A stretch of 64,000 nucleotides of DNA from Natronomonas sp. CBA1123 (lineage in GTDB: Archaea > Halobacteriota > Halobacteria > Halobacteriales > Haloarculaceae), in assembly GCF_009741925.1 (NCBI RefSeq), contig NZ_WPCC01000001.1, positions 186,001-250,000 on the forward strand. The letters run 5' to 3'. The translations under genes were made by a program, and so were the position numbers. Positions 1 through 64,000 of the stretch are shown here, piece after piece; within the stretch, counting starts at the first letter, position 1; each line of letters opens with the position of its first letter. The notes under the pieces are model-generated. The model made no database searches, had not been told where the DNA came from, and saw nothing but the letters and a program-made list of their open reading frames with translations.

Positions 1-1589
1 GGCGACGATGACGCTCGTTTTCCCCTCTTCCTCCAGCGTTTGGAGGCGGTCGAGGCCGGGGTCGAGCCCCTCGATTGCTGCGTCATCGAGGACGGTCCCG
101 AAGTAACTCCGATTCCCGATGTGGACGGTGCTGGCTTCGACGTCGGCACGAACGCCTTTCCCCGCAGCGGACTGAAACCGCCGTGCGTCGGGGACGTCGA
201 GTGACCGCTCGTCTGCTGCTGCCACCGTCGCACGAGCAAGGTGGTGTTCCGAGCGGGACTGTACTGCGGCCGCAAGCGAGAGCAGCCCGTCGTCGGTTAG
301 CGCCTCCGCGGCCGTCTCGCGAACGAAGACGTCCGTCAACTGTGTATCGCCTCGCGTGAGCGTCCCCGTCTTGTCGAAGGCGACCGCGTCGATGTTCGCT
401 GCCGCCTCCACGTGTTCGCCGCCCTTGAACAGGACGCCCTGTCGGCCGCCGGAGGCGATTGCCGAGAGGACCGCCGCGGGCGCGAGATGATGACTGCACA
501 CGGCGACGCGGCGACCATGAGCGTCATCGCACGGTAGAACGTGCTGGTGAACTCGCTTCCGAGCGCGAGCGGAAGACCGATCGCCGCGATCGTGAGTGCG
601 AACACGCCGAGGACGTACGGTTGTTCGAGGCGGTCGATGAGTCGCTGGGTCGGCGCCTTCTCGCTTTGTGCGTTTTCGACCATATCGATGAGGCGGCTGA
701 TCGCCGACTCGTGGGCCTGCCGCGTGACTTCGATTTCGAGACTCCCGCTCTCGTTTATCGTCCCGCCGAACACCTCGTCGCCGGACTCCTTCGGCACGGG
801 CACGGACTCGCCGGTGAGGGAGGCCTGGTCGACCGTTCCTTCGCCGGACGTGACGACGCCGTCGAGCGGGATGCGGTCGCCGGGGCGGACGACGAACACG
901 TCGCCAACGACGACATCATCGATAGGGACGGTAACTTCCTCCCCGTCGCGGAGTACCTGGGCTTCGTCCGGCCGCATCTCGATGAGGGACTTGATCGCCC
1001 GCCGCGAGCGCCCGATCGCGTAATGCTGGAGTGTATTCGACAGCGAGAACAGAAAGAGGAGCATCGCGCCCTCGAACGGAGCTCCAATCGAGAGGGCGCC
1101 GACTGCGGCGACGATCATCAAGAGGTCGATGTCGACGGCGCGGTGGCGAAGTGTCTCGATTGCGCCTTTGAGTCCGTACCAGCCGCCGAAGACGTAGGCG
1201 ACGCCGTAGCCGGCCCACATGAGCAGTGGCGGGCCACTGAGCCACCCCGTCAGGAGACCGGTCACCATCCCGAACAGCGTCAGCCCGACGAACACCGCCT
1301 CGCGTCGGAGTTCCGACCGCGTACTCACCTCGTCCGTTGTCGTGTCGGGGTCGTCCTGAATCGAGACGTTCCGGTCGCGGACCGCGTCGCGAATCGTCTC
1401 CTCGGAGATGACTTTCTCGTCGTAGGTGATCCGAGCGCTCCCCGTTCGGAAGGAGACATCAACGTCGTGGACGCCGGACATACCCTTGAGGTGGCCTTCG
1501 AGTGCCCGCGCGCCCGCTTCGCCACGACCTCCCCGTCGTTCAATCTGAACCGTACACGTAGAGAGCGGGGGAGATTCAGTAACGGCCAC
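1..1589 (-). pseudogene. Heavy-metal P1B-type ATPase, frameshifted, C-terminus beyond window
   Basis: Heavy-metal-exporting P-type ATPase of the cell membrane. From the GTG start at 1589 the frame shows an HMA-like N-terminal domain (about residues 10-75), membrane segments, the actuator motif LTGES and the transmembrane metal-site motif SPC (in AASPCAVIIS). SPC instead of CPC is typical of the P1B-4 (Co/Zn/Fe-type) group. Just after AVIIS, at about position 483, one base is missing (GGGCGCGAG where GGGCGCCGAG restores the frame). The phosphorylation motif DKTGT and the following P/N domain are intact in the next frame down to position 1, where the window ends. The gene follows the Usp gene and a 34-aa ORF, only 5 nt after the latter's stop, so the three probably form one operon. 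The indel is either a real mutation or a sequencing error. The family call is firm; exact metal specificity is inferred. Confidence 0.85.
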
Positions 1590-1594
1590 GTTCT

Positions 1595-1699
1595 CTATAC
1601 CATTGGCGTGTCAGGATTTGACGTTTTAGATTCGCTAACGAGTTTCTCGAGTCCTTCGAGACTCTTGAACGCGTGTTCGTTCTGTTCTGCTTGAATCAT
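1595..1699 (-). CDS. 34-aa ORF coupled to the Usp gene
   Basis: A small ORF too short for usual gene finders. Its ATG overlaps the TGA stop of the upstream Usp gene (ATGA arrangement), and it ends 5 nt before the GTG start of the metal ATPase. The predicted peptide starts MIQAEQNEHAFKSLEGLEKL and ends in PMV. It is acidic, likely helical in its first half, and has no membrane segment and no cysteine. I recognise no family. The tight overlap on one side and the 5-nt spacing on the other are the main evidence that it is translated. It could equally be a leader that couples translation of the ATPase. Confidence 0.5.
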   Translation of the reverse strand: MIQAEQNEHAFKSLEGLEKLVSESKTSNPDTPMV

Positions 1700-2124
1700 G
1701 CGATGATCGTAACTGGAATTCGCGCTCGTCGGGTGACGGTCTCGGCAACGCTGCCGAGAAATGTCCGGTCGATTCCCGAGCGGCCGTGACTGCCCATGAC
1801 AATCTGATCGATGTCTTCTTCGTCAGCATATTTCAGGATCGCTCGTGCGGGCCTGCCCACTTCGGTTACCGTCTTGAGGTCGATGTCGTGTTCTACCGCG
1901 ATGTCCGTGGCCGTCCCGTGGATGCTGGTTGCGCGCGATTTGGCATTGTCGTACCAGTCCTCAGCCGCTGATAAACCGCCGGCCTCTACGTCCATCACCG
2001 AGTTAATCGGGTTGATGACGTACATCGCAGTGAGGGTCGCATCCGAGAAGTTCTCTATCGCGTACGTGAGCGCACGCTCGGCAAGCGGTGACCCGTCGAA
2101 GGCGATGAGAACGTTCTCGGGCAT
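1696..2124 (-). CDS. Universal stress protein (UspA family), single domain
   Basis: A 142-aa cytoplasmic Usp protein of the ATP-binding type. It begins MPENVLIAFDGSPLAERAL (the first strand with its Asp) and ends with the nucleotide-binding signature GSHGRSGIDRTFLGSVAE, matching the G-2X-G-9X-G-(S/T) pattern. It lies directly upstream of the 34-aa ORF and the metal-transporting ATPase on the same strand, overlapping the former by its stop codon. The arrangement suggests a stress or metal-response operon. A T-rich element (CTCTTTT) about 27 nt upstream could serve as the TATA box of a leaderless transcript. The ligand and role of individual Usp proteins cannot be predicted from sequence. Confidence 0.93.
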   Translation of the reverse strand: MPENVLIAFDGSPLAERALTYAIENFSDATLTAMYVINPINSVMDVEAGGLSAAEDWYDNAKSRATSIHGTATDIAVEHDIDLKTVTEVGRPARAILKYADEEDIDQIVMGSHGRSGIDRTFLGSVAETVTRRARIPVTIIA

Positions 2125-2234
2125 ACGAAGAGACTTTGACCCGGACAGAAAAGAGTGTACTGCTCAGAACACCGTGTGGCGGAACTCCGTCAAGGCGTGT
2201 TTCTACTACACGGGTTTGTGGCTGTTCGGGTGTC

Positions 2235-3230
2235 TCACTCTCCGTCCAGCAGGAACGACCGGACGTCGGGGGCCGTCCGCGTTGGGTCCTCTTCCATCGG
2301 GATGTGGCCTAACCCCTCGTAGACGACGAGTTCGGCACCAGCTATCTCACGGGCGAACCGCTCGCCGTGTGCCGGCGGGATGATTGCGTCCTCGCTGCCC
2401 CACAGCACGAGCGTCGGCGTGTTGACCCGCGGGACGTCGGCGCTCCGATCGCCCGTCTGGACGTCCAGATCGGCGATCGCGTCGCGGTTGCCCGCCCGCA
2501 GGAGTAAGTCGTGGTAGCGAGTCACCGTCTCGGGTGCCATCCGCGCAGGGTTGCCGTAGGCCTTCCGGACGGCGAGCAACGTCAACGTTCGTGGCGTGAG
2601 GTGTCTGAGTGGCCACGAGAGCGGGCCGAGGTCCCGTACCCGTCGCAGCCACCGCGTCTCCGTGCGTGGATAGCCCGCGGCGCCGACCAACACCAGACGG
2701 TCGACGCGGTCGGGGTAGTCAACCGCGAACCGCCAGGCAATCTCGCCGCCCCGGGAGCTCCCTGCAAGCGACGCCCGCTCGATGCCAACGGCGTCGAGGA
2801 AGGCCGCGAGAAAGTCGACGGTCTCCTGGATGCCGTTGTGTCCTTGCGGGTGGGGGCCGGTGAGGCCGAACCCCGGTAGATCGAGGCTCACGATTCGCAC
2901 CTCATCTGAGAGTTCCTCGGTCCACCCCTCCCAGGTATGGAGCGACGCGAAAACCCCGTGACAACACACCAGCGTCGGCGCGTCGGGGTCCTCGGGGCCG
3001 ACGTCGCGGTAGTGAACGGCCAACCCGTCGACGGTCACGAACCGTGAGTCCGGATACGTGTACCGCTCGCGGAGTATCTCCGGCTCCCGGTCCGATTCGT
3101 AGCCCGCATACAGCGCCAGACCCAGCATGCCGCCTGCAAGAGACCGGCGAATCCACCGGCCGAGTCCCCTCTCGTCACGCCCCGTTTCGCCGTCCCCGTT
3201 ATCCAGCCACCCGGGGACCAGGTTATCCAT
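2235..3230 (-). CDS. Alpha/beta hydrolase with N-terminal membrane anchor
   Basis: A 331-aa alpha/beta-hydrolase-fold enzyme. Visible elements are the oxyanion strand VCCHGVFAS (about 88-96), the nucleophile elbow GSSRGG with Ser159, the acid in WGSEDAIIPP (about 280) and the catalytic His in GLGHIP (about 309). All three catalytic residues are present. A short hydrophobic stretch (about residues 31-43) after a basic patch could anchor the protein to the membrane. Closest general resemblance is to epoxide hydrolase, haloperoxidase or esterase-like enzymes; the substrate is unknown. It is transcribed toward the Usp operon and is divergent from the TrmB-like gene at 3450. Confidence 0.85.
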   Translation of the reverse strand: MDNLVPGWLDNGDGETGRDERGLGRWIRRSLAGGMLGLALYAGYESDREPEILRERYTYPDSRFVTVDGLAVHYRDVGPEDPDAPTLVCCHGVFASLHTWEGWTEELSDEVRIVSLDLPGFGLTGPHPQGHNGIQETVDFLAAFLDAVGIERASLAGSSRGGEIAWRFAVDYPDRVDRLVLVGAAGYPRTETRWLRRVRDLGPLSWPLRHLTPRTLTLLAVRKAYGNPARMAPETVTRYHDLLLRAGNRDAIADLDVQTGDRSADVPRVNTPTLVLWGSEDAIIPPAHGERFAREIAGAELVVYEGLGHIPMEEDPTRTAPDVRSFLLDGE

Positions 3231-3399
3231 GGAGGTACCACGGCGACTGCCCCCAAGTGCTTAGGGGATTCGCCTCCGGAAGGGCCCAGCTACTACTGTC
3301 ACCCTCTTAATCACAAAAGAGATAATGTACTCGCCCACGACTACTCACCTGCACGCAGGTCAGTTCTGTGTCCCAACCACTGCACTGCTGTGTGCCAGC

Positions 3400-3420
3400 C
3401 CGGTCACGTCGTGTGACCGG
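3400..3420. promoter_or_regulatory. Inverted repeat upstream of TrmB-like gene
   Basis: Perfect 8-bp inverted repeat CCGGTCAC-N5-GTGACCGG, ending 29 nt before the ATG at 3450. A second palindrome, ACCTGC-AC-GCAGGT, lies at 3347-3360. Both sit in the divergent intergenic region between the hydrolase and the regulator and are plausible operators, probably for autoregulation. No binding data are available. Confidence 0.5.
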
Positions 3421-3449
3421 ATTCCTACTACCGGCCGTCAGCCCAACCG

Positions 3450-4250
3450 ATGAACAACGACCCAATCGAAGACCCCCAGTCGGCAGCAATCGAGCAACTC
3501 GAGCGATTCGGGTTGAGTGCGTACGCCGCACGGACGTTCGTCGCCCTCGCGAGTCTGGGGACGGGAACGGCCAGAGACATCAGTCAGGTATCAGACGTAC
3601 CACGTACCCGCGTGTACGATGCGGTCGACGAATTACACGACCGGGGACTCGTCGATATCCTCCAGTCCTCACCCAAGCAGTTCTGGGCGATTTCCGCCGA
3701 AACCGCGAGTCGAACCTTCGAACACGAACTCCAAAATCGGACTGACATCCTTCGAGCGGCACTGAGTGAGCTCGAACCCATCGAACGACGAACCGAACAG
3801 CGGGGCGTCTGGACGGTCGATGGACAGCGGTCGGTCACGGACCGAGTCATCGAGTTCTTCGAGAACGCGGAGGAGGAAATCGTCTACATGACAGTCGAGG
3901 ACCTCCTCACCGACGACCTAATCGATGCGTTGAGCGAGGCCGCAGCGCGTGGTGTCTCCATCAAGCTTGGCGGCGTCTCGGCACCTGTCCAAGAGCGCAT
4001 CCAAGACGACATCCCTGGGGCGACGATGTTCGAGTCGCTGTGGGTCTGGTCGGACACGTCCGCGGGCCGGCTCATGATGATCGACGGGCGAAAGACCCTC
4101 GTGAGCGCACTCGTCAACGGCGCGGACGCGTCGCCATCCGACCCACGCTCGGAGACCGCCATCTGGGGCGAAGGCGACAGGAACAGTCTGGTCGTCGTGT
4201 TGAAGGCGATTTTTACCTGGCGACTTGATCCAGAGACCCCAGAGGAATAA
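3450..4250 (+). CDS. TrmB-like transcriptional regulator (copy 1)
   Basis: A 266-aa TrmB-family regulator. Residues about 15-85 form the winged helix (GLSAYAARTFVALASLG, then the recognition segment VPRTRVYDAVDELHDRGLV). A short linker leads to the C-terminal TrmB-type sensor domain (about 115-260) with its EEEIVYMTV and GRLMMIDGRKTLVSAL strands. In TrmB proteins this domain binds sugars; here the ligand is unknown, and related haloarchaeal proteins are often of unknown target. Two similar genes lie at 5605 and 14461. The HalOD1 gene at 4336 follows on the same strand, 85 nt away. Palindromes upstream (3347-3360 and 3400-3420) suggest autoregulation. Confidence 0.88.
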   Translation: MNNDPIEDPQSAAIEQLERFGLSAYAARTFVALASLGTGTARDISQVSDVPRTRVYDAVDELHDRGLVDILQSSPKQFWAISAETASRTFEHELQNRTDILRAALSELEPIERRTEQRGVWTVDGQRSVTDRVIEFFENAEEEIVYMTVEDLLTDDLIDALSEAAARGVSIKLGGVSAPVQERIQDDIPGATMFESLWVWSDTSAGRLMMIDGRKTLVSALVNGADASPSDPRSETAIWGEGDRNSLVVVLKAIFTWRLDPETPEE

Positions 4251-4335
4251 CCGCCAACGAACCCCCACTCTGTGTAATCCTTCATATGAACCCACAATCA
4301 GAATCACACCAACCCGCACGGAAGAGAAATCAGTC

Positions 4336-4656
4336 ATGACGACACCGAATCGACCAGGGGAAGATGATTCAGTTCCTGATGAGAACCCGATAGTTCAAAC
4401 GGAGTTCGACTGGGAGTCGGTCGCTCCAAGTACGGCCGTTATCGAGACGATAGCCATCGCAGCGAACACGGACCCGTCTGAAATCGAGCCGCTGTACGAC
4501 TCCGTCAACTCGGATGCCTTAGACAACCTCATCGAGTCAAGTGCGACACGTCCAACCAATGGCGTCACTACCGTCTCGTTTACCGCCTCGGCGTACGAGG
4601 TGAGCGTCACCGGTAGCGGAACTGTCGCCGTTCGCCACATCGACGAAGAGAGCTGA
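4336..4656 (+). CDS. HalOD1 output-domain protein
   Basis: A 106-aa protein made of one HalOD1 domain (about residues 25-102): the helical part VIETIAIAANTDPSEIEPLY, then the SDALDNLI helix, then the two-strand pair VSFTASAYEVSVTGSGTVAV. HalOD1 is a haloarchaeal domain usually found as the predicted output module of signalling proteins; its biochemical role is not established. The ATG at 4336 was chosen because homology begins soon after it and upstream sequence is not HalOD1-like. A 10-bp palindrome TTCATATGAA lies at 4281-4290 in the upstream gap. It is co-oriented with the TrmB-like gene and could be its partner; a second HalOD1 protein is encoded at 6435-6734. Confidence 0.8.
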   Translation: MTTPNRPGEDDSVPDENPIVQTEFDWESVAPSTAVIETIAIAANTDPSEIEPLYDSVNSDALDNLIESSATRPTNGVTTVSFTASAYEVSVTGSGTVAVRHIDEES

Positions 4657-4754
4657 TACTGCCTGATGCCCCACGTGTCTCTCGGATAATCAAAATTCCA
4701 TCACCTGTGAAAATTGATGAGTTGAAACGGTAGCGCACCCTATCCCGTTGGAAG

Positions 4755-5066
4755 ATGAATGACCTTGATGGAGTGATGCATGCGCTATCGGACGAGCGCC
4801 GTCGACAGATACTAATCGCACTCCGCAAGGAGGAGCAAGTCCGTCCGTTCTCCGGTGGCGAGGCCGAAGAAGACGGAGCTATCCAGCTCCACCACGTCCA
4901 CCTCCCGCTCCTCGAGAAACACGACCTCGTCGCGTGGAATCAGGAAACGGGCACCGTGAAGCGAGGGAGCGATTTCGAGGCCGCCGAATCCATACTCACC
5001 GCGTTGGAGGCCCGCAGTGACGTACTGCCCGACGACTATCTTCCCGAGGAGGGGAGAATATGTTAG
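4755..5066 (+). CDS. DUF7344-type winged-helix protein
   Basis: A 103-aa protein with the ArsR-like HTH found in the DUF7344 group of haloarchaeal regulators. Residues 8-22 are ALSDERRRQILIALR. The second signature LHHVHLPLLEKHDLVAW (about 54-70) ends the recognition helix and wing. No metal-binding cysteine pair of classical ArsR sensors is present. It overlaps the start of the zinc-ribbon gene at 5060 by 7 nt, which implies cotranscription and translational coupling. A related protein is encoded at 11729. It probably binds DNA, but target and signal are unknown. Confidence 0.78.
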   Translation: MNDLDGVMHALSDERRRQILIALRKEEQVRPFSGGEAEEDGAIQLHHVHLPLLEKHDLVAWNQETGTVKRGSDFEAAESILTALEARSDVLPDDYLPEEGRIC

Positions 5067-5320
5067 GGAAAGTCAAGACCATACTTGGCCGACTGCAGAT
5101 GGGGGTCGCAGACGGGGTCGGTAACGGGTGGCCACAGGGGCACACTTCGGTTAGCGGGCATGGCGGGCCGCCGGACGACTCCACCACGGAAGGGTCTGGT
5201 GTCGCCCAGCAACCGTATCTGTACAGCTGTTCGTCATGTGACCAAATCTACGTGGCCACCGACAAACACACGTGTTCGACGTGCGGCACCGCCGTCGAGC
5301 GCGTCGAACGGACCGAGTGA
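5060..5320 (+). CDS. Small zinc-ribbon-like protein
   Basis: An 86-aa protein whose last third carries two CxxC knuckles (YSCSSCDQIYV and HTCSTCGTAVERV), consistent with one zinc ribbon. The first 45 residues are Gly-rich and probably disordered. Its ATG lies inside the last codons of the DUF7344-type gene (7-nt overlap), so the two are likely translated together and may act together. No catalytic motif is visible. Zinc binding is inferred from cysteine spacing, and function is unknown. Confidence 0.72.
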   Translation: MLGKVKTILGRLQMGVADGVGNGWPQGHTSVSGHGGPPDDSTTEGSGVAQQPYLYSCSSCDQIYVATDKHTCSTCGTAVERVERTE

Positions 5321-5604
5321 ACGACGGGATTCGTTCGCAGTAAGATAGCGATTGTGAGTTGTCGAGTAAAACAGTAGTAGCACGAACGAGTCCGCGTTGT
5401 GTCCGTCTGTTTTCTCGAAGAGTAGTTGTACTTTTCTGAGTGACAATACGCCAGCCATTCATCCCCGCAGCAGGCGAATGTCTGCTTTGTGAGAGGTACA
5501 AACCGTCCCGTGTGACATCGAAGTAATGTTTCGAGTGACAACCTCTATCCGTATCCCGTGACAATTGGTAGTCTAGCCCGTTCAAACGGGACGGTTGGGA
5601 CACA
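5321..5604. other. 284-bp intergenic region before TrmB copy 2
   Basis: No ORF I can support. It contains direct repeats of CCCGTG(TG)ACA (around 5503 and 5554) and the palindrome at 5577-5590 described separately. Probably promoter and operator DNA of the TrmB-like gene at 5605. Confidence 0.5.
5577..5590. promoter_or_regulatory. Palindrome abutting start of TrmB copy 2
   Basis: Perfect inverted repeat CCCGTT-CA-AACGGG, ending 14 nt before the ATG at 5605. The stretch GGTTGGGAC between palindrome and ATG is shared with the third TrmB-like gene (14461), which also has a palindrome 13 nt before its start. The position over or next to a likely transcription start fits a repressor site; autorepression is inferred. 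Confidence 0.5.
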
Positions 5605-6408
5605 ATGAATGCACCCGAAAACATCGAAGAGGCGATCGAAGTACTCCAGCAACTCGGGTTGAAGGAATACGAGGCGCGGTGTTTCGTCGGCTTGTCACGG
5701 GTAGAGACGGGGACGGCGAAGAAACTCAGCGAGTTGACCGAGGTGCCTCGAACCAGGGTGTACGACGCGATTCGGGTACTGCAGGCCCAAGGGCTGGTCG
5801 AAATCCACCATTCGAGTCCACAACGGTTCCGCGCGGTTTCACTCGAAGAAGCGACCGAAACGCTCCGCGACCAATACGAGGCCCGCGTCGAACGACTTCA
5901 GGACGCCCTCGACACCGTCGAAATCGTCGATGAAGACGACGAAGAGCCGGTTCAACAAGTGTGGTCGATGTCCGGGAACGACGGCATCGAAAATCGAGCC
6001 GAAGAGCTCATCGAGACGGCAGACGACGAAATCGTACTCGTCATCGGCGACGAGTCGCTACTGACAGAGAGCCTCGTCACCACCCTCAACGAGGTCGAAA
6101 GCGGCGCCGAGTTACTCATCGGCGCGTTGACTGAACCGCTACAGGAACAGATTCAAGCCGCCATCCCTGACGCTACGACGTTTATCTCGGGGCTGGAGTG
6201 GTTACACGGTGTGGACGCCACCGAAGACGAAACCGCCATCGGTCGGTTGTTGCTAATCGACCGCTCGACGATTCTCGTGAGTTCGATTATGCCCGTGACG
6301 AAAGAGGAACAAGCGATCTTCGGAGAGGGATTCGGAAACGGCCTCATCGTTATCGCCCGCCGGCTCATGTCACAGGGGCTGTTGACCGAGCGCGACCCCG
6401 CCTCGTAG
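5605..6408 (+). CDS. TrmB-like transcriptional regulator (copy 2)
   Basis: A 267-aa TrmB-family protein. The N-terminal winged helix (about 8-80) reads LGLKEYEARCFVGLSR then VPRTRVYDAIRVLQAQGLV. The C-terminal sensor-like domain (about 110-260) includes DDEIVLVIGDESL, GRLLLIDRSTILVSS and FGNGLIVIARRLM. It is much closer to the copy at 14461 than to the one at 3450: both share LGLKEYEA and the RTRVYDAIRVL helix. The start is supported by homology and by the conserved GGTTGGGAC sequence just upstream. The ligand and targets are unknown; it is followed convergently by a HalOD1 gene. Confidence 0.9.
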   Translation: MNAPENIEEAIEVLQQLGLKEYEARCFVGLSRVETGTAKKLSELTEVPRTRVYDAIRVLQAQGLVEIHHSSPQRFRAVSLEEATETLRDQYEARVERLQDALDTVEIVDEDDEEPVQQVWSMSGNDGIENRAEELIETADDEIVLVIGDESLLTESLVTTLNEVESGAELLIGALTEPLQEQIQAAIPDATTFISGLEWLHGVDATEDETAIGRLLLIDRSTILVSSIMPVTKEEQAIFGEGFGNGLIVIARRLMSQGLLTERDPAS

Positions 6409-6434
6409 GCCCTCGGATGCCGCCCGCTGGCCCG

Positions 6435-6734
6435 TCACCCGAGGTCGCCGTCAGCCCCGTTCGAACGCTCGTTGCGGATATCGGATTCGAGTTGTTCGAG
6501 CGTGAGGTACTCGCCGTTGTCGACCGTAACCCAGCACCGGCTGTAGACGAACGTCAGACGGCCGCCCACTCGTGAGCGGCCGTCACCCTGCGAGCCGAAC
6601 AGCGAATCCAACGCAGTGGGTTCGAGAACGTCCGCCAGCGGCCGGAGCGACCGCGGGTCACGACCCTCGACGGCGCTCACCGCACGGACCACGGCCGTAC
6701 TCGTGGCTTCTTCCGGTCCGATCTCGTACTCCAT
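6435..6734 (-). CDS. HalOD1 output-domain protein
   Basis: A 99-aa single-domain HalOD1 protein: STAVVRAVSAVEGRDPRSL forms the helical part, LEPTALDSLFGS follows, and LTFVYSRCWVTVDNGEYL is the strand pair. The ATG at 6734 (MEYEIGPEE) was preferred over an upstream in-frame start because the extra residues are not HalOD1-like. The gene faces the TrmB copy at 5605 tail to tail. With the HalOD1 gene at 4336 this is the second such protein within 2.5 kb. The molecular role of stand-alone HalOD1 proteins is not established. Confidence 0.75.
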   Translation of the reverse strand: MEYEIGPEEATSTAVVRAVSAVEGRDPRSLRPLADVLEPTALDSLFGSQGDGRSRVGGRLTFVYSRCWVTVDNGEYLTLEQLESDIRNERSNGADGDLG

Positions 6735-6938
6735 ACTACCGTATCGTGGTGGACGAAGAAAACGCACCTGAATTTCACCCATATTATCAAAACAGTACTT
6801 CAGGCTAGTCCAAACCGTGAAATTGGCCGTGCCTATTCCGCGAGCGTCCGACCACCTGCTGTCTCTTAAATAAGTGCGTCGTACCGGAAAATGGCGCTAA
6901 ATAACTAACCGTGGGTATCGCCACCGACGATATGTACC

Positions 6939-7187
6939 ATGCCACTGTATATGGACGTCCACAGAGATGTCGATGCAAGCGTTGAGGATGTCGTAGAAGC
7001 ACACAAGAAGGATCTCGAGACCCAGGAGAAACACGGTGTGAAATACCTGAATTACTGGGTGGACGAAGACGAGGGGGCCGTCTTTTGCCTCTTTGAAGGC
7101 CCCAGCAAAGAAGCCGGTGAGAAGGTCCACAAAGAAGCCCACGGTCTCACCGCGGACGAGATCTTCGAAGTCGAACAGGGCGAGTAA
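6939..7187 (+). CDS. DUF4242 family protein
   Basis: An 82-aa protein matching the DUF4242 ferredoxin-like-fold family: MPLYMDVHRDVDASVEDVV at the start, NYWVDEDEGAVFCLFEGPSKEA in the middle and VHKEAHGLTADEIFEVE at the end. A bacterial member has been described as nickel-binding; metal binding here is inferred only from the conserved His/Asp positions. A TATA-like CTAAATAACT lies about 40 nt upstream. It is a stand-alone gene, with the aldolase gene 113 nt downstream on the same strand. Confidence 0.82.
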   Translation: MPLYMDVHRDVDASVEDVVEAHKKDLETQEKHGVKYLNYWVDEDEGAVFCLFEGPSKEAGEKVHKEAHGLTADEIFEVEQGE

Positions 7188-7300
7188 ATATTGACGACCG
7201 AGACGCCACTTTTGACGACTTGCCAGACGTATTCCCTGTATTCCCCAGTCCGGCCTCAGTTCGTGAGAATTTCACTAGAGCCGACCGCCACTACTAGCTC

Positions 7301-8095
7301 ATGAACGCTTCACAACCCACCAACGACCTCGCCGCGACTCTGGATGACGGAGATATCGCACTCGGAATACTCGATAACACGTACAGTCCGACGCTCGTGG
7401 AGTTCTACGGTGAACTCGGCGTCGACTTCGTCTGGTTGGATTTCGAACACGGTGGACCGGACCCGTGGAATGGGAGTCGGATGGAAGACCTGCTCCGCGC
7501 AGCCGAACGGACGGACGTGGAGTTACTCGTCCGGATTCCCGATACGGAGCCCACACTCGTCCGGAAAACACTGGACCTCGGCGTACGGAACGTGTTCCTC
7601 CCCCGAGTGGAAACCGCCGACGAAGTCCGCGAGGCGGTTCGGTCCGCTCGATTCCGGTACGACGATGGCCCCGGTCATCGAGGCCTGGCGTCGCCACGCG
7701 CTCGCCGCTGGGGGCTCGCTGAGGAGTACGTCGCGACCGAAGACAGAGAAACCCTCGTCGGTGTGACCATCGAGACCAAGGCGTCCGTCGAGAACCTCGA
7801 CGAAATCCTGGCCGTCCCGGAACTGGGCTTCGTCTTCATCGGCCCGCTCGACCTCTCGGTGTCGCTCGGCCATCCCGGTGAAATCGACCATCCGGATGTG
7901 CAGGACGCCGTCGAGACGGTTCGATCGAAGGCCGTCGATGCGGGCGTTCCCGTTGCAGGCCTCGGGTTCGGGATGGACGATGTCAATGAAAAAGCGGCAA
8001 ACGGCTACCAGATGCTGAATCTCGGGAGCACGACCGGGGCGCTCAAGCAGACAATCACTGGCTGGTTCGATGCCTACGAAGGGACCGACGACTGA
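7301..8095 (+). CDS. HpcH/HpaI-family aldolase
   Basis: A 264-aa class II (metal-dependent) aldolase of the HpcH/HpaI family, which cleaves or forms 2-oxo-4-hydroxy acids using pyruvate as donor. Visible family features are the strand VDFVWLDFEHG (about 41-51), the substrate-binding stretch LLVRIPDTEPTLVRKTLDLG, NVFLPRVETADE, the metal-ligand Glu in VTIETK and IGPLDLSVSLG with the metal-ligand Asp. The length is normal for the family. The natural substrate cannot be told; the enzyme could serve in degradation of aromatic acids or sugar acids. There is no obvious pathway partner next to it. Confidence 0.87.
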   Translation: MNASQPTNDLAATLDDGDIALGILDNTYSPTLVEFYGELGVDFVWLDFEHGGPDPWNGSRMEDLLRAAERTDVELLVRIPDTEPTLVRKTLDLGVRNVFLPRVETADEVREAVRSARFRYDDGPGHRGLASPRARRWGLAEEYVATEDRETLVGVTIETKASVENLDEILAVPELGFVFIGPLDLSVSLGHPGEIDHPDVQDAVETVRSKAVDAGVPVAGLGFGMDDVNEKAANGYQMLNLGSTTGALKQTITGWFDAYEGTDD

Positions 8096-8177
8096 GCTGG
8101 ACACGACTGTTGCAACCGGTGGCGATATTTTCGATTCCGCTGGTGTACCTCGGAGTACTCCTCGGCGTCGCCGCCAG

Positions 8178-9440
8178 TCATTGAACGAATCTCTCCGCGG
8201 TCGGAGGTACGTCGACCGGAAGAAGCGCGAGTGCGCGCCTGAGCAGTGGCGGCGTCATCACGGACGTAACGATAGCGACGAACACGATAACAGCGTAGAT
8301 AGTCGGCGTGAGGATTCCGATTGCCAACCCGAGGGCCGCAACGACGAGTTCCATCGCACCGCGAGCGTTGAGCCCGATGGCGAGACAGACCGTTTCGGCT
8401 CGGGAGAGGTCGGTGAACATCGATCCGAATACCACGCCAAGTGCCTTTCCGAGCACGGCCACAGCGAGTGTGACGCCTGCGACCAGTAGCGTATCGAGCG
8501 TAAACAGGCCACTCAAATCGACTTGTAACCCGGCCGTTGCAAAGAAGATGGGCGCGAACAGTCCGAGCGTCACCATCTGAAATACTCGTTCGGTCTCTGC
8601 GTCTAGTCGAGTTCTCACGAGAATGCCTGCGAGGAACGCGCCGAGAACGGCCTCCAATCCGAGTGCGAGCGAGCCACCGGCCATCGCAAGCCCGACGACA
8701 ATGACGATCGAGAATCCGGTCAACACCGGCGAGCGAACGTATGCGGTCACATCGAACAGCGCATCGACGATTCGTGGCCCGAGAACAACAGCGACGCCGA
8801 CGAACACAGCGAGGACGGCGAGTGTTCGACTGACCCCGAACGGGTTTATTTGGCCCACACGAGCGATATCAGAGACTATCGTGAGCATGATCCATCCCGC
8901 CGCATCGATAACGACAGCGACGGTAAGGGTGAGCTGCCCTACTGTGCGGTCCATCGCATCGAGATCGATAAGCACACGGACGGCGACGGGGACCGCCGAG
9001 ATGCTCAGCGCCGTCGCCAAGAACAGCGCAAACGGCAGTCGCTGCTCGGGGGCGACGAGGAACCTCGCAGGGAGAACCCACCCTAAGGCGAATCCCAGAA
9101 GGAACGGGACGACGGAGGCCCCGGTAGCGAGCGCGATGGTCGGTCGAACGTAGCGACGGACCGTCTGAACGTCGACTTCCGTTCCAGCCAAGACGAGAAG
9201 GAAGATGAGTCCGAGCGACGCGAGGGCGGCCAACCGATCGGGTACCGGGACGACCAGCGCCGTGACGTTCGGCGCGACGAACCCGAGAACCGAGGGGCCG
9301 AGCACCAACCCGGTGAGGAGTTCGCCGACGACCGGTGCGAACCCGAGTCGGTCAGCCACCATCCCAAGCGTATGCGCAACGGCCAAGACGAGCGTCAACC
9401 CGGCGAGGAAGGTCAGTAACAGACCCGACTCAACGACCAT
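8178..9440 (-). CDS. Cation/proton antiporter (CPA2 type)
   Basis: A 420-aa membrane protein with about 11-12 hydrophobic segments and the sodium/hydrogen-exchanger pattern of the CPA2 (KefB/NhaS-like) family: GFAPVVGELLTGLVLGPSVLG in TM2-3, LVLAGTEVD, ALSISAVPVAV and GLNARGAMELVVAALG near the C-terminal half. It lacks a cytoplasmic TrkA-N/RCK domain. The ATG at 9440 is preferred over GTG 9452 because GGAGTGA lies at a good Shine-Dalgarno distance. It starts 43 nt after the stop of dacZ on the same strand, so the two are probably one operon. In several bacteria c-di-AMP controls K+/cation transporters, which suggests functional linkage here (inference). Confidence 0.88.
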   Translation of the reverse strand: MVVESGLLLTFLAGLTLVLAVAHTLGMVADRLGFAPVVGELLTGLVLGPSVLGFVAPNVTALVVPVPDRLAALASLGLIFLLVLAGTEVDVQTVRRYVRPTIALATGASVVPFLLGFALGWVLPARFLVAPEQRLPFALFLATALSISAVPVAVRVLIDLDAMDRTVGQLTLTVAVVIDAAGWIMLTIVSDIARVGQINPFGVSRTLAVLAVFVGVAVVLGPRIVDALFDVTAYVRSPVLTGFSIVIVVGLAMAGGSLALGLEAVLGAFLAGILVRTRLDAETERVFQMVTLGLFAPIFFATAGLQVDLSGLFTLDTLLVAGVTLAVAVLGKALGVVFGSMFTDLSRAETVCLAIGLNARGAMELVVAALGLAIGILTPTIYAVIVFVAIVTSVMTPPLLRRALALLPVDVPPTAERFVQ

Positions 9441-9483
9441 GAGTGTATTCACTCCTGTAGGTCAATCAACGTACGCCGATTGG

Positions 9484-10041
9484 TTAATCAATCGTCAACG
9501 AAGCCGCTTTGCAGTCGTCGAACGTACCGTTCGTGAAAACCGTTACCCGGCCGTCCTCTTCGCTGAGCGTAATCGCCGCGAGTACTTCCTCGCGTGTTGA
9601 AGTTTCCAGCGCACTCATGTGACGGGCACCCATCCAACCTGCAAATGGAAGGTCGTCGTTTCGTCGGCCTTCAGCCGCAGAGAGTTGCTTGACTCGAACC
9701 ATCGTCTCCTCGATCGTGCCATCGTCGTGAACGACGACTGCGCCATCGCGGGACAGCGCGACCTCTCGTGCGGTCTCGAGAAACACGTCGGTCTCGGCAA
9801 AGACACTCGCACAGTCCTCGACCGGCCAGCGGTTCGCTCCCATTGGAGCCGCGAATTCGGTCTTGGAGTTACGTTCGACGACAAAATAGAGCCCGGGGCC
9901 ACGGGCGCGGGGGTCGTCCCATCGCTCGAACCCGAGGCTGATGTCCTTGAGACACCCCACGATTCGTTCGAGTATCGCGTCGGTGTCTGCACCAGCAGCT
10001 GTCAGCTCCGCCGTCGCAGAACTGGGGATGGGCTCAGTCAT
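9484..10041 (-). CDS. dacZ: Diadenylate cyclase DacZ (copy 1)
   Basis: A 185-aa single-domain DAC protein that should make c-di-AMP from two ATP. The two nucleotide-binding motifs are present: DGA at 99-101 (SRDGAVVV) and, at 140-142, RHM (GARHMSALETST), where the classical domain has RHR. The haloarchaeal N-terminal half includes GPGLYFVVE and MGANRWP. The start at 10041 (MTEPIPSS) fits the family; the upstream extension is poor in family character. A cation/proton antiporter gene follows at 43 nt. A paralog with the same RHM variant lies at 20467-21030. Enzyme identity is strong by motif; activity with Met in place of the second Arg is not shown by sequence. Confidence 0.87.
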   Translation of the reverse strand: MTEPIPSSATAELTAAGADTDAILERIVGCLKDISLGFERWDDPRARGPGLYFVVERNSKTEFAAPMGANRWPVEDCASVFAETDVFLETAREVALSRDGAVVVHDDGTIEETMVRVKQLSAAEGRRNDDLPFAGWMGARHMSALETSTREEVLAAITLSEEDGRVTVFTNGTFDDCKAASLTID

Positions 10042-10116
10042 TCCGTTCACACTAGAATACGGCTGCCGAGAGGATAGTAGCCCCGAATTTCTCAGTGAGA
10101 CGGTGTACTGAGTAAC

Positions 10117-10131
10117 CGGGTGAATCACCCG
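10117..10131. repeat. Short perfect hairpin upstream of dacZ
   Basis: CGGGTGA-A-TCACCCG, a 7-bp stem with a one-base loop, lies 75 nt upstream of the dacZ start in the 275-bp space between dacZ and cetZ. No gene is seen in that space. The hairpin could be regulatory or one end of a decayed insertion (see the hairpin at 10292-10309). Confidence 0.4.
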
Positions 10132-10291
10132 TTGCGCCGCAGCGAATCCGCGGACGCCGACGTACTTCGTTCCCTGAGTACCCGCGCGTCCCGCTCGGAC
10201 GCCGAACGTCCCGCCACCGTGTTGACTCGAGTACCCAACCGAGAACGAAACCGAACATCCTCGGCCGACTACCTTTCTACAGCGAGAGAGT

Positions 10292-10309
10292 CCCGTCGTT
10301 CACGACGGG
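10292..10309. repeat. IS200/IS605-like right-end hairpin at cetZ stop
   Basis: Perfect inverted repeat CCCGTCGT-TC-ACGACGGG. On the minus strand the cetZ stop TGA runs straight into CATCCTCCCCGTCG. This string, TGACATCCTCCCCG followed by a short hairpin, is of the kind that recurs at right ends of IS200/IS605-type (tnpB-only) elements. There is no tnpB here, so it may be a solitary end. It could also terminate cetZ transcription. Confidence 0.5.
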
Positions 10310-10316
10310 GAGGATG

Positions 10317-11492
10317 TCAGACCGGGTCGAGTTCGTCCTCGTCGTCGGTGATGAGGTCCTGTATCTCCTGGTCGCGCCGCTGTTCGGCGGCAGTGATTCG
10401 TTCTTTGGCATCGACGGCCTGCTGTTGGAGTTCCTTGACGCGCTGGATGTCGGTCACGTTCGACAGCAACACCGCCACGGAAATCACGTCGCGAGCCCTC
10501 CGTGGGTCGTCACCGGCGAGCACTTCGTTGCTGTCGGTTTCGCCTTCGAGCCAGCGCCGACCGCTTTCGACTCCCTTTCGGGACAACACCTCCGAGGGCC
10601 CGGAGACGACGATGAGCGACCGCTCGGCCGACGAGACAGTCGATGGGCAGGTCAGCCGGGACTGAACGCTTTTCTGGACGAGACTGCTGATTTTCGTCGC
10701 CGAGTCGGCGCCGTCGGTGTCGGCCGGCGCGGTGCCGCGGAGCCGGTCGAGCAGCCCCGTCCGGTCGGCGCTGCGGCGGTCGGCCTCGGCGTAACCGATG
10801 ACGCTGAGGCCGCCGGTCGCGAGGGTTCGGCGGATGTCGCTGGAGTCCATCGCGTTTTCCGACACCTGTGAGCCGTCGATTTCGCCGGCCGAAAGGAGCG
10901 TCGCCACGCGTTTGGCGAGTTCCTCGTTCGTCGATTCGTACCCTGCCTCGACGGTGTCACCGCTCTGCCGCCAAGCGTCGTTATCGAAGAGGATGAGGTT
11001 CTCGGTGGCGTCCGCAAACGACTGCAACGACCGGGCGGCGTTCAGCGCCGGTCGGCCACCCTCCTCGGTGCTCGGAAGGACACCCAGCCCGTACACCGGT
11101 TCGTTGTACGTCTCTCGGAGCGTCTCGGCCAACACCGGCGCGCCGCCGCTGCCCGTGCCGCCGCCGAGGCCGGCAACGATGAGGAAGGCATCGATTGCGT
11201 AAATTGGGACTCGGTCGAGTGCACGCTCGATTTCGTGGGCGTCTTGTTCGGCGATTTCGGCGCCGAGGTCGGGGTCGCCACCCGCGCCGTGACCCTTCGA
11301 CCGGTGGTCGGTTTGCCCGATGAGAACTCGATTCTCCTCGGGGACGTACTCGAGCCGTTCGAGGTCGACTCGTGCGGAGTTGACGGCGAGCGCGGCGCTA
11401 GTCAGCGTCCGACCGGTTTCGCGTTCGAATTCGAGGAGTTTGTCCGTAATCTTCGACCCCGCGTTCCCGAAGCCAATGAGGGCGAGTTTCAT
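10317..11492 (-). CDS. cetZ: CetZ tubulin-superfamily protein
   Basis: A 391-aa CetZ protein, the archaeal tubulin/FtsZ relative involved in cell shape and motility. It starts MKLALIGFGNAGSK, contains AVNSARVDL and the GTPase signature GGGTGSG at about 110-116, followed by GAPVLAETL, GLGVLPSTEEGG and LFDNDAWRQSG. The C-terminal half (about 225-391) is more diverged and ends in an acidic tail. A TATA-like TTAACTAAG lies about 30 nt upstream, fitting a leaderless start at 11492. The stop codon abuts an IS200/IS605-type end hairpin. It is divergent from the HTH gene at 11729 and probably a single-gene unit. Confidence 0.92.
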   Translation of the reverse strand: MKLALIGFGNAGSKITDKLLEFERETGRTLTSAALAVNSARVDLERLEYVPEENRVLIGQTDHRSKGHGAGGDPDLGAEIAEQDAHEIERALDRVPIYAIDAFLIVAGLGGGTGSGGAPVLAETLRETYNEPVYGLGVLPSTEEGGRPALNAARSLQSFADATENLILFDNDAWRQSGDTVEAGYESTNEELAKRVATLLSAGEIDGSQVSENAMDSSDIRRTLATGGLSVIGYAEADRRSADRTGLLDRLRGTAPADTDGADSATKISSLVQKSVQSRLTCPSTVSSAERSLIVVSGPSEVLSRKGVESGRRWLEGETDSNEVLAGDDPRRARDVISVAVLLSNVTDIQRVKELQQQAVDAKERITAAEQRRDQEIQDLITDDEDELDPV

Positions 11493-11728
11493 CGTCTCCA
11501 GTGGTCGTCCTCGTTTCGGCTTAGTTAATTGCTAGCTATGAACGTACTTCGAGCCGTACTCGGTCAAACCCGTTGTCGAAGCAACAGCCCCGCATATTCA
11601 TTTGTTGAAAGTATCGCATCTCTGTTTGATAATCCGGGTTAACAGCAGAGGTTTCTGCATAGACCGTGACTTTATCCACACCACGTTCAAGCGAATGGAT
11701 ACCCCGTCGGGACATGGTGAGACAAAAC

Positions 11729-12043
11729 ATGACCGCACCTTCACAACAGCTGTCGACCGATACAGCCTTCGAGTTATTAGCCAACAAGCAGCGACGAAGG
11801 GCCCTCCGACACGTCGTTGGCGAAGACGGACACACGACGGTTGACCAACTCGTCGACGCACTCCTGACGGACACGTCACTCTCGGTCGACCCGGAAACGG
11901 CGCGTGAGCAACTCGAGATTCGACTTCACCACACGCATCTGCCGCTGTTGCAGGAGGCGGGCGTCATCGAATACGACCCGCAGCGCGAAACGATTCGGTA
12001 CCACGCCACCGACATCGTCGAGGAGCTACTGAAGCAGTGTTAG
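11729..12043 (+). CDS. DUF7344-type winged-helix protein
   Basis: A 104-aa HTH protein of the same group as the one at 4755: AFELLANKQRRRALRHVV (first helices), then LEIRLHHTHLPLLQEAGVIEY with the shared LHHxHLPLL signature. The ATG at 11729 was chosen because GGTGA lies about 8 nt upstream; ATG 11714 is a possible longer start. A TATA-like CTTTATCC lies at 11670-11677. Its stop overlaps the GTG start of the Bat-type regulator at 12037, so the two are coupled. Target genes and signal are unknown. Confidence 0.78.
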   Translation: MTAPSQQLSTDTAFELLANKQRRRALRHVVGEDGHTTVDQLVDALLTDTSLSVDPETAREQLEIRLHHTHLPLLQEAGVIEYDPQRETIRYHATDIVEELLKQC

Positions 12044-12702
12044 TGGAAATCACCGCACCCGCCAGCGTGCTGGGGCTTCTCGAGAACCGACCACTTCCGG
12101 AGGGGACCGAACTCGAATTCGAACGAACCGCCTTCGGGTTCGATGGCCGGCTCCACTCGCTCGTAGTGACTGGCGACGATGTTTCGAGTGTGACGCGCTC
12201 ACTCAGAGAGCGGCCGGCTATCGACGGCGTCACGGCCACGAGCGACACCGAGACAGTGTTGCGGCTGCGTTTCGACACCATCATTCCGGAGTTACTGAAG
12301 TGTATTCGAGAGACGGACGGCACCATACGTTCGGCGACCGCCACGACCGACACCTGGACGTTCGAGGTTCGGTTCCCCAACACGGATGCTTCCTCTCGGT
12401 TTTACAGGCGCTACGACGACGAGAGACATCCGATTACCGTCCGACGTCTGAACCACCAGGGAACGACCGACCGACGCTCGAACGGACAGCTCACGGCCGA
12501 CCAGCGGGATGCGCTCGCTCGTGCGGTAGCCGCGGGGTATTTCGAGGTGCCCCGGCGGACGACACTCGTCGAACTCGCGGACGAGTTGGACATCTCCGAT
12601 ACCGCGGTTTCACAGCGAATCAGACGTGGGATGGCGAACGTGCTTCAGGACTCGGCGTTGGCGTCCGAAGCGGATGACACCACTGTTCACCACGACGAGT
12701 AA
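12037..12702 (+). CDS. Bat-type HTH-10 transcriptional regulator
   Basis: A 221-aa regulator with a C-terminal HTH_10 domain like that of bacterioopsin activator Bat: LTADQRDALARAVAAGYFEV (about 150-169), VPRRTTLVELADELDISDTAVS and QRIRRGMANVL. The N-terminal 140 residues are the variable input part common in this family, with no PAS or GAF motif I can name. The start is GTG 12037 or GTG 12043; both overlap the end of the DUF7344-type gene, indicating an operon of two regulators. The tnpB element begins just after its stop. Confidence 0.85.
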   Translation: MLVEITAPASVLGLLENRPLPEGTELEFERTAFGFDGRLHSLVVTGDDVSSVTRSLRERPAIDGVTATSDTETVLRLRFDTIIPELLKCIRETDGTIRSATATTDTWTFEVRFPNTDASSRFYRRYDDERHPITVRRLNHQGTTDRRSNGQLTADQRDALARAVAAGYFEVPRRTTLVELADELDISDTAVSQRIRRGMANVLQDSALASEADDTTVHHDE

Positions 12703-14046
12703 ACTACCCCACCCTACTCGCTCACGGCTTCGCCGTTCGCTTCGTTGAGGGTGGGGCTTTCGCGTGGACTCCCGTTCTGGCCACTGCTGGCAGGCTCATA
12801 ATCGCCGTTCACGTTCAACGTCCCGCGATTCAAGCGCACATTTACGGGTGCGCCTCCGCCCGACGACGTTTGCGCCGAGCGGAGATGCTTCAGACCGATG
12901 TTCTTCGCCGCGTTGTAGTCCGCGTGCGGTGAGTACCCGCACTTCAGACACTCGAATACGTCCTGTCCGTCCGATGCCGGGCGGTTGTTCTCGTGAGTGA
13001 ACCCACACTTAGAACACCGCTGGCTCGTGTACGCGGGACTCACCTGCTCGACCGAGATACCCTCTACTTCGGCCTTATACTCGACGTAGTCGTACAGTCG
13101 ACGGAACGCCCATGCGTGGAACTTCTTGGCACGAGGCATCCGCTCACGAATCCCCGTCAGGTTCTCAAACGCGATTACGTCACAGTCGTGTTCGACGGCT
13201 TCCGCGACGAGTTCCTTCGAGACAGTGTGTAAGAAGTGGTCGTAGCGGCCTGTCTCCGTGCGTCCGACCGATTTCATAGTTTCGTGAGCGGCTCGCGTTC
13301 CACGCTGTTGGAGCGACCCGCGCCGCTTCTCAAACTCGCGGTGCCAGTGGTTCACCTCCGACCCGTTCCAGAACTCGCCGGTTGAGGTGACAGCGACGTT
13401 TTCGATGCCAAGGTCAACGCCGAGGACTGTGCTGTGCCCGTCGTTGCCGTCGTCGGCAGTCTCGAACTCCACGTCCGCCTTTGTTCGGACGTGAAGGTAG
13501 AACTCACCATCTCGGTAGTGGAGTTCTGCGCCCGTCACTTCGTAGTCGTCGTTGAATAGGTACTCCGAGTGGGGCGTCTCGCGGCCCTCGTCGGGAAGAA
13601 CGTACTCGGCAGTGATGCGTCCTTCGACGGTTGAGAGCGTTGCGTGGTCGTCGTTGAACGTCGCACATCGCTTGTCATAGACGAGCGTCGGGGCGGTGAA
13701 GTTCGGTTTCCCCGCGTAGTCACCGTGCTTCCACCGAGCGACGACGCTCTGGACGGCGTCGGCGGCCTTGTTGCGGGCGTTCTGGACGAGATTCGCTTGG
13801 AGTCTCGTTTCGGCCCGCACGTCGTCGTAGGTTTCGCGCTGAAGTTCGGCTTTGCTCGTAGTCTTGTACTCGCCTTGCCATGCGTGGTCGACGACGTAGT
13901 TGGCGGCCCACAGGAACTCGGTGATGGTTTCGTGGAGGAGGTCGGCGTCGCTGTCGGCCACGTCAAGTTTGACGGGGACGGTGCGACGTACCTCCATCCG
14001 TGTTTCAGATGTAGTGCCATGCCTTTATACTACCAACGATTTGGTG
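12703..14046 (-). mobile_element. tnpB-only IS200/IS605 (IS1341-type) element
   Basis: Element containing only tnpB, without a tnpA transposase; ends are approximate. The right end, on the minus strand after the tnpB stop, begins with the small hairpin CGGCGAAGCCG inside the end of the CDS, then GAGCGAGTAGGGTGGGG. In this family the 3' part of tnpB and the right end form the guide (omega) RNA, so transcription may continue past 12714. The left boundary was placed upstream of the ATG near TTATACTACC. It inserted between the two-regulator operon ending at 12702 and the TrmB gene at 14461. Exact target motif and boundaries are not visible without a comparison site. Confidence 0.6.
12714..13997 (-). 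CDS. tnpB: TnpB RNA-guided nuclease of IS200/IS605 family
   Basis: A 427-aa TnpB (OrfB) protein. The RuvC-like acidic triad appears complete: Asp in [12 protein letters not shown], Glu in [12 protein letters not shown] and Asp in [14 protein letters not shown]. Two CxxC pairs (CSKCGFTH and CLKCGYSP) make the zinc ribbon. The N-terminal helical domain begins [13 protein letters not shown]. TnpB proteins are guide-RNA-directed DNA nucleases that help elements persist. No tnpA lies in the window, so mobility would need a transposase elsewhere. Length and motifs suggest the protein is intact. The last 60 residues are low-complexity and overlap the likely RNA region. Confidence 0.93.
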
Positions 14047-14300
14047 GGGGAGTCGGCCAGTCATCGAGCGTGGTTGGTGTAGTACCATGTCGGTTTCCTC
14101 TCCGACCTACTCGCTCGCTACGCTCGCTCCTTGAGGTCGGAGGCTCCACCTCGAACGACGGTGATTCGAGGGTATGTCTGGAACAGTTCTCAAAAACCAC
14201 CGAGTAGGGTGGTTCCGGCGTGTAGTGACAGAGAGGTTGGGACCAGTCTGCGGCCACACGCCATATTATCCTGCGTGCCAATCCCACATAGATGTACTGT

Positions 14301-14317
14301 GATTAACTGGGTTAATC
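14301..14317. promoter_or_regulatory. Palindrome GATTAAC-N3-GTTAATC
   Basis: Perfect 7-bp inverted repeat with spacer TGG, 143 nt upstream of the TrmB-like start at 14461. AT-rich compared with surroundings and typical in shape for a wHTH operator. The binding protein is unknown. Confidence 0.4.
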
Positions 14318-14433
14318 CACTCACAGAGGCAGTCGTTCGATGCCTCGAACCCGTGCTATCGACGAATATCGTGACTACCCGAGTGACAGTTCGTGAGTAC
14401 GAAACGACGTACTAAACACCTAGGACATGAACG

Positions 14434-14447
14434 AACCGCTAGCGGTT
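14434..14447. promoter_or_regulatory. Palindrome abutting start of TrmB copy 3
   Basis: Perfect 14-bp palindrome AACCGCT-AGCGGTT, ending 13 nt before the ATG at 14461. A TATA-like ACTAAACA lies about 20 nt before it, so the palindrome probably covers the transcription start, a position suited to a repressor. The following GGTTGGGAC is shared with the copy at 5605. Confidence 0.55.
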
Positions 14448-14460
14448 GAGGTTGGGACCA

Positions 14461-15291
14461 ATGGATCATACGTCAAAACAAGAACACGCGATTGGATTGC
14501 TCCAGGAACTTGGGCTCAAGGAGTACGAGGCCAAGTCGTTCGTGGCACTCACGCGCCGGCAGAGTGGCACGGCGAAAGACATCAGCGAGACCTCCGAAGT
14601 TCCCCGGACGCGCGTCTACGACGCGATTCGGGTCCTCGAAGAGAAGGGGCTGGTCGAGACCCAACACTCCAATCCACAGGTGTTTCGAGCCGTCTCGATA
14701 GACGAGGCCATCAACACCCTTCAGGCGGAGTACACCGAGCGCACCGAATCGCTCCGTGACACGCTGCGGGGCCTCGAACCGGTCGAGGACACAGAATCGA
14801 CGGACGTCACCCACGAGGTGTGGATGCTCTCCGACGACCAAGGCATCACGAGTCGGACGGAGCAATTAATCGAGCAGGCCGAAGAGGAAGTGATTCTCGT
14901 CGTCGGCCACGAGAGTATTTTCACCGACCACCTGACCGAGCAGTTGCGGGCGGCCCAAAGGCGGGGCGTCGACGTCATCGTCGGCACCATCGACGAGGCG
15001 CTCCACACCGAGATTCAAGGGTCGCTCCCCGAAGTCGAGGTGTTCGTGTCGGAACTGGAGTGGTTGAGTCAGTCCCCACTACCGGACGACGACACCGAAA
15101 TCAGTCGGCTGTTGATGGTCGACCGAGAAGCGATTCTGGTGAGTTCGTTCACCGAAACCGAAGCGGAGCGGCGAGCGCACGAACAGGGCGTGTTCGGGAC
15201 CGGATTCGACAACGGCCTCGTCACCATCGTTCGGCGGCTGATGGCCACCGGACTGCTGTTCGAGAACGGCCGAGTGGACACCGACAGCTGA
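14461..15291 (+). CDS. TrmB-like transcriptional regulator (copy 3)
   Basis: A 276-aa TrmB-family regulator. The winged helix (about 8-82) contains LGLKEYEAKSFVALTR and VPRTRVYDAIRVLEEKGLV. The sensor-like domain (about 115-270) contains EEEVILVVGHESIF, SRLLMVDREAILVSSF and FDNGLVTIVRRLMATGLL. Close paralog of the protein at 5605, sharing the same helix sequences and the same C-terminal pattern. ATG 14461 is preferred over TTG/GTG upstream because of the shared leader sequence. The rhodanese gene at 15315 converges on it with 23 nt between. Ligand unknown. Confidence 0.9.
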   Translation: MDHTSKQEHAIGLLQELGLKEYEAKSFVALTRRQSGTAKDISETSEVPRTRVYDAIRVLEEKGLVETQHSNPQVFRAVSIDEAINTLQAEYTERTESLRDTLRGLEPVEDTESTDVTHEVWMLSDDQGITSRTEQLIEQAEEEVILVVGHESIFTDHLTEQLRAAQRRGVDVIVGTIDEALHTEIQGSLPEVEVFVSELEWLSQSPLPDDDTEISRLLMVDREAILVSSFTETEAERRAHEQGVFGTGFDNGLVTIVRRLMATGLLFENGRVDTDS

Positions 15292-15314
15292 ACAGCCCGC
15301 ACAGAATGCGGTGG

Positions 15315-15689
15315 TTAGGTGAGCCGCCAGAGCAACGACCGGAGTTTGTAGCTCACCGACCCGTTCTGGTAGCCCCGCCAGCCGCTCATCCCACCGCGCA
15401 ACGTCACCGCATCGTATCCTTCCTCGTTGAGCAGGCTGGTGGCGCGTTTCGCGACGACGCCCATCTTACAGATGACCACCACATCGCGGTCGCTCGGGAT
15501 GTCGTGGAGGTGCCGCCGGAGCGTGGCGTCGTCGCCCCCGCGGAGGTCGTCGTAGACGGCGACGTTGTGGCTGTTTTCGATGGCGCCGGACTGGAACGAG
15601 CGTTCCGGGCGGATGTCGAGGAGGAACGGGTCGGAATCCGTGTCGGAGTCGAGGCGGTCGGCCAACTCGTTCGGGCGGATACTGCTCAT
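15315..15689 (-). CDS. Rhodanese-like sulfurtransferase domain protein
   Basis: A 124-aa single-domain rhodanese. It begins MSSIRPNELADRL and shows FLLDIRPERSFQSGAIENSHNV, the substrate loop VVICKMGVVAKRA with the active-site Cys, and LRGGMSGWRGYQ. ATG 15689 is chosen since family homology begins there. Single-domain rhodaneses move sulfane sulfur between carriers or act as phosphatase-like or regulatory modules; the partner is not visible. It sits tail to tail with a TrmB-like gene and downstream of a CPBP protease on the same strand (64 nt), perhaps not in the same unit. Confidence 0.88.
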   Translation of the reverse strand: MSSIRPNELADRLDSDTDSDPFLLDIRPERSFQSGAIENSHNVAVYDDLRGGDDATLRRHLHDIPSDRDVVVICKMGVVAKRATSLLNEEGYDAVTLRGGMSGWRGYQNGSVSYKLRSLLWRLT

Positions 15690-15753
15690 CGAATAGAGAT
15701 TGTACTCGCGATACAAAACCGCCCCGTTTCGCCCGCTTTCGTGTTCGTGAAAA

Positions 15754-16698
15754 TCACAAAAACGGCCGCAACGGCTCCCCACCTGTGACCGCCTCAGCGG
15801 CGATGACGCGGTCGTGAGCGACGCACGCGCCCGTGGCGAGCAGGGCGGCGCCGATGCCGGCGATTCCCACCGGGGCCGTCACGAGATTCCCAGCGCCGGC
15901 GAGATACACCACCGAAAGCGCCCCGAGCCCGTTGAACGACCCGTGGAAGAACGCCGCGGCCAGCACCGACTCCGCCCGAACCGTGAGGTAGGTGTACACC
16001 GGCGAGACAGCCACTGTCGCGGCGGTCATCACGAAGACGCCGACAATCGGTGCCTCGGGAAAGTTGTGGCCCTGCAGGATGATTGGTGCGTGCCAGAGCC
16101 CCCAAACGGCGCCGGTTAGCCCCGAGACCTTCCAGAACCCGAGCGGCGACAGTTCTTCGAGCAACAGACCGCGCCATCCGAGTTCCTCACCCAGCGCGGC
16201 GAGAGCGTTAATCGTCAGCCCGGCACCGAGTCCCTGGACGGCGAACAACAGTGCGGGCGGCCCCGGGAACGCCTCGAGTTGGGCGATGGCTTCCTCGACT
16301 TGCGCCTGTGGAAGGCCGAGGTCGAGGAGAAATGCCGCGTAGTCAGTCGTAATCGACACGCCGGGCAGCAGCGCGCCCACGCCGATGGTCGCGGCGACGA
16401 GAGCGAGGGGGGCGAGCCAGCCAACGGCCAGCCACCGAGGTCGGCCGAGACGCAGACCACAGCCGTCACGAATCGACCCGCCGGCGCGGTACTGAACGAG
16501 TATCGCGGCGATTGCAGGCGTCCACATGAACAGGGCGACGACGAGGACGGTCCCGGCAATGGTTTGCAGTTCGACACCGGCAACGTAGAGAGCGGCCGCA
16601 CTCGTCCAGGAAATGCCGAAAGCGAGCGCGAGGAACGCCCCCACTTTCCGAGTGTCGACCGCATCGAACCCCGTTTCAGCGGCAGTTCTGGAGGACAT
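15754..16698 (-). CDS. CPBP-family intramembrane metalloprotease
   Basis: A 314-aa polytopic membrane protein with the CPBP/CAAX (Rce1-like) glutamic-protease motifs in order: GEELGWRG (about residue 170), VWGLWHAPI and FFHGSFNGL. About eight hydrophobic segments surround them. Homologs cleave CAAX-type proteins or act as bacteriocin-immunity-like membrane proteases; in haloarchaea their substrates are unknown. ATG 16698 fits the first hydrophilic stretch before TM1. A second protein of the family is encoded at 22988-23860. It follows the membrane protein gene at 16744 on the same strand. Confidence 0.88.
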   Translation of the reverse strand: MSSRTAAETGFDAVDTRKVGAFLALAFGISWTSAAALYVAGVELQTIAGTVLVVALFMWTPAIAAILVQYRAGGSIRDGCGLRLGRPRWLAVGWLAPLALVAATIGVGALLPGVSITTDYAAFLLDLGLPQAQVEEAIAQLEAFPGPPALLFAVQGLGAGLTINALAALGEELGWRGLLLEELSPLGFWKVSGLTGAVWGLWHAPIILQGHNFPEAPIVGVFVMTAATVAVSPVYTYLTVRAESVLAAAFFHGSFNGLGALSVVYLAGAGNLVTAPVGIAGIGAALLATGACVAHDRVIAAEAVTGGEPLRPFL

Positions 16699-16743
16699 TG
16701 GTGAGTCTGGACCGCCGGACCTCAAAAACGTAGGGCCCGGGGT

Positions 16744-17739
16744 CTACTCGTCGGCGACGGGACGGCGGTCGGGAATCAGATCGAAGTCGGGTTCGATATC
16801 GCCCAACACGAGCAGGGCGTAGTACCGCAGGTACGCGAGCACCGGAACTTGAGCGAGCGCCGCGAGGACGATGAGCGCCACGACGAACACGGCCGCGAGC
16901 ACCCCGATGATGACGAGGCCGGCCGTCGAGAACGACAGCGCCAGGTACGTGATGCCGCCGAGGATGGCAAACGGAATCGCCACGATGACTGCGCCGATAC
17001 CGACCACAATCGACAGCAGGAAGGCGGCGACGATACCCAGACCGAAGGCGACGAGCGCGTAGGCGAGATACTGTTTCCATTCGGCTTTCACGGACGACCA
17101 GAGTCGACCCCAGGCGGCGAGGACGCCGCTGTCGTTTTGAATCATGAGCGGAACGACGAACGCGGTCGTGAAGCCGTCAATGACCCCGTAGACGAGTGCC
17201 GCGAGGAAGATGAGCGGAATCCCGATGACGAAGGCGGCGATACCCGGGGCAGCGTTACCGGTGAGCAGCGGCACCAACAGAAGCGCCAGCCAGCCGACCA
17301 CGAGCAACAGGAAGGGGAGGCCAATAAGCAGACGGAACCCGAACAGGCGAATTCCCTGCCTCCACCGTCGATTCCAGTAGCGCCGAATCGACACCCTGCC
17401 GCTGCGGAGCGATTCGATGAAGACGAACTCCATTATCGACCCGATTATCGCGAACGTGAGGCCGATGACGAGAACGGCGGCCACGACCAGGCCGACAATC
17501 AGAAGGAAGTCGTCCGGAAGCGTCGAGGGGATGCCGTCGGGGAGTTGCCCCGGCTGTTGCCCCGGCGTGTCGCTCGGCGTCCCGCCGGTGTTGAAGTTCC
17601 CCGTCGGCGCACTCGTCGACCCGCCGATGAAAAAGGCGACGAGGGCGAGTTTGAGCCACCGCCGTAACTCGAACGGGAACAGGAACTCCCGTGTGACATC
17701 TATCGCGTCGCTAACGTCGTCGATGGCATGGAGGGCCAT
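16744..17739 (-). CDS. Polytopic membrane protein, DUF7544-like
   Basis: A 331-aa membrane protein beginning MALHAIDDVSDAIDVTREFL, a start shared by a conserved haloarchaeal group (DUF7544-like, from memory). After a first hydrophobic segment (about 33-40) comes a Pro/Gly-rich external-looking loop (about 41-75), then about six transmembrane segments with Gly-rich helices. The C-terminus is short and acidic. ATG 17739 was chosen over longer in-frame starts because the extra N-terminus is Arg-rich and not family-like. No catalytic motif is seen. The function is unknown. Confidence 0.75.
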   Translation of the reverse strand: MALHAIDDVSDAIDVTREFLFPFELRRWLKLALVAFFIGGSTSAPTGNFNTGGTPSDTPGQQPGQLPDGIPSTLPDDFLLIVGLVVAAVLVIGLTFAIIGSIMEFVFIESLRSGRVSIRRYWNRRWRQGIRLFGFRLLIGLPFLLLVVGWLALLLVPLLTGNAAPGIAAFVIGIPLIFLAALVYGVIDGFTTAFVVPLMIQNDSGVLAAWGRLWSSVKAEWKQYLAYALVAFGLGIVAAFLLSIVVGIGAVIVAIPFAILGGITYLALSFSTAGLVIIGVLAAVFVVALIVLAALAQVPVLAYLRYYALLVLGDIEPDFDLIPDRRPVADE

Positions 17740-17899
17740 ACAGAGGTAATCGGCGACATCCCCGATAGCGCTTTGGGTGGTTCTCAACCGCTGAGACACC
17801 GTCGGAGACGGCAAAAGGCGTTGACGACGTGTCAGAAGCGTATCAGCCCCCATACCACGACCCCTTCCTACTCGAGAACCCCAGAATCGAGGGCGCGAA

Positions 17900-19417
17900 C
17901 TAATCCTTCCGTGACCAGGCGGCAACCACTACCGCGAGGGCGATGGCCACGAGGCCGAAAAGCGCCGCGGTCGGGATGCCGCCACCGATGCCAGCCGTTG
18001 GCTCTCGGGGAGTCACCGTTTGGCCAGCGAGACTCGCCGTGATTGGGACGACTCTCGTGACACGCGCCGTGCTTCCGTTGGCTCTCTCGATGGTGAGCGT
18101 AACCGCCGTTTCCTCGCTCGTCTTCACGGGCAGTTCCAAGACTCGTCCGTGTCGGTCGGCGGACCCATCACCGTCGATGTCCCAGCTGTATGCTTCGACG
18201 GCGTCTTCTGTTACTGCCGGTTCGGCGGTGAGTTTGACTGAGTCGTTCTCGCTGGGGTCGTTCGGGCTGTACCGGAACCACGCTCCACTGTCCGTGGCCG
18301 TTTCGGTCGTCGACGTCGGAGTCGGAGTCAGGGTCCCAGTCGACGAGCTTGCCGTCCCCGATTCGGTTGGAGTCGGCGTGACGGTCGAGGTCGGAGAAGT
18401 CGTCGGTGTCGGTGTGAGAGTCGACATTGGCGTCGTCGGAGTGGCTGTTGGTGTCGGGGTGAGCGTCGGCGTTGGTGTCGGCGTCGCTTCGGTCACGGAG
18501 AGCGTGCCACAGGACGCGGTGTCACTGGATTCGCCACCGCTGTAGGACCAGACCTTCACCCGCGGCTCGTAGGTCCCCGCTTCGGAGTAGGCGACCACTC
18601 TGGAAGGCTGAGTAGTGTACTGGCCGAAGGAGCCGTCCCCGTACCGGTCGTACTGGAATTCGTCGGCGTTCTCGGAGTTCGAGGCGTCAATCGTCACTGA
18701 CTCCCCAACCTGGACACTCGTCTCCGAGACCGTACAGCTGGCAACCGCCGCCGACGTGGGAGTGGGCGTCACCGTGGGCATCGGAGTTGCCGTCGGTGTC
18801 GGCGTCACTGTGGGCATCGGGGTCGGCGTCGGTGTCGGCGTCACCGTAGGCATCGGGGTCGGTGTCGGCGTCACTGTGGGCATCGGAGTCGATGTCGGTG
18901 TCGGCGTCACCGTAGGCATCGGAGTCGGCGTTGCTTCGGTCACCGTGATACTGCCACAGGATGCGACGTCACTGGATTCAGCATCAGATGACCAGACTTT
19001 CACTTGCGGTTCGTAGGTCCCTGCTTCGGAGTACGCGACCGTTCTCGAAGACTCATACGTATACTCGCCGAACGAGCCATCGCCATACCTGTCGTACTGG
19101 TAGCCAAAGGCGTTTTCGGACGCCGAGGCGTCGATAGTCACCGACTCACCTACTTGGACGCTCGTGTCCGAAACAGTACAGCTGGCGACAGGATGGCTGC
19201 TGGTAACGGCCATCATTGTCGGCGCCACGTCGCCGTCAGCCATCGTATCGCTCGTCGTGCCCCCACCGACGGCCGGGGTTGCACCGAATATCAGAACCCC
19301 GGCCAGCGCCAGCAGAACGACCACACCACCCGCGTAGCTGAGTCCCAAGAGACGCCTCGGCGTCGCCCGATTACAGCGGTTCCACTCGTCTGTCTCGTCG
19401 TCAATCCATGGATTCAT
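17900..19417 (-). CDS. Surface protein with PKD-like domains and Thr-Pro stalks
   Basis: A 505-aa exported protein. A transmembrane/signal segment (about 28-48) precedes two related PKD-like domains (about 75-155 and 225-310). Each starts ASCTVS(D/E)[14 protein letters not shown] and contains [10 protein letters not shown] and [11 protein letters not shown]. They are joined by Thr-Pro-rich linkers (about 160-222 and 315-375). A third domain with [14 protein letters not shown] follows, then a C-terminal transmembrane helix (about 480-500) with a short basic tail. It is probably anchored at both ends or cleaved at the first, displaying Ig-like folds outside the cell. The linkers are likely O-glycosylated stalks (inference). 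Function, for example adhesion, is not determined. Confidence 0.85.
18752..18936 (-). repeat. Tandem coding repeat for Thr-Pro stalk
   Basis: Degenerate in-frame tandem repeat encoding units of the type [11 protein letters not shown] between the first two PKD-like domains. A second, less regular Thr-Pro region lies at about 18300-18495 in the same gene. Repeat length probably varies between strains. Confidence 0.75.
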
Positions 19418-19633
19418 CCCGATTCACTACTCCCGTGACCCACCCAATGCCGTCGGTACACTCCGGTGTGAGTGTCGGTGAGAACGGTCGCCCGTCGCCT
19501 CGATTCGGCGGTTTCCAGCCTCACCGTGGTCGTTGTCTCTGTGCAGCCTCATCTGTGCTTGTTTCTCCAACCCCCGATATAAATCTAAGCGTGGATTACG
19601 GCGGTAACCACAGTTACGCGCGGAAAATCCGAA

Positions 19634-19831
19634 TCATTCGGAGGCGTCGGAATCGGGACGCTGCCCTACGGAAGTCACGGCCGAAAAGAGACTTCCAGCA
19701 AGTCCGAGTACCCCAATTCCGAGCGAGGCGAGAACAATCGTTCCGGACGTACCGTACCCTCTCGCCTCGATTCGAACGGCCCAAAGCATCAACACGATAC
19801 TGAACAGGAGAGCATCTCTCGACAGGGACAT
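19634..19831 (-). CDS. Small two-helix membrane protein (65 aa)
   Basis: A 65-aa protein with two hydrophobic stretches (about 7-20 and 29-48), joined by a short charged loop (RIEARGYG), and an acidic hydrophilic tail ending SDASE. A TATA-like TTCTTAATAC lies about 28 nt upstream of the ATG, as expected for a leaderless haloarchaeal gene, which supports it as real. It lies on the same strand as, and 216 nt upstream of, the PKD surface protein. I recognise no family. Confidence 0.68.
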   Translation of the reverse strand: MSLSRDALLFSIVLMLWAVRIEARGYGTSGTIVLASLGIGVLGLAGSLFSAVTSVGQRPDSDASE

Positions 19832-19951
19832 CTAGTAGGGCGGGAACGGCAGCCGTATTAAGAATTTTTCACCCCACTCGGGGGAGTCCCACATTGGCGA
19901 AGAAGCAGACGCTATCGGGAGTTAGCAAACACATGAGATGCAGAACGTTTC

Positions 19952-20347
19952 TCAGCCTATCTGGACTGCGAATACAATCTGATTGTTCAGCATGACGTGA
20001 AGTGGCTGGCCAGCGTCGTCCCACGCTTGTGTCTCCGAGTACGGTGAGTCTCGAGTCGAATCGGTAAAGGAGACCTCCACGTCGTAGTCACCCCCCATTA
20101 TTACGTTGTTGTTGATTACCGTCTGTTCGTTCGGGCTGAGTTCGAGGCGGGTGTCGATTGGGGAAGCCTCGCTGTCCCGTTGTGTGACGGTCAAATCGAC
20201 GGTCCGTGACACGTCGCCATCGTTGTGTACGATAACATCAGTTGCCCCCCGGCTACTCGCGAAGGGACCGCTACACCCGGAAAGACCCACAACAGTCATC
20301 GAGCCAACGCCGCCGAGGAGGGCACGCCGAGACCAATTCGAGCGCAT
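19952..20347 (-). CDS. Tat-exported lipoprotein
   Basis: A 131-aa lipoprotein. The signal peptide has a twin-arginine motif (SRRALLGG), a short hydrophobic core and the lipobox LSGC, so the mature protein would be lipid-anchored at Cys25 on the outside. The rest (DVIVHNDGDVSRTVDLTVTQ and onwards) looks like one small beta-sandwich, acidic as usual. A TATA-like ATACTTATG about 27 nt upstream supports the ATG at 20347. Binding partner and function are unknown; it may be a substrate-binding or structural surface protein. Confidence 0.82.
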   Translation of the reverse strand: MRSNWSRRALLGGVGSMTVVGLSGCSGPFASSRGATDVIVHNDGDVSRTVDLTVTQRDSEASPIDTRLELSPNEQTVINNNVIMGGDYDVEVSFTDSTRDSPYSETQAWDDAGQPLHVMLNNQIVFAVQIG

Positions 20348-20466
20348 ACATCGGGGTCAGAACAGGTGCATAAGTATCTTCTCCAGAACCCCCTCAGGAA
20401 ACGGTATGTGGTCGATGGGAGTGCTGCGGTCTGCGTTCCACGCGAACAGGTGCGAGCGCCACGTAC

Positions 20467-21030
20467 TCAGTCGACCCACGTTCGTGACAGTTGCTCGCGC
20501 GGTGTCGTACTGTACTCGCCCTCCTCGAAGACGGTCACACGACCGGTCTCTTCGCTCAGCGTCATCGTCGTGACCACGTCCGGCCGAGCGGATGTATCGA
20601 GTGCGCTCATGTGCCGAGACCCCATCCAGTCGGCGTACGGACTTGAGTCCTCCCGAGAACGTTCCGACTCAGGAGAGTAGCTTCGGAACCGGACCAGCTG
20701 TTCCTGTACGACACCGTCGACGCTCACGACCACCGCACCGTCTCGAGTGCGAGCGACCTCGGTCGTCGCCTCGTAGAACCCATCCACGTCGTCGAGGATA
20801 TCACGACTGTCGACGTCGGGCCAGCGATTGTTCCCCATCGGGTCCGCGTGATTTCTGACGGTGGGCCCGGAGACGACGGCGAAATACAGCCCCGGGCCGG
20901 TGACGTACGGCTCCTCCCAGCGCTTGAAGGACAGGCTGACGTCCTCCATACAGACCCGAATCCGGTCGATCAGCTCCTGCACCCGTTCGTGCGACCGATA
21001 GGCGATGTCCAACGGGTCGGCGGTAGTCAT
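20467..21030 (-). CDS. Diadenylate cyclase DacZ paralog (copy 2)
   Basis: A 187-aa DAC-domain protein closely similar in layout to the one at 9484: GPGLYFAVV, MGNNRWPDV, the DGA motif at 97-99 (RTRDGAVVV) and RHM at 139-141 (GSRHMSALDTSA). It should bind ATP and make c-di-AMP, or could be a regulatory or inactive copy. The TATA-like TTCTATATCCC just upstream of ATG 21030 supports the start. It is divergent from a tandem Usp gene at 21136 (105 bp between), so the two may be co-regulated. Having two DAC genes within 11 kb is unusual. Confidence 0.85.
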   Translation of the reverse strand: MTTADPLDIAYRSHERVQELIDRIRVCMEDVSLSFKRWEEPYVTGPGLYFAVVSGPTVRNHADPMGNNRWPDVDSRDILDDVDGFYEATTEVARTRDGAVVVSVDGVVQEQLVRFRSYSPESERSREDSSPYADWMGSRHMSALDTSARPDVVTTMTLSEETGRVTVFEEGEYSTTPREQLSRTWVD

Positions 21031-21135
21031 ACTCCCCACTCGTATCGGGAGGGATATAGAACTCCGTACGCGTCCCGTTTCGGCGTTCGTATCGGCAAAC
21101 GGTGAAGGGAGTGCCCCGCCAACGTCCCACCAGAG

Positions 21136-22029
21136 ATGTACGACCGAATCGTAATCGCCGTCGATGGGAGTGAAGAAGCCCGTCGAGCGGCGAGACGGGG
21201 GCTCGCACTCGCGAAGGCCTTCGATGCGGAGGTGGATGTGGTCTCTGTCGTCGAGCGGAAAACGCTCCGACTTACGGAGACGGCCGACGAGAAGCGCCAA
21301 CTGCGAGAACGCGGCGAGGAAGCCCTCGCAGAAATCGAGGACATCGCAGCGGAGGGCGGCCACACCGTCCGGACGGAACTGCTCGAAGGCAAGCCCGCCG
21401 CCCAAATCTGTGACCACGCAGAGTCGACTGACGCCGATTTACTCGTCGTCGGGAGACAGGGACGGACGGGGCTCGGTCGGCGTCTGTTGGGCGGCGTTAC
21501 CGAACAGGTCCTCCATCGGGGCGACACGCCTGTGCTCGTCGTTCCGGATGGCGACGTGAATGAACTGAACACCGACTATTCGGACGTTCTCATCCCGACG
21601 GACGGCAGCGACAACGCCGAGGTGGCGGTCCCGCACGGTATCGGTGTCGCCGAACGCTGTGGTTCGACGCTCCACGTGTTGAACGTCGTCGACCTGCAAG
21701 CTGCAGGCGGCGTCTTCGACGCCGGCGGACTCGACCGGGCGTTCATCGAACGACTCGAAGCGAGAGGCCAGGACGCAGTCGAGCGCGTCGCGACGGACAT
21801 CACGGAATCCGTCCCGTCGCTGACGGTCGAGACCGCCGTCGAACGGACGACTTCGATGGATGGAGCGGCCGCCGGCATCGAAGCATACCTCGAGGAGAAC
21901 GGAATCGACCTCGTGGTGATGGGGTCACACGGCCGGTCGAACCTCACGCGTCAGCTCCTCGGTAGCGTCGCCTCGGCCGTGCTTCGGACGGTCGACGTTC
22001 CGGTTCTCGTGGTGAAACGACCCGACTGA
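21136..22029 (+). CDS. Tandem-domain universal stress protein
   Basis: A 297-aa protein made of two Usp domains. Domain 1 (about 1-142) starts MYDRIVIAVDGSEEARRAA and carries GRQGRTGLGRRLLGGVTE. Domain 2 (about 150-297) starts VLIPTDGSDNAEVAV and carries GSHGRSNLTRQLLGSVAS. Both have the ATP-binding G-2X-G-9X-G-(S/T) signature. Tandem Usp proteins usually form monomers mimicking Usp dimers. It is divergent from the second dacZ gene. Some Usp proteins bind c-di-AMP or cAMP in bacteria, so a link to the cyclase is possible but not shown. Confidence 0.92.
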   Translation: MYDRIVIAVDGSEEARRAARRGLALAKAFDAEVDVVSVVERKTLRLTETADEKRQLRERGEEALAEIEDIAAEGGHTVRTELLEGKPAAQICDHAESTDADLLVVGRQGRTGLGRRLLGGVTEQVLHRGDTPVLVVPDGDVNELNTDYSDVLIPTDGSDNAEVAVPHGIGVAERCGSTLHVLNVVDLQAAGGVFDAGGLDRAFIERLEARGQDAVERVATDITESVPSLTVETAVERTTSMDGAAAGIEAYLEENGIDLVVMGSHGRSNLTRQLLGSVASAVLRTVDVPVLVVKRPD

Positions 22030-22099
22030 CCCGGGCGGCGAAGCGACGGGCCACGCGACGAGCCCCCTCGAGTTGATTTATCCTGATTCCCACGGTACG

Positions 22100-22972
22100 A
22101 TGAGTATGTCAAGTTCGGAGCCATCTCCCTCCCGACGCCGCTGGCCGCTGCTCGCGGCAGCGCTCGGAGTCGTCATCGCCGCCATCGCGGTCGCCCGCCG
22201 CCGGTTTGTCAGCGAAATCCACGACCACGTCGACGCCCTGTATGCGGCGGCCGACTCCGAGCGGCCGACGCCCCCTCGATTCAACCCGGACGACATCGAG
22301 TCGTTGCCGGCGCCAGTCCGCCGGTACTTCGAGCGCGTCCTCGAACCGGGACAGCCCCACGTCCGAACGGCGCGATTGCGACAGCAGGGGACGTTCCGCC
22401 TTGGCGGGGCCGACGCCGACTGGCGCCCGCTGGAAGCAACCCAGCACGTCACCGTCCGGCCACCGGGATTCGTCTGGGACGCACGTATCGATATCGCCCC
22501 ACTCGTTCCCGCCCGCGTCGTCGACCTGTATCGAGCGGGCGACGGCATCCTGAAAGCGCGGCTGTTCGGCGCCATCCCCGTGGCGAGCGCCGGGCCCACC
22601 CCCGAAATGAACGAAGGCGAACTCCTCCGGTATCTCGTCGAGGCGGTCTGGGTGCCGACCGCATTGTTGCCCGAGGCGGGCGTCACCTGGGAGGCCATCG
22701 ACGACGACTCGGCGCGTGCAACCCTCGAAGACGGCGACGTGACGGCCTCGGTCGTGTTCCACTTCGATGCCGACGACGAAATCGAGCGCGTCACTGCCGA
22801 ACGCTACCGACAAGAAGATGACGACTACACCTCGTGGAGTGGGCACTTCCGCGCCTACGAGCGTCGCGACGGCATGCGAGTGCCGACCGAGGCGGAGGTG
22901 GCCTGGACCCTCCCTGACGGTGACCTCCCCTACTGGCGGGCGACCATCGAAGCTATCGACTACTCGACGTGA
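22100..22972 (+). CDS. DUF6544 family membrane-anchored protein
   Basis: A 290-aa protein with an N-terminal transmembrane helix (about 15-33), then a domain matching DUF6544 (earlier DUF6920): LPAPVRRYFERVLEPGQP, a Gln-Gly-x-Phe strand (RQQGTFRLGG) and the signature PPGFVWDARI. The C-terminal part contains WSGHFRAYERRDGMRVPTEA. The fold is probably a lipid- or hydrophobic-ligand-binding beta barrel outside or at the membrane; function is unknown. The TATA-like GATTTATCC about 25 nt upstream supports ATG 22100. A CPBP protease gene converges on it (15 nt between). Confidence 0.8.
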   Translation: MSMSSSEPSPSRRRWPLLAAALGVVIAAIAVARRRFVSEIHDHVDALYAAADSERPTPPRFNPDDIESLPAPVRRYFERVLEPGQPHVRTARLRQQGTFRLGGADADWRPLEATQHVTVRPPGFVWDARIDIAPLVPARVVDLYRAGDGILKARLFGAIPVASAGPTPEMNEGELLRYLVEAVWVPTALLPEAGVTWEAIDDDSARATLEDGDVTASVVFHFDADDEIERVTAERYRQEDDDYTSWSGHFRAYERRDGMRVPTEAEVAWTLPDGDLPYWRATIEAIDYST

Positions 22973-22987
22973 AACAGCCTCGTGACA

Positions 22988-23860
22988 TCAGGGCCGGGCA
23001 CCGGCATCCGTCGCGTCCGGCATCTCGCCGTCGGTAAGTCGTTCCCGGCCGTAGACGGCGATGACGGCGAAGACGATGAAGACGTACACCGCGAGGTGGA
23101 CGACCGTGACGACGCCGACGGCGCTTTCGTCGATGATGCCGTCGATGACGATTTGGTCCGCCGCCAGCGGAATGACTACGTCGGCGGTGTTCGCCATCGC
23201 GTGTAGCACCATCACGAGCAGAACGCTGCCGGTGTTGTTGTACAGCCACCCGAGCAGAATCGACAGCGTGAGAATCCCGCCGACCCAGCCGAGCGTGTTG
23301 ACGAGCGGGAAACTGGAGTGCGGCGTCACGGGGATGACGAAGTAGGGGGCGTGCCAGCCGGCCCAGACGACGCCGATGAGCAGGCTCGCCGGCACCGCCC
23401 CGTAGCGCTCGTTGAGGTGTGGCTGGGCGAACCCACGCCAGCCGGGTTCTTCGTTGAGACCGCCGCTCAACAGCAGCGCGAACAGGAAGATGACGGCGAA
23501 CAGAATCGGCGAGGGAAACGCCTGCCCGAGGTCGACGGGGCCGCGAACGACGACGAGCACGAGCGTGATACCCACAGCCGCTGCAATCGGGAGACCGGCG
23601 GCGACGGCCCACCACTTCCAGCCGACCCGCCAGCGAGTAATCTGTCGCGCCCACGCCCGAACGTCGTCGCCGCGAAGCCACGTGATGACCGCGGCGCTAA
23701 TCGGCGGGCCGAAACTCCCCACGTAGACGAGAATCGCGGCCGACCAACTCGGCTCCATGAACACGGCCGGCGCCGAAACCACCCACGTATAGAGATACGC
23801 ACCGAGGAAGAACGCGACGACTGGACGGTCCTCGACGAGCGGTATGCTAGAACTTTCCAT
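22988..23860 (-). CDS. CPBP-family intramembrane metalloprotease
   Basis: A 290-aa membrane protein with about eight hydrophobic segments and the CPBP motifs LNEEPGWRGFA (about residue 137), VWAGWHAPYF and LHAMANTAD. The family acts as intramembrane glutamic/metal-dependent proteases; substrates in haloarchaea are unknown. The Pro in EEPGWRG is common in the family. TTTAATGCG about 25-30 nt upstream serves as a likely TATA box for the ATG at 23860. It is a distant relative of the protein at 15754. Its neighbours do not suggest a pathway. Confidence 0.87.
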   Translation of the reverse strand: MESSSIPLVEDRPVVAFFLGAYLYTWVVSAPAVFMEPSWSAAILVYVGSFGPPISAAVITWLRGDDVRAWARQITRWRVGWKWWAVAAGLPIAAAVGITLVLVVVRGPVDLGQAFPSPILFAVIFLFALLLSGGLNEEPGWRGFAQPHLNERYGAVPASLLIGVVWAGWHAPYFVIPVTPHSSFPLVNTLGWVGGILTLSILLGWLYNNTGSVLLVMVLHAMANTADVVIPLAADQIVIDGIIDESAVGVVTVVHLAVYVFIVFAVIAVYGRERLTDGEMPDATDAGARP

Positions 23861-23941
23861 AGAAGAACACTCCTCGGAATCGCATTAAACGCTTTTCCGC
23901 TCCAAGGAGGGGCCCGTCACCGCACAGAAACGGTTCGTCGT

Positions 23942-25087
23942 TCAGTCGGCCGTCGCCGCACAGTTGTTCGGCCCGCGTTCGAGTTGCAGGGCGCGCTGTC
24001 GTGGGATGTCGCGCTGGCCGAGGTTCGTCGCGATGAGCTGGGTGTGGTTCGCGGGCCGCGGCGGCATGTCGGCGAGGACGGCCTCGACGAACTCCTCTTC
24101 GGGCAGCGACAGGATGTCCAGTCGCTCGACGACATCGCGTAGGGGGGCCGTGTAACTGCCGTCGGCAGCCGGTTCGGCATGGGTCCCGTGGTGTCCCGGC
24201 GCGATGAGCGTCTCGTCGGGTAGCGTGAGAACCCGCTGTTGTAGCGACTGATACAGTTGGGCTGCGGCTTCCGGTGCGCCGTCGGCGCCGGCTTCGAGGT
24301 CGGGCCGGGCCACGCTGTCGACGAACAGCCCATCGCCGGTCAGCAGGACTGCCTCGTCGACGTAGTAGGCGGTCATTCCCGAGGTGTGTCCGGGCGTGTG
24401 AATCGCCGCAATCGTGCTGTTCCCGACTTCGAGCGTCTCGCCGTCGGCAATCGTCTCGTAGGAGATGTCGTAGTCGATGCCGCGGTCGACCGCGGCCGCG
24501 GGGACGACCGCAGTCGCGTCGGTGTGTTCGCCGAGTTCGCGGACGCCGCTGACGTGGTCGGCGTGGACGTGCGTGTCGACGGCGTAGGTGAGTTCGCTCC
24601 CGTGGTCGGCCGCAACGTCGACGTACTCCCGGGCGAAAGCCGACAGCGGGTCGATGACCGCCGCTTCGTCACCGGAGACGACGAGATACGCCAGACAGCC
24701 GCTGGAGGGGCGCCGGAACTGCAGCACCGTCGCGTCGGTGTCCGTCGTCAGTTCCGTGTACACCGAGAGGTCCGCCCACGCCTCCATCCCGCCAGCGAGA
24801 TTTCGGACGTCGACGTCGGCCCGCCGGAGATGACGCGCCGATTCACGACTGATTTTTCCCGTTCCACAGACGGTCACGACCGTCTCGGTCGGATGGTCGG
24901 CCAGCACCTCCCCGGGGTCCGACTGGGTCAGCGTCCGGTCGGGCACGTTTACCGTCTCGACGCTCGCCCCCTCGATGTGCCACTTCTCGTACTCGTGCGG
25001 TTGGCGCACGTCGACGACCGTGACCGGTTCACCCGCCTCGATGTGCTCGTACAGGTCCTCGGGCGTCATCTCGGGGACGGAAGACAT
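23942..25087 (-). CDS. Rhodanese / persulfide-dioxygenase-like MBL fusion
   Basis: A 381-aa two-domain protein. Residues 1-110 form a rhodanese domain (VVDVRQPHEYEKWH; active Cys74 in VCGTGKIS). Residues about 115-350 form a metallo-beta-lactamase domain with THVHADHVSG (172-181), IHTPGHTSG and LLTGDGLFVD, the ETHE1/persulfide dioxygenase or glyoxalase-II-like pattern. Such proteins oxidise glutathione- or other low-molecular-weight persulfides to sulfite. Haloarchaea use gamma-glutamylcysteine as thiol, so that persulfide is the likely substrate (inference). It lies next to a CoA-disulfide-reductase-like gene, supporting a role in sulfur/thiol metabolism. The last 40 residues are an extra tail. 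Confidence 0.85.
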   Translation of the reverse strand: MSSVPEMTPEDLYEHIEAGEPVTVVDVRQPHEYEKWHIEGASVETVNVPDRTLTQSDPGEVLADHPTETVVTVCGTGKISRESARHLRRADVDVRNLAGGMEAWADLSVYTELTTDTDATVLQFRRPSSGCLAYLVVSGDEAAVIDPLSAFAREYVDVAADHGSELTYAVDTHVHADHVSGVRELGEHTDATAVVPAAAVDRGIDYDISYETIADGETLEVGNSTIAAIHTPGHTSGMTAYYVDEAVLLTGDGLFVDSVARPDLEAGADGAPEAAAQLYQSLQQRVLTLPDETLIAPGHHGTHAEPAADGSYTAPLRDVVERLDILSLPEEEFVEAVLADMPPRPANHTQLIATNLGQRDIPRQRALQLERGPNNCAATAD

Positions 25088-25237
25088 GGTTCTACCGAGT
25101 CAATCTCACCGCAGGGACAAAAAGGATTCGACAGTATTGTTCTATTTACGGAATTCTATTGGGCCGAAACGAGTGCTAGTATCGCGATACAAAGGGGTCA
25201 CTCGAGGTGACACCTCGCGTTATCAGACCTCGATTGC

Positions 25238-26584
25238 TCAGTCCAGTTTGCCCTGCAGGACCTTTGCCGCGGTGAGCACCGGGTCCCACACCGGACTGAA
25301 CGGCGGCGCGTACGCGAGGTCGGTGTTCTGCAGTTCCGCGACGGTCATCTCCGCGGCGAGAGCGGTCGCGACCGTGTCGATGCGTTTGACGCCCTCCCGT
25401 CCGACGAGGCTACTCCCGAGGACGCGACCGGACTCCCGGTCGGCCATCAGCGTGACCGTCAGTTCCGAGCCGTCGGGGTAGTAGTGTGCCCGCGAGGCCG
25501 CCGAAATCGTCACCGAGACGGGGTCGAAGCCGGCTTCTCGGGCCCGCTCTTCGTCGATGAGCCCGGTCCGGGACGCGCCGAGGTCGAAGGCCTTCACGAT
25601 GGCGGTCCCGGCGATGTCGCCCGTCGGCGTCGGTGACCCGGAAATCGTTTGGCCGATAGCGCGGCCGGCGCGGTTGGCCGTCAGCGCCAACGGGACGTGG
25701 TCCGGTTCGCCGGTCACCACGTGGCGTGCCTCGGCACAGTCGCCCGCGGCGTAGACGTTCTCGTAGTTCGTGCGGCCGTAGTCGTCGGTCGCGATGGCGC
25801 CGGTCGGACCCAACTCGATGCCGGCGTCCTCTGCGAGGTCGACGTTCGGTGCGACACCGACGCCGACGATAGCGATGTCGGCTGGCTGGGTGCCGTCTTC
25901 GAGTTCGACGACCTCGACGGAGCCGTCGCCGTCGAATCCGGAGACGGCAGTCTCGAGATGGAGTCCGACGTCCTGTTCTCGCAGGTGCTCTTCGACGGTT
26001 TCCGCGACCGTCTCCCCGAAGGGCTGGAGCACGTGCGGCAGCATCTCGTAGATGGAAACGTCGACCCCGCGTTCGGCCAGCGCCTCGGCCATCTCGATGC
26101 CGACGTAACCGCCGCCGACGATGGCGGCCGTCTCGGGGGACTGCTCGCTAACGAACGTCTCGATGGCCTCGGCCTCGTCCATGTCGTGGATGGTGAATAC
26201 GCCGTCGAGGTCCATTCCGTCGAACGGCGGTTCGATCGCGGTCGCCCCCGTCGCGACGAGGAGGTCGTCGTAGGGCTGTTCGAACGTCTCCGTGCCATCG
26301 TCGACGGTGACCGTCTGGCCCTCCGGATCGATACCGACGACTTCGTGGCCGGTCCGCAAATCCACGTCGCGCTCCTCGCGGAACGCCTCGGGCGTGACGG
26401 TGACGAGGTCGTCGATATCGTCGACGGCGCCCTTCACGTAGTACGGCATCCCGCAGGCGGCGTAGGACACCCACTCGCCCTTCTCGAAGACGACGACGTC
26501 CATCTCCGGGTTATCCCGTTTGACCTTGCTCGCGGCGCTCATTCCAGCTGCGTCTCCGCCGATGACGACAAATGTATCACCCAT
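25238..26584 (-). CDS. CoA-disulfide reductase-like FAD oxidoreductase
   Basis: A 448-aa flavoprotein of the pyridine nucleotide-disulfide family with a single active-site Cys44 in SYAACGMPYYV, as in CoA-disulfide reductases and NADH oxidases/peroxidases. FAD binding: VVIGGDAAGMSAASK at the N-terminus and YENVYAAGDCAE. NAD(P)H binding: AAIVGGGYVGIEMAEAL. A dimerisation domain fills the C-terminal 110 residues, with KRIDTVATALAAEMTV. No C-terminal rhodanese domain is fused. Possible roles are reduction of CoA disulfide or persulfide, or NADH oxidase; the neighbouring persulfide dioxygenase favours sulfur metabolism. TATA-like AAATACTTT upstream supports ATG 26584. Confidence 0.87.
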   Translation of the reverse strand: MGDTFVVIGGDAAGMSAASKVKRDNPEMDVVVFEKGEWVSYAACGMPYYVKGAVDDIDDLVTVTPEAFREERDVDLRTGHEVVGIDPEGQTVTVDDGTETFEQPYDDLLVATGATAIEPPFDGMDLDGVFTIHDMDEAEAIETFVSEQSPETAAIVGGGYVGIEMAEALAERGVDVSIYEMLPHVLQPFGETVAETVEEHLREQDVGLHLETAVSGFDGDGSVEVVELEDGTQPADIAIVGVGVAPNVDLAEDAGIELGPTGAIATDDYGRTNYENVYAAGDCAEARHVVTGEPDHVPLALTANRAGRAIGQTISGSPTPTGDIAGTAIVKAFDLGASRTGLIDEERAREAGFDPVSVTISAASRAHYYPDGSELTVTLMADRESGRVLGSSLVGREGVKRIDTVATALAAEMTVAELQNTDLAYAPPFSPVWDPVLTAAKVLQGKLD

Positions 26585-26716
26585 GCGTCATAGTTCGGGT
26601 GGGAGTGCCAAAAGTATTTCTCAAATTCCACAATACTGAGAACGTCCAAACCGGACGAACCACCCGGGGGTTCGCGAGCGAAAACTGTCAAGAGGGTCCG
26701 CTCCCTCGCAGTGACA

Positions 26717-27553
26717 ATGAACAGCACCGACGAGTGGTACGACGTGGAGGCCGTCTCCGATGGCACCTACCGGATTTTGGAGGGGCCATACTACGGGATG
26801 TATCTGGCTGCCGGAACCGAGCGGTCGTATCTCGTCGACGCCGGCATCGGCATCGGTGACCTCCGCGCGCTCGTCGAGGGGTTGGTCGACACCCCCGTCA
26901 CGCTGTTGCTCACCCACTGGCACTGGGACCACATCGGCAACGCAGCGCAGTTCGACGACGTTCGCATCCACGAACGGGAACGCTCGCCGGACGGTCGGGT
27001 CGCACTCGACGGTCGCTCCGAGGAGTTCCTCGGGCGTCCGGCGAACTTCCTCGAGCGCTGGCGAGCTGCCGGGGAGGCGTTGCCCGACGGCTTCGACGCC
27101 GACGACTACGCCATCGAGCCAGTCGAGAACCCGACGCCACTGTCGGGCGACGAGACCTTCGACCTCGGTGACCGAACGCTCGAAAGCCTCCACCTTCCGG
27201 GACACTCCCCGGGACAGTTGGGCTTTCTCGACCGCCAGTCGGGCGTCCTCTACGGCGGTGACGTGATACACGTCGACGAAGGGCTGTACGTCCACCTCGA
27301 AGGCGGTGACTTGCGAGCCTATCTGGAGACGTTCGAACGACTCCGCGAGTTGCGAGACGCCGGCGTCTTCGAGACATTGCTCACGAGTCACAACCCGCCG
27401 TTCGTCGGTGAGGAGTTGGCGATTCTCGACCGACTCGAAGACGGGCTTCGACGCATCATCGACGGCGACCCCGACTACGAGGTGGTCGAGACGGACTGGG
27501 GTGACGCTCGTCGATACGAGTTCGGGGGGTCGGTGGTGTTTACCGAACCGTAA
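26717..27553 (+). CDS. MBL-fold metallohydrolase
   Basis: A 278-aa metallo-beta-lactamase-fold hydrolase. The metal site shows THWHWDHIGN (HxHxDH), LPGHSPGQLGF and GGDVIHVDEG, with the final His in TSHNPPFVG. Two metals are expected. The class includes glyoxalase-II-like and quorum-lactonase-like enzymes; the substrate is unknown. ATG 26717 is chosen over GTG 26711. It is divergent from the CoADR-like gene (132 nt), so it could share regulation with the sulfur genes. Confidence 0.85.
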   Translation: MNSTDEWYDVEAVSDGTYRILEGPYYGMYLAAGTERSYLVDAGIGIGDLRALVEGLVDTPVTLLLTHWHWDHIGNAAQFDDVRIHERERSPDGRVALDGRSEEFLGRPANFLERWRAAGEALPDGFDADDYAIEPVENPTPLSGDETFDLGDRTLESLHLPGHSPGQLGFLDRQSGVLYGGDVIHVDEGLYVHLEGGDLRAYLETFERLRELRDAGVFETLLTSHNPPFVGEELAILDRLEDGLRRIIDGDPDYEVVETDWGDARRYEFGGSVVFTEP

Positions 27554-27579
27554 CGAGCGTCGCGGTTCGTTTCAGGCAG

Positions 27580-27678
27580 TCAACTCAGCCACACGGCGAT
27601 GAGGGTGAGCACGAACGCGAGGAGGGCCAAGAGTAAAACGCTACTCGGACTAACCGAATCGGGCTTCAGGGAGGGCAT
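27580..27678 (-). CDS. 32-aa single-helix membrane microprotein
   Basis: A small ORF below normal length limits. The peptide starts MPSLKPDSVSPSS and continues as one hydrophobic helix (VLLLALLAFVLTLIAVW, about residues 14-30). A clear TATA-like element (TTTTATAAT on the minus strand, 27703-27710) is centred about 28 nt before the ATG, the normal spacing for a leaderless haloarchaeal gene. That agreement of promoter, start and helix is the main evidence. It has no recognised family. It lies between the MBL hydrolase and the secreted protein gene at 27757. Confidence 0.6.
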   Translation of the reverse strand: MPSLKPDSVSPSSVLLLALLAFVLTLIAVWLS

Positions 27679-27702
27679 CAGTGCGAACTTGACACCAGCG
27701 GA

Positions 27703-27710
27703 TTATAAAA
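27703..27710 (-). promoter_or_regulatory. TATA box of the 32-aa membrane ORF
   Basis: TTTTATAAT on the minus strand, centred about 28 nt upstream of the ATG at 27678. This predicts a transcript starting at or near the start codon. Confidence 0.55.
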
Positions 27711-27756
27711 CCAGTCAGTATTCCCGAGACCAACGAGCGCCCACTCGCTTCAGCCG

Positions 27757-28389
27757 TCAGTCCATTCCGGTCGTATCGACGACTTCGTTCGTTTCCAGGT
27801 CGACGATAACACTGAAATACAGTTCGTCAGTAGCCGGATTCGAGACTCTGACGGCGACTTCGTCGCCAACGTAGTCAGGTTGTCGGTCAACGACGACGCT
27901 TCCATCGGACTCCGCCACATCGAACGTGTAAGTGGTACCGTTGTCACTTTCCACATCGCCAGCCGAGACAGTGCCATTGAGACGCACCGAAGACTCCGCT
28001 GTCAGCTTGTGAATCGGGTCGACGGTGAGTTCGTAGCGATGCAACTTCGCCAGAGACCGCTGGATGGTCTCGTTGTCCCGGATGATTTCCTTGGCCCGTC
28101 GACGCTCGGCGGTAGACACCGGGTCGGCAGTCGCCGTGTGAACCGTGTACTGCTTGTCGTTGGTTTGTTCCACTTCGAGACTGTCGACCCGCTCCATGTT
28201 GCCGACGACAGTCGTTTGCTGGTCGCCGGCTTCGAAGGTAACGTTCTGATCGGAGACGACGAACGCCGGTGGCGACTCCGAGTCGCGGAGGGAATCAGTT
28301 GCATCGACAGTGGCTCCGGTAACCGCGAGCCCGATACCGAGGAGAGCAAGCCCAGCGAGGAGGGCAAGACGTGCGCGCAAGTCGGTCAT
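27757..28389 (-). CDS. Secreted/membrane-anchored protein, PepSY-like pattern
   Basis: A 210-aa protein with an N-terminal hydrophobic segment (about 7-27) that is either a signal peptide or an anchor, followed by an acidic extracellular part. The middle contains a helix ending IRDNETIQRSL and strands like HRYELTVDP, a helix-plus-sheet pattern reminiscent of PepSY/YpeB-like domains, then LYFSVIVDLETNEVVDTTG at the end. The family is not recognised with certainty. Its promoter region (28390-28460) carries GTTTCA-type half-sites shared with the divergent membrane HTH gene at 28540, so both are probably under one regulator. Confidence 0.7.
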   Translation of the reverse strand: MTDLRARLALLAGLALLGIGLAVTGATVDATDSLRDSESPPAFVVSDQNVTFEAGDQQTTVVGNMERVDSLEVEQTNDKQYTVHTATADPVSTAERRRAKEIIRDNETIQRSLAKLHRYELTVDPIHKLTAESSVRLNGTVSAGDVESDNGTTYTFDVAESDGSVVVDRQPDYVGDEVAVRVSNPATDELYFSVIVDLETNEVVDTTGMD

Positions 28390-28408
28390 CGTTATCTACA
28401 GTATTGGG

Positions 28409-28490
28409 TGAAACACCAAATCAGTCCTTGGCTGAAACGCGTTGGAAACCGGTTTGAAAGGCGTTTCACAGGCGTTTCACGCCCGTTTTT
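28409..28490. promoter_or_regulatory. Phased GTTTCA half-site array in divergent promoter
   Basis: Half-sites at 28409 (TGAAAC), 28433 (TGAAAC), 28444 (GGAAAC), 28452 (GTTTGA), 28463 (GTTTCA), 28474 (GTTTCA) and 28485 (GTTTTT). Steps of exactly 11 bp separate 28433/28444 and 28452/28463/28474/28485, one helical turn. The 28433/28444 pair lies 43 nt from the start of the minus gene (28389); the plus-strand series ends 49 nt before ATG 28540. Likely binding region for one regulator controlling both genes, possibly the HTH protein itself. Confidence 0.6.
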
Positions 28491-28539
28491 CGGCGAGAGA
28501 GCGATACTCATTAAACGGTGCCGTGAGAGACGTATCGGT

Positions 28540-29112
28540 ATGGACGTGCCGGCCCTCCACGGCAAGCGACTGCTCGCAGCGATTCTCTTCGTGGCTGCGA
28601 CGCTCGTCCTTGCCCTCCAGTTGATTACGCCCACACCAGTCGTGGTCTCCCTCGGGCAAAGCGGCGCAGAAACCACCCAGTTAGGTGAGTACTTCACGTA
28701 TCCCGAAGTCGCCGTCGTCGCCGTCGCAGCAACACTCCTCGGCGGGAGCGGGACCTACCTCCTCTTCGACGACGCTCCCGACGGAGTGGACACCGAGACG
28801 CGAGAGCGTCAACAGACAACGACACCCGTCGGCCGAGGCACCGACAACGCGGACGCCGTGCGCGGCGACGGTGACGGTATCGCTCAACCACAGTCGGAAG
28901 CTTGGGACGACACGATCGAGCGCTTGCACAACAACGAAAAGACCGTGTTCACCATTGTTCGGGACGCCGGTGGGAAACTCCCCCAGCGTGACATCGTCGA
29001 GGAAACCGACCTCTCGAAGGCGACGGTCAGCCGGACACTGGATACCCTCGAAAGCAAGGACCTACTCGAGCGCAAACGACGAGGGATGGGAAACGTCGTT
29101 GTTCTCACGTAG
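28540..29112 (+). CDS. Membrane-anchored winged-helix regulator
   Basis: A 190-aa protein with two hydrophobic segments (about 10-27 and 52-72), a polar linker, and a C-terminal winged helix (about 120-190): NNEKTVFTIVRDAGGKL, DIVEETDLSKATVSRTLDTL (recognition helix) and LLERKRRGMGNVVVLT. A MarR/IclR-like membrane HTH of this layout recurs in haloarchaea. The segment between the helices would face outward, so the protein could sense the envelope and regulate DNA directly. TATA-like ATTAAAC about 27 nt upstream fits a leaderless start at 28540. The GTTTCA array in its promoter suggests autoregulation. Targets are inferred, see findings. Confidence 0.82.
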   Translation: MDVPALHGKRLLAAILFVAATLVLALQLITPTPVVVSLGQSGAETTQLGEYFTYPEVAVVAVAATLLGGSGTYLLFDDAPDGVDTETRERQQTTTPVGRGTDNADAVRGDGDGIAQPQSEAWDDTIERLHNNEKTVFTIVRDAGGKLPQRDIVEETDLSKATVSRTLDTLESKDLLERKRRGMGNVVVLT

Positions 29113-29326
29113 CCGCTACAGCCGCTGAAACGGCTTTCGAAACCGTTTCGGAACACATTTCCAATCAAACACTTTCAGGTCTTTCTTCGAAGGGTACGAC
29201 GAGAGCACCACCCCACCGGCGGACCCGAACCCTCGCTGATTTCGAACGGTTTGCGAGGGGTAGACGGTCGATTTACCGTATCCACCGGCCGGGCGTGGCG
29301 GCTCTCACACGAGGTGAACGAACACG

Positions 29327-29959
29327 ATGCGACACAAACTAGCCGTCCTGGCGGTCGCCGCACTGCTTGCCCTCAGTACAGGCGGTGTCGTCGGCGCGAC
29401 CCTGGACACCCCGACCGATGAATCGACAGAAACCGAACTACCGAACGACCACACCGTCGAGAATGTCAATCCCGACGAGCTGAGCGAGGAAGAAGCCGAC
29501 CGCGCCCTCGAGGCGGCGTGGGCGAACGAAACCGTACGGAGTTACTTCGACGACGACACGGGCGTCCACTTCAAGCTCTGGGCCTCGGCGTTCGACGAGG
29601 ACTCGGTGTCCGTCCACGTGGCACCCGTCGACGCCCCCGATGACACGCGAGTCATCGCCGAGGTCGACCTCACCGACGGAGTCGTCACACGGACCCACGA
29701 ACCCGTCCGACTCAACGCCTCCAACGCCATCGAAATCGATGGGAGCAACTACGACATCGAAACTGTAGATGCCCAGAAACGAGCCGACAGCGACGAGAAC
29801 GCCACGCGAGTCAGCTCCGATGAGCTCCATCAGGTCCAACTCAACGAGAGCTCGATAGAACGTGGCGGTGACGGAACGTTCACGATGGAAGTCGAAGGCA
29901 GCGAGGAGACGACTTCCTCCGAAGACATCATCCGAATCGACCTCTCGGCGGAGAACTGA
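29327..29959 (+). CDS. Secreted protein, PepSY-like pattern
   Basis: A 210-aa protein with a clear signal peptide (hydrophobic about 5-24, LAVLAVAALLALSTGG) and an acidic, Asn/Thr-rich mature part. The segment ALEAAWANETVRSYF followed by strand-forming stretches resembles the helix-sheet pattern in the protein at 27757, so both may belong to one loose PepSY-like group. The upstream sequence GAGGTGAACGAACACG gives a good Shine-Dalgarno match before ATG 29327, which implies a leadered transcript. A GAAACGG-N9-CCGTTTC inverted repeat lies at 29127-29149. Function unknown. Confidence 0.7.
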   Translation: MRHKLAVLAVAALLALSTGGVVGATLDTPTDESTETELPNDHTVENVNPDELSEEEADRALEAAWANETVRSYFDDDTGVHFKLWASAFDEDSVSVHVAPVDAPDDTRVIAEVDLTDGVVTRTHEPVRLNASNAIEIDGSNYDIETVDAQKRADSDENATRVSSDELHQVQLNESSIERGGDGTFTMEVEGSEETTSSEDIIRIDLSAEN

Positions 29960-30171
29960 ACTACCGTAGGGGCTGAACGGCAGCCACCTCCGGTTTTCCT
30001 CGCTCGCCGTTTCGGTCCTGACCCCCGATATTAGTCAGTAAGCCATCGTTTAATCGGCGATTATTCGTTTCGACTGCTATCGAACACCGTTGGGCGCCCG
30101 CCGAATCGCACCCGGCGACCGCGAAAATCGCTCCCGGTTTTACTACCCCGGCACTCACAGACGAGGATGCT

Positions 30172-30747
30172 GTGTCAGAGACGCCGAAGTGGATCGAAGA
30201 ACGCATCGATCGGAACCTCAACAACACGCTTACCCAACGGCACGTCGTCGAGACGATGCTCGAGGCCGATCGACCGTTCTTCTCGATTCGACAGCTCCAA
30301 GCGCGTGTGAAACCGGACGTCGGGAAAGGAACGGTCCGGAACCGACTCAAGGAGCTACAGGAAATCGATGTAGTCGCGACCGAGACGTATCCCGAATCGA
30401 TTACGCTGTACTACATCGATCACCGAGAATCGGACTGGCCGCTCTCACCCGAAGGCAAGCGTGCGTTGACCAGCGAATCCCCGCTGGATCGGCTCTCCCT
30501 TCGCGGATTCCTCACCCTTCAAGACACCGTGGGAATCCGCACGCTCGTACTGGCAGGCTTTCAACTCAGTCTGCTACTATTCGCACTCGGCGCCGTTGCC
30601 CTCGTTCTCGGAGTCAACGCGGGAACGCAAAGCGACAGCCGACTGCTGGCCGCCGCCTTCGACCTCTTCGGCATCTGTCTGCTCCTGTTGATAGGTGAAC
30701 GAATCGCGCGTTGGATTCGTAACAAGGACTGGTTCGGAACCGACTGA
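30172..30747 (+). CDS. HTH protein with two C-terminal TM helices (copy 1)
   Basis: A 191-aa protein with an N-terminal winged-helix-like domain (about 20-85: VVETMLEADRPFFSIRQLQ, GKGTVRNRLKEL) and two transmembrane helices near the C-terminus (about 122-146 and 160-180). The order is the reverse of the usual membrane HTH layout: DNA-binding first, anchor last. The paralog at 33329 shares the block DRLSLRGFLT...TLVLAGFQLSLLL. Start GTG 30172 is supported by TTTTACTA about 30 nt upstream. Target genes are unknown, but its neighbours are membrane proteins. Confidence 0.75.
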   Translation: MSETPKWIEERIDRNLNNTLTQRHVVETMLEADRPFFSIRQLQARVKPDVGKGTVRNRLKELQEIDVVATETYPESITLYYIDHRESDWPLSPEGKRALTSESPLDRLSLRGFLTLQDTVGIRTLVLAGFQLSLLLFALGAVALVLGVNAGTQSDSRLLAAAFDLFGICLLLLIGERIARWIRNKDWFGTD

Positions 30748-30805
30748 CGACCGAGTGACCGTATCGCATCGAAACAACTGAGACACGAACACACCCTCCC
30801 ACGAA

Positions 30806-31261
30806 ATGACAGAAACGACATCGTCGCCCGACCTCTTAGAGCAACGCCCGATTACCGGAATATTGGTCCACATCTTCGGCTTCCTGACCGGCCTCTTCGG
30901 AGCCGGTATCGTCGGCGCTGGCATCGTATACCTGGCCTCGAGTCACCAATTCACCAAAGAGAACGCACGACACGCGCTGAATTGGCATCTATCCATAACC
31001 ATCCTCGCAATCATCACTATCGTGACCTTCCTGTTCGGTGCCGAAGAACTCGAAACCGGGACGGGAGGGACGATAGAGCTCATAACGCTTCCCGCTCCGT
31101 TGGATACCGTCGTCACGGTGGTGGCGATCGTCTCCGCGTTCGTGTTCATCGTCGCCTCGTTCCTCGGCTTGATATTCCCGTTTATCGCGACGGGGAAGGC
31201 CATCTTCGGAACGGCTTGGAAGTACCCACTGGTTCCCGAATTCGTGTCGAACGATGAGTAA
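30806..31261 (+). CDS. DUF4870-family membrane protein
   Basis: A 151-aa membrane protein with three or four hydrophobic segments and the DUF4870 signature: a hydrophilic start, then FGFLTGLFGAGIVGAGIVYL, the conserved loop FTKENARHALNWHLSITIL, and a C-terminal hairpin ending KAIFGTAWKYPLVPEF. Function of the family is not known. Its stop overlaps the start of the HTH gene at 31254 by 8 nt, so the two are co-translated and probably act together. Confidence 0.82.
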   Translation: MTETTSSPDLLEQRPITGILVHIFGFLTGLFGAGIVGAGIVYLASSHQFTKENARHALNWHLSITILAIITIVTFLFGAEELETGTGGTIELITLPAPLDTVVTVVAIVSAFVFIVASFLGLIFPFIATGKAIFGTAWKYPLVPEFVSNDE

Positions 31262-31652
31262 TGCACACCCCGCTACGAAGCGAGTCAGCCCTCGGAACGC
31301 AGGACCCGACGTCGACCTAGAGGGAATCGCAGCCCTCCTCGAAGACGAGCACGCACGCTCCATCCTCCGACACACGAGCGACGAACCGTTGTCGGCGCGT
31401 GAGTTGATGGACCGCTGTGGCACCTCGAAAGCGACGACGTATCGACGCATCGACCGCCTCCGGGAACATGACCTCATCGAGACGCGGCAGCGACACGACC
31501 CGGACGGCCACCACTGTGAGACGTACGTCGCGACCTTCGAGGCGGTAACCGTCGAATTCGTCGACGGCTCTTTCGAAGTCTCCCTCGACCGGTCACATCG
31601 TTCGACAGGAGAGTCACTGACCGTAGACACCGAAGACGACCGTCAGCGTTGA
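31254..31652 (+). CDS. Winged-helix regulator coupled to DUF4870 gene
   Basis: A 132-aa cytoplasmic protein with an ArsR-type winged helix: IAALLEDEHARSILRHTS, LSARELMDRCGTSKATTYRRI (recognition helix) and LREHDLIETRQRHDPDGHH (wing). The C-terminal part ETYVATFEAVTVEFVDGSFEV looks like the effector strand pair common in haloarchaeal ArsR-like proteins. It overlaps the end of the DUF4870 gene, suggesting that the membrane protein and regulator form a sensor pair. A 34-aa ORF follows at 31703. DNA targets unknown. Confidence 0.85.
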   Translation: MSNAHPATKRVSPRNAGPDVDLEGIAALLEDEHARSILRHTSDEPLSARELMDRCGTSKATTYRRIDRLREHDLIETRQRHDPDGHHCETYVATFEAVTVEFVDGSFEVSLDRSHRSTGESLTVDTEDDRQR

Positions 31653-31702
31653 TATCGTCCGGGGTGAACCACTCGACATCGACGTACAAAGCGCAAAAGA
31701 AC

Positions 31703-31807
31703 ATGAGAGACAGCAATACCGTGTCGTCGGAGAACGACGACGAGGAGGAGCGAGGAACGCTAGACAAGGTCGTCAACGTGGTTCTCGAGCTACTTGGCCT
31801 GTTTTGA
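31703..31807 (+). CDS. 34-aa acidic microprotein after HTH gene
   Basis: A short ORF starting at ATG 31703, 50 nt after the HTH gene stop and on the same strand. The peptide opens with an acidic, disordered-looking half (MRDSNTVSSENDDEEERG) and ends in an amphipathic helix (LDKVVNVVLELLGLF) that could bind a membrane or a partner protein. There is no recognised family and no clear promoter, so it would depend on read-through from the upstream operon. The layout (acidic head, helical tail) is plausible, but coding cannot be proven from this alone. Confidence 0.4.
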   Translation: MRDSNTVSSENDDEEERGTLDKVVNVVLELLGLF

Positions 31808-31877
31808 CAACGCCGAGGGAAAATCGATGGCTGCTCGGTTCGAACCCCCCCGAATACCGTTCGGATGCCGCCCTTCC

Positions 31878-33143
31878 TTAGCCGCCGCTGACACGACGGT
31901 CGAACACGTCGATAATCGGGTCGGGGTGACGAACGTGTGGCAGCCGAAGGTCCCGCTCGGAACACTCGATGACGACCGTCGACGTGTCGAGTACGCCGTC
32001 AAGTCGACCCTGCTCGATGCGCAAGCCGCTTTCGTCCCACGGCTCGATTCGCCACAACCGCGTCCGAAACAGTCGGTCGTAGGCGACAACCGCGTCTCCC
32101 GACACGCGATACTCGATGCCACCGTACCGCAGCCAGTAGTCGAGGAGGAGAAGCATCATTGGAACGACGAAAGCGAGTATCACCAAAACGAGTACGGTAT
32201 CCCAGACGCCGCCCATGACGAAGAGCAGCGACACGAGGAGGATGAAGCCACCGACGGCCAGCGCACCCGGATGGCGTCGCACGTTCGAGACCGAAACGCC
32301 GCCCACGGCTCTGCCCACGCCGGTCGGGCGCAGTCGTTCGGTTACGGGCTTGGCCGGAAGGATGGAGTCTTCGGATGGGGGTTCGTACGCCCACCCGAGT
32401 TCGAAGTACGACGCCTCGTCGAAGGCGACCAACCGGTCGCGATAGAGACCACCGAGGTCGAACGCGAATTTCACGAGGACGATTCCAACTAGGAGCGGGA
32501 AACCGACGACAGTCGGGTCGACCGCCGTAATCGGGTCGTCGGGTTCGACCGCCCCCGCACCAAGCCCGACGAACATCGCGGTCAACATTCCGCCGACACC
32601 GATTACCGCGGCGCGGATAAACACGCCCTGAATCGCGGTTTGCGCGCTATGTTCGCGGTAGCCACCTCGGTAGAAATACTCGAGGAGCGTCGAGGCCCCT
32701 TCGCTGCAGAAGATGCCGAAGCCGGCGAGTACCACCATCACCAGTGCGTCCGGGTCGGGCGTCTCGGTCCCGACCACACCGACGGTCACGGCACCCGCAA
32801 AAAACCACAGGAGTGTGAGGATGGGGATGGCGACGGCCATGACGGGTAGCGTCGAAAGCCGAATCCCGAGGTCGGTAAACGGAAGTCGAATCGTCGTTCG
32901 CTTACTCGCCACCGCGCCCGCAATCAGTGGAGAACCATCGAGTTCCGAGGGGCGGCCGGCAAACAGCGCTTGAACGAGTGCCCAAAACGAGAGGATACCG
33001 AGCTCGAACCAGTAGAGAAAGACGAGGGCCGCGAGGTCCCAGCCCAAGAAGACGACGCCGACGAGTGGCATCGCGTTCGCAACGATGACGGCTATCGTCT
33101 CCGCTGGAGGACGGAAGTGTTGTACGGTCTGGAGGGAGACCAT
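31878..33143 (-). CDS. DUF6498-containing membrane protein with C-terminal soluble domain
   Basis: A 421-aa protein. The N-terminal part (about 15-250) has six or so transmembrane helices matching DUF6498 (ANAMPLVGVVFLGWD, LVFLYWFELGILSFWALVQ). Two further helices (about 315-355) are followed by a compact domain (about 360-421) of the bPH-like type (GGIEYRVSGDAVVAYDRLF, RTRLWRIEPWDE). The family is widespread in haloarchaea and of unknown function. The gene converges on the small ORF at 31703. Confidence 0.82.
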   Translation of the reverse strand: MVSLQTVQHFRPPAETIAVIVANAMPLVGVVFLGWDLAALVFLYWFELGILSFWALVQALFAGRPSELDGSPLIAGAVASKRTTIRLPFTDLGIRLSTLPVMAVAIPILTLLWFFAGAVTVGVVGTETPDPDALVMVVLAGFGIFCSEGASTLLEYFYRGGYREHSAQTAIQGVFIRAAVIGVGGMLTAMFVGLGAGAVEPDDPITAVDPTVVGFPLLVGIVLVKFAFDLGGLYRDRLVAFDEASYFELGWAYEPPSEDSILPAKPVTERLRPTGVGRAVGGVSVSNVRRHPGALAVGGFILLVSLLFVMGGVWDTVLVLVILAFVVPMMLLLLDYWLRYGGIEYRVSGDAVVAYDRLFRTRLWRIEPWDESGLRIEQGRLDGVLDTSTVVIECSERDLRLPHVRHPDPIIDVFDRRVSGG

Positions 33144-33328
33144 CGGCCGAATATGCGGATTGGCCGAGACAAGTATCTGGCTGTCTGCGGTTCAGGAGTC
33201 ACTCGGCTTGTGCCGCCGCGATTGCTTCAGTGGGCGTCCGACGCCGTTGTACGCGCGCCGATTGCCGGCCAGTGGCCGCAGAATCTCCGCACCGATTTAT
33301 CCCGTTCTGGAGACGAGGGGGCTTTGCC

Positions 33329-33895
33329 ATGTCCGCCCTCCCGCCATGGATAGAACGTCGAATCGACCGGGGGACCGATTTCGACGCGATTCGAGTCGGA
33401 CTCGTCGAATCGCTACTCCAGACAGACCAGCCGTTCCTCTCGACTAGACAGTTGTGTACGGACGTTTTTCCCGATATCGAAGACGAGATACTTCTGGAGC
33501 AACTGGACGAACTCCGAGCGAGCGACATCATCGCCACGGCATCGTACGACGAGCCGGCAACGCTGCATTACATCAGGTACCCGGAATCAAAGCAGCCACC
33601 GACCGTCCAGTCGGGCCGACATCTCACGGCAGCCAATCCGTTAGACCACCTCTCACTGCGTCGGTTCCTCACGATGCGGGACACCGCCGGCGTCCGTACG
33701 TTGGTGCTGGCCGGCTTTCAATTGAGCCTCCTACTGTTGGCTCTCGGCAGTGTATTGACTGTGCTCGGTATCGACCCGGGGTCGAAGAGTGACCTCGTTC
33801 TCTGGGATACTGCGTTCGACCTCTTCGGCGTCTGCCTGCTGCTGTTGGTCACCGAGCGAGTAGTCCACCGGGTGCGCTCCAACCCCACCAACTGA
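33329..33895 (+). CDS. HTH protein with two C-terminal TM helices (copy 2)
   Basis: A 188-aa paralog of the protein at 30172 with the same order: winged-helix-like domain (about 22-85: VESLLQTDQPFLSTRQL, then EDEILLEQLDEL), the linker block DHLSLRRFLTM, and two transmembrane helices (about 120-143 and 157-177, TLVLAGFQLSLLLLALGSV). TATA-like GATTTATCC about 31 nt upstream supports ATG 33329. Located between DUF6498 and htpX genes. The duplication suggests paired membrane regulators; targets unknown. Confidence 0.75.
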   Translation: MSALPPWIERRIDRGTDFDAIRVGLVESLLQTDQPFLSTRQLCTDVFPDIEDEILLEQLDELRASDIIATASYDEPATLHYIRYPESKQPPTVQSGRHLTAANPLDHLSLRRFLTMRDTAGVRTLVLAGFQLSLLLLALGSVLTVLGIDPGSKSDLVLWDTAFDLFGVCLLLLVTERVVHRVRSNPTN

Positions 33896-33973
33896 ACGAC
33901 GGGACGACTGCCCGAATCGGCCATCGAAGTCGGTACTCAACGTTTTTCAGCACCTGTTCCGAAGCCGTTCGTG

Positions 33974-34966
33974 ATGCCCTCCAAGCACCTCGAATTGTAT
34001 GTTGGAATGGTCGGTGCCGTCGCCGGAATCGGCGTCGTTACCGTTGGGTTTCTCGCGGGAACGTGGGGCGTCTTTTACGCTATTCTCACTTTTCTCGAAA
34101 TCGGTTCGCCAGCCATGCTTTCGGCCGGAATCACTGCGATAATCCTGTTGACCGTCGGCTATCTCGAATACAGGCAGGTCGACACGATAGAGCGGTTCGC
34201 GGACGCCCAGACCGTGAGTCGAGATACGGCACCGGAACTGTACGAAACGGCTACTCGAATCGCAGCCCAACTCGACGTACCTGTCCCCCGTATTGCGATA
34301 GCGGAACGGGACGTCCCCGAAGCGTTGGCGGTCGGCTTCCGGCCAGATGCCGTTCACTTGGTGCTCTCGCGTGGCACCCTCGAAGCGCTCGAGGGAACTG
34401 ACGAGTTGGAAGCGGTACTCGCTCACGAACTCGCTCACGTCAAAAACCGAGACGCGATGATTATGACCGCCGTTTCGCTCCCGGTCGTCCTCGCCGAGGG
34501 GCTGGGGACTCGGGTTTCGAAGGTGGAGAATCCCGGTTGGGGCGCCATTGTCGTCGTCCCGCTGGCGTTCCTCTCGACGGTCGTTTGGGTTATCGGACGA
34601 ACAATCGTCGCCCGGCTTTCGAGAGTCCGAGAGCGGGCAGCCGACCGGGCTGCCGCGGAGGCGACCGGTTCGCCCGCCGCTCTCGCCAGCGCGCTCCAGC
34701 GGCTGGACCGAAACATCGCCGAGACACCGAACCAAGACCTCCGGGCGGTTGCGGGTGTCTCGTCGCTATCCATTCTCTCGCTCGAACCGGACGACCCCGA
34801 GAAGGTGATGCTCGGCCCCGACGGCGAAACCGAACCGTCCTACTGGTGGCTTCGAAAACGGCTCCACAGAATCGAACGACGGCTCTTCGATACGCATCCG
34901 CCGACGCGGGACCGAATCGAGGCACTGTCGGCCGAAGCGCGTCGACGAGAACAGACAAAAAAGTAG
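33974..34966 (+). CDS. htpX: HtpX-like M48 membrane metalloprotease
   Basis: A 330-aa HtpX/M48-family protease. Two transmembrane segments at the N-terminus (about 10-38 and 46-65) are followed by the zinc site HELAH (151-155, in LAHELAHVKNRDA), two more hydrophobic segments (about 165-205), and the third ligand Glu in VRERAADRAA (about 222). HtpX degrades misfolded membrane proteins and is an envelope-stress gene in bacteria. It could also start at GTG 33971, one codon earlier. It is surrounded by membrane-protein and membrane-regulator genes, consistent with envelope quality control. No GTTTCA pair was seen in its own promoter. Confidence 0.87.
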   Translation: MPSKHLELYVGMVGAVAGIGVVTVGFLAGTWGVFYAILTFLEIGSPAMLSAGITAIILLTVGYLEYRQVDTIERFADAQTVSRDTAPELYETATRIAAQLDVPVPRIAIAERDVPEALAVGFRPDAVHLVLSRGTLEALEGTDELEAVLAHELAHVKNRDAMIMTAVSLPVVLAEGLGTRVSKVENPGWGAIVVVPLAFLSTVVWVIGRTIVARLSRVRERAADRAAAEATGSPAALASALQRLDRNIAETPNQDLRAVAGVSSLSILSLEPDDPEKVMLGPDGETEPSYWWLRKRLHRIERRLFDTHPPTRDRIEALSAEARRREQTKK

Positions 34967-35161
34967 ATAGACCGAGCAGCGTCAACGAGGCACCGTTCGA
35001 TGCGGACGTTCGTTTTCGTCGCCTCGAAAAGAGGGCGGCAGTGGGGGATTACGGAGGGGGTGGAGGGAACGGATTTTCGCTTCGGCGTCGGATACTGCTC
35101 CCGCCTCCGACTCGGCGGGCACCTAATCGTGCACAGGTAAGTAACATCAAACCGCCCGCAG

Positions 35162-35180
35162 TGTTTCAATTCGTGAAACA
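35162..35180. promoter_or_regulatory. TGTTTCA-N5-TGAAACA operator upstream of AIM24 gene
   Basis: Perfect 7-bp inverted repeat, half-sites 11 bp apart. It ends 47 nt before ATG 35228; its centre is 25 bp upstream of the TATA-like TTTTACT (35193-35199). A further TGAAAC lies at 35209. The same arrangement occurs at 36827-36845 and 36994-37012, see findings. The position just upstream of the TATA element suits an activator. Confidence 0.68.
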
Positions 35181-35227
35181 GTGCCCTGCCGGTTTTACTC
35201 ATCAGTTGTGAAACCTCGGGTGTCGCC

Positions 35228-35887
35228 ATGAACTTAGAAGAATTCACCCAATCGCACGCCCCCACGGAGAGCGAAGACGGCTTTCGGAAGACGAACAATC
35301 GACTGCTCGAAATCCCCGTCGATGGGACGGTGATGATAAAGGCCGGGTCGATGATTGGATACACCGGCGAGATGACGTTCACCGGAAAATCCTCCGCCGA
35401 GGGTGGACTCACCGGGTTCGTCAAGGAGGCGGTGACGAGCGAGGGGACGCCGATTATGGAAGCCGAGGGGAGCGGTCGGCTCTACGTTGCCGACCGAGGC
35501 AAAAAGGTCCAAATCCTCGACCTCGACCCCGACGAATCGATTTCGGTCAACGGCAACGATATCCTTGGCTTCGGGTCCACGGTCGATTACGAAATCAACA
35601 CCATCGGAAGCCTCTCGGAAGCGGCCGCCGGGGGACTGACCAACGTCTATCTCACCGGTCCCGGACAGGTCGCCATCTCGACGCACGGCGACCCATTGGT
35701 GATGACACCGCCGGTCGTGACCGACCCCGACGCAACCGTCGCGTGGAGCACCAATCTCTCGCCGTCGTTCAGGACGAACAAGATGATTGAAATCGGACAA
35801 ACCTCGGGTGAGACGATACAGATGGAGTTCACCGGCTCCAACGGGTTCGTCGTCATTCAACCGCACGAGGAAGGCTCACAGCTGTGA
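35228..35887 (+). CDS. AIM24-family protein
   Basis: A 219-aa AIM24-family (formerly TIGR00266/DUF124) protein: LLEIPVDGTVMIKAGSMIGY, GLTGFVKEAVTSEGTPIM, GSGRLYVADRGKKVQIL, DISISVNG-type segments around 105-115, and a C-terminal TVAWSTNLSPSFRT. The family has a beta-prism-like fold of unknown function; the mitochondrial member is membrane-organising. Its promoter carries a perfect TGTTTCA-N5-TGAAACA palindrome and a TATA-like TTTTACT about 32 nt upstream of the ATG. It is followed by a small membrane protein gene on the same strand (67 nt). Confidence 0.86.
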   Translation: MNLEEFTQSHAPTESEDGFRKTNNRLLEIPVDGTVMIKAGSMIGYTGEMTFTGKSSAEGGLTGFVKEAVTSEGTPIMEAEGSGRLYVADRGKKVQILDLDPDESISVNGNDILGFGSTVDYEINTIGSLSEAAAGGLTNVYLTGPGQVAISTHGDPLVMTPPVVTDPDATVAWSTNLSPSFRTNKMIEIGQTSGETIQMEFTGSNGFVVIQPHEEGSQL

Positions 35888-35954
35888 CCCAGCGCCGAGC
35901 TGAAGCGGCGCTGTCCCCGATTGTCGGAGGGTAATCGAGAGGTCAGTTCTGTCC

Positions 35955-36224
35955 ATGCATCCATCCCGTCTGGTATCGGCCTGTTTTCTCGTGGTTAGCA
36001 TCCTGCTGTTGGCGCAACTCGGAACGACCGAACCACTCCAGGCGACAGCGGCCACGGTGCTGCAGGCCAGTGGTGGTATCGTGCTGTTCGTCGGTGCGGT
36101 ATACGGTTTCGTTCGATACGAAGCAAACCCGATTGTGACGGAGTACGGACCGATGACGTACGTACTCGTCTTTGGGACGTTCGTGTGGGCAACTGGAATC
36201 GCCGTCCGATTGCTGCTTGGCTAG
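35955..36224 (+). CDS. Small three-helix membrane protein
   Basis: An 89-aa protein with three hydrophobic segments (about 5-22, 30-50 and 65-86), starting MHPSRLVSACFLVVSILLL and ending in a GIAVRLLLG helix. No family is recognised and no catalytic residues stand out. It follows the AIM24 gene on the same strand and may be cotranscribed with it, under the same palindromic site. It faces the Tat lipoprotein gene (15 nt between stops). Confidence 0.7.
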   Translation: MHPSRLVSACFLVVSILLLAQLGTTEPLQATAATVLQASGGIVLFVGAVYGFVRYEANPIVTEYGPMTYVLVFGTFVWATGIAVRLLLG

Positions 36225-36239
36225 TCGGCGGCGACGGAA

Positions 36240-36782
36240 TCAGGAACTGCTCTCGGCGTCTTCGAGGTCGCTGAGTTCTTCGATGACCGTTATCTCGATG
36301 GGGTTCTCCGAACTACCGACACCGAGACCGACGACGATGTGTTCGTCCGCCGGCGCGGTGACATCCACCGACCGTTCGGCCGACCCGACGCCGTTTATTT
36401 CGCTGTCCTCATCCAAATCGAGCGTAATCGTATACGCCCCGGCGTCCGTCAGGACGTCTCCGTAGGTGTTGTCACCGTTTTCGTCGGGGTCGTCGGTTCC
36501 CTCGCTGCCCGCGTCGTCTTCCTCGTCACTCGCCGCGAGTTCGAACTGCTCGTCGAGGACGGGTTCGTCGTTCGGGTCGGTAACCTGAATCGACCCTGCC
36601 CGCACCTCGTTCGTCTCGTTGAACAGGTTTACGTCGTCGAGAACTAGGCTTCCAAGGCTGTTCATCAGGTGCGTACAACCGGCGAACCCAGCGACCGCTG
36701 CGCTCGTGCTGAAGGCGAGAAATCGACGTCGACCGACTCCTGATGCAACTGCGGACTGCAACGTACCGTTGTCCGATGGCAT
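36240..36782 (-). CDS. Tat-type lipoprotein with acidic insert
   Basis: A 180-aa exported lipoprotein: twin-arginine signal GRRRFLAFSTSAAVAGFAGC, with the lipid-modified Cys35 at its end. The mature part has a beta-rich domain (LDDVNLFNETNEVRAGSIQV and onwards) interrupted by a very acidic Glu/Asp/Gly stretch (about 84-104), probably a flexible loop. Function unknown. Its promoter contains CGTTTCA-GGCCC-TGAAACG (36827-36845) 44 nt from the ATG, with a TATA-like TGATAAC between at about -29. This is the same architecture as the AIM24 and 37055 promoters. Confidence 0.78.
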   Translation of the reverse strand: MPSDNGTLQSAVASGVGRRRFLAFSTSAAVAGFAGCTHLMNSLGSLVLDDVNLFNETNEVRAGSIQVTDPNDEPVLDEQFELAASDEEDDAGSEGTDDPDENGDNTYGDVLTDAGAYTITLDLDEDSEINGVGSAERSVDVTAPADEHIVVGLGVGSSENPIEITVIEELSDLEDAESSS

Positions 36783-36826
36783 AGCAACGACACCTCCACA
36801 CGCGGGGGTTATCAGTCACCGAGCAC

Positions 36827-36845
36827 CGTTTCAGGCCCTGAAACG
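36827..36845. promoter_or_regulatory. CGTTTCA-N5-TGAAACG operator upstream of lipoprotein gene
   Basis: Perfect 7-bp inverted repeat with half-sites 11 bp apart, reading toward the minus gene at 36782: 44 nt to its ATG and 25 bp from its centre to the TATA-like TGATAAC (36808-36814). Matches the sites at 35162-35180 and 36994-37012 in sequence and geometry. Confidence 0.68.
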
Positions 36846-36993
36846 CTTCGGTGATGTACGAGACCGTTTGTCAGTCGATGAATCGACACACACCGGAACG
36901 ACGACTCGAAGCCAGCAAGCACCGTTCGGAACCGGTTTCGTGGCGGTGTCCGCACCCTCCATAGCGAACGCGGGGGCCTACATCTCCGGGCAG

Positions 36994-37012
36994 TGTTTCA
37001 GAGACTGCAACA
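36994..37012. promoter_or_regulatory. TGTTTCA-N5-TGCAACA operator upstream of membrane gene
   Basis: Inverted repeat with one mismatch (TGCAAC for TGAAAC), half-sites 11 bp apart. It ends 42 nt before the GTG at 37055; its centre is 23 bp from the TATA-like TTTTATT (37023-37029). Third member of the set in this 2-kb stretch. Confidence 0.6.
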
Positions 37013-37054
37013 GAGGACCGCGTTTTATTCATATCAACAAAGTAGAGGCGTCGT

Positions 37055-37510
37055 GTGGTGTCGACTGAATTGGGCGCCGTCGCCGTGTTTACAGCCGTCG
37101 TGCTGTTCGTCTGGTCTCCGTTGTTGGTCGTCGAGCGCCTCCGGGCACTGTTTGTTTGGCCGACGCGCTGGATGGCCCTGAATTACGCTCTCGTCGGAGC
37201 GGGGGTACTCCTCGTTCAGTGTCTGTCGTATTTCGCCGTATTCCTCCTCGCAGCAGGGACAGGGATGGTCACCGGTGGTGACGCGGCCGCAATCGTCGGC
37301 GGCGTCGTCATCGTGAACCTTGCCGTTCCGAGCGCCGGAGCGATTGCGGCGCTCCGAACGCTTCCAGCCCGCGGCATCTGGTCACCGGCTGGCGATGGAT
37401 TGAGCGGGCGAATCGCACTCGGAGTGGGAGTCCTTTGGTACGCCATCGTCACGACCGTCCTCTTCCTCGTCATCGGAGCGGTGATTCTGGTTGCAAACCT
37501 TCCGACGTAG
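37055..37510 (+). CDS. Four-helix membrane protein
   Basis: A 151-aa membrane protein with about four hydrophobic helices (about 7-24, 40-65, 78-100, 125-148), beginning with GTG codons at 37055 and 37058 (either may be used). Short charged loops connect the helices; no catalytic motif is visible. TTTTATT about 29 nt upstream fits a leaderless start. The upstream half-site pair suggests membership of the same regulon as the AIM24 and lipoprotein genes. No family recognised. Confidence 0.72.
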   Translation: MVSTELGAVAVFTAVVLFVWSPLLVVERLRALFVWPTRWMALNYALVGAGVLLVQCLSYFAVFLLAAGTGMVTGGDAAAIVGGVVIVNLAVPSAGAIAALRTLPARGIWSPAGDGLSGRIALGVGVLWYAIVTTVLFLVIGAVILVANLPT

Positions 37511-37526
37511 CCGAGGGCCAAGACAG

Positions 37527-38918
37527 CTACTCTCCGGATGTGAACTGCGCCGGCGTGACGTTTTGAACGAATAATACGCCGTCGTAGGTGTCACCGGGGG
37601 ATGCCGGCAGGGGGACGGACCCTCGCTGGGCGGCGCTCGGGACCGAGAACTGAATCTTGGAAATCCCCTCGAGCCATCGGTCGATGTTCGCGTCGTTTCG
37701 AGCGTCGTCGAAATCGAGGAAGAGCCGTGAGTTCGAGGCCGACACGAACGTCGCTGCAAGCGTTCCGTCTATCGGCTCGCCAAGGTCGAAGGACTTGAAT
37801 TCGGTCCGAGCGTGATTCGTCGGGACGCCAAACGACCCGGTGCCGAACAGTTGTCCGAGCGAATAGTAGTCCGCCCCGAACTCGTCGGTTAGGTGCTGGC
37901 CCATTCGCGCGTTTGTCTCGCCCGACCCGCGGTAGCCCCGCATCGTATGATTTGAGTTTCCCAAAACGACGGCGCGGTCGGCGCCCGTCCAGTCACGCAG
38001 CCACGAGACGTTCCGAGCCATCGCCCCGTCACGAAGCGCCTCGGCGTGAGCAGTCCCCTCTTGGTGGCTCGTCTCGAAGAACCGCAGTCCCCGTTCGAGC
38101 GTCCAGACGTGTCGCATCGTCAGTTGCCACGCCGACAGCGAACGCCGGTCGACGTACGTTGATTTCTTCGTCCGGAGCCGTTCTCGGAGTTCTTCGAGGA
38201 ACGAGACACGGTCGTCGGTGATGAACTCGGCATCCGACTTCTCCGAGGGCGGCACCGTGAGCGGCTCCAATCTGTCCGTTATCTCGCTCAGATACTCCGA
38301 ATCGACCGCCTCGAAATACGAGCGAATCGCCTCGGCGTTCGTGTGGTAGAATTGGGCGTCGTACCCGTAGACGACGACTTGGTCGTCGTCGGCACGCCCG
38401 GCATTGAACTCACGAAGCCACTCGAAGAGCTCTCGGAGACCCGCTGTCTGCCAGAAGTAGAAATCCAACGACGACATCGCGTCTTCGAGACGTCCGTCGC
38501 CACCCGTGACGTACTCGTTGATTGCTTCGAAATCACCGAGCGTCCCTTCCATCGCAATCAGTCGATACCCGTGATTCGAAACGAGTCGCCGAATCAAGTG
38601 ATACGGAGCGGTTTTGAACTCTCGCACCCCGTGGGAGTTCTCACCGATGCCGACTATCGGTGCCGTCGAGACGGTCGAAGCGACGGTGTCGAATCCGTCG
38701 GACGAAGCCGAAAACGCGACGGGGACCGACTGTTGCTCGATTGCGGCGAGGGGGACACTAGAGTCCCCTTCATCCGGTGTGCCGGATGGGGTGGCGTCGT
38801 CCGGCGTGGGCGTCCCGCCAGTCTCGGAGTCGTTCGAGCACCCGGCGAGTGAACTGACACCCGTCGTGGCAAGTATCGTAGCGAACTGTCGACGCGAAAT
38901 TCGGTTGGAGGGCAGCAT
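37527..38918 (-). CDS. Erythromycin esterase-family lipoprotein
   Basis: A 463-aa exported protein. The Tat-type signal SRRQFATILATTGVSSLAGC ends in a lipobox Cys, followed by a Thr/Pro/Asp-rich linker (about 30-60). The catalytic domain matches the EreA/EreB-like family: IVGIGENSHGVREF, LIAMEGTLGDFEAINEY, VVYGYDAQFYHTNAEA and a conserved His in VVLGNSNHTMRGY. In bacteria some members hydrolyse macrolide esters, but most are of unknown function; here resistance is not implied. Located between the membrane-protein cluster and the propionyl-CoA synthase gene, with no pathway partner visible. Confidence 0.85.
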   Translation of the reverse strand: MLPSNRISRRQFATILATTGVSSLAGCSNDSETGGTPTPDDATPSGTPDEGDSSVPLAAIEQQSVPVAFSASSDGFDTVASTVSTAPIVGIGENSHGVREFKTAPYHLIRRLVSNHGYRLIAMEGTLGDFEAINEYVTGGDGRLEDAMSSLDFYFWQTAGLRELFEWLREFNAGRADDDQVVVYGYDAQFYHTNAEAIRSYFEAVDSEYLSEITDRLEPLTVPPSEKSDAEFITDDRVSFLEELRERLRTKKSTYVDRRSLSAWQLTMRHVWTLERGLRFFETSHQEGTAHAEALRDGAMARNVSWLRDWTGADRAVVLGNSNHTMRGYRGSGETNARMGQHLTDEFGADYYSLGQLFGTGSFGVPTNHARTEFKSFDLGEPIDGTLAATFVSASNSRLFLDFDDARNDANIDRWLEGISKIQFSVPSAAQRGSVPLPASPGDTYDGVLFVQNVTPAQFTSGE

Positions 38919-39079
38919 GCGTCAACATGGGAGTTGCCACCCTCGGGTGAAAAATCTACATATCAAGTGTTCGTCGTTTGCCGATGAAAGTTGTTAACTG
39001 TGGGGCGTACGCAGAATGAACCTTGACCTGACAGAACGCTGGTGTGAGGCCGCAGTGGGTCGTTACGACCGTCTCCGTC

Positions 39080-42000
39080 TCACTCCTTCCGCCCCCACGC
39101 TTTGAACAGTTCGTCTCGTGTTCGAAGCCCGTCGGTCGGCAGGGCGTGGTTCGCCACGTAGGACTCGGCGTCGTGTTCGTTGTCCCACATCGCCTGGTGG
39201 GCTTCGGGGAGGTCCTCCCAGTCGACCAGTTCGGGCGTCGTGATGTCGAGAGCGCCGGCGTCGATGGCGGCGTTCAACTGCTGGACCTCGTAGGCGTTCG
39301 ACAGGTGACTGCCGAGAATCGACGCGGTCGGCATGTGAATCTCGCGTTGGCGCATCCAGACCTGCGGCGCGTAAAACGAGTACCGCCGGTCTTCGAGGCT
39401 CTCGCTGTAGACGACGCGGCCTGTGTGGGGGCGGACGAGCATCGTCGAGACGCCAAGCGAGTCCTGCCCGGCGCGTTCGAACACCACGTCCGGGTAGCCG
39501 CGTGGGTTCTCCGGCGTCCGGAGGTGTTCGCCGATTGCCTTCCCGAGCGGCTTGAACGCCGAATCGGTGTAGGCCTGGACGGCCTGCTTGAACGCCTCGG
39601 GGTCGGCTTGTGGATGGGGCAGTTCCGGCATCGTCTCGGGCCACTCGAAGTCGTCCTCGCGGCGCTGTAACCCTTCGATGGAGTAACTGCCGGCGACGGA
39701 ATCCCCGTAGCCGAGCGATTCGACGAACTCCCGCTGTTCGTCGGTGTAGGCGACGACCACGACGGTCGCGTCTTTCTCGCGGGCCGCCTCGATTGCTCGC
39801 AGCCCCACCTCGTCGAGAACATCGTCGGGGCCGGTATCGGTGCCGTAGTAGACGACGGCACCGTCGCCGGCACGCAAATCGACGCGGTCGAACATCGTCT
39901 CGGGCGTCTCGCTGCCGGGCTTACCGAGGAACGTCAGCTCGTAGCCCGTCGAAGCGCCCCAGAAGGTGAGCGTGCCGCCCTCCCCGAGTGTCTGGAAGGT
40001 GCGGGGGAAGGACTGCTCGCCGGCGTGACTCACCGCGTAATCCGCACGCGTGCCGTGGTGTGATTCGAACGCTTCGACGAACGGCTGGCCGGCTTCCTTC
40101 CAGTCGTCCCACGCCTCGGGGTCGCGGGGAATCGGCCCCCAGATGTCGTCGTACGGCGGTTCGGTCCGGTCGATTGCGTGGGCGCCCGCCGAGGCTATCC
40201 GGTCGGCCCGGTCGGCGCTCGAACACAGGCCGGTCACCGAGACGCCGTTGCGCGTGGCGGTCCGGACGGACTCCCAGCCGGTGCCGGTCGCGCCGCCCTC
40301 GACGAACATCGCCGTCTCCGATTCGATGTCGAGGGTGGTGAACAGCGCCCGATACACCGTTCCGAGCGCGAGGACGTACGACCCGGCCTCTTCGAGCGTC
40401 GCCTCGGCCGGAATCGGATGGACCTGCGGCCCCTGTGCGACCATGAACTGCTGGTGGCTGCCGTCGGGTTCCTCGTAGCCCTGGATGCTGAAGCCGGCGT
40501 ACATCGGGTCCAGCCCCATCCGCGGGGACAGCAGGTCGCTCTGCCCCGAGTAGACGGTGACGAGGTCGCCGACCTGTACGCGGCCCTGTTCGCGGACGGC
40601 CGCCCCCTGCTCGACGACGAGGGCGACGCCGCCGCTGCCCGTGATGTGGCGGTCGCTGTCGTGGTTGTCGAACTGGCTGACGGGGATGCCGGTCACCGCC
40701 CAGATGTCGTTGAAGTTCACCTCGCTGGCGAGGACGTACAGCAACACCTCGTTGGGACCGGGCTCTTCGACCGGGTAGACACCCTCGAGTTCCGCCTCGC
40801 GTGGGTCGCCGTGGTTCGGTTCGCCCGTCTCGGGGGCCTTCTCGACGGCGAAGCCGAACTGCCAATCTGGGACCTCGTCGACGCCGGGGTAGAACGGCTC
40901 GCCGACGGGAATGGCCTCGCCCGAGTCGATTAGCTCCTCGGCGTCCTCGATACCGGGAGCCTCCCGTGGTCGAAGCGGCAACGGCTCGCTTCGCTTGTCG
41001 AGGAACTTCTCGATGCCGGTCTTGCCACCGTCGGGGTCGACGACGGCGGCCCCGAAGTGCTCCGCTTCGGTCGCATACCCCGTCTCGATGCCGTCCTCGA
41101 AGCCCGTCCGGATGGCGTCGACAGCGCGGTCGAAGGCGGCCGCCCGGCCGGCGCTCGCGTGTTCACACTGCCGGCGGTTGCGAGCCACGTCAGGGTCGTC
41201 GAGGACATCTTCGTCGAACTCGCCGGGCGTCCGCCAGCGCTCGCGAGCGGCCCCTCGGTCCTCCTGGGCGTCGCGAAGCGTCGCCGTTTCGCCGCGGACG
41301 TGGGCCCGTGCGAGCGCCGCCGCCCGCGACCGGGCCGTCGTTTCGGTCGCCACCTCGTCGATAAGTCCCATCGCCTCGGCGTCGTCGGCGTCGACCGACC
41401 GGCCGTTCGTTATCATCGTCACCGCGTCGACGATACCCTCCGTTCCGCGCTCCTCGGCGAGGACTCGCGGCAGGCGCTGAGTGCCGCCGTAGCCGGGGAT
41501 GAGGTTCAACCGGAGTTCCGGTTGCCCGAACTCGACGTGGTCGTCGGCGACGGTGTAGTGGGTCGCCAACTGCAGTTCGTTGCCGCCGCCCAGGGCGACG
41601 CCGTTGACGGCCGCGACGACCGGTACCGAGAGCGTCTCCAGTTTCCGGAAGGCCTCGTGGGCCTTCGTCGCCAGCGTCCGGGCGGTGTCGGCCTCGTGGA
41701 CCTCCTCGAGGAACTGCTCGATGTCGGCGCCGGCGACGAACGCCTCGCTCTCGCTGGCGAGGACGACCGCGTCCACGTCCTCGCGGCGGTCGAGGTGGTT
41801 CGCGACGGTGTTGAGTTCGTCCAGCGCCCGCTCGGTGAGCGCGTTGACCGGCGGGTTGTCGATGACGACCGTCGCCACGTCCGCATCGGCCCCCGGAACA
41901 GTGTTGTACTGTACCGTGAAGAACCGATACTCGTCGAGAACCTCCTGTTCGCGGGCGATGCGCTGTCGGCGCCGCCACCGCTCGGCTTTCGGCCGAATCG

Positions 42001-44470
42001 CCTCGACCGCCCCCGGATTCTTCAGCGTCGTCGTATCGCCGGGGTCCTCACCCGACAGCATCGCTGTCAACATCCGACGCATGTACTTTCCAGAGCGGGT
42101 CTCGGGGAACGCCTCGACCTCGATGAACGAATCCGGGACCGCGACGACGCCCTTCTCCTCTCTGACGAGACGGGCCAGTCGGCGTTCGACCTCAGTGGTC
42201 AACTCCGTCCCCTCCCGTGTCTGGACGAAGGCGACCGGAACCAGCCCCTGCTCGTGGTGTGGCGCGCCCACGACGACGACGTTTGCGACCGGCGTCTCGG
42301 GGTTCAGTTGCTTGTCGCGCAGCATCGCGCCCTCCAGTTCCTCAGTCCCCATGCGGTGTCCGGAGACGTTGATGACCTCGTCGGAGCGACCGTGCAGGGA
42401 GAACGAACCATCGTCGTACTGCTTTGCCACGTCGCCCTGCAGGTAGGCGAGTTCGCCCTCCTTTTCGACCCAGTAGGTGTCTTCGAAGCGCTGGCGATTG
42501 CCCGTCCAGTCGGTCGGATTCTCGGGGTCCCAGCCCTCCAAGTCGCCCCACACCGTCCGCATCAGATACGGATACGGCTCTCGGATGATGATTTCGCCCC
42601 GCTCGCCTACGTCTGCGTCCTCGAATCGAACGCCGTCTTCGGTCTCCTCTTTGCGCCACACGTCGCCGAACACCCACGGACAGGGGTAGGTGTGAGCGTC
42701 CGGGCGCAACTCGAAATCCTCGTTGCCGAAGAAGTGCGTCCAGACGATGCCGCCGTGTTCGGTCGCCCAGTAGGAGTTGATGTACCACTCACACACCGCC
42801 TCCATGCCGAACTTCTGGACGGCCGGACTGACCGGCTCCGCACAGAACGTCGCCACACGGAGCGAGTCGGTCGACCACGCCTCCATGTCGGCGACGTTCT
42901 CCTCGTCTTCCATCACGGTCTTCAGGAACGTGACGCCGGCTTTGAACGCCGTCACGTCGTACCGTTCGATAATCGAGGTGAATCGGCCGGCATCGGGGTA
43001 CAGCGGCGACCCCTCGGCGATGACGCCGGTCGTCCGCGTCGAAAGCGAGGCGCTGATGAGGTACGACTGTCCCGTAATCCACCCGGGGTCGGCGACGACG
43101 AATATCGTGTCCTCGCCCGGCACCACGTCGAAGGACACCGACATCGTGTGTGCGATGCCCGCGGTGTAGCCGCCGTGGACGTGGACGACGCCCTTCGGCT
43201 TCCCCGTCGACCCGCTTGTGAAGATGACGAACAGCGGGTACTCCGCGTTGACCGGCTCGGGGTCGTTGCTCGCCCACAGCGCCTCGACGAACTCTCGGTC
43301 CGAAAGCGTCGCTAGCTCTTCGCGCGTCTCCACGTCGAAGCCGGCGTCTCGGGCGTTTTCGAGGACTTGCTCGCCCGCCTCGGCTTCCAGTTCGTGGGCC
43401 CACGAGTCCCGCTCGTAGCACTGAATCTCGTGGCCGGTGTGTTCGACGACCACCACATCGTCGACGACGTGGTCGGCACCGACGAGCGCCGAGGCGAGTT
43501 CGGTCCGCACCGCCGACGCCCGCTCGGGCGACAGCGACAGCGAATCCAGGGCGTGTCCCACCCCGCGCATCGCGTCGGCTCTGTCGACCGTTATCTCGCC
43601 CTCGATGGCGGATTCGACGCCCTCGCGGACGGTCGCGGCCTGCTCCTCGGAGAGGTCGAGGTCCGAAAGCGTCCGGTCGACGACATCGAGAACGGTCTCC
43701 GTCGGGAGGTACTCCTCCAGGGCCGGGTCGGCGTAGGCCTCCTTGTACGGCGTCACCTCGGCGTTCCGGTAGCCGCCGTCGGCTGTCACGAGCACGTCGG
43801 CGCCGAGTTCGGCGATGCGGTCCGAGAGGGTCTTGTCGCTGAACCCGCCGAACACCGGCGTGTAGACGACGCCGAGGCGCTTGCAGGCCTCGATGTAGTA
43901 GATTTGCTCGGGAACGTTCGGCATGTTGAGCGCGACGCGGTCGCCCTTCTCGACGCCGAGGTCACGGAGCACCTCGGCCGCGACGACGACCTCGTACAGC
44001 AGTTCCCGTCGGGAGATAGCCTCGGAGACGACCGGCCCGCCTCGGCCGTCGTTTTGCAGTTGGTCCCACCGGTCGCCCTCGAACTGGTAGGCGATTTCCT
44101 CGCCGTGGCCGGCGAGAACGTGGCGGTCGACTTCGTTGAAACAGGCGTTCGTCAGGCCGCCGGCGAACCACCGATACAGCGGCGGGTCCGAATCGTCGAA
44201 GGCCACGTCCCACGGTTCGTATTCCGCGTCGTAGTCGAGTTCCGTCGGCATACACCCCTCGAAGCCGGTCCACGTCTCGGCGTCGGCGTCGAGACTCGCC
44301 CACGCGCCGTCGTCGGGGAGAAACCAATGGAGTTCGCGTTTCGCGATGTCGCCGTGGAACGCGCCGGGGTCCTCTCGGGCGCGCCGTCGCTGTTCGTTCC
44401 AGTCGTCGGCCGTCCGTATCGGATTGCTACGAATTCGGTCCGGCGGCCGAGGAGCATCAGAATCGTTCAC
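39080..44470 (-). CDS. Trifunctional propionyl-CoA synthase-like fusion
   Basis: A very large 1796-aa fused enzyme. Domain 1 (about 1-810) is an AMP-forming acyl-CoA synthetase: FTSGSTGKPKGVVHVHGG (about 420), SYWATEHGGI, GRSDEVINVSGHRMGTEE and the lysine in ETRSGKYMRRML (about 795). Domain 2 (about 845-1090) is an enoyl-CoA hydratase: AVNGVALGGGNELQLA and GQPELRLNLIPGYGG, with both catalytic Glu. Domain 3 (about 1190-1796) is a medium-chain enoyl-CoA reductase with the NADPH site VEGGATGTGWESV (about 1391). The order and size match propionyl-CoA synthase of Chloroflexus, which turns 3-hydroxypropionate into propionyl-CoA. GTG 44470 was chosen because a T-rich element (CGGTTTTGCC) lies about 28 nt upstream; TTG 44497 would add nine residues. 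Substrate assignment is inference. Confidence 0.85.
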   Translation of the reverse strand: MNDSDAPRPPDRIRSNPIRTADDWNEQRRRAREDPGAFHGDIAKRELHWFLPDDGAWASLDADAETWTGFEGCMPTELDYDAEYEPWDVAFDDSDPPLYRWFAGGLTNACFNEVDRHVLAGHGEEIAYQFEGDRWDQLQNDGRGGPVVSEAISRRELLYEVVVAAEVLRDLGVEKGDRVALNMPNVPEQIYYIEACKRLGVVYTPVFGGFSDKTLSDRIAELGADVLVTADGGYRNAEVTPYKEAYADPALEEYLPTETVLDVVDRTLSDLDLSEEQAATVREGVESAIEGEITVDRADAMRGVGHALDSLSLSPERASAVRTELASALVGADHVVDDVVVVEHTGHEIQCYERDSWAHELEAEAGEQVLENARDAGFDVETREELATLSDREFVEALWASNDPEPVNAEYPLFVIFTSGSTGKPKGVVHVHGGYTAGIAHTMSVSFDVVPGEDTIFVVADPGWITGQSYLISASLSTRTTGVIAEGSPLYPDAGRFTSIIERYDVTAFKAGVTFLKTVMEDEENVADMEAWSTDSLRVATFCAEPVSPAVQKFGMEAVCEWYINSYWATEHGGIVWTHFFGNEDFELRPDAHTYPCPWVFGDVWRKEETEDGVRFEDADVGERGEIIIREPYPYLMRTVWGDLEGWDPENPTDWTGNRQRFEDTYWVEKEGELAYLQGDVAKQYDDGSFSLHGRSDEVINVSGHRMGTEELEGAMLRDKQLNPETPVANVVVVGAPHHEQGLVPVAFVQTREGTELTTEVERRLARLVREEKGVVAVPDSFIEVEAFPETRSGKYMRRMLTAMLSGEDPGDTTTLKNPGAVEAIRPKAERWRRRQRIAREQEVLDEYRFFTVQYNTVPGADADVATVVIDNPPVNALTERALDELNTVANHLDRREDVDAVVLASESEAFVAGADIEQFLEEVHEADTARTLATKAHEAFRKLETLSVPVVAAVNGVALGGGNELQLATHYTVADDHVEFGQPELRLNLIPGYGGTQRLPRVLAEERGTEGIVDAVTMITNGRSVDADDAEAMGLIDEVATETTARSRAAALARAHVRGETATLRDAQEDRGAARERWRTPGEFDEDVLDDPDVARNRRQCEHASAGRAAAFDRAVDAIRTGFEDGIETGYATEAEHFGAAVVDPDGGKTGIEKFLDKRSEPLPLRPREAPGIEDAEELIDSGEAIPVGEPFYPGVDEVPDWQFGFAVEKAPETGEPNHGDPREAELEGVYPVEEPGPNEVLLYVLASEVNFNDIWAVTGIPVSQFDNHDSDRHITGSGGVALVVEQGAAVREQGRVQVGDLVTVYSGQSDLLSPRMGLDPMYAGFSIQGYEEPDGSHQQFMVAQGPQVHPIPAEATLEEAGSYVLALGTVYRALFTTLDIESETAMFVEGGATGTGWESVRTATRNGVSVTGLCSSADRADRIASAGAHAIDRTEPPYDDIWGPIPRDPEAWDDWKEAGQPFVEAFESHHGTRADYAVSHAGEQSFPRTFQTLGEGGTLTFWGASTGYELTFLGKPGSETPETMFDRVDLRAGDGAVVYYGTDTGPDDVLDEVGLRAIEAAREKDATVVVVAYTDEQREFVESLGYGDSVAGSYSIEGLQRREDDFEWPETMPELPHPQADPEAFKQAVQAYTDSAFKPLGKAIGEHLRTPENPRGYPDVVFERAGQDSLGVSTMLVRPHTGRVVYSESLEDRRYSFYAPQVWMRQREIHMPTASILGSHLSNAYEVQQLNAAIDAGALDITTPELVDWEDLPEAHQAMWDNEHDAESYVANHALPTDGLRTRDELFKAWGRKE

Positions 44471-44570
44471 ACGTACCGCTGTAGTTCGCGACGGCAAAAC
44501 CGCTTCGCCGATAGGAGGAATTTCCGCGAGGGGAGGTGTAAATCAGCCTGAACGAGACGCCGCGAGGGGT

Positions 44571-44990
44571 CTACCGAACGACGGTCACCGGGACGGGGCA
44601 CCGTTGGAACACTGTCTGGGCGACGTTGCCGATGAACAGACGGTCGACGAGAGAGCTGCCGTGGCTTCCGATGACGACGGTGTCGAACGACTCCGCACGG
44701 TCGACGATGGCCCGCCCCGGACGGCCCATGTCGACAACCGTGTCGATGTCACGGTCGTATTCGTCGGCGATGGCGCGAGCGCGGGCGAGCACCTCACTCG
44801 CCTGTTCCTCGGCGGCGGCTTCGATGTCATCTTCCAGCGCCAACGCGGTCGCCTCGCCGAGCATCGACGACGGCTCTCCGACGACGTGCATGACGGTGAT
44901 GTCGGCGTCGGCGTGGGTTTCGAGGGCGTACCTGAGCGCGCTCTCGGCGAGTTCCGAATCGTCCATCGGGACGAGTACGCGTGTCGTCAT
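44571..44990 (-). CDS. Universal stress protein (UspA family)
   Basis: A 139-aa single-domain Usp protein: MTTRVLVPMDDSELAESALR at the start and GSHGSSLVDRLFIGNVAQTV at the end, matching the nucleotide-binding signature. The middle includes a rather acidic helix (ALEDDIEAAAEEQASEVLA). TATA-like GCGTTTATTC about 27 nt upstream supports ATG 44990. It lies between the PiT permease and the propionyl-CoA synthase gene on the same strand; no direct functional tie is visible. Confidence 0.92.
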   Translation of the reverse strand: MTTRVLVPMDDSELAESALRYALETHADADITVMHVVGEPSSMLGEATALALEDDIEAAAEEQASEVLARARAIADEYDRDIDTVVDMGRPGRAIVDRAESFDTVVIGSHGSSLVDRLFIGNVAQTVFQRCPVPVTVVR

Positions 44991-45032
44991 ACCACGACTA
45001 CGCCCGAGAGCCGAATAAACGCTCGGGGGCGC

Positions 45033-46208
45033 TTACCAGAGGAACGTAAACAGCGCCCAGAAAGCGACGTACGAACCGAGCGTCGAGATGACCGGAACGA
45101 GGTTCTGCATCAGGATGACCCGCCCAGTCGTCGACGGGTCGAACAAATCCGACGCCTTCGGGATGTCTTCAGGCTCTTCCTCGCCGATTTCGGGGGCTTC
45201 CTCACCCGGTTCTTCGGCGGCCAAAGCGCCGACCGAGACGTTCGTTTCGTCCTCGCCGCGGATGCTCCCGGAGACCGTCGCGGTTCGGGTCGCCCGGCCC
45301 CAGCCGAGGCCGACGATTGACATCGTCGCGATGATGACGAAACTCGCCGGGATACCGATAGCCGACAGCCCGATGACGATAGCGGAGGCGACGACGGCGA
45401 CGACGATGGCCGCGGTCAGCGGGAGGTCGGTGATGTCGTTGCCGAGCGTATCGAGCGTCCGGCGGGCGATGGAGAGTGCACCGACGGCGACCGCCGCCGA
45501 CCCGGCCAGTATCAGCGGGTTCATCGACACGCCGGCGCCGTACAGCGGCGCGATGGCGTTGGCGATGTTGGACGTTCCCGACGAGAACGCCATCAGACAG
45601 CCGATGGAGACCAACACGATGGTCCCGAAGAACTCACGACGGGTGGTGTTCGGCCCCGCTTGCGGAACCGGAAGGAGTCCCGACCGGTCGAACTCGACGA
45701 GTGCGCCCTCGGTTTGGGTAATCGCGATCCAGCTGTTGAGCGTCGGGTAGACGTACCGGCCGATCATCACCGACACCCAGAATCCGACCAGCGGGGCGAC
45801 GATCCACCAGATGGCGATTTCGCCCATCACCGTCCAGTTGAGTTCGCCCGTTGCGACGCCGAGGCCGGCGATGGCACCGACGGCCGTCATCGACGTGGAG
45901 GCAGGGACGCCGACGTAGTTGCCGACGAACAGCGCGCCGCCGATGAAGAACAGCACGACAATGCTCGTCTCGATGGTGAACACGCCGGGGTCGTAGACGA
46001 GGTCCCGGCCGAGCGTGTTGACGACGCGTCGGCCGATGGTCCACGCGCCGATGGCGAAGAATATCGACATCAACACGCCGGCGAGGAACTTCGAAATCGC
46101 GCCCGCGCCGACGGCCGGCCCGAACGCCGGTCCCGTCGTCGACCCACCGATGTTGAACCCGACGAACAGCGCGACGAGCAGCCCGACGCCGATGAGTACC
46201 TCGACCAT
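45033..46208 (-). CDS. PiT-family inorganic phosphate permease
   Basis: A 391-aa membrane transporter of the PiT (low-affinity phosphate:cation symport) family. It has the two inverted signature repeats: FVGFNIGGSTTGPAFGPAVG near the N-terminus and GTSNIANAIAPLYGAGVS in the second half. About ten transmembrane segments surround them, with an acidic cytoplasmic loop (about 325-355) before the last helix. It follows the coiled-coil membrane protein gene at 46249 by 40 nt on the same strand, so the two are likely one operon. Transport of phosphate is the family role; sulfate or other oxyanions remain possible. Confidence 0.87.
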   Translation of the reverse strand: MVEVLIGVGLLVALFVGFNIGGSTTGPAFGPAVGAGAISKFLAGVLMSIFFAIGAWTIGRRVVNTLGRDLVYDPGVFTIETSIVVLFFIGGALFVGNYVGVPASTSMTAVGAIAGLGVATGELNWTVMGEIAIWWIVAPLVGFWVSVMIGRYVYPTLNSWIAITQTEGALVEFDRSGLLPVPQAGPNTTRREFFGTIVLVSIGCLMAFSSGTSNIANAIAPLYGAGVSMNPLILAGSAAVAVGALSIARRTLDTLGNDITDLPLTAAIVVAVVASAIVIGLSAIGIPASFVIIATMSIVGLGWGRATRTATVSGSIRGEDETNVSVGALAAEEPGEEAPEIGEEEPEDIPKASDLFDPSTTGRVILMQNLVPVISTLGSYVAFWALFTFLW

Positions 46209-46248
46209 GCTCAGACCACCTCCGTTTCGAGTCGTCGCACGCTCCCAA

Positions 46249-46872
46249 TCATTCGTCGTCCCGTTCGTCGTCGGCGTTGCTCTTCGAGTCCCCGTCGGCC
46301 GCCGCTTCGACCTCTTCGGCGTCGAGTTCCTCCTTCCGAGGCCGTCTGTCGATGCGTTGGTTGACCGCCTCGAGTTGGTCGACGATGGTCTCGATTTCGT
46401 CGGAAAGCGTCTGCTCGACGTTCTCGGTCACCTCTTGGGTGACTTCCTGTGTGACTTCCTGTGTGACCTCTTCGGCCACCTTCTCCTCGACGCTCTCCGT
46501 GACCTCTTGGGTGACTTTCTCCCCGACGTTCTCCGTCACCTCTTGAGTGACTTTCTCCCCGACGTTCTCCGTGACCTCCTCAGTCACCTTCTCTTCGACG
46601 CTCTCGGTGACTTCTTCTGTCACTTTCTCGCCGACGTTCTCGGAGACCTCCTCGGTCAGCGACTCCTCGATGTTCTCGGTGACCTCTTTGGTCATCCAGT
46701 CGGGGTCGAAGCGCGCCATCTTCCAGGCGACGTGAACGGCATAGGAGACGAGCGCGCCAAGTCCGAAGGCGATACCGATCCCCGTCGACCCGGTGGCGAT
46801 GAGGACGATCGCAACCAACAGCAGGAGACCGTACGCCATGTCAACCATGAAGTCGACTCGGCTCGGATTCAT
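46249..46872 (-). CDS. Membrane-anchored protein with 12-residue helical repeats
   Basis: A 207-aa protein. One or two transmembrane helices (about 12-28 and 30-50) are followed by a long, strongly charged helical region (about 61-155) built from 12-residue units of the type VTEEVTENVGEK, with Val every fourth residue. A less repetitive helix and a disordered acidic C-terminus (EAAADGDSKSNADDE) follow. Regular hydrophobic spacing of four would give a strongly right-handed coiled coil or amphipathic lipid-binding helix. Upstream lie the TATA-like GCTTTATATTTC and GGTGGA before ATG 46872. Probably in operon with the PiT permease and may regulate or scaffold it. Function unknown. Confidence 0.8.
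   Translation of the reverse strand: MNPSRVDFMVDMAYGLLLLVAIVLIATGSTGIGIAFGLGALVSYAVHVAWKMARFDPDWMTKEVTENIEESLTEEVSENVGEKVTEEVTESVEEKVTEEVTENVGEKVTQEVTENVGEKVTQEVTESVEEKVAEEVTQEVTQEVTQEVTENVEQTLSDEIETIVDQLEAVNQRIDRRPRKEELDAEEVEAAADGDSKSNADDERDDE
46408..46692 (-). repeat. 36-bp tandem coding repeat (12-residue units)
   Basis: In-frame repeats in the gene at 46249-46872. Five to six units of 12 residues follow each other and then three short EVTQ units. DNA identity between units is high, suggesting recent duplication and possible length variation. Confidence 0.75.
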
Positions 46873-47127
46873 CGGGACATATCCACCAGTTGCCAGAAGG
46901 GTTCGTTCATGAAATATAAAGCCTCTACTATAGTTCCCGGGCGCCGGAGGTTTAGTCTGATTCATTCCGGACAGCCATCGGCAGGCGAACGTTCGTCGAC
47001 GGCTCTCGAACGTTCGGTTCTCACGTCGACTGGCCGACTCGCAGGGCCACGCCGACGCCGACCCGAGGAGTCCGACCGGCGTGAGGAACCACCGGCGTTT
47101 TCTACCCGACGCTCCGAGGTGCCAGCA

Positions 47128-47955
47128 GTGAACCGCGCCGAGTTGCTGTTCGCGCTGCTCGTGGGAATCCTGCAGGGCGTCTTGGAGTGGCTCCCTATCT
47201 CCAGTCAGGGTAACCTCTCTATCGTCACGACCGCCGTCGGGGGCGTCGACCCCGTGGTCGCTTTGGACCTCGCACTGTTCGTGCAGGTCGGAACCGTCTT
47301 CTCTGCGGCTGCCTACTACCGCGCGGATATCGCCGACGCACTCTCGAACGCCCCCGGATGGCGGCCGAATGCAGCGTTCGACCCGGAGAACGCCGACGTG
47401 ACGTACCTCGTCCTCGCGAGTCTCGTGACCGGAATCGTCGGTATTCCGCTGTATCTCACACTGCGTGACGCCGTCGCCGGACTCGCCGGCGGCGTCTTCA
47501 TCGCCGTCGTCGGCGGCCTGCTGGTCGCGACGGGACTGCTCCAACGCGCCGCCGACTCGATGGGGTTCGTCGGCAAGGAGACACCCACCCTCGTCGATAC
47601 GCTACTCGTCGGCGCGTTTCAGGGCCTCACCATCCTCCCGGGCGTGTCGCGGTCGGGAACGACCGTTTCGGTCCTCCTCCTGCGTGGCTACGAGGGGCCC
47701 GCCTCGCTGCGACTGTCGTTTCTGTTAGCCATCCCGGCCGGCGTCGGTGCCGCCGCCCTCGTCGTGGTGAGCGGTGGGGGCCTGCCGGGCATTTCGCCGC
47801 TGGCGGCCGCCGTCGCACTCGCGACCAGCGCCGTCGTCGGCTACCTCACTATCGACGCCTTGATGCGGTTCGTCGAACGCGTGCCGTTCTGGGCAGTGTG
47901 TGTCTCGCTGGGGACGCTCGCGGTCGTTGGGGGACTGCTCGTCGCCGTGGCGTGA
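47128..47955 (+). CDS. uppP: UppP/BacA-family polyprenyl-diphosphate phosphatase
   Basis: A 275-aa membrane enzyme of the undecaprenyl-diphosphatase (BacA) family. Visible are GILQGVLEWLPISSQGN near the N-terminus (with the Glu/Ser signature of the active site) and ILPGVSRSGTTVSVLLLRG (PGxSRSG box), in about eight transmembrane segments. In archaea the substrate is probably a dolichyl-type diphosphate used in glycosylation. GTG 47128 is preferred over GTG 47119 because a TATA-like CGTTTTCTAC is 29 nt before it. It is divergent from the repeat-protein gene and followed by the DUF4330 gene. Confidence 0.87.
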   Translation: MNRAELLFALLVGILQGVLEWLPISSQGNLSIVTTAVGGVDPVVALDLALFVQVGTVFSAAAYYRADIADALSNAPGWRPNAAFDPENADVTYLVLASLVTGIVGIPLYLTLRDAVAGLAGGVFIAVVGGLLVATGLLQRAADSMGFVGKETPTLVDTLLVGAFQGLTILPGVSRSGTTVSVLLLRGYEGPASLRLSFLLAIPAGVGAAALVVVSGGGLPGISPLAAAVALATSAVVGYLTIDALMRFVERVPFWAVCVSLGTLAVVGGLLVAVA

Positions 47956-47998
47956 GGAACGAAACACGTTAGTGAGCGCCGGGAACACACCGGGACAG

Positions 47999-48700
47999 AT
48001 GGAACTCATCGACGAGAAGGGCCGACTGTTCGGCCGCGTGAACATCGTCGACGCGCTCGTCGTCCTCTTCGCAATCGCGGTGCTCGCAGCCGGGGCGGCG
48101 TTGGTGTTGGGCGGTTCCGATGCCCCAGACACATCCGAGCGGATGCACGTTACTGTCGAAACGCCGAACCAGTCGGCAACCACTTTCACCCCAGAGAGAG
48201 TGACGTACGACGGCGCAGATGCAAACATTACGGACGTGTACCGAACACCGAATCGGACGTACCTACGAGTCGCTCTAGACGGCACTCGAACTGAGGATGG
48301 CTTTCAGTTCGACAGCAAGCACGTCCGCTTGGGCGATACCCCAACCATAGCGACGAATACAGTCGTAGCGGGAGGGACTGTCACCGAGCGGAACACCACC
48401 GCAGCTTTCGACACTGAAACGACGACCGTGACTGTCGAAACGACCGTGGATGACTCCGTCGCTTCGGCCATCTCGTCCGGCGACGAACAACGTTTCCAGG
48501 AGACGACCGTCGCTACAATTACCGGTGTCGATACGACGAGTGAGAACACAACTCACGCCAACCTCAACGTGACGCTCACGCTCGAAACCCGACTCGTCAA
48601 TGGGACACCGTACTATGGGGGAAGTCCAGTCCGCCTCGGCCGAACGCTCGCCGTCGAAACCAACGGATACGAGTTCGAGGGCGAAATTATCCAGCGATGA
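47999..48700 (+). CDS. DUF4330-family membrane-anchored protein
   Basis: A 233-aa protein with a short cytoplasmic start (MELIDEKGRLFGRVN), one transmembrane helix (about 18-38, IVDALVVLFAIAVLAAGAAL), and an extracellular domain rich in Thr and strands (VHVTVET-type, RVALDGTRTEDGFQFD). This matches DUF4330. Function unknown; co-oriented with uppP (43 nt upstream) and overlapping the next gene by its stop (ATGA), so these three probably form an envelope-related operon. Confidence 0.82.
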   Translation: MELIDEKGRLFGRVNIVDALVVLFAIAVLAAGAALVLGGSDAPDTSERMHVTVETPNQSATTFTPERVTYDGADANITDVYRTPNRTYLRVALDGTRTEDGFQFDSKHVRLGDTPTIATNTVVAGGTVTERNTTAAFDTETTTVTVETTVDDSVASAISSGDEQRFQETTVATITGVDTTSENTTHANLNVTLTLETRLVNGTPYYGGSPVRLGRTLAVETNGYEFEGEIIQR

Positions 48701-49242
48701 CGCAGTTCGGGACGCTCCGTGAACGTCTTCGGCGCGCTGTCGAGAACTCGTGGGTCGTTCGAGTCAGTAGTCGAACCGAATCCACCCTGTCACGGTGGGG
48801 CATCGGCTCGCGCATCGTCCAGTGGTTCCTTGCGGAACCCGAACCGGAGGTCATCGTCATCGATTTGCGTGAGACGTACACCATCGGCCCGATTCTGCGA
48901 GCAATCGAGTGGGCACTCGGCCACGGGAATCGGTTGGCAGAACGGAGCGGACTGACTGCGGCCGTACGGAAGGCGGCCCAGTGGGCCCACTCTCAACCGA
49001 TTCACCTAGTCGGTATCGTGCTGTTCGGTGTCGCCGTCGCGGGACTCGCTTCCGCAGCGCTCTCGTCTGGAGCGTTCGGCCGCTGGCTCGTGCTGTCGGG
49101 AATCGCTCTCCTCGCAGTCCGTGAACGCCGATCGTGGGATGAAATCCGAGACACCCGCGTTGGCCGAGCGCTGGCAGCTGCGTTCGCACCGCCGGACCCG
49201 CCAGACGACAACCGACAGCAACCCGACTCCGAAACAGAATGA
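48697..49242 (+). CDS. Membrane protein, haloarchaeal conserved type
   Basis: A 181-aa protein. A soluble N-terminal half (VIVIDLRETYTIGPILRAIEW, about 51-71, with a conserved-looking acidic/Arg pattern) is followed by two hydrophobic helices (about 103-142) and a Pro-rich acidic tail. The ATG overlaps the TGA of the DUF4330 gene (ATGA), so translation is coupled. I do not recognise the family. It ends directly against glmS on the other strand. Confidence 0.75.
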   Translation: MTQFGTLRERLRRAVENSWVVRVSSRTESTLSRWGIGSRIVQWFLAEPEPEVIVIDLRETYTIGPILRAIEWALGHGNRLAERSGLTAAVRKAAQWAHSQPIHLVGIVLFGVAVAGLASAALSSGAFGRWLVLSGIALLAVRERRSWDEIRDTRVGRALAAAFAPPDPPDDNRQQPDSETE

Positions 49243-51036
49243 TTACTCGACAGTGACGCTTTTCGCGAGATTGCGAGGCTTGTCTATCGACCGTCCGAGT
49301 TTTGCGGCGGTGTGATACGCCACGAGTTGGAGCTGGACGTTCGTCAGTATCGCCGCGGTCCGTGGGTGCGTCTCGGGGATTTCGAGGACGTGGTCGGCGT
49401 AGCGTGCAACGTCGGATTGCCCGTCCGTAATCGCCACGACGGGCGCGTCGCGGGCTTCGACTTCTTTGACGTTGCCGACCGTCTTGCGTGCGAGTTCGCC
49501 GTCGCCGACGACGGTCGCGAAGACGGGCGTCTCCGAGGTGACGAGCGCCAGCGGGCCGTGTTTCAACTCGCCGGCGGCGAACCCTTCAGCGTGCTCGTAG
49601 GATATTTCCTTCATCTTCAGGGCCCCCTCCAGCGCGACGGGGAAGTTCAGCGACCGGCCGATGAAGAAGTAGGCGTCGCTGTCGAGGTAGGCTTCGGCGA
49701 CGGCTTCGGCCTTCGAGCTGTCGAGGACCTCCTGGACCTGTCCCGGCACGTTCCGAAGCGCGGCGATGACGTCGCGGTCGGCCCCGCCCTCCGTCGCTGC
49801 CTCGGTCAGGAGGTTCAGCGCGGTCTGTTGTCCGGCGAAAGTTTTCGTCGCCGCGACGCCGATTTCCGGGCCGGAACGGATGTAACAGACGTGGTCGCAC
49901 TCGCGGGCCATCGTCGACCCGACGGTGTTCGTCAGCGCGAGCGTCTCGGCACCGCGACGGCGGGCCTCCCGGGTCGCAGCGAGCGTGTCGGCCGTCTCGC
50001 CGCTCTGGGAGACGCCGACGACGATGGCGTCCTCGGCCGGCGGGGGCGAGGTGGCGTACTCGTGGGAGAGAAACGGCTGGGCGGGGACGCCCTTGGCTTG
50101 CAGCAGTTGGGCGCCGTAGATGGCGGCGTGATAGCTCGTTCCCGCAGCGACGAGATGGACCCGTTCGAGGGACAACTCGCCCAACTCCTCTAGGGTGACG
50201 GTCCCGCGGAGTTCGTCGACTCGGCCCTGGAGACACTGCCGGAGGGCACGCGGCTGTTCGTGAATCTCCTTGAGCATGAAGTGGTCGTAGCCGCTCTTGC
50301 CGGTGTCTTCGGGGTCCCACGTCACCGTCTCGATGGATTTCTCGATGGTCCCGCCGTCGACATCGGAGACACGCCAGCCGTCGGTGTCGAGTCGGGCGTA
50401 CTCGCCGTCTTCGAGGTACACCACTTTGTCGGTGAACTCCCGGAAGGCGGGCACGTCGCTGGCGAGATACGTCGCGTCCTCGGCGATGCCGAGGACGAGC
50501 GGCGAGTCGTTGCGTGCGACGAACACCGAGTCGGTGCCAGCGATGACACAGGCGATGGCGTAACTGCCCTCGAGACGACCGATAGCCGCCCGGAAGGCGG
50601 CTTCGGGGTCGGCTCCCGATTCGAGGCTCGCCTCGACGAGATGCGGCACGACCTCGGTGTCGGTGTCGCTGCGGAACTCGTGGCCCGATTCGGCCAGTTC
50701 GTCGCGGAGCGACTGGTAGTTCTCGATGATGCCGTTGTGGACGACGGCAACGTCCCCGGTGCAGTCGCGGTGGGGGTGTGCGTTGCCGTCCGTCGGCGGC
50801 CCGTGGGTGCTCCAGCGGGTGTGGCCGATGCCGACCCGTCCACCGATGTCGGAGGTGCTCAATTCCTCCCGAAGCGCGTCGAGTTCGCCCGACTTCTTGA
50901 CGACCGACACCGAGCGGTCGTCGACCAACGCGACGCCCGCGGAGTCGTAGCCCCGATACTCCAGTTTCGAGAGCCCGTGCAGCAGCGTATCGAGCGTCTC
51001 GTCGCCACGGCCAACACAGCCGATGATGCCACACAT
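49243..51036 (-). CDS. glmS: Glutamine-fructose-6-phosphate aminotransferase
   Basis: A 597-aa GlmS, which makes glucosamine-6-phosphate from fructose-6-phosphate and glutamine, the first step to UDP-N-acetylglucosamine for surface polysaccharides and glycoproteins. The N-terminal Ntn glutaminase begins MCGIIGCVGRG with the nucleophile Cys2 and contains HTRWSTHGPPT. Two SIS domains follow (VGVSQSGETADTLAA and GRSLNFPVALEGALKMKE), ending RNLAKSVTVE. Length is normal for the family. Its start overlaps the end of glmU by one base (TGATG), so the two are co-translated. Confidence 0.95.
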   Translation of the reverse strand: MCGIIGCVGRGDETLDTLLHGLSKLEYRGYDSAGVALVDDRSVSVVKKSGELDALREELSTSDIGGRVGIGHTRWSTHGPPTDGNAHPHRDCTGDVAVVHNGIIENYQSLRDELAESGHEFRSDTDTEVVPHLVEASLESGADPEAAFRAAIGRLEGSYAIACVIAGTDSVFVARNDSPLVLGIAEDATYLASDVPAFREFTDKVVYLEDGEYARLDTDGWRVSDVDGGTIEKSIETVTWDPEDTGKSGYDHFMLKEIHEQPRALRQCLQGRVDELRGTVTLEELGELSLERVHLVAAGTSYHAAIYGAQLLQAKGVPAQPFLSHEYATSPPPAEDAIVVGVSQSGETADTLAATREARRRGAETLALTNTVGSTMARECDHVCYIRSGPEIGVAATKTFAGQQTALNLLTEAATEGGADRDVIAALRNVPGQVQEVLDSSKAEAVAEAYLDSDAYFFIGRSLNFPVALEGALKMKEISYEHAEGFAAGELKHGPLALVTSETPVFATVVGDGELARKTVGNVKEVEARDAPVVAITDGQSDVARYADHVLEIPETHPRTAAILTNVQLQLVAYHTAAKLGRSIDKPRNLAKSVTVE

Positions 51037-52220
51037 CAGCGGACTACCTCCGCGCCGTTGCGAATCCAGCCACTCACGTGGGCGCCCGTCCCGACCGTTG
51101 CGTCGGCGCCGACGAGCGTGCCGGGCATGAACGTGGCACCGCCGCCGACCGACGCTCGGTCAGCCAGCACTGCTCCGAGTCCCTGATTCTCGAACACCCG
51201 GTCGCCGACTCGTACGTCGCTCGGGCCGCCCGGAACGACCGTTCCGGGGCCGATGGAGACGCTCTGTCCGGCGACGCAGTCGACGAGCGTCGACCCGGGG
51301 CCGACCCGACAGTCCGAATCCAACAGCGTGTTCTGCAGCGTCACGTTGCCGCCGACCGTCGCGTTCCGTCCGACCGCTACGTCGGGGCCGACGACGGCAC
51401 TGGCCGCGATTTCGGCGTCGGGACCGACGACGACCGGTCCCTGGAGGGTCGCCTCGGGGTGGACGCGGGCGCTGTCGGCCACCCACACGTTGTCGCTTCG
51501 CTCCGGAAACTGCACGCGCCCGTTGGCGAGTAACTCACGCGTGAGATACAGCAGGTCCCACGGGTACGTCGCGTCGACCCACAGTCCGTCCGTCGACACC
51601 GCCCGAACTTCGCCGTCGTCCATCAGCGTCCCGATGACGTCGGGCAGGTGGAGTTCGCCGTTGCGACGCGGCGTCCGTTCGATGGCATCGAACACCGACT
51701 CGTCGAAGGCGTAGACGCCGGCGTTGATGCGACCGAAGGCGTCGCTGTCGGGTTTTTCGACGAGCGTCGACAGCGTGCCGTCGTCGACCTCGACGGCGCC
51801 GTACCTCGTCGGTGTCGGGTGGTCCAACACCGCCATCGCGGGCGTGCCGTCGAACCCCTCGAGAACGTCGGCGACGATTCGCTCGTCGATGACGCGGTCG
51901 CCGTTCAGCACCAACACGGGTCCGTCGGTCTCCGGAGCGGCCTGCTGGAGGGCGTGACCGCTCCCGAGTTGCTTCGTCTGGTGGACGTACGTGATGGGCA
52001 CGTCGCGGTAGGAGGGTCCGAAGTGCTCTTGGACGCGTTCGCGCTGGTAGCCGACGACGAGACAGAGCCGTTCGATGCCGCAGTCGACCAACACGTCGAG
52101 GACGTGTTCGAGAATGGGGCGTCCGGCGGCGGGAAGCATCGTCTTCGGTCGGTTGAAGGTCAGCGGCCGCAGCCGCGTCCCCTCCCCCGCTGCGAGGACG
52201 ATGCCGGTCGTGATGTCCAT
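51036..52220 (-). CDS. glmU: GlmU-like sugar-1-phosphate nucleotidylyltransferase
   Basis: A 394-aa bifunctional-type enzyme. The N-terminal nucleotidyltransferase domain has VLAAGEGTRLRPLTFNRPKT, the product loop VLNGDRVID and TYPWDLLYLT. The C-terminal third (about 255-394) is a left-handed beta-helix of hexapeptide repeats (ATLQGPVVVGPDAEIAASAV), the acetyltransferase part. Together they form UDP-GlcNAc from glucosamine-1-phosphate; the same family also holds glucose-1-phosphate thymidylyltransferases. The operon with glmS supports the GlcNAc role. TATA-like GATAGTTTCAACC about 30 nt upstream supports ATG 52220. Confidence 0.9.
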   Translation of the reverse strand: MDITTGIVLAAGEGTRLRPLTFNRPKTMLPAAGRPILEHVLDVLVDCGIERLCLVVGYQRERVQEHFGPSYRDVPITYVHQTKQLGSGHALQQAAPETDGPVLVLNGDRVIDERIVADVLEGFDGTPAMAVLDHPTPTRYGAVEVDDGTLSTLVEKPDSDAFGRINAGVYAFDESVFDAIERTPRRNGELHLPDVIGTLMDDGEVRAVSTDGLWVDATYPWDLLYLTRELLANGRVQFPERSDNVWVADSARVHPEATLQGPVVVGPDAEIAASAVVGPDVAVGRNATVGGNVTLQNTLLDSDCRVGPGSTLVDCVAGQSVSIGPGTVVPGGPSDVRVGDRVFENQGLGAVLADRASVGGGATFMPGTLVGADATVGTGAHVSGWIRNGAEVVR

Positions 52221-52313
52221 ACCGACGGGTCGTTGCCGCCCCGGTTGAAACTATCGGCGGAGCGCGGCTTCCGCGAGCGATACACACAGCAGGCTCCCGA
52301 CCGTACCGTCGGT

Positions 52314-52514
52314 ATGGCCGACGACGAATATCCGCGGGAACCACCCGAGGACGTGCCGCCGGAACACCACGACCGAGCGCGGGAGCTCCAGCTCGAACTG
52401 CTCGTCCTCGAAGCGCGCCTCGAGTCGGCGAACTTCGAAGACAAGGAGGCCTTCCGACGAGCGATACGTACGCGCCGCGAGGAACTGGACGGACTCCGAA
52501 CCGGTAGCGGCTAA
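52314..52514 (+). CDS. Small haloarchaeal protein, helical (66 aa)
   Basis: A 66-aa acidic protein starting MADDEYPREPPEDVPPEHHD, followed by a long helix (ARELQLELLVLEARLESANF, about 22-41) and a basic/acidic tail with RRAIRTRREELDG. It probably forms a small helical hairpin. It is divergent from glmU and 71 nt before the pus10 start. No family name is certain; small proteins of this type are common beside tRNA-modification genes in haloarchaea (weak memory). Confidence 0.65.
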   Translation: MADDEYPREPPEDVPPEHHDRARELQLELLVLEARLESANFEDKEAFRRAIRTRREELDGLRTGSG

Positions 52515-52585
52515 TCGGCCGGACGGGACAGGCGGTACCGTCGTGGATGGCAAGCGTGTTACCGTCGCGGCACCGACCGGGCCGT

Positions 52586-53833
52586 ATGAGCCTCATCGAC
52601 GACGCCCGCGCGCTGCTCGCGACCGGGCCGCTGTGTGACGCCTGCCTCGGGCGGCCGGTCGCCGACCGCAGTTTCGGGCTGACCAACGCCGAACGCGGGC
52701 GGGCGCTCCGAACCGCCGTCGCACTCGACGACGACGACCCCTTCGAGGAACCCGACGCCGACTGCTGGGTGTGTGAGGGCATCTGTGACCGCTTCGACGA
52801 GTTGGCCGACCGCGTCGTCGAGGCGCTCGGCGAGACCGAACTGTACACCTATCAGGTCGGCACGCGCATCCCACCGCTGGTCGAGGAAAACGAGCGACTC
52901 CTGCGACTCGATGCCGGCTTCGAGGAGGACGCCGGCGAACCGCTGAAAACCGAGGTGAATCGCGAGGTCGGTCGTCGCGTCGGCGCACGACTCGGCGCCG
53001 AGGTCGACTTCGAGCGCCCGGACGTACAGTTCCTCATCGACCTCGCCAGCGAGGACGTCGACGTCGAAGTCCAGCGCAACTCCGTGACGATTTACGGCCG
53101 CTACCGGAAACTGCAGCGAGACATTCCCCAGACGGAGTGGGAGAAGTTCGACGAGAGCGTCGAGGAACTGGTCGCACCGCCGTTTCTGTCGGCGTTCCGG
53201 GGTACCGAGGCCGTCTTCCACGGCGCCGGGCGGGAGGACGTCGACGCACTCATGCTCGACTCCGGGCGGCCGTTCGCGCTGGAAATCAAACAGCCCCGTC
53301 GACGGGACGCCGACCTCGAGGAACTCGCCGACGCCGTCAACACCGGTACCGACGGCAAGGTCGAGGTGACCGACCTCGCCTTCGCCACCTACGACACCGT
53401 CGAGCGCGTGAAGGAACACGACGCGACGAAGACCTACCGGGCGACCGTCGACTTCGACGACTCCGTGTCGGAGGCCGACTTCGAGGCGGCGCTGGCCGAG
53501 TTGGACGGCACCACCGTCGAACAGCGGACGCCGCATCGAGTCTCCCACCGGCGTGCGGACCTCGTTCGGGAGCGCACCGTCCTCTCCATCGACGGCACGC
53601 TCGAAGACGACCTCACGGCGACCATCGACGTCCACGGCGAGGGCGGCCTCTACATCAAGGAACTCATCAGCGGCGACGAGGGCCGCACCGAGCCGAGTCT
53701 GACCGGCCTGCTCGGCGTCGGGGCGACCGTCCGGGCGCTCGACGTCATCGACGTACAGGGCGTCGATGAACCGTTTCTCACCGAGGAGTACGAACTCGAA
53801 CGCGACGGCGACCCTGTCACGGGTGCGCCGTAA
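52586..53833 (+). CDS. pus10: tRNA pseudouridine synthase Pus10
   Basis: A 415-aa archaeal Pus10, which makes pseudouridine at tRNA positions 54 and 55. The N-terminal zinc/THUMP part has CDACLGR and CWVCEGIC. The catalytic domain carries GREDVDALMLDSGRPFALEI with the conserved Asp, GRYRKLQRDIPQTEW, and the later YIKELISGDEGRTEPSL. ATG 52586 is chosen because CDAC follows soon and upstream residues are not conserved. The gene is probably monocistronic or ends before the response regulator at 53903. Confidence 0.92.
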   Translation: MSLIDDARALLATGPLCDACLGRPVADRSFGLTNAERGRALRTAVALDDDDPFEEPDADCWVCEGICDRFDELADRVVEALGETELYTYQVGTRIPPLVEENERLLRLDAGFEEDAGEPLKTEVNREVGRRVGARLGAEVDFERPDVQFLIDLASEDVDVEVQRNSVTIYGRYRKLQRDIPQTEWEKFDESVEELVAPPFLSAFRGTEAVFHGAGREDVDALMLDSGRPFALEIKQPRRRDADLEELADAVNTGTDGKVEVTDLAFATYDTVERVKEHDATKTYRATVDFDDSVSEADFEAALAELDGTTVEQRTPHRVSHRRADLVRERTVLSIDGTLEDDLTATIDVHGEGGLYIKELISGDEGRTEPSLTGLLGVGATVRALDVIDVQGVDEPFLTEEYELERDGDPVTGAP

Positions 53834-53902
53834 ATCGCCCGCGACCGGGGATTTATTAGGAATCAACGCCCTACACCGTTATAACCGGTTTCACGGTTTC
53901 AC

Positions 53903-54460
53903 ATGAGCGAAGACGTCATTCTCGTCGTCGAGGACGAGCAGGATTTAGCGGACCTGTACAGTGGGTGGCTTTCGGAACGATATCCGGTCCGCGTAGCCAA
54001 CGACGGGTCGGAAGCCCTCGAAAAGTTCGACGAGGATGTCGAGGTCGTCCTCCTGGACCGACAGATGCCCGGGATGGACGGCGCTGCGGTCCTGAAACTC
54101 ATCCGGGACCGCGACCCCGACTGTCAGGTGGCGATGGTCACCGCAGTCGAACCCGACGTCGACGTCGTCGACATGGGATTCGACGCCTACATCACGAAAC
54201 CCGTCCGCGAGGAGGAACTGTTCGACCTCGTGAACCACCTGCTGCACCGGCGGGTGTACGACGACAACGTCCGCGAGCTGTTCGCAGCCATCTCGAAGCA
54301 AATCGCCCTCGAGAACCAACACGAGCCCGAAGAACTCGCCGAGGACCCCCAATACCAGTACTTGCTCGCGAAAATCGACAAACTCCGCGCCGAAACCGTC
54401 GACCTCGCCGAACAGTTCGACGACGAGGAGTTCCGAACGGCGCTGGCGGCGCTGCAGTAA
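53903..54460 (+). CDS. HalX-domain response regulator
   Basis: A 185-aa response regulator. The receiver (about 3-118) shows VVEDEQD (acidic pocket), phospho-acceptor Asp52 in LLDRQMPGMDG, Thr in MVTAVEP and KPVREEEL with the conserved Lys. The C-terminal part (about 122-185) is a HalX domain, a haloarchaeal helical module of unknown output. No histidine kinase is next to it. A TATA-like GTTATAACC lies about 22 nt before the ATG; the segment GGTTTCACGGTTTCAC between has two direct repeats but no 11-bp phasing. Confidence 0.88.
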   Translation: MSEDVILVVEDEQDLADLYSGWLSERYPVRVANDGSEALEKFDEDVEVVLLDRQMPGMDGAAVLKLIRDRDPDCQVAMVTAVEPDVDVVDMGFDAYITKPVREEELFDLVNHLLHRRVYDDNVRELFAAISKQIALENQHEPEELAEDPQYQYLLAKIDKLRAETVDLAEQFDDEEFRTALAALQ

Positions 54461-54510
54461 CACGACGACGCTGACGACTGTTTTATGTCGCTCGCCTTCG
54501 AGCGACCGCC

Positions 54511-55143
54511 ATGGAGTTCGGCGTCGACGAGGCCGGCAAAGGCCCAGTCCTCGGGTCGATGTTCGCCGCGGCAGTGCAGGCGCCGAGAGAGGCCCTCCCC
54601 GACGGCATCGACGACTCCAAGCGACTGAGCGACACGCGCCGCGAGGAACTCGCCGACCGACTCCGTGGGGACGACCGCATCAGCGTCGGCATCGCCGAAA
54701 TCACGCCCGAGCGCATCGACGCGGGCAACATGAACGATCTCACCGTCGCCGCTCACGCCGAGGCACTCGCCGAGGTGGCCGAGGACGGCGACGCCGGACT
54801 GTGTGATGCCGGCGACGTAGACGCCGACCGCTTCGCCTCGCGGGTCGCCGACCGACTCGATGCCGAAGTGAGCCTCGGCGCCGAACACCGCGCCGACGAG
54901 TCCGACGAGCTGGTCGGCGCGGCGAGCATTCTCGCCAAGAGCACCCGCGAGCGCCACGTCGCCACGCTCGCCGAGCGCTTCGGCGACGTGGGCAGCGGCT
55001 ACCCCTCGGACCCGACGACGCGGACGTTCTTACGAGAGTACGTCGCCGAGACCGGGGCGCTGCCCGACTGTGCCCGGCGGTCGTGGTCGACCTGTGAGGA
55101 CGTTCTCGCCGCGGCCGAACAGTCCGCACTCGACGAGTTTTGA
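54511..55143 (+). CDS. rnhB: Ribonuclease HII
   Basis: A 210-aa RNase HII, which removes RNA from RNA-DNA hybrids and misinserted ribonucleotides. The catalytic acid motif DEAGKGPVLG is at 6-15, followed by IAEITPERID, GDVDADRF and GAASILAKSTRERH with its further acidic residues. Length is normal for the archaeal enzyme. It is 50 nt downstream of the response regulator and on the same strand; a DUF2240 gene follows. Functional link to the neighbours is not obvious. Confidence 0.93.
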   Translation: MEFGVDEAGKGPVLGSMFAAAVQAPREALPDGIDDSKRLSDTRREELADRLRGDDRISVGIAEITPERIDAGNMNDLTVAAHAEALAEVAEDGDAGLCDAGDVDADRFASRVADRLDAEVSLGAEHRADESDELVGAASILAKSTRERHVATLAERFGDVGSGYPSDPTTRTFLREYVAETGALPDCARRSWSTCEDVLAAAEQSALDEF

Positions 55144-55198
55144 CGACGTTCGATTGGAGACCGACGGCTATTTCTCGCCGCCGCCTCACTCCGCGGCC

Positions 55199-55639
55199 AT
55201 GAGTCTCCGGACGGCCGTCGCGGCGCCGTTTCGTCAAGCCGGGAGCCGCGAGATGGGGGAAAGTGCCTTCGTCGTCGCGCTGTCGCTGGACCGCGATTGG
55301 TTCTCGCCCGACCAGGCCAAGCGACTGGTCGACGTGGCCGCGAGCGAAGGGCTCCTCGAACGCGACGACGGGGAGTTGCGGGTGTCGTTCGAGCCCGGGT
55401 CAGTCGATATCCCCGAGGGGTTCACCCCCGAGGAGTCCATCCTCCAGGAGCGCTCGACGTTCGAGCGCGTCCTCGACGCCTTGGTCGATGCCGGCCACGA
55501 CAAACAGGAGGCCGTCGCCGCGGTCAACGGCCTCCAGTCGGAGTTAGGCGTCACTATCGAGGCCGCTGCGGTGCTGTACGCACACCGCAACGCCGTCGAC
55601 GTACAGCAACACGCCGAGACGGCGCTGGGTGAACTGTAA
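55199..55639 (+). CDS. DUF2240 family protein
   Basis: A 146-aa protein of the archaeal DUF2240 family: MSLRTAVAAPFRQAG, FVVALSLDRDWFSPDQAKRL, VSFEPGSVDIPEGFTP, and a long C-terminal helix region. It looks like a small winged-helix-like and helical protein, possibly DNA- or RNA-related given the conservation in archaea. Its stop overlaps the start of the next gene (TAATG), so the two are co-translated. Function unknown. Confidence 0.78.
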   Translation: MSLRTAVAAPFRQAGSREMGESAFVVALSLDRDWFSPDQAKRLVDVAASEGLLERDDGELRVSFEPGSVDIPEGFTPEESILQERSTFERVLDALVDAGHDKQEAVAAVNGLQSELGVTIEAAAVLYAHRNAVDVQQHAETALGEL

Positions 55640-56043
55640 TGGTCGAAGACGAAACCACCGATGGCACGCGAATCGCGCAACTGCTCTCCTCGGAGATACA
55701 CGGCCACGAACGCGGTAGCCTCGGGTTGCTCTCGGTGGTCGATGCCGACCCCGATGTCAAACCCGAGGAATTCGGCGCCTTCGCCTACGGCGTGGCGTTC
55801 GAAACCGACGACGAATCGCGCCGAATCGCCGAGGTGTACATTCATCCCGACCGTGCCCGCGTGGAGTTCCTCGCCGGCGTCGAGACAGCCACCGAAGCGG
55901 CCGACGGAGAGGGCCTTCGCGTCCGACCGAAGGCCGTCGACCCGCCGCGAACGCTCGTCTTCGTCGAGAGCGGCGCGGAAGTGAAGCGGGCACTACGCGT
56001 CGTCCGTACCGTCGCCGACCAACTCCGTGAGGAGAGCCGGTAG
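55639..56043 (+). CDS. Conserved haloarchaeal protein (134 aa)
   Basis: A 134-aa acidic cytoplasmic protein with mixed alpha/beta pattern: RIAQLLSSEIHGHERGSLGLLS, GVAFETDDESRRIAEVYIHP, RTLVFVESGAEVKRALRVV. No motif known to me. It is translated with the DUF2240 gene upstream (TAATG overlap) and its 3' end overlaps the HAD gene on the other strand by 51 nt, which is tight but within normal limits for haloarchaea. Function unknown. Confidence 0.7.
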   Translation: MVEDETTDGTRIAQLLSSEIHGHERGSLGLLSVVDADPDVKPEEFGAFAYGVAFETDDESRRIAEVYIHPDRARVEFLAGVETATEAADGEGLRVRPKAVDPPRTLVFVESGAEVKRALRVVRTVADQLREESR

Positions 56044-56685
56044 CGTCGGCAGTTCTTCCCGTGACAGCGACGCGTCGGCGTCGGGATGGACCGCCGGCCC
56101 GCCGTCGTAGGTCACCTGTATCGCGAGGAGGCCGGCCGCGGCGGCACCCGCGACGTCGCGGTCGGGGTCGTCGCCGACGTAGGCCACCGCCTCGGGAGCG
56201 ACATCAAGGGCGTCACACAGCGACGCGAAGGCGGCGGCGTCGGGTTTCGGCGCGCCGAGGGCGCCTGTGACGAGGATTTGGTCGAACGAGTCGGTCCACC
56301 CCAGCCGCCGGAGTTTGTCCCGCTGGGTTCGGTCCGGACCGTCCGTCAGCAGGCCGACCCGGTAGCGCTCGCGAAGCCGCTCGACGGTCTCTGCGGCGCC
56401 GTCGACGGGGGCCATCGCCTCTCCGACGGCCGCGCGGTAGGCGCGAGTCACCGCCGGAGCCTGCTCGCCGACGAGCGCCTCGAACACCGGCCGTCGGCTC
56501 TCGGTGCCGCTGTGTTCCCGGTGGGCCGCGAGGTAGTCCTCGCGGTCGAAATCGAGTGCCACGTCGGCGCGGTCGGCGGCCTCGGCCAGGAGCGTCTCGC
56601 GGTCGCGGGCCGTAACCGCGAGCGTGTCGTCGAGGTCGAAGGCGACGGCGCGAAGCACGACCGACCGTAGCGGCCCCGGCGACAT
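55993..56685 (-). CDS. HAD-superfamily hydrolase
   Basis: A 230-aa haloacid-dehalogenase-superfamily phosphatase. The motifs are FDLDDTLAV (catalytic Asp pair), LLTDGPDRTQ (motif II), the Lys in GALGAPKPDA (motif III) and YVGDDPDRDVAGA (motif IV). A cap domain lies between motifs I and II. It resembles phosphoglycolate-phosphatase or 5'-nucleotidase-like members; substrate unknown. The start at 56685 (MSPGPLRS) is a best guess. A 51-bp antisense overlap with the gene at 55639 occurs at the 3' end. Confidence 0.86.
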   Translation of the reverse strand: MSPGPLRSVVLRAVAFDLDDTLAVTARDRETLLAEAADRADVALDFDREDYLAAHREHSGTESRRPVFEALVGEQAPAVTRAYRAAVGEAMAPVDGAAETVERLRERYRVGLLTDGPDRTQRDKLRRLGWTDSFDQILVTGALGAPKPDAAAFASLCDALDVAPEAVAYVGDDPDRDVAGAAAAGLLAIQVTYDGGPAVHPDADASLSREELPTLPALLTELVGDGTDDA

Positions 56686-56760
56686 ATAGGAGTCGGCTCC
56701 GGACAGCTCCCGAGCGGGCGGAACGGCAGCGTTTTGCCCCACCGCCGCAACGCGCCGACA

Positions 56761-57571
56761 ATGAGCTTCTTCGACGACCTCGCCGCACGCATCGAGTCGA
56801 CGAACAGCGTCGTCTCCGTCGGCTTACGACCCCGACCCCGACCGACTGCCCGACTTTCTCGATTCGGACCTCCCGCGGTGGGCGTTCAACCGCCGAATCA
56901 TCGACGCCACCCACGAACACGCCGCCTGCTACAAGCCCAACGCCGCCTTCTACGAGGACCCAGACGGCTGGCGGGCCTTAGAGGAGACCGTCGCCTACGC
57001 CCACGGCAAAGGCGTTCCCGTCCTCCTTGACGCCAAACGCGGCGACATCGGCAACACTGCCCGACAGTACGCCGACCTGCTGGACGACGACGGCCTCGCG
57101 GTCGACGCGATGACCGTCAACCCCTACATGGGCCGAGACACCCTCGAACCGTACCTCTCGAAACCCGAAAAGGGGGTCATCGTCCTCTGTCGGACCTCCA
57201 ACTCCGGCGGTGCGGACTTTCAGAACCTCGAAGTCGGCAACGGCAAATCGCTGTACGAGTACGTCGCCCAGCGCTGTGCGGAGTGGAACGACAACGACAA
57301 CGTCGGCTTGGTCGTCGGCGCGACGGCTCCAGAAGAACTCGAATCCGTCCGGGAACTGGTCGATTTGCCCTTCCTCGTCCCCGGCGTCGGCGCACAGGGC
57401 GGCGACGCCGAGGCGGCCGTCGAGTACGGCCTCGCCGACGGCGTCGGGCTGGTCAACTCCTCTCGGGGCATCATCTTCGCAGGAGAAGGTGCCGACGACG
57501 AAACGTCGTACTTCAACGCCGCGGGAGCGGCGGCCAAACGGCTCAAGAAACGGCTGAATCAGTACCGCTGA
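56761..57571 (+). pseudogene. pyrF: Orotidine 5'-phosphate decarboxylase, frameshifted
   Basis: PyrF, the last step of UMP synthesis, with its reading frame broken once. From ATG 56761 the frame gives MSFFDDLAARIESTNSVVSV, then goes out of frame at about 56825-56828 (GGCTTACGAC). Removing one base (the C at 56827, giving VGLDPDPDRLPDF, or one T) restores the family sequence: WAFNRRIIDATHEHAACYK, the catalytic LLDAKRGDIGN and VLCRTSNSGGADF, through to LKKRLNQYR at 57571. Everything else is intact. A real knock-out would block pyrimidine synthesis unless another copy exists, so sequencing error is the more likely explanation. Confidence 0.85.
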
Positions 57572-57598
57572 CCGGCGGTCGGTCGACTGTCGTTTGGC

Positions 57599-57808
57599 TC
57601 AAAATCGATACTCGTCGACCCCGTCGGGGTACTCCCGTTCCTCCCGGTCGGAGTCGTCGGCCGGTCGGTCGCCCAGTTCGGCGAGACAGTCGGTACACAG
57701 CCCACTCGTCCGGTCGTAGTGTTCCGCACACACCAACCGGCCACAGCGGTCACAGCCGTCCTCGACCGTCTCGGACTCACAGATTTCACAGAGTCCAGCG
57801 ACGCTCAT
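57599..57808 (-). CDS. Small HIT-type zinc-finger-like protein
   Basis: A 69-aa protein with closely spaced Cys/His ligands: GLCEICESETVEDGCDRCG, then LVCAEHYDRTSGLCTDCLA. Spacing of the pairs suggests two zinc ions in a cross-brace like a HIT or MYND-type finger. The C-terminal 20 residues are acidic and likely disordered. Placed between pyrF and the DnaJ-like gene, on the opposite strand. It could be a nucleic-acid- or protein-binding adaptor. The finger is visible; function is not. Confidence 0.78.
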   Translation of the reverse strand: MSVAGLCEICESETVEDGCDRCGRLVCAEHYDRTSGLCTDCLAELGDRPADDSDREEREYPDGVDEYRF

Positions 57809-57878
57809 ACACCACCTTGTGTGTCTATCCCCCTAAAGCAATCCCCGAATTTACGGTGTCCGGGAACGTATTGTGGGT

Positions 57879-58414
57879 GTGCAAAAAGAGCGGCTCGTCC
57901 TCGGTCTCACCGTCGTCTTCGGCGCCATGACGGCGCTGGTGTTACTGTTGAGCGTCGCGCTCGTCGAGCCGGTGCTGTTCTTCGTGGCGCTGCCGCTCGG
58001 CGCCGCCGCCTACATGTTCTGGTATCAGTCCTCGGGGAAGCTCCGGGAGCGCGTCGCCCGCACACAGCCGGGGGCCCGCAGCACCGGCGAGGGCCGAGGG
58101 GGGGTTCGGTGCAGGCCCCCCGAAGCGGCTTCGAGAGCGCACGCGGCCAGCAGGCGCGCGAGGAATGGGAGCGCCGCCAACGCCAACAACGCCAGCGCCA
58201 GCAACAGAAACGCCGGCGACGGGCGGATGTCGGTCCGTCGCCCGGACTCAGTCGCGCCGAAGCCTACCGCCGATTGGGGCTGGACACCGACGCCGACGAG
58301 GGCGAAATCAAACGCGCCTACCGGGAACGAATCAAGGAGGCTCATCCCGACAGAGGTGGCGACGAGGCGGAGTTCAAGCGGCTCACTGAAGCCTACGAGA
58401 CGCTGACCGAGTAG
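57879..58414 (+). pseudogene. Membrane-anchored J-domain protein, two frame breaks
   Basis: A DnaJ-like membrane protein whose halves lie in different frames. The N-terminal half starts at GTG 57879 (TATA-like GAATTTACGG 27 nt upstream) with two membrane helices (about residues 5-50). The C-terminal half has an Arg/Gln-rich helix and the J domain: AEAYRRLGLDTDADEG, EIKRAYRERIKEAHPDRGG with its HPD tripeptide, then LTEAYETLTE. Removing one G from the G7 run (58098-58104) and one C from the C6 run (58116-58121) restores one continuous family-like frame. Two homopolymer errors so close point to sequencing or assembly artefacts rather than decay. Confidence 0.8.
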
Positions 58415-58460
58415 GCCACGAGTCGAAGCCTCCTTAACAACCCTCCCCGTTTTCGTAGCC

Positions 58461-59054
58461 ATGAGTACGGACGACATCGACCCCGCGGGGTCGAAGGCGG
58501 AGGGGACGCCCGACCACGAAAACGCCCTCCAAGACGTTATCGCAGTCGACGGCGACGACAACCCGGAGGGGCTCGTCAATCGCCTCGACGCCCACACCGG
58601 CGACGGTATCCGCCACCGTGCGTTCACGGCGCTGCTGTTCGACGGCGACGGCAACGTGTTGCTCGCCCAGCGCGCGCCGAACAAGCGCCTGTGGGACACC
58701 TACTGGGACGGAACGGTCGCCTCCCACCCCGTCGAGGGCCAGACCCAACTCGAGGCGACCCGGGAACGACTCGAAGAGGAACTCGGCGTCACGCCCGAGC
58801 AGTACGGCGACCTCCGGGTGACGGACAAGTTCGAGTACAAGCGTTACTATCTCGACCAGGGGGTCGAATGGGAGGTGTGTTCGGTGCTGCAGGCGACGCT
58901 CGAGGACTGTACGCTCGACCCCGACGAGGAGGAGGTCGCGGGGCTGATGTGGGTACCCTACGACCGACTCCACGAGAACCCGAAGTGGTACCGACAGCTG
59001 CGACTCTGCCCGTGGTTCGAAATCGCGATGCGGCGGGACTTCGCCGAGGACTGA
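58461..59054 (+). CDS. idi: Isopentenyl-diphosphate isomerase, type I-like (Nudix)
   Basis: A 197-aa Nudix-fold protein matching type I isopentenyl-diphosphate delta-isomerase: RHRAFTALLFDGDGNVLLAQ, WDTYWDGTVASHPVEGQTQ, EATRERLEEELGVTPEQY, YLDQGVEWEVCSVLQ and NPKWYRQLRLCPWFEIA. It would interconvert IPP and DMAPP for archaeal lipids and carotenoids. The second catalytic residue, Glu in WEVC, is present. The catalytic Cys of the family (in the segment before xHP) is replaced by Ala (TVASHP). The same substitution may be general in haloarchaea, but it makes activity uncertain. TATA-like CCTTAACAA lies about 27 nt upstream. Confidence 0.85.
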   Translation: MSTDDIDPAGSKAEGTPDHENALQDVIAVDGDDNPEGLVNRLDAHTGDGIRHRAFTALLFDGDGNVLLAQRAPNKRLWDTYWDGTVASHPVEGQTQLEATRERLEEELGVTPEQYGDLRVTDKFEYKRYYLDQGVEWEVCSVLQATLEDCTLDPDEEEVAGLMWVPYDRLHENPKWYRQLRLCPWFEIAMRRDFAED

Positions 59055-59072
59055 TACGGTGGTGTAACGATT

Positions 59073-59110
59073 TATCGGTCATCGCCAGTGCGGGTCAGCG
59101 ATGACCGATA
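59073..59110. terminator. 13-bp perfect hairpin between convergent genes
   Basis: TATCGGTCATCGC (59073-59085) pairs perfectly with GCGATGACCGATA (59098-59110) around a 12-nt loop. It sits between the ends of idi and the ferritin-like gene. Could be a bidirectional terminator or mRNA 3' stabiliser, or the footprint of a small insertion. No T-run is attached. Confidence 0.55.
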
Positions 59111-59142
59111 GAAGACTACAGCAATCCGTATGACGCTCGCTG

Positions 59143-59610
59143 TTAGTCGTTCTGGTACTCTTTCTCGAAGCCGCGGAACTCCGTTCGGTGTGCTTCCTCG
59201 TCGGCCAGAATCGTCACCGCGAGGTCCTCCGTAACGGGGTCGTTGGCCGCTTCAGCGGCGTCGATGAGCGTCCGGTAGGTCTCGATGGCGTCTTCCTCGG
59301 CATCGAGGACACCCCGGATGACCGAAATCACGTTCGTCGAATCCTCCGGCGGCTGGAGGGTGTCCTGTCGGGCGACGAACTCCGCCGACCCCGGCGGTCG
59401 GGCGTCCAGCTGCTTGAGGCGCTGCCCCAACTGTTGGGCGTGGGTCAGTTCCTCCTGGATGTCCTGTTGGAGGCTCTCTTTGATTTCCTCGGCACGAACG
59501 CCGTCGAGAACGATAGCGTTCGTCTGGTAGTTCATCACTGTCTCCATCTCGTCGCCGTAGGCTTTCTTCAGGATTTCGACCACTCGCTCGGAGGCGTCGG
59601 ATTCGGACAT
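59143..59610 (-). CDS. Ferritin-like di-iron protein
   Basis: A 155-aa protein of the ferritin-like superfamily: four helices with the expected Glu and Glu-x-x-His pairs: YGDEMETVMNYQTNAIVL, IQEELTHAQQL, LDAEEDAIETYRTLI and LADEEAHRTEFRGF. It may store iron, act as a bacterioferritin/Dps-type protector, or be a rubrerythrin-like peroxidase without the rubredoxin part. The start at 59610 (MSESDASER) is preferred over longer in-frame starts. Family is clear; function not specific. Confidence 0.82.
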   Translation of the reverse strand: MSESDASERVVEILKKAYGDEMETVMNYQTNAIVLDGVRAEEIKESLQQDIQEELTHAQQLGQRLKQLDARPPGSAEFVARQDTLQPPEDSTNVISVIRGVLDAEEDAIETYRTLIDAAEAANDPVTEDLAVTILADEEAHRTEFRGFEKEYQND

Positions 59611-59791
59611 GGCACTACTTAGTTCGGGCCGAAGCGTGAAGAAACCCACCTCGAAGTGGCTCTTCCCGAACAGATTCCGCCGTCTTTGTTTGAAACACAT
59701 TCGTCACAGTTTGTGGATTAAATGCGAATGTTCGTCCCACACTATCGTAGAAAGCTTTAGGTAACATCGTATTGTATGCTTATTCGTTCCG

Positions 59792-60004
59792 ATGTACAAC
59801 AACAAGGTTCGGACCGCGGTTGCACTACACCTGACCGGCACGCTGACGGAGGGTGAGGCGGCCCGACACGCCGGGCTGTCGCGTGCGCAACTGCGCCGCT
59901 ACACCCGAACCTGCGGCGCCATCGTTCCGGCGCCATCGACAGACGACCTCGACGCCGAACTGCAAGAACACGCCGACTCGAATGCCGTCCGCCTCGACGG
60001 TTAA
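59792..60004 (+). CDS. Small HTH-like protein, haloarchaeal type
   Basis: A 70-aa protein with one likely helix-turn-helix: TAVALHLTGTLTEGEAARHAG then LSRAQLRRYTRTCGA (about 9-44), as in the short DUF7317-like haloarchaeal proteins. The C-terminal half is acidic and flexible. Stop codons of this gene and of the PrpD-family gene overlap (TTAA, 60001-60004). It is probably a DNA- or protein-binding factor. Specific function unknown. Confidence 0.66.
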   Translation: MYNNKVRTAVALHLTGTLTEGEAARHAGLSRAQLRRYTRTCGAIVPAPSTDDLDAELQEHADSNAVRLDG

Positions 60005-61245
60005 TCGAGTAACCGGGTGAGTTCGGCCGCCGTCTCCGCTTCCAACCCGCGAACCGTCTCGATGATGTTACTCCGCCGTTCGACGTCGTAGCGGTCCTCG
60101 GCCAGCGCGTGGAACTTCTCCTCAACGACGCCCCACGACGCCGCGCGTGCGGGGTGGCCGGTGAACCACTTCTCTTCGGCCTCGTGTATCGCCCCGTCGT
60201 GACAGTCGACGGTGACGCGAGCCGGCAGTTCGCCCCGTTCGGCCCGCTCGCGCAACTCGTCGTCGACTCGGGCGTCGACGGCCGAGGCGACGGGTCGGAG
60301 GTCCTCGCGGGCGGCGGGGCGTTTCGTCGCATCGCGATCGACGAGAGCGGCCGCGAGCGTCACAGGGTCGAGCGCCTCGACGGCTTCCGGATACGTCTCG
60401 ACGGTGACCGAGTCGATGTCGGCAGGGTCGAGCGTCACGTCCGAGGCGAGGTCCAACGCGGCTTCGAGCGTCGACTGAGCGTGTGGATGGGCGTCGTAGG
60501 GGCGGATGGCCGCGTCGCGAACCCGCTCACAGCCGGGGTCGAGGTCCAAATCGAACGGCCCGACGAGGTCGTGCCACCCGCCCGGCCCCGCGATAGCGTC
60601 GGGGCCGACGACGCCGCTTTCGGCGAGGAGACACGCCGAAACCGCCTCGTGTGTCGCGTTCCCCCCCACGACCGGGTCGAACTCGTCGTCGACGGCGAGC
60701 GTTCCGCGACCGGCCGCGATGCCGATTGCGCTTTCGAGACGACCGGTCCCGAACCCCAGCGCCCGGCCGACGCCGGCCGCCGCCGCGATGGCGCCGTGGG
60801 TCGCCGGATGGAACCCGTCCAGCGGCGCGTGCCACGCCAACTCGCCGTGAATCTCGTGGGCGGCGGCGACGCCGGCGAGGAGTTCCTCGCCTGTCGCGCT
60901 TCGGGCCTCCGCAGCCGTCAACACCGCGGCGACGGAAATCGAGGCCGACCCCAGCGCGGGGGCGAGAAACACCGTCCCGTTGCCCGCACAGGCCAGCGCA
61001 CCGTTGTACATCGCGGCGTCGGACGCCGCCGCGCTCAACTCCGACCCCCACAGTCTGCTTCGGCCCGTCGCGTTCTGTGTCGCCACGGTACGGCGGACGC
61101 CGTCGGTCGGCGAGGTGCCGACGCTGTCGATGGCGACGGCGACGGCATCGAGCACGCGGCGTTTGGCCGCCTCCCGAACGTCCTCGGGCAGTCCCTCGTA
61201 GGTGACGCCCGCCGCGAACTCCGCGAGGGCCCCAGTCGATGTCAT
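60001..61245 (-). CDS. MmgE/PrpD-family protein
   Basis: A 414-aa protein of the MmgE/PrpD family (2-methylcitrate dehydratase, cis-aconitate decarboxylase and related). Visible are GALAEFAAGVTYEGLPEDV, RVLDAVAVAIDSVGTSP, NGALACAGNGTVFL, the helical core HPATHGAIAAAAGVGRALGF, DAHPHAQSTLEAALD and KWFTGHPARAASWG. The substrate is not determined. Methylcitrate partners PrpB and PrpC are not seen in this window. ATG 61245 is supported by a T-rich ACGTTTTTG about 28 nt upstream. Reported genomes often call this 'MmgE/PrpD family protein' without proof of activity. Confidence 0.85.
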   Translation of the reverse strand: MTSTGALAEFAAGVTYEGLPEDVREAAKRRVLDAVAVAIDSVGTSPTDGVRRTVATQNATGRSRLWGSELSAAASDAAMYNGALACAGNGTVFLAPALGSASISVAAVLTAAEARSATGEELLAGVAAAHEIHGELAWHAPLDGFHPATHGAIAAAAGVGRALGFGTGRLESAIGIAAGRGTLAVDDEFDPVVGGNATHEAVSACLLAESGVVGPDAIAGPGGWHDLVGPFDLDLDPGCERVRDAAIRPYDAHPHAQSTLEAALDLASDVTLDPADIDSVTVETYPEAVEALDPVTLAAALVDRDATKRPAAREDLRPVASAVDARVDDELRERAERGELPARVTVDCHDGAIHEAEEKWFTGHPARAASWGVVEEKFHALAEDRYDVERRSNIIETVRGLEAETAAELTRLLD

Positions 61246-61293
61246 GCCAGACGATACCATGTCCGGCTTCAAAAACGTTCGCAGGCGGCGGGG

Positions 61294-61623
61294 TCAGGGC
61301 CGGGTCGTTGCCCACACCGCGAGTATCCCGAGGACGATAGCCGGTACCATCGGGAGGGCGAGATACGTGTCCCAAAAGGAGAGCCCGAGCTGGGAGCCGA
61401 GGTACGGATACGCGTAGATGATGCCCGGAACGACGACGAACGCGACGAAGACGGCCGCGACGAGCGTCCACCCGCGTTTGTCGAACTCGCGGTCCACGTC
61501 GTCGGGGTGGACGGTCATCGGGTCGCGGTCGGACTCGTCGTCTGCCGTCTCCGAAGCCGCCTCCGGCGTGTACTCGTCGTCATCGTCGAAGGCGTCGGGG
61601 TCGTGGGTGTAGCCGTCACTCAT
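61294..61623 (-). CDS. Haloarchaeal membrane protein (109 aa), acidic head
   Basis: A 109-aa protein with a very acidic, Asp/Glu-rich first half (MSDGYTHDPDAFDDDDEYTP), a basic turn and two transmembrane helices (about 53-70 and 83-105). Its start overlaps the end of the MDR dehydrogenase gene by 8 nt, so it is translated after it. No motif; probably a small accessory membrane protein. Function unknown. Confidence 0.72.
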   Translation of the reverse strand: MSDGYTHDPDAFDDDDEYTPEAASETADDESDRDPMTVHPDDVDREFDKRGWTLVAAVFVAFVVVPGIIYAYPYLGSQLGLSFWDTYLALPMVPAIVLGILAVWATTRP

Positions 61624-62671
61624 AATCGTCGGGGTCGTACTCGCTGTCGGGGACGACGACCACCGACCCGAACCCTTCCCGACCTTCGAGCATCTCGTGA
61701 GCGCGGGCCATCTCGCTCATCGGCAACACCGCACGGACGTGGGGTTCGAAGGTGCCGTCGAACACCTTCGCCATCACGTCGTCCATCTCGCCGGGCGTCC
61801 CCATCGTCGACCCGAGGATGTCGAGTTGCTTCCAGAACACCTTCGGGATGTTCGTCTCCGGCGTCACACCGGAGGTCGCTCCACAGGTGACGACGGTCCC
61901 GCCGCGGGCGGCGGCCGACAGCGAATCGTCCCACGTCGCCTCACCGATGTGGTCGACGACGACGTCGACGCCGCGGCCGTCCGTCTCGGCTTTGACGACC
62001 TCCGCGAAGTCCTCCTCCTCGTAGTTGACGAGGTGGTCGGCGCCGCAGTCGCGGGCGTGGTCGAGTTTCTCCTCCGAGGAGGCCGTCGCCCACACCTCAC
62101 ACCCCTCGTTGGCGGCGATTTGGACGCAGGCGTGGCCGACGCCGCCGGAGGCGCCCAACACGAGGACGGTGTCGTTCTGCTGGATTTCGGCGCGTGTCAT
62201 GAGCATTCGCCACGCCGTCTGGAAGACCAGCGGCGCCGAGGCCGCGGTGACGAAGTCGACGCCCTCGGGCAGCTCGATGAGGTTCGCCTCGGGAACCGCC
62301 GCCTGCTCGCTGTGGACGCCGCGGACGTGTTCGCCAATCATCTTGTAGTCGACACACAGCGACTGCTCGCCCTTCCGGCAGAACTCACACTCACCACAGT
62401 ACAGACCGGGGTCGACGACGACGCGGTCGCCTTCCTCGAAGCGGGCGACGCGTTCACCGACCTCGCTGACGACGCCCGCACCGTCGCTGCCCGGGATGTG
62501 CGGCAGTTCCTCGGGACTCGGCATCCCGCGGCGCGTCCACACGTCGAGGTGGTTCAAACCGCCCGCCTTGATGTCGACGAGTACCTCCTCGGGTCCAATC
62601 TCGGGGTCCGGGAACTCGTCGTACTGGAGCACGTCGGTCGAGCCGTGTTCGTCGTAGAAGACCGCCTTCAT
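61616..62671 (-). CDS. Zinc-type MDR alcohol dehydrogenase / quinone oxidoreductase
   Basis: A 351-aa medium-chain dehydrogenase/reductase. N-terminal catalytic domain: MKAVFYDEHGSTDVLQY, NHLDVWTRRGMP, HIPGSDGAGVVSEVGERV, the structural zinc lobe CGECEFCRKGEQSLC and VFQTAWRMLMTRA. Cofactor domain: VLVLGASGGVGHACVQIAA (Rossmann fold), DVVVDHIGEATW. ATG 62671 begins the conserved part; upstream reading frame is not family-like. The substrate is unknown; most haloarchaeal relatives are labelled zinc-binding dehydrogenases. It is in an operon with the 109-aa membrane protein. Confidence 0.92.
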   Translation of the reverse strand: MKAVFYDEHGSTDVLQYDEFPDPEIGPEEVLVDIKAGGLNHLDVWTRRGMPSPEELPHIPGSDGAGVVSEVGERVARFEEGDRVVVDPGLYCGECEFCRKGEQSLCVDYKMIGEHVRGVHSEQAAVPEANLIELPEGVDFVTAASAPLVFQTAWRMLMTRAEIQQNDTVLVLGASGGVGHACVQIAANEGCEVWATASSEEKLDHARDCGADHLVNYEEEDFAEVVKAETDGRGVDVVVDHIGEATWDDSLSAAARGGTVVTCGATSGVTPETNIPKVFWKQLDILGSTMGTPGEMDDVMAKVFDGTFEPHVRAVLPMSEMARAHEMLEGREGFGSVVVVPDSEYDPDDYE

Positions 62672-62761
62672 ACCCGCCTCTCGGAGCGGGGTGTGCAAAA
62701 CAGTAGCGGAGTCGGAGGCGACCCCGGTGGAGTTTAGCGGCCGGCCGACGCAAGACGAGGT

Positions 62762-63406
62762 ATGAGCGACGACGGCCACCACCACCACGAAGACCATGGA
62801 CACGACCACGAGGACGGACCGCACGGCCACCACCACGAACACGACGACCACCACGCCCACGACCTCGACGAACTCGGTATCGCGGTCCTGACGGTCTCCT
62901 CCTCGCGGAGCATCGAGGAGGACCCCTCCGGCGCGGCCATCGTCGACCTCGCTGAGGAGGCGGGCCACGACGTCGTGGTCCGGGAACTCGTCGGCGACGA
63001 CTACGACAGCGTTCAGGACGCCGTCGACCGCTTCGTGGGTCGCGAGGACACCGACTGCGTCGTGACGACCGGCGGCACCGGCGTCACCCCCGACGACGTG
63101 ACCGTCGAGGCAGTCGAACCGCTGTTCGAGAAGGAACTGCCGGGGTTCGGCGAACTGTTCCGGTCGCTGTCGGTCGAGGAAATCGGCACCCGCGTCGTCG
63201 GGACGCGTGCCGCCGCGGGCATCGCCGACGGCGTCCCCGTGTTCTGTCTGCCCGGTAGCGAGAACGCGGTTCGGCTCGCAGTCGACGACATCGTCGTCGC
63301 CGAGGCACCGCATCTCGCCGGCCTCGCCCGTCGAGACGACGATACCGAGGAAAGTGACGATACCGAGGAAGGCGACGAACCCGACGAGGGCGACGAGAGC
63401 GCCTAG
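62762..63406 (+). CDS. moaB: MoaB/Mog-family protein with His-rich head
   Basis: A 214-aa molybdenum cofactor protein of the MoaB/MogA family (binds molybdopterin and adenylates it). The core (about 36-185) shows [52 protein letters not shown], and [14 protein letters not shown]. Before the core is a 34-residue head holding 15 His and many acidic residues, probably able to bind metal. After it is an acidic, repetitive tail ([14 protein letters not shown]). Neither extension is normal in bacterial MoaB. TATA-like GAGTTTAG about 28 nt upstream supports ATG 62762. Confidence 0.88.
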
Positions 63407-63717
63407 GGAAGCGGACAGAGACTCGCGGTCAACAGCGCCCGCTCGTCGCTTTCGTTTCGCGCGCCGTGTTCGACGCCGCGTTCGTTGTGGACGACCGCGG
63501 GCGCGGAAACCGTCTCCTCGGTGCCGTCCTGTGTGACGACGACTTCGCCCTCCAAGAGGTGAAAGACGTTCTCGCAGTCGTCGTGGACGTGTGGGTCGAA
63601 GGCGCCACCGGGACCGAGTGCGAACAGTTTCACGAGCACGTCGTCGTGGACGACCAACTCCGCCGTCTCGACCTCGCCGTCGGCGGGGTCGACCGCCGGC
63701 AGTTCGTTCAGCGTCAT
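63403..63717 (-). CDS. Cupin-domain protein
   Basis: A 104-aa single-domain cupin. Motif 1 is GGAFDPHVHDDCENVFHLLEG and motif 2 is AVVHNERGVEHGARN, with metal-ligand His/Glu in the usual places. It may be a sugar isomerase, dioxygenase or regulatory-type cupin; substrate unknown. Start ATG 63717 is supported by GAGTTAAGTTC about 28 nt upstream. The 3' end overlaps the stop of moaB by 4 nt in convergent orientation. Confidence 0.85.
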   Translation of the reverse strand: MTLNELPAVDPADGEVETAELVVHDDVLVKLFALGPGGAFDPHVHDDCENVFHLLEGEVVVTQDGTEETVSAPAVVHNERGVEHGARNESDERALLTASLCPLP

Positions 63718-63760
63718 ACCGACCGATTCGGCTACGTGAACTTAACTCTCGGCGATGGAA

Positions 63761-64000
63761 TCAGTCGGCGCTGACTTCGCGGCCACCGCCGGCAGAGACG
63801 CCGTCATCGCCGGTGTCGAGTGTCGACCTAACGGAGGGCGCCAGCCGCGTGACCTTGCTCGCGCCGTCTTTCTCCTGGACGACGAGGCCGTCGTCGGCGA
63901 GTCGCGAGAGGTGATACGACACCGTGCTGTAACTCGTCTCCACCTCGTCGACGATGTCGCCGACGGTCGCCGCGCCGTACCGCCGGAGTACATCGATGAT
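63761..64000 (-). CDS. Winged-helix regulator, N-terminus beyond window
   Basis: The open frame runs off the window's right end. It reads from IIDVLRRYGAATVGDIVDEV through VETSYSTVSYHLSRLADDGL (recognition helix) to VVQEKDGASKVTRL (wing), then a polar tail to a TGA at 63761-63763. This is an ArsR/MarR-like winged helix that binds DNA; the N-terminal end is missing, so the family cannot be fixed. It is next to the cupin gene on the same strand. Confidence 0.78.
   Translation of the reverse strand: MIDVLRRYGAATVGDIVDEVETSYSTVSYHLSRLADDGLVVQEKDGASKVTRLAPSVRSTLDTGDDGVSAGGGREVSAD

Follow-up and report, generated by a model that had tools for sequence, protein, structure and literature searches.

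In bacteria, c-di-AMP controls K+ and cation transporters, and RCK, CBS and Usp are the domains by which these transporters or their regulators are known to bind it. RCK_C acts as a c-di-AMP receptor, and c-di-AMP acts via RCK_C on CpaA and KhtTU, which are PF00999 antiporters with RCK. The Usp domain of KdpD is stated to bind c-di-AMP in the accessible text of PMC4686210 and PMC8214093. Among haloarchaea, the closest described protein is DacZ/CdaZ of Haloferax volcanii (HVO_1660), presented in the accessible portions of PMC6741144 as the product of a single, essential gene beside mscS2 and as active in vitro; c-di-AMP is given there as essential in H. volcanii. The c-di-AMP-degrading enzymes of this organism are described as not known in the available parts of PMC8305020 and PMC8646023.

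The window analysed here, a stretch of 64,000 nt from Natronomonas sp. CBA1123, contains a short DAC-domain gene, dac1, followed by a cation/proton antiporter gene. The pair is real, but its upstream gene had been misnamed, the cassette is dispensable in the dac1 clade and the specific claim that the antiporter is a c-di-AMP target is weak. The family of short DAC proteins to which dac1 belongs is the more interesting result.

Layout of the gene pair and identity of dac1

A sequence-only reading had described the locus as dacZ and a CPA2-type antiporter in one probable operon. The same-strand pair with its short gap was borne out by the sequence and by the PF02457 and PF00999 matches (Table 1), and the Shine-Dalgarno sequence claimed before the second gene corresponds to a Shine-Dalgarno-like GGAG upstream of the antiporter ATG, which lies 43 nt from the dac1 stop. 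The CPA2 label holds only loosely: the antiporter far exceeds the PF00999 cut-off of 26.2 bits, but its 136 bits against TIGR00932 fall under 238.3. By Pfam, the neighbours of dac1 in the window are CetZ and the PF00999 antiporter, and the other gene adjacent to the antiporter encodes an HpcH/HpaI aldolase. The dac1-antiporter order was found again in two other genomes, with gaps of 22 nt each and a similar antiporter start context, ACAC(T/G)CATG. Profile search gave three PF00999 genes in all in the source genome, and the arithmetical chance of any of them adjoining either short dac gene is ~0.3%, assuming ~3,500 genes as taken from the 3.45 Mb genome.

Table 1. Features of the window at and around the two short DAC genes
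Feature	Coordinates	Strand	Evidence
TrmB-like regulator	5605..6408	+	Pfam match
Cation/proton antiporter, 420 aa, transmembrane domain only	8178..9440	-	PF00999 169 bits
Intergenic gap, 43 nt, GGAG before antiporter ATG	9441..9483	-	sequence
dac1, short DAC-domain gene, 185 aa	9484..10041	-	PF02457 33.2 bits; AF2 DAC fold
CetZ-family tubulin gene, 275 nt upstream of dac1	10317..11492	-	PF21011 200 bits, PF00091 110 bits
ORF resembling TnpB-type protein, 427 aa	12714..13997	-	judged from its sequence
TrmB-like regulator	14461..15291	+	judged from sequence
dac2, second short DAC gene, 187 aa	20467..21030	-	PF02457 27.7 bits
Tandem universal-stress-protein gene, divergent from dac2	21136..22029	+	two PF00582 matches (G000:C9:207136-207546 and 207577-208017)

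The two TrmB-like regulators in Table 1 have similar sequences and lie ~9 kb apart. A CetZ-family gene directly upstream of the dac gene is also seen in Natronomonas gomsonensis (L034).

The name dacZ had to be given up. Against the haloarchaeal DacZ model NF041371, dac1 scores 22.5 bits with a cut-off of 430, whereas the true DacZ of the source genome, encoded on contig C21, reaches 502.7 bits; an MscS-like ORF adjoins this gene, an assignment based on its translation and on the dacZ-mscS2 operon described in H. volcanii. Profile search found three PF02457 genes in the genome, namely the dacZ on C21, dac1 and dac2, the last two being 48% identical. PF02457 (cut-off 27 bits) is the only Pfam domain in dac1; the match begins at profile position 51, and the domain's N-terminal half has no match. 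The predicted DAC fold occupies approximately residues 13-184 of the 185-aa protein, which has no N-terminal PK_C-like domain, and no mscS gene is found next to dac1. In a search with the models TIGR00159, NF038328 and NF038327, dac2 was far under the cut-offs and dac1 had no match. dac1 is thus a member of a separate haloarchaeal family of small DAC-domain proteins, additional to the housekeeping DacZ.

Motifs, distribution and gene neighbourhoods of the short DAC family

The AF2 model of dac1 has a pLDDT of 87.2 and a pTM of 0.83, and all the top Foldseek matches listed for it are CdaA, CdaM, DacM or DisA, i.e. diadenylate cyclases. VIA-align Z scores against the model are 10.5-12.9 for DAC chains, with the next protein at only 3.6, and identity to the bacterial DAC structures is 15-23% over the aligned part. 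The fold assignment rests on the AF2 model, because the family sequence profile, searched against the PDB, gave only weak DAC matches (E 0.011 and worse), interspersed with an unrelated endopeptidase. dac1 carries the DGA, RHM and LSEE..G motifs, and the catalytic motif blocks are present in dac2 too. Across the family, DG[AG], [RK]H[ML] and T[LV]SxExGR occur together in 176 of 180 full-length copies, and D99, H141, S160 and E162 are near invariant across 183 copies. Of 181 copies, 77 have lysine instead of arginine as the first residue of RHR; the third residue of this motif is M or L, and M (RHM) is also found in the true DacZ of the source genome. Family-specific invariants are G48-P49, Y52, N70, W72, R116, W136-M137 and R165. 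Cyclase activity of the short DACs is plausible, since the DAC fold is predicted and the catalytic motifs are intact in almost all full-length copies.

A search with a 60-row alignment (E <= 1e-15) identified short DACs of ~185 aa in 160 of 391 Halobacteria genomes, representing 41 of 86 genera, and DacZ was detected by NF041371 in 388 of the 391. In a sample of 294 genomes of the phylum, short DACs were present in 19, all from the order to which the source organism belongs. No description of a second haloarchaeal DAC family was found in the literature searched, which covered few subscription journals. A second family of this kind, carried by about four in ten sampled haloarchaeal species and enriched near ion-transport genes, provides a concrete list of candidate partners.

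One genome, G129, appears to be a case of natural dacZ loss. Its assembly is a single contig, 98% complete, in which NF041371 has no match, PF02457 finds only one short DAC and a DacZ protein query weakly matches the other short DAC and nothing else. The dacZ-linked MscS finds nothing better there than a 29% identical match, whereas two genomes of the same family (G136 and G260) have kept dacZ with an adjacent MscS that is 51% identical. Both short DACs of G129 (L160, L214) have intact motifs, a hint that short DACs may be able to make c-di-AMP in a dacZ-less genome, although the hint comes from a single genome and short DACs occur in 41% of the genomes in any case. DacZ was also unmatched in G315 and G376, whose assemblies are fragmented and in which no short DAC was found either. 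The dacZ loss in G129 offers a natural setting in which to ask whether short DACs make c-di-AMP.

Gene neighbourhoods were compared over a pool of 228 loci with 240 DAC genes, reduced by removal of 57 duplicates to 183 genes in 44 clusters of 75% identity; the loci had been picked for resembling dac1 or alignments starting from dac1, and the genes in the fetched loci were predicted by a home-made codon-usage caller rather than a standard one. Within two genes of a short DAC, cation transporter/RCK genes occupied 29 of 691 slots, compared with 5 of 765 genes in a background of 40 stretches taken at one fixed, non-random position (500001-520000). A cluster-slot counts any member of a 75%-identity cluster, and because this inflates all offsets, near offsets were compared with far ones and not with the background: 15 of 161 cluster-slots within two genes held a cation transporter/RCK gene, as against 2 of 171 at a distance of at least five genes (p 0.0006), the clusters being not fully independent as a few of them (e.g. 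L118) share one wider clade. A comparison of the +1 position only (6/39 vs 1/171) is not relied on, its offset having been chosen post hoc. Usp genes filled 49 of 691 near slots and made up 11 of 765 background genes; with relatives collapsed into cluster-slots their excess was weak (18/161 near vs 10/171 far, p 0.06). An enrichment of CBS domains was considered and dropped, as three Halorubrum cases were promising at first but CBS proved no commoner near than far. A cation transporter/RCK, Usp or CBS neighbour within two genes was present in 18 of the 44 clusters and absent from most, and the neighbour genes of short DACs differ strongly across the family.

Outside the dac1 clade, cation transporter/RCK genes adjoin short DACs in L082, L127, L047, L214 and L189. 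RCK and PF00999 genes flank the short DAC of G280, one on each side, and in Natronorubrum halalkaliphilum two antiporter-TrkA_N genes follow it. Fusions of APC permease and Usp abut or overlap the start of short DAC genes, with gaps of 0, -4, -13 and -14 nt, and plasmids of Halosimplex aquaticum and Halorussus aquaticus carry the run APC-Usp, DAC, TrkA, TrkH. An association of DAC-type proteins with haloarchaeal ion transport is supported by a linkage that spans genera in the dac1 clade and by the excess of cation exchanger and RCK genes, less clearly of Usp genes, next to members of the family.

Several other arrangements were noted. An RCK or antiporter gene is located no more than two genes away in close relatives of dac2 (L212, L232). 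In Halorubrum-type loci, including L056, L089, L093, L098 and L110, the short DAC is flanked on one side by carotenoid-synthesis genes (UbiA, Caroten_synth) and on the other by a same-strand Usp gene. Tandem short DAC genes with gaps of -4 to 84 nt occur in L074:6354-8190, L055:3561-5403, L059:2689-5014, L045, L049 and L054, and a single 394-aa DAC ORF within L052:5457-7331 is listed with them; in the loci read, the upstream copy of the tandem has WMS for WMG ahead of the [RK]H motif. A 2H-type gene (2_5_RNA_ligase2) follows the DACs at -4 nt in L074, 30 nt in L055, 719 nt in L059 and 18 nt in L052, and two HxT motifs are present in three of these four genes. The tandem DACs and the 2H-type gene could constitute a heteromeric cyclase with its own phosphodiesterase.

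Fate of the antiporter pairing and the question of a c-di-AMP target

The dac1 clade was the only part used of a quick dac tree in which 37 of 98 inner branches are unsettled and a very long branch leads to DacZ; the clade itself comprises 13 rows with a support of 100. The survey of the clade took in 18 loci, the window included. Three have an intact antiporter, namely the window, Haloarculaceae archaeon H-GB1-1 (L035) and G228 (L115); four (L038, L039, L040, L120) have remnants of it, and it was not found in the other 11. A Na/Ca exchanger gene is next in L035, L038, L114 and L118, is shortened in L120 and is left as a remnant in L125. The ancestral order in the clade was probably dac, antiporter, Na/Ca exchanger, followed by repeated loss. 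In N. gomsonensis (L034), the dac gene is 91% identical to dac1 over the aligned length and has kept CetZ and HpcH/HpaI as neighbours. The locus is without the antiporter, however, and the dac gene ends differently.

Conserved linkage across genera, the check set by the sequence-only reading, stood in part: the two intact loci outside the window and the remnants in four loci agree with it, whereas intact pairs are confined to three of the 18. Most loci that retain the dac gene have a decayed antiporter or yielded none, so the pairing is dispensable. A fixed dac-antiporter operon throughout the family was rejected as well, the antiporter partner being seen only in the dac1 clade and in a handful of independent cases. 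Among the three loci having both genes, identity is 75-83% for dac1 and 89-91% for the antiporter, dac1 evolving faster. The dN/dS ratios (YN00) are 0.12-0.23 for the three intact antiporters and 0.20-0.42 for dac1 in the same loci, with 0.46 between dac1 of the window and L034, and both genes look to be under purifying selection.

The proposal that the antiporter is a candidate c-di-AMP target is weakened by the dispensable pairing and the lack of a receptor domain. A Pfam search of the antiporter gave PF00999 alone, with no RCK, CBS or Usp domain, and RCK_C, CBS and Usp were found neither in the protein nor in an adjacent gene. TrkA_C has 18 matches in the source genome, 16 of them above the cut-off. 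One lies ~120 nt from the PF00999 gene on C40, and for the PF00999 gene on C14 a frame of equal length (636 aa) contains a TrkA_C match. As they carry or adjoin TrkA_C, the C40 and C14 antiporters may be the likelier c-di-AMP-controlled ones, and the window antiporter is the least obvious direct target among the three PF00999 genes of the genome.

Possible roles of dac1 and comparison with known systems

The best explanation, to which we give a probability of about 0.5 as a whole, is that dac1 is an accessory cytosolic cyclase tied by operon to ion/solute-transport and stress modules. Its product would be a cytosolic, dimeric enzyme making c-di-AMP from ATP, an accessory source of the messenger bound by operon structure to certain transport and stress modules. 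In the window, dac1 would be co-expressed with the Na+ or K+/H+ antiporter of an old dac-antiporter-Na/Ca-exchanger cassette, and ionic stress would turn on messenger and ion export together. To the observed family identity, predicted fold, intact motifs, gene order and transporter-gene enrichment, this explanation adds an inferred cyclase activity, shared transcript and functional coupling of dac1 and antiporter. Direct binding of c-di-AMP by the antiporter is left out, because the protein is without a known receptor domain. The variable neighbourhoods of short DACs across the family, the faster divergence of dac1 and the loss or decay of the antiporter in loci where the dac gene stays would also fit an adjacency left over from shared ancestry or a mobile genomic island, with the two genes acting alone; the recurrence of cation transporter/RCK genes outside the dac1 clade, above background, speaks against such a leftover, which we regard as somewhat unlikely.

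Short DACs might instead no longer be cyclases and work as receptors or regulators, with ATP or c-di-AMP bound in the former active site, that tune adjoining transporters through protein contact. The divergent N-terminal half with its family-specific invariants, the frequent lysine in the RHR motif, the housekeeping DacZ present nearly everywhere and the short DAC genes that abut or overlap transporter genes are all compatible with this role, but the near-invariant D, H, S and E of the motifs exceed the apparent needs of a pure binding protein, and G129 has two short DACs without DacZ, which leaves a receptor role unlikely. The model of the sequence-only reading, in which c-di-AMP from dac1 binds and controls the adjoining antiporter directly, draws on the short-gap adjacency in three loci and on the bacterial precedent of c-di-AMP control over K+ and cation transporters. 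However, the antiporter consists of PF00999 only, its immediate neighbourhood holds the short DAC, CetZ and HpcH/HpaI aldolase genes and not RCK, and other loci of the genome have antiporters with TrkA_C; direct control is highly improbable and the least likely of the models considered. A bolder reading, somewhat less likely than not, is that short DACs are a second haloarchaeal class of diadenylate cyclases, able to take the place of DacZ, as in G129, and serving as local, module-specific sources of c-di-AMP. They would be paired with cation exchangers, TrkA/TrkH and Usp-fused amino-acid permeases and, in one lineage, occur in tandem with a 2H-phosphoesterase-like gene that possibly degrades the messenger.

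Among known systems, H. volcanii DacZ/CdaZ resembles dac1 in its DAC domain, its DGA and RHM-type motifs and its haloarchaeal host. It differs in having ~270 aa with an N-terminal PK_C-like domain, according to the accessible text of PMC6741144, whereas dac1 has 185 aa, and in its mscS2 neighbour, whereas other genes adjoin the short DACs, a family confined to some of the genomes. The DAC domains of bacterial CdaA, CdaM and DisA share with dac1 the predicted fold and the three catalytic motif blocks. KdpD offers a parallel in that Usp-domain genes recur by short DACs, dac2 included, but differs in that no histidine kinase is present here. CpaA and KhtTU have the PF00999 membrane domain in common with the window antiporter; they possess RCK, a domain missing both from the window antiporter and from its adjacent genes.

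Follow-up and report, generated by a model that had tools for sequence, protein, structure and literature searches.

The minus-strand gene at 39080..44470 of the window (the whole 64,000-nucleotide stretch of Natronomonas sp. CBA1123 that was analysed) very probably encodes a propionyl-CoA synthase (PCS). Based on domain order, full-length homology and catalytic residues, this assignment was given a probability of roughly 0.9. PCS is an enzyme of bacteria that build carbon through the 3-hydroxypropionate cycle. It has been described in Chloroflexota, Proteobacteria and Actinobacteriota (PMC9802188), and a search of the open literature, with subscription papers outside its scope, returned no report of a haloarchaeal one. 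The family is known, but haloarchaea are unexpected hosts for it, and relatives of the window's copy plausibly carry a new variant of the pathway.

Gene, domains and catalytic residues

An earlier sequence-only reading had described a fusion of three enzymes in the order and size of PCS, 1796 residues long. This length was reproduced with the GTG start at 44470. An alternative in-frame TTG start, the first TTG of the frame, is possible at 44497 and would give a gene at 39080-44497 with 1805 residues; all residue numbers below refer to this 1805-residue frame. The codon score of the minus-strand gene, calculated by the gene-calling script, was 725, the highest in the window, and the frame read on the plus strand across the same coordinates contained stops.

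A 752-residue plus-strand open reading frame at 41057-43315 was dismissed as a high-GC antisense artefact; codon bias favours the minus-strand gene. Codon score, homology and dN/dS together ruled out that the gene is a chance or antisense reading frame. In Natronomonas gomsonensis, an ortholog was 97% identical, with dN 0.0145, dS 0.191 and dN/dS 0.076; the gene is therefore under strong constraint through purifying selection.

Pfam domains were found in the order ACAS_N, AMP-binding and AMP-binding_C, followed by ECH_1, and then by ADH_N and ADH_zinc_N. The best 25 NCBIfam matches all fell short of their cut-offs. A phmmer search of the PDB yielded one continuous match (2070.9 bits, E = 0) of query residues 29-1801 to residues 25-1839 of the 1850 in 6eqo, which the structure library lists as trifunctional propionyl-CoA synthase from Erythrobacter sp. 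NAP1. Overall identity was 54%, with 57% (56.6%) for the ligase, 49% for the hydratase with its linker and 55% for the reductase, so that the proposed resemblance to PCS held end to end, with all three domains collinear.

Grouping of the domains with unrelated fatty-acid enzymes, named in advance as grounds for abandoning the assignment, was checked, and the domains were those of PCS. A chance fusion of such enzymes was ruled out by the whole-length collinearity with 6eqo.

For the residue comparison, residues 25-1839 of 6eqo were reconstructed from the phmmer alignments and aligned with 17 other PCS sequences. The acetyl-CoA-synthetase-like ligase domain (41948..44413, minus strand; residues 29-850; PF16177/PF00501/PF13193) retained the P-loop TSGSTGKPKG, the motif SGKYMRR and, by motif alignment with 6eqo, the adenylation lysine Lys804 (42086-42088). 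The putative 3-hydroxypropionyl-CoA dehydratase, a crotonase-type domain that was delimited together with its linker (41003..41935, minus strand; residues 855-1165; PF00378), carried the aligned glutamate pair Glu974 (41576-41578) and Glu994 (41516-41518).

The third domain (39083..41002, minus strand; residues 1166-1805) is a predicted acrylyl-CoA reductase of the MDR type. It contained an insert of about 185 residues (approximately 1525-1705) that is absent from crotonyl-CoA carboxylase/reductase, and its Asp1264 (40706-40708) aligned with Asp1302 of 6eqo. The earlier observation that key residues of all three active sites are visible was thus upheld for K804, E974, E994 and D1264. In all 14 haloarchaeal PCS sequences aligned with 6eqo, the P-loop, the adenylation lysine, both crotonase glutamates, the glycine-rich nucleotide loop and the reductase aspartate were kept.

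We take Asp1302 of 6eqo to be the residue that sets PCS apart from its carboxylating relatives; it is reportedly the position altered to make the Erythrobacter reductase a carboxylase. As an aspartate occupied this position in all copies, a carboxylating reductase was considered unlikely, provided that the residue has this meaning.

The hydratase-reductase half only was modelled with ColabFold from 13 sequences, yielding pLDDT 66 and pTM 0.41, with the reductase part poorly modelled. When this moderate-confidence model was searched against PDB structures, 6eqo ranked first (E 3e-94, TMq 0.57), a result that was given little weight.

The Erythrobacter enzyme shares with the window's protein the three domains, their order, length and motifs, and the reductase insert. 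It is bacterial, whereas the window's PCS has an archaeal host and an acidic, haloarchaeal composition (pI 4.4; Asp+Glu 18.8% compared with 14.3% in 6eqo), like its haloarchaeal orthologs. The PCS of Chloroflexus aurantiacus is taken to have the same domain order and length.

Distribution and gene neighbourhoods

Among 116 sampled Halobacteria genomes, full-length PCS was present in two, the window's genome (G000) and a genome of the family Natrialbaceae (G029), and three others had only the reductase or hydratase-reductase part. Full-length copies were found in 7 of 20 Natronomonas genomes and in 11 of 121 Natrialbaceae genomes. Plasmids of 0.39-0.86 Mb carried the gene in Natrinema zhouii, three Natribaculum species and Natronococcus sp. 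CG52. In one genome (G130, L074:9036-13912), PCS was read as two overlapping pieces reaching the contig end, and this copy is therefore frameshifted or misassembled.

The 14 haloarchaeal sequences formed one clade (100/100), apart from the Erythrobacter, Woeseiaceae and Myxococcota copies. A comparison of the domains with Chloroflexus and proteobacterial enzymes had been suggested earlier; separation from the bacterial copies was obtained, in a tree that had only four bacterial sequences and none from Chloroflexus. The pair containing the window's copy was sister to the clade that holds all loci of arrangement A, described below. An archaeal clade of this large, salt-adapted channelling enzyme offers a new test bed for the confinement of acrylyl-CoA by PCS.

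Neighbourhoods were compared by means of a tblastn table over all loci, and four arrangements were distinguished. Arrangement A was seen at seven loci, to which other Natronomonas genomes contributed three, with an iron alcohol dehydrogenase (Fe-ADH) gene and a SauS-like dehydrogenase gene divergent from PCS. The carboxylase beta subunit gene (pccB) was present in six of the seven, a universal stress protein (USP) gene followed PCS in four, and methylmalonyl-CoA mutase (MCM) and epimerase (MCE) genes were also present in one. Arrangement B, in three Natrialbaceae loci, included PccB, mutase, PCS, Fe-ADH, HIBADH-like, SauS-like and IclR genes.

Arrangement C consisted of orphan copies: the window's group, N. 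jeotgali and other Natrialbaceae, Natronomonas LUM42 and two Natrinema-type loci, the last two keeping mutase and IclR genes nearby. In arrangement D, on bacterial contigs of Woeseiaceae and Myxococcota (L007, L008 and L010), a PCS of the same architecture and 50-51% identity was directly followed by a double-SDR protein of about 1200 residues, the pattern of malonyl-CoA reductase (Mcr). No haloarchaeal locus among those examined had such a protein after PCS.

The SauS-like dehydrogenase and Fe-ADH genes thus lay together beside PCS in 10 related loci (A and B), and were absent from that position in the window, in N. gomsonensis and in the other orphan loci. The clustered forms, from Natribaculum, Haloglomus, Salinirussus, Halovenus, Halorientalis and other Natronomonas, encode PCS 71-78% identical to the window's and in one clade with it; they usually also have PccB and sometimes MCM by PCS, whereas the window's copy has none of these.

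The absence of cycle neighbours noted earlier was reproduced with 17 other pathway proteins as queries, none of which had a match in the window, and no gene in the neighbourhood pointed to a substrate. Just upstream of PCS, on the same strand, lies a USP gene (44571..44990, minus strand; PF00582). It has an equivalent position in N. gomsonensis, and the USP genes after PCS in arrangement A are part of the same synteny comparison.

On the other side of PCS, about 5.9 kb (33187-39078), extending to a DUF6498 gene and containing erythromycin-esterase-like, AIM24 and M48 peptidase genes, had no counterpart in N. gomsonensis, where the locus is otherwise collinear. The DUF6498 gene was flanked by two diverged copies (30172-30747 and 33329-33895) of a gene for a probable membrane protein of about 190 residues. 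At 46249-46872, a protein without Pfam matches has a membrane segment followed by many 11-residue repeats of the EEVTENVxEKV type.

Pathway genes and proposed role of the window's enzyme

From homology, we infer the reactions, cofactor, channelling and metabolite flow as follows. The ligase domain would convert 3-hydroxypropionate, ATP and CoA to 3-hydroxypropionyl-CoA, the crotonase domain would dehydrate this to acrylyl-CoA, and the MDR domain would reduce acrylyl-CoA with NADPH to propionyl-CoA, the toxic intermediate probably being kept within the single polypeptide. In the Erythrobacter enzyme, the ligase domain forms 3-hydroxypropionyl-CoA in vitro (PMC11599936), and confinement of acrylyl-CoA by PCS has been described (PMC10176485).

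The window's genome (3.45 Mb, 97% complete; the window is C9:186001-250000) was searched for the remaining pathway genes, as the sequence-only reading had advised for malonyl-CoA reductase, propionyl-CoA carboxylase and PHA synthase. The carboxylase was found as its beta subunit only (PccB, contig C63), a class III PHA synthase scored above its cut-off (C29), and a methylmalonyl-CoA mutase gene with an adjacent epimerase gene was located on C22. Mcr of the Chloroflexus type was not found: the first approximately 560 residues of bacterial Mcr as query gave no match at E <= 1e-35 in this genome or in 12 others. At the same threshold, no SauS-like aldehyde dehydrogenase, iron alcohol dehydrogenase or HIBADH-type dehydrogenase was detected in the window's genome, and a genome search found no glutamate mutase. 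The picture in N. gomsonensis was the same.

The genome therefore has the epimerase, mutase and carboxylase (beta subunit) of the Chloroflexus-type 3-hydroxypropionate bi-cycle, and its Mcr was not found. Given these genes together with the PHA synthase, assimilation of 3-hydroxypropionate (or acrylate) and supply of PHA precursors, both suggested earlier, are both possible roles. Use of the bi-cycle in part for organic substrates is known (PMC6593406). As the genome search yielded no route from malonyl-CoA, 3-hydroxypropionate that is imported or made from other compounds is the most likely substrate; uptake as its source in the window's species and N. gomsonensis is a guess.

A role in supplying propionyl-CoA for the 3-hydroxyvalerate units of PHBV, formed from acetyl-CoA via intracellular 3-hydroxypropionate, appears unlikely. 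Such a 3-hydroxypropionate pathway to propionyl-CoA has been proposed for Haloferax mediterranei (review PMC7137286), and PHA synthase was present in the window's genome and in 11 of the 13 genomes searched. However, the enzyme is common in haloarchaea, so that co-occurrence says little, and neither a malonyl-CoA reductase nor a malonate-semialdehyde reductase was recognised in the window's genome. The PCS neighbours, where present, were moreover MCM and PccB, which drain propionyl-CoA, and not PHA genes.

Detoxification or assimilation of acrylate or acrylyl-CoA as the main role (e.g., from DMSP), with active ligase and reductase and an incidental dehydratase, was judged quite improbable. The C-terminal domain of Chloroflexus PCS does reduce acrylyl-CoA (PMC4029986), and the window's copy stands without neighbours that make 3-hydroxypropionate. 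Yet the dehydratase domain, which detoxification alone would not need, kept both catalytic glutamates in all copies, and the neighbours in clustered relatives (CoA-acylating aldehyde dehydrogenase, alcohol dehydrogenase, PccB and MCM) suit 3-hydroxypropionate instead.

The genome also encodes a glyoxylate shunt, with an isocitrate-lyase-like gene adjoining malate synthase (831 bits, cut-off 780). As both genes are present, PCS is not needed for growth on acetate in this organism. PCS as its sole anaplerotic route was rejected on the same grounds; the Natrialbaceae carriers searched have the glutamate mutase of the methylaspartate cycle.

Linked dehydrogenases and split forms in relatives

The genes linked to PCS in relatives bear on which enzymes carry the haloarchaeal 3-hydroxypropionate pathway. 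The PCS-linked aldehyde dehydrogenases belong to the SauS/SucD family, with SucD of C. kluyveri as the best PDB relative. They scored 551-592 bits to SauS, under the NCBIfam equivalog cut-off of 600, and the clusters contained no Xsc. In contrast, a second SauS-family copy in the Natrialbaceae genome G029 (L038:2255-8792) reached 676 bits beside Xsc, phosphotransacetylase and CoA-transferase genes, and served as a true SauS and internal control. Within the 116-genome sample, at E <= 1e-130, a SauS-like dehydrogenase was found only in G029, one of the two genomes with full PCS. This genome accordingly carries a sulfoacetaldehyde route as well as a PCS cluster.

Sulfoacetaldehyde, the substrate of SauS, is the sulfonate look-alike of malonate semialdehyde, as isethionate is of 3-hydroxypropionate. 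On the strength of this look-alike chemistry, the pair in arrangements A and B is proposed to convert malonyl-CoA to 3-hydroxypropionate. The SauS-like CoA-acylating dehydrogenase would form malonate semialdehyde from malonyl-CoA, and the Fe-ADH would reduce this to 3-hydroxypropionate; we infer that the two together may substitute for Mcr. With PCS, carboxylase and mutase, the pair could complete a half-cycle from acetyl-CoA and two bicarbonate to succinyl-CoA. It is tentatively proposed, at a little under even odds, that in some haloarchaea the opening half of the bi-cycle operates with such a rebuilt two-enzyme malonyl-CoA reductase, and that the version in the window's species is derived or incomplete and draws on 3-hydroxypropionate from outside.

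A serious rival, regarded as possible although doubtful, is that the pair works oxidatively as part of a catabolic island in the clustered relatives, converting 3-hydroxypropionate via malonate semialdehyde to malonyl-CoA, or 1,3-propanediol to 3-hydroxypropionyl-CoA. In principle, either type of enzyme can work in both directions, the closest solved relatives of the Fe-ADH are methanol and 1,3-propanediol dehydrogenases, and IclR regulators, in Natrinema also an ABC importer, lie nearby. However, the aldehyde dehydrogenase is closest to the SauS/SucD types, which act on acid semialdehydes, and not to the PduP type, and oxidation of the PCS substrate by enzymes of the same cluster would compete with PCS. 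PCS itself uses ATP and is expected to operate only in the direction of propionyl-CoA.

Apart from full-length PCS, partial forms were observed in several haloarchaea. At four loci (L014:7242-13851, L034:9048-16359, L076:9978-15327 and L078:9209-15194), a stand-alone PCS-type reductase of about 630 residues had an enoyl-CoA hydratase, an ADP-forming acyl-CoA ligase or both nearby. Reductase, hydratase and ligase occurred near one another in Haladaptatus, genome G073 and Natribaculum luteum, and reductase and ligase in genome G223. The best PDB relatives of this ligase were 4-hydroxybutyrate- and 3-hydroxypropionate-CoA ligases. In Natribaculum luteum, the split set shared a megaplasmid with a full PCS.

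In the 3-hydroxypropionate route of Thaumarchaeota, the three reactions that PCS combines in one fusion are divided among separate proteins, an ADP-forming 3-hydroxypropionyl-CoA ligase of another family, a dehydratase and a reductase. The sets in Haladaptatus and Natribaculum are comparable to it, with a PCS-type reductase.

A third form, a 956-residue hydratase-reductase fusion resembling PCS without the ligase domain, was found in a 1.9 Mb haloarchaeal genome (G021, L033:1481-4351). This fusion and the stand-alone reductases formed one reductase clade. AU tests on whether the stand-alone haloarchaeal reductases are older than PCS or descend from it gave 0.24 and 0.46, so that either may hold. 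Reductase alone, hydratase-reductase fusion and full fusion together offer a way to study the origin or the break-up of the fusion.

At one further locus (L035:9916-14656), a stand-alone PCS-type reductase gene adjoined malate synthase and isocitrate-lyase-like genes. In Haladaptatus (L014:10765-17675), genes for a Rieske oxygenase, a BCCT transporter and an FAD oxidoreductase lay beside the split PCS genes, which suggests a quaternary-amine or DMSP-like substrate.
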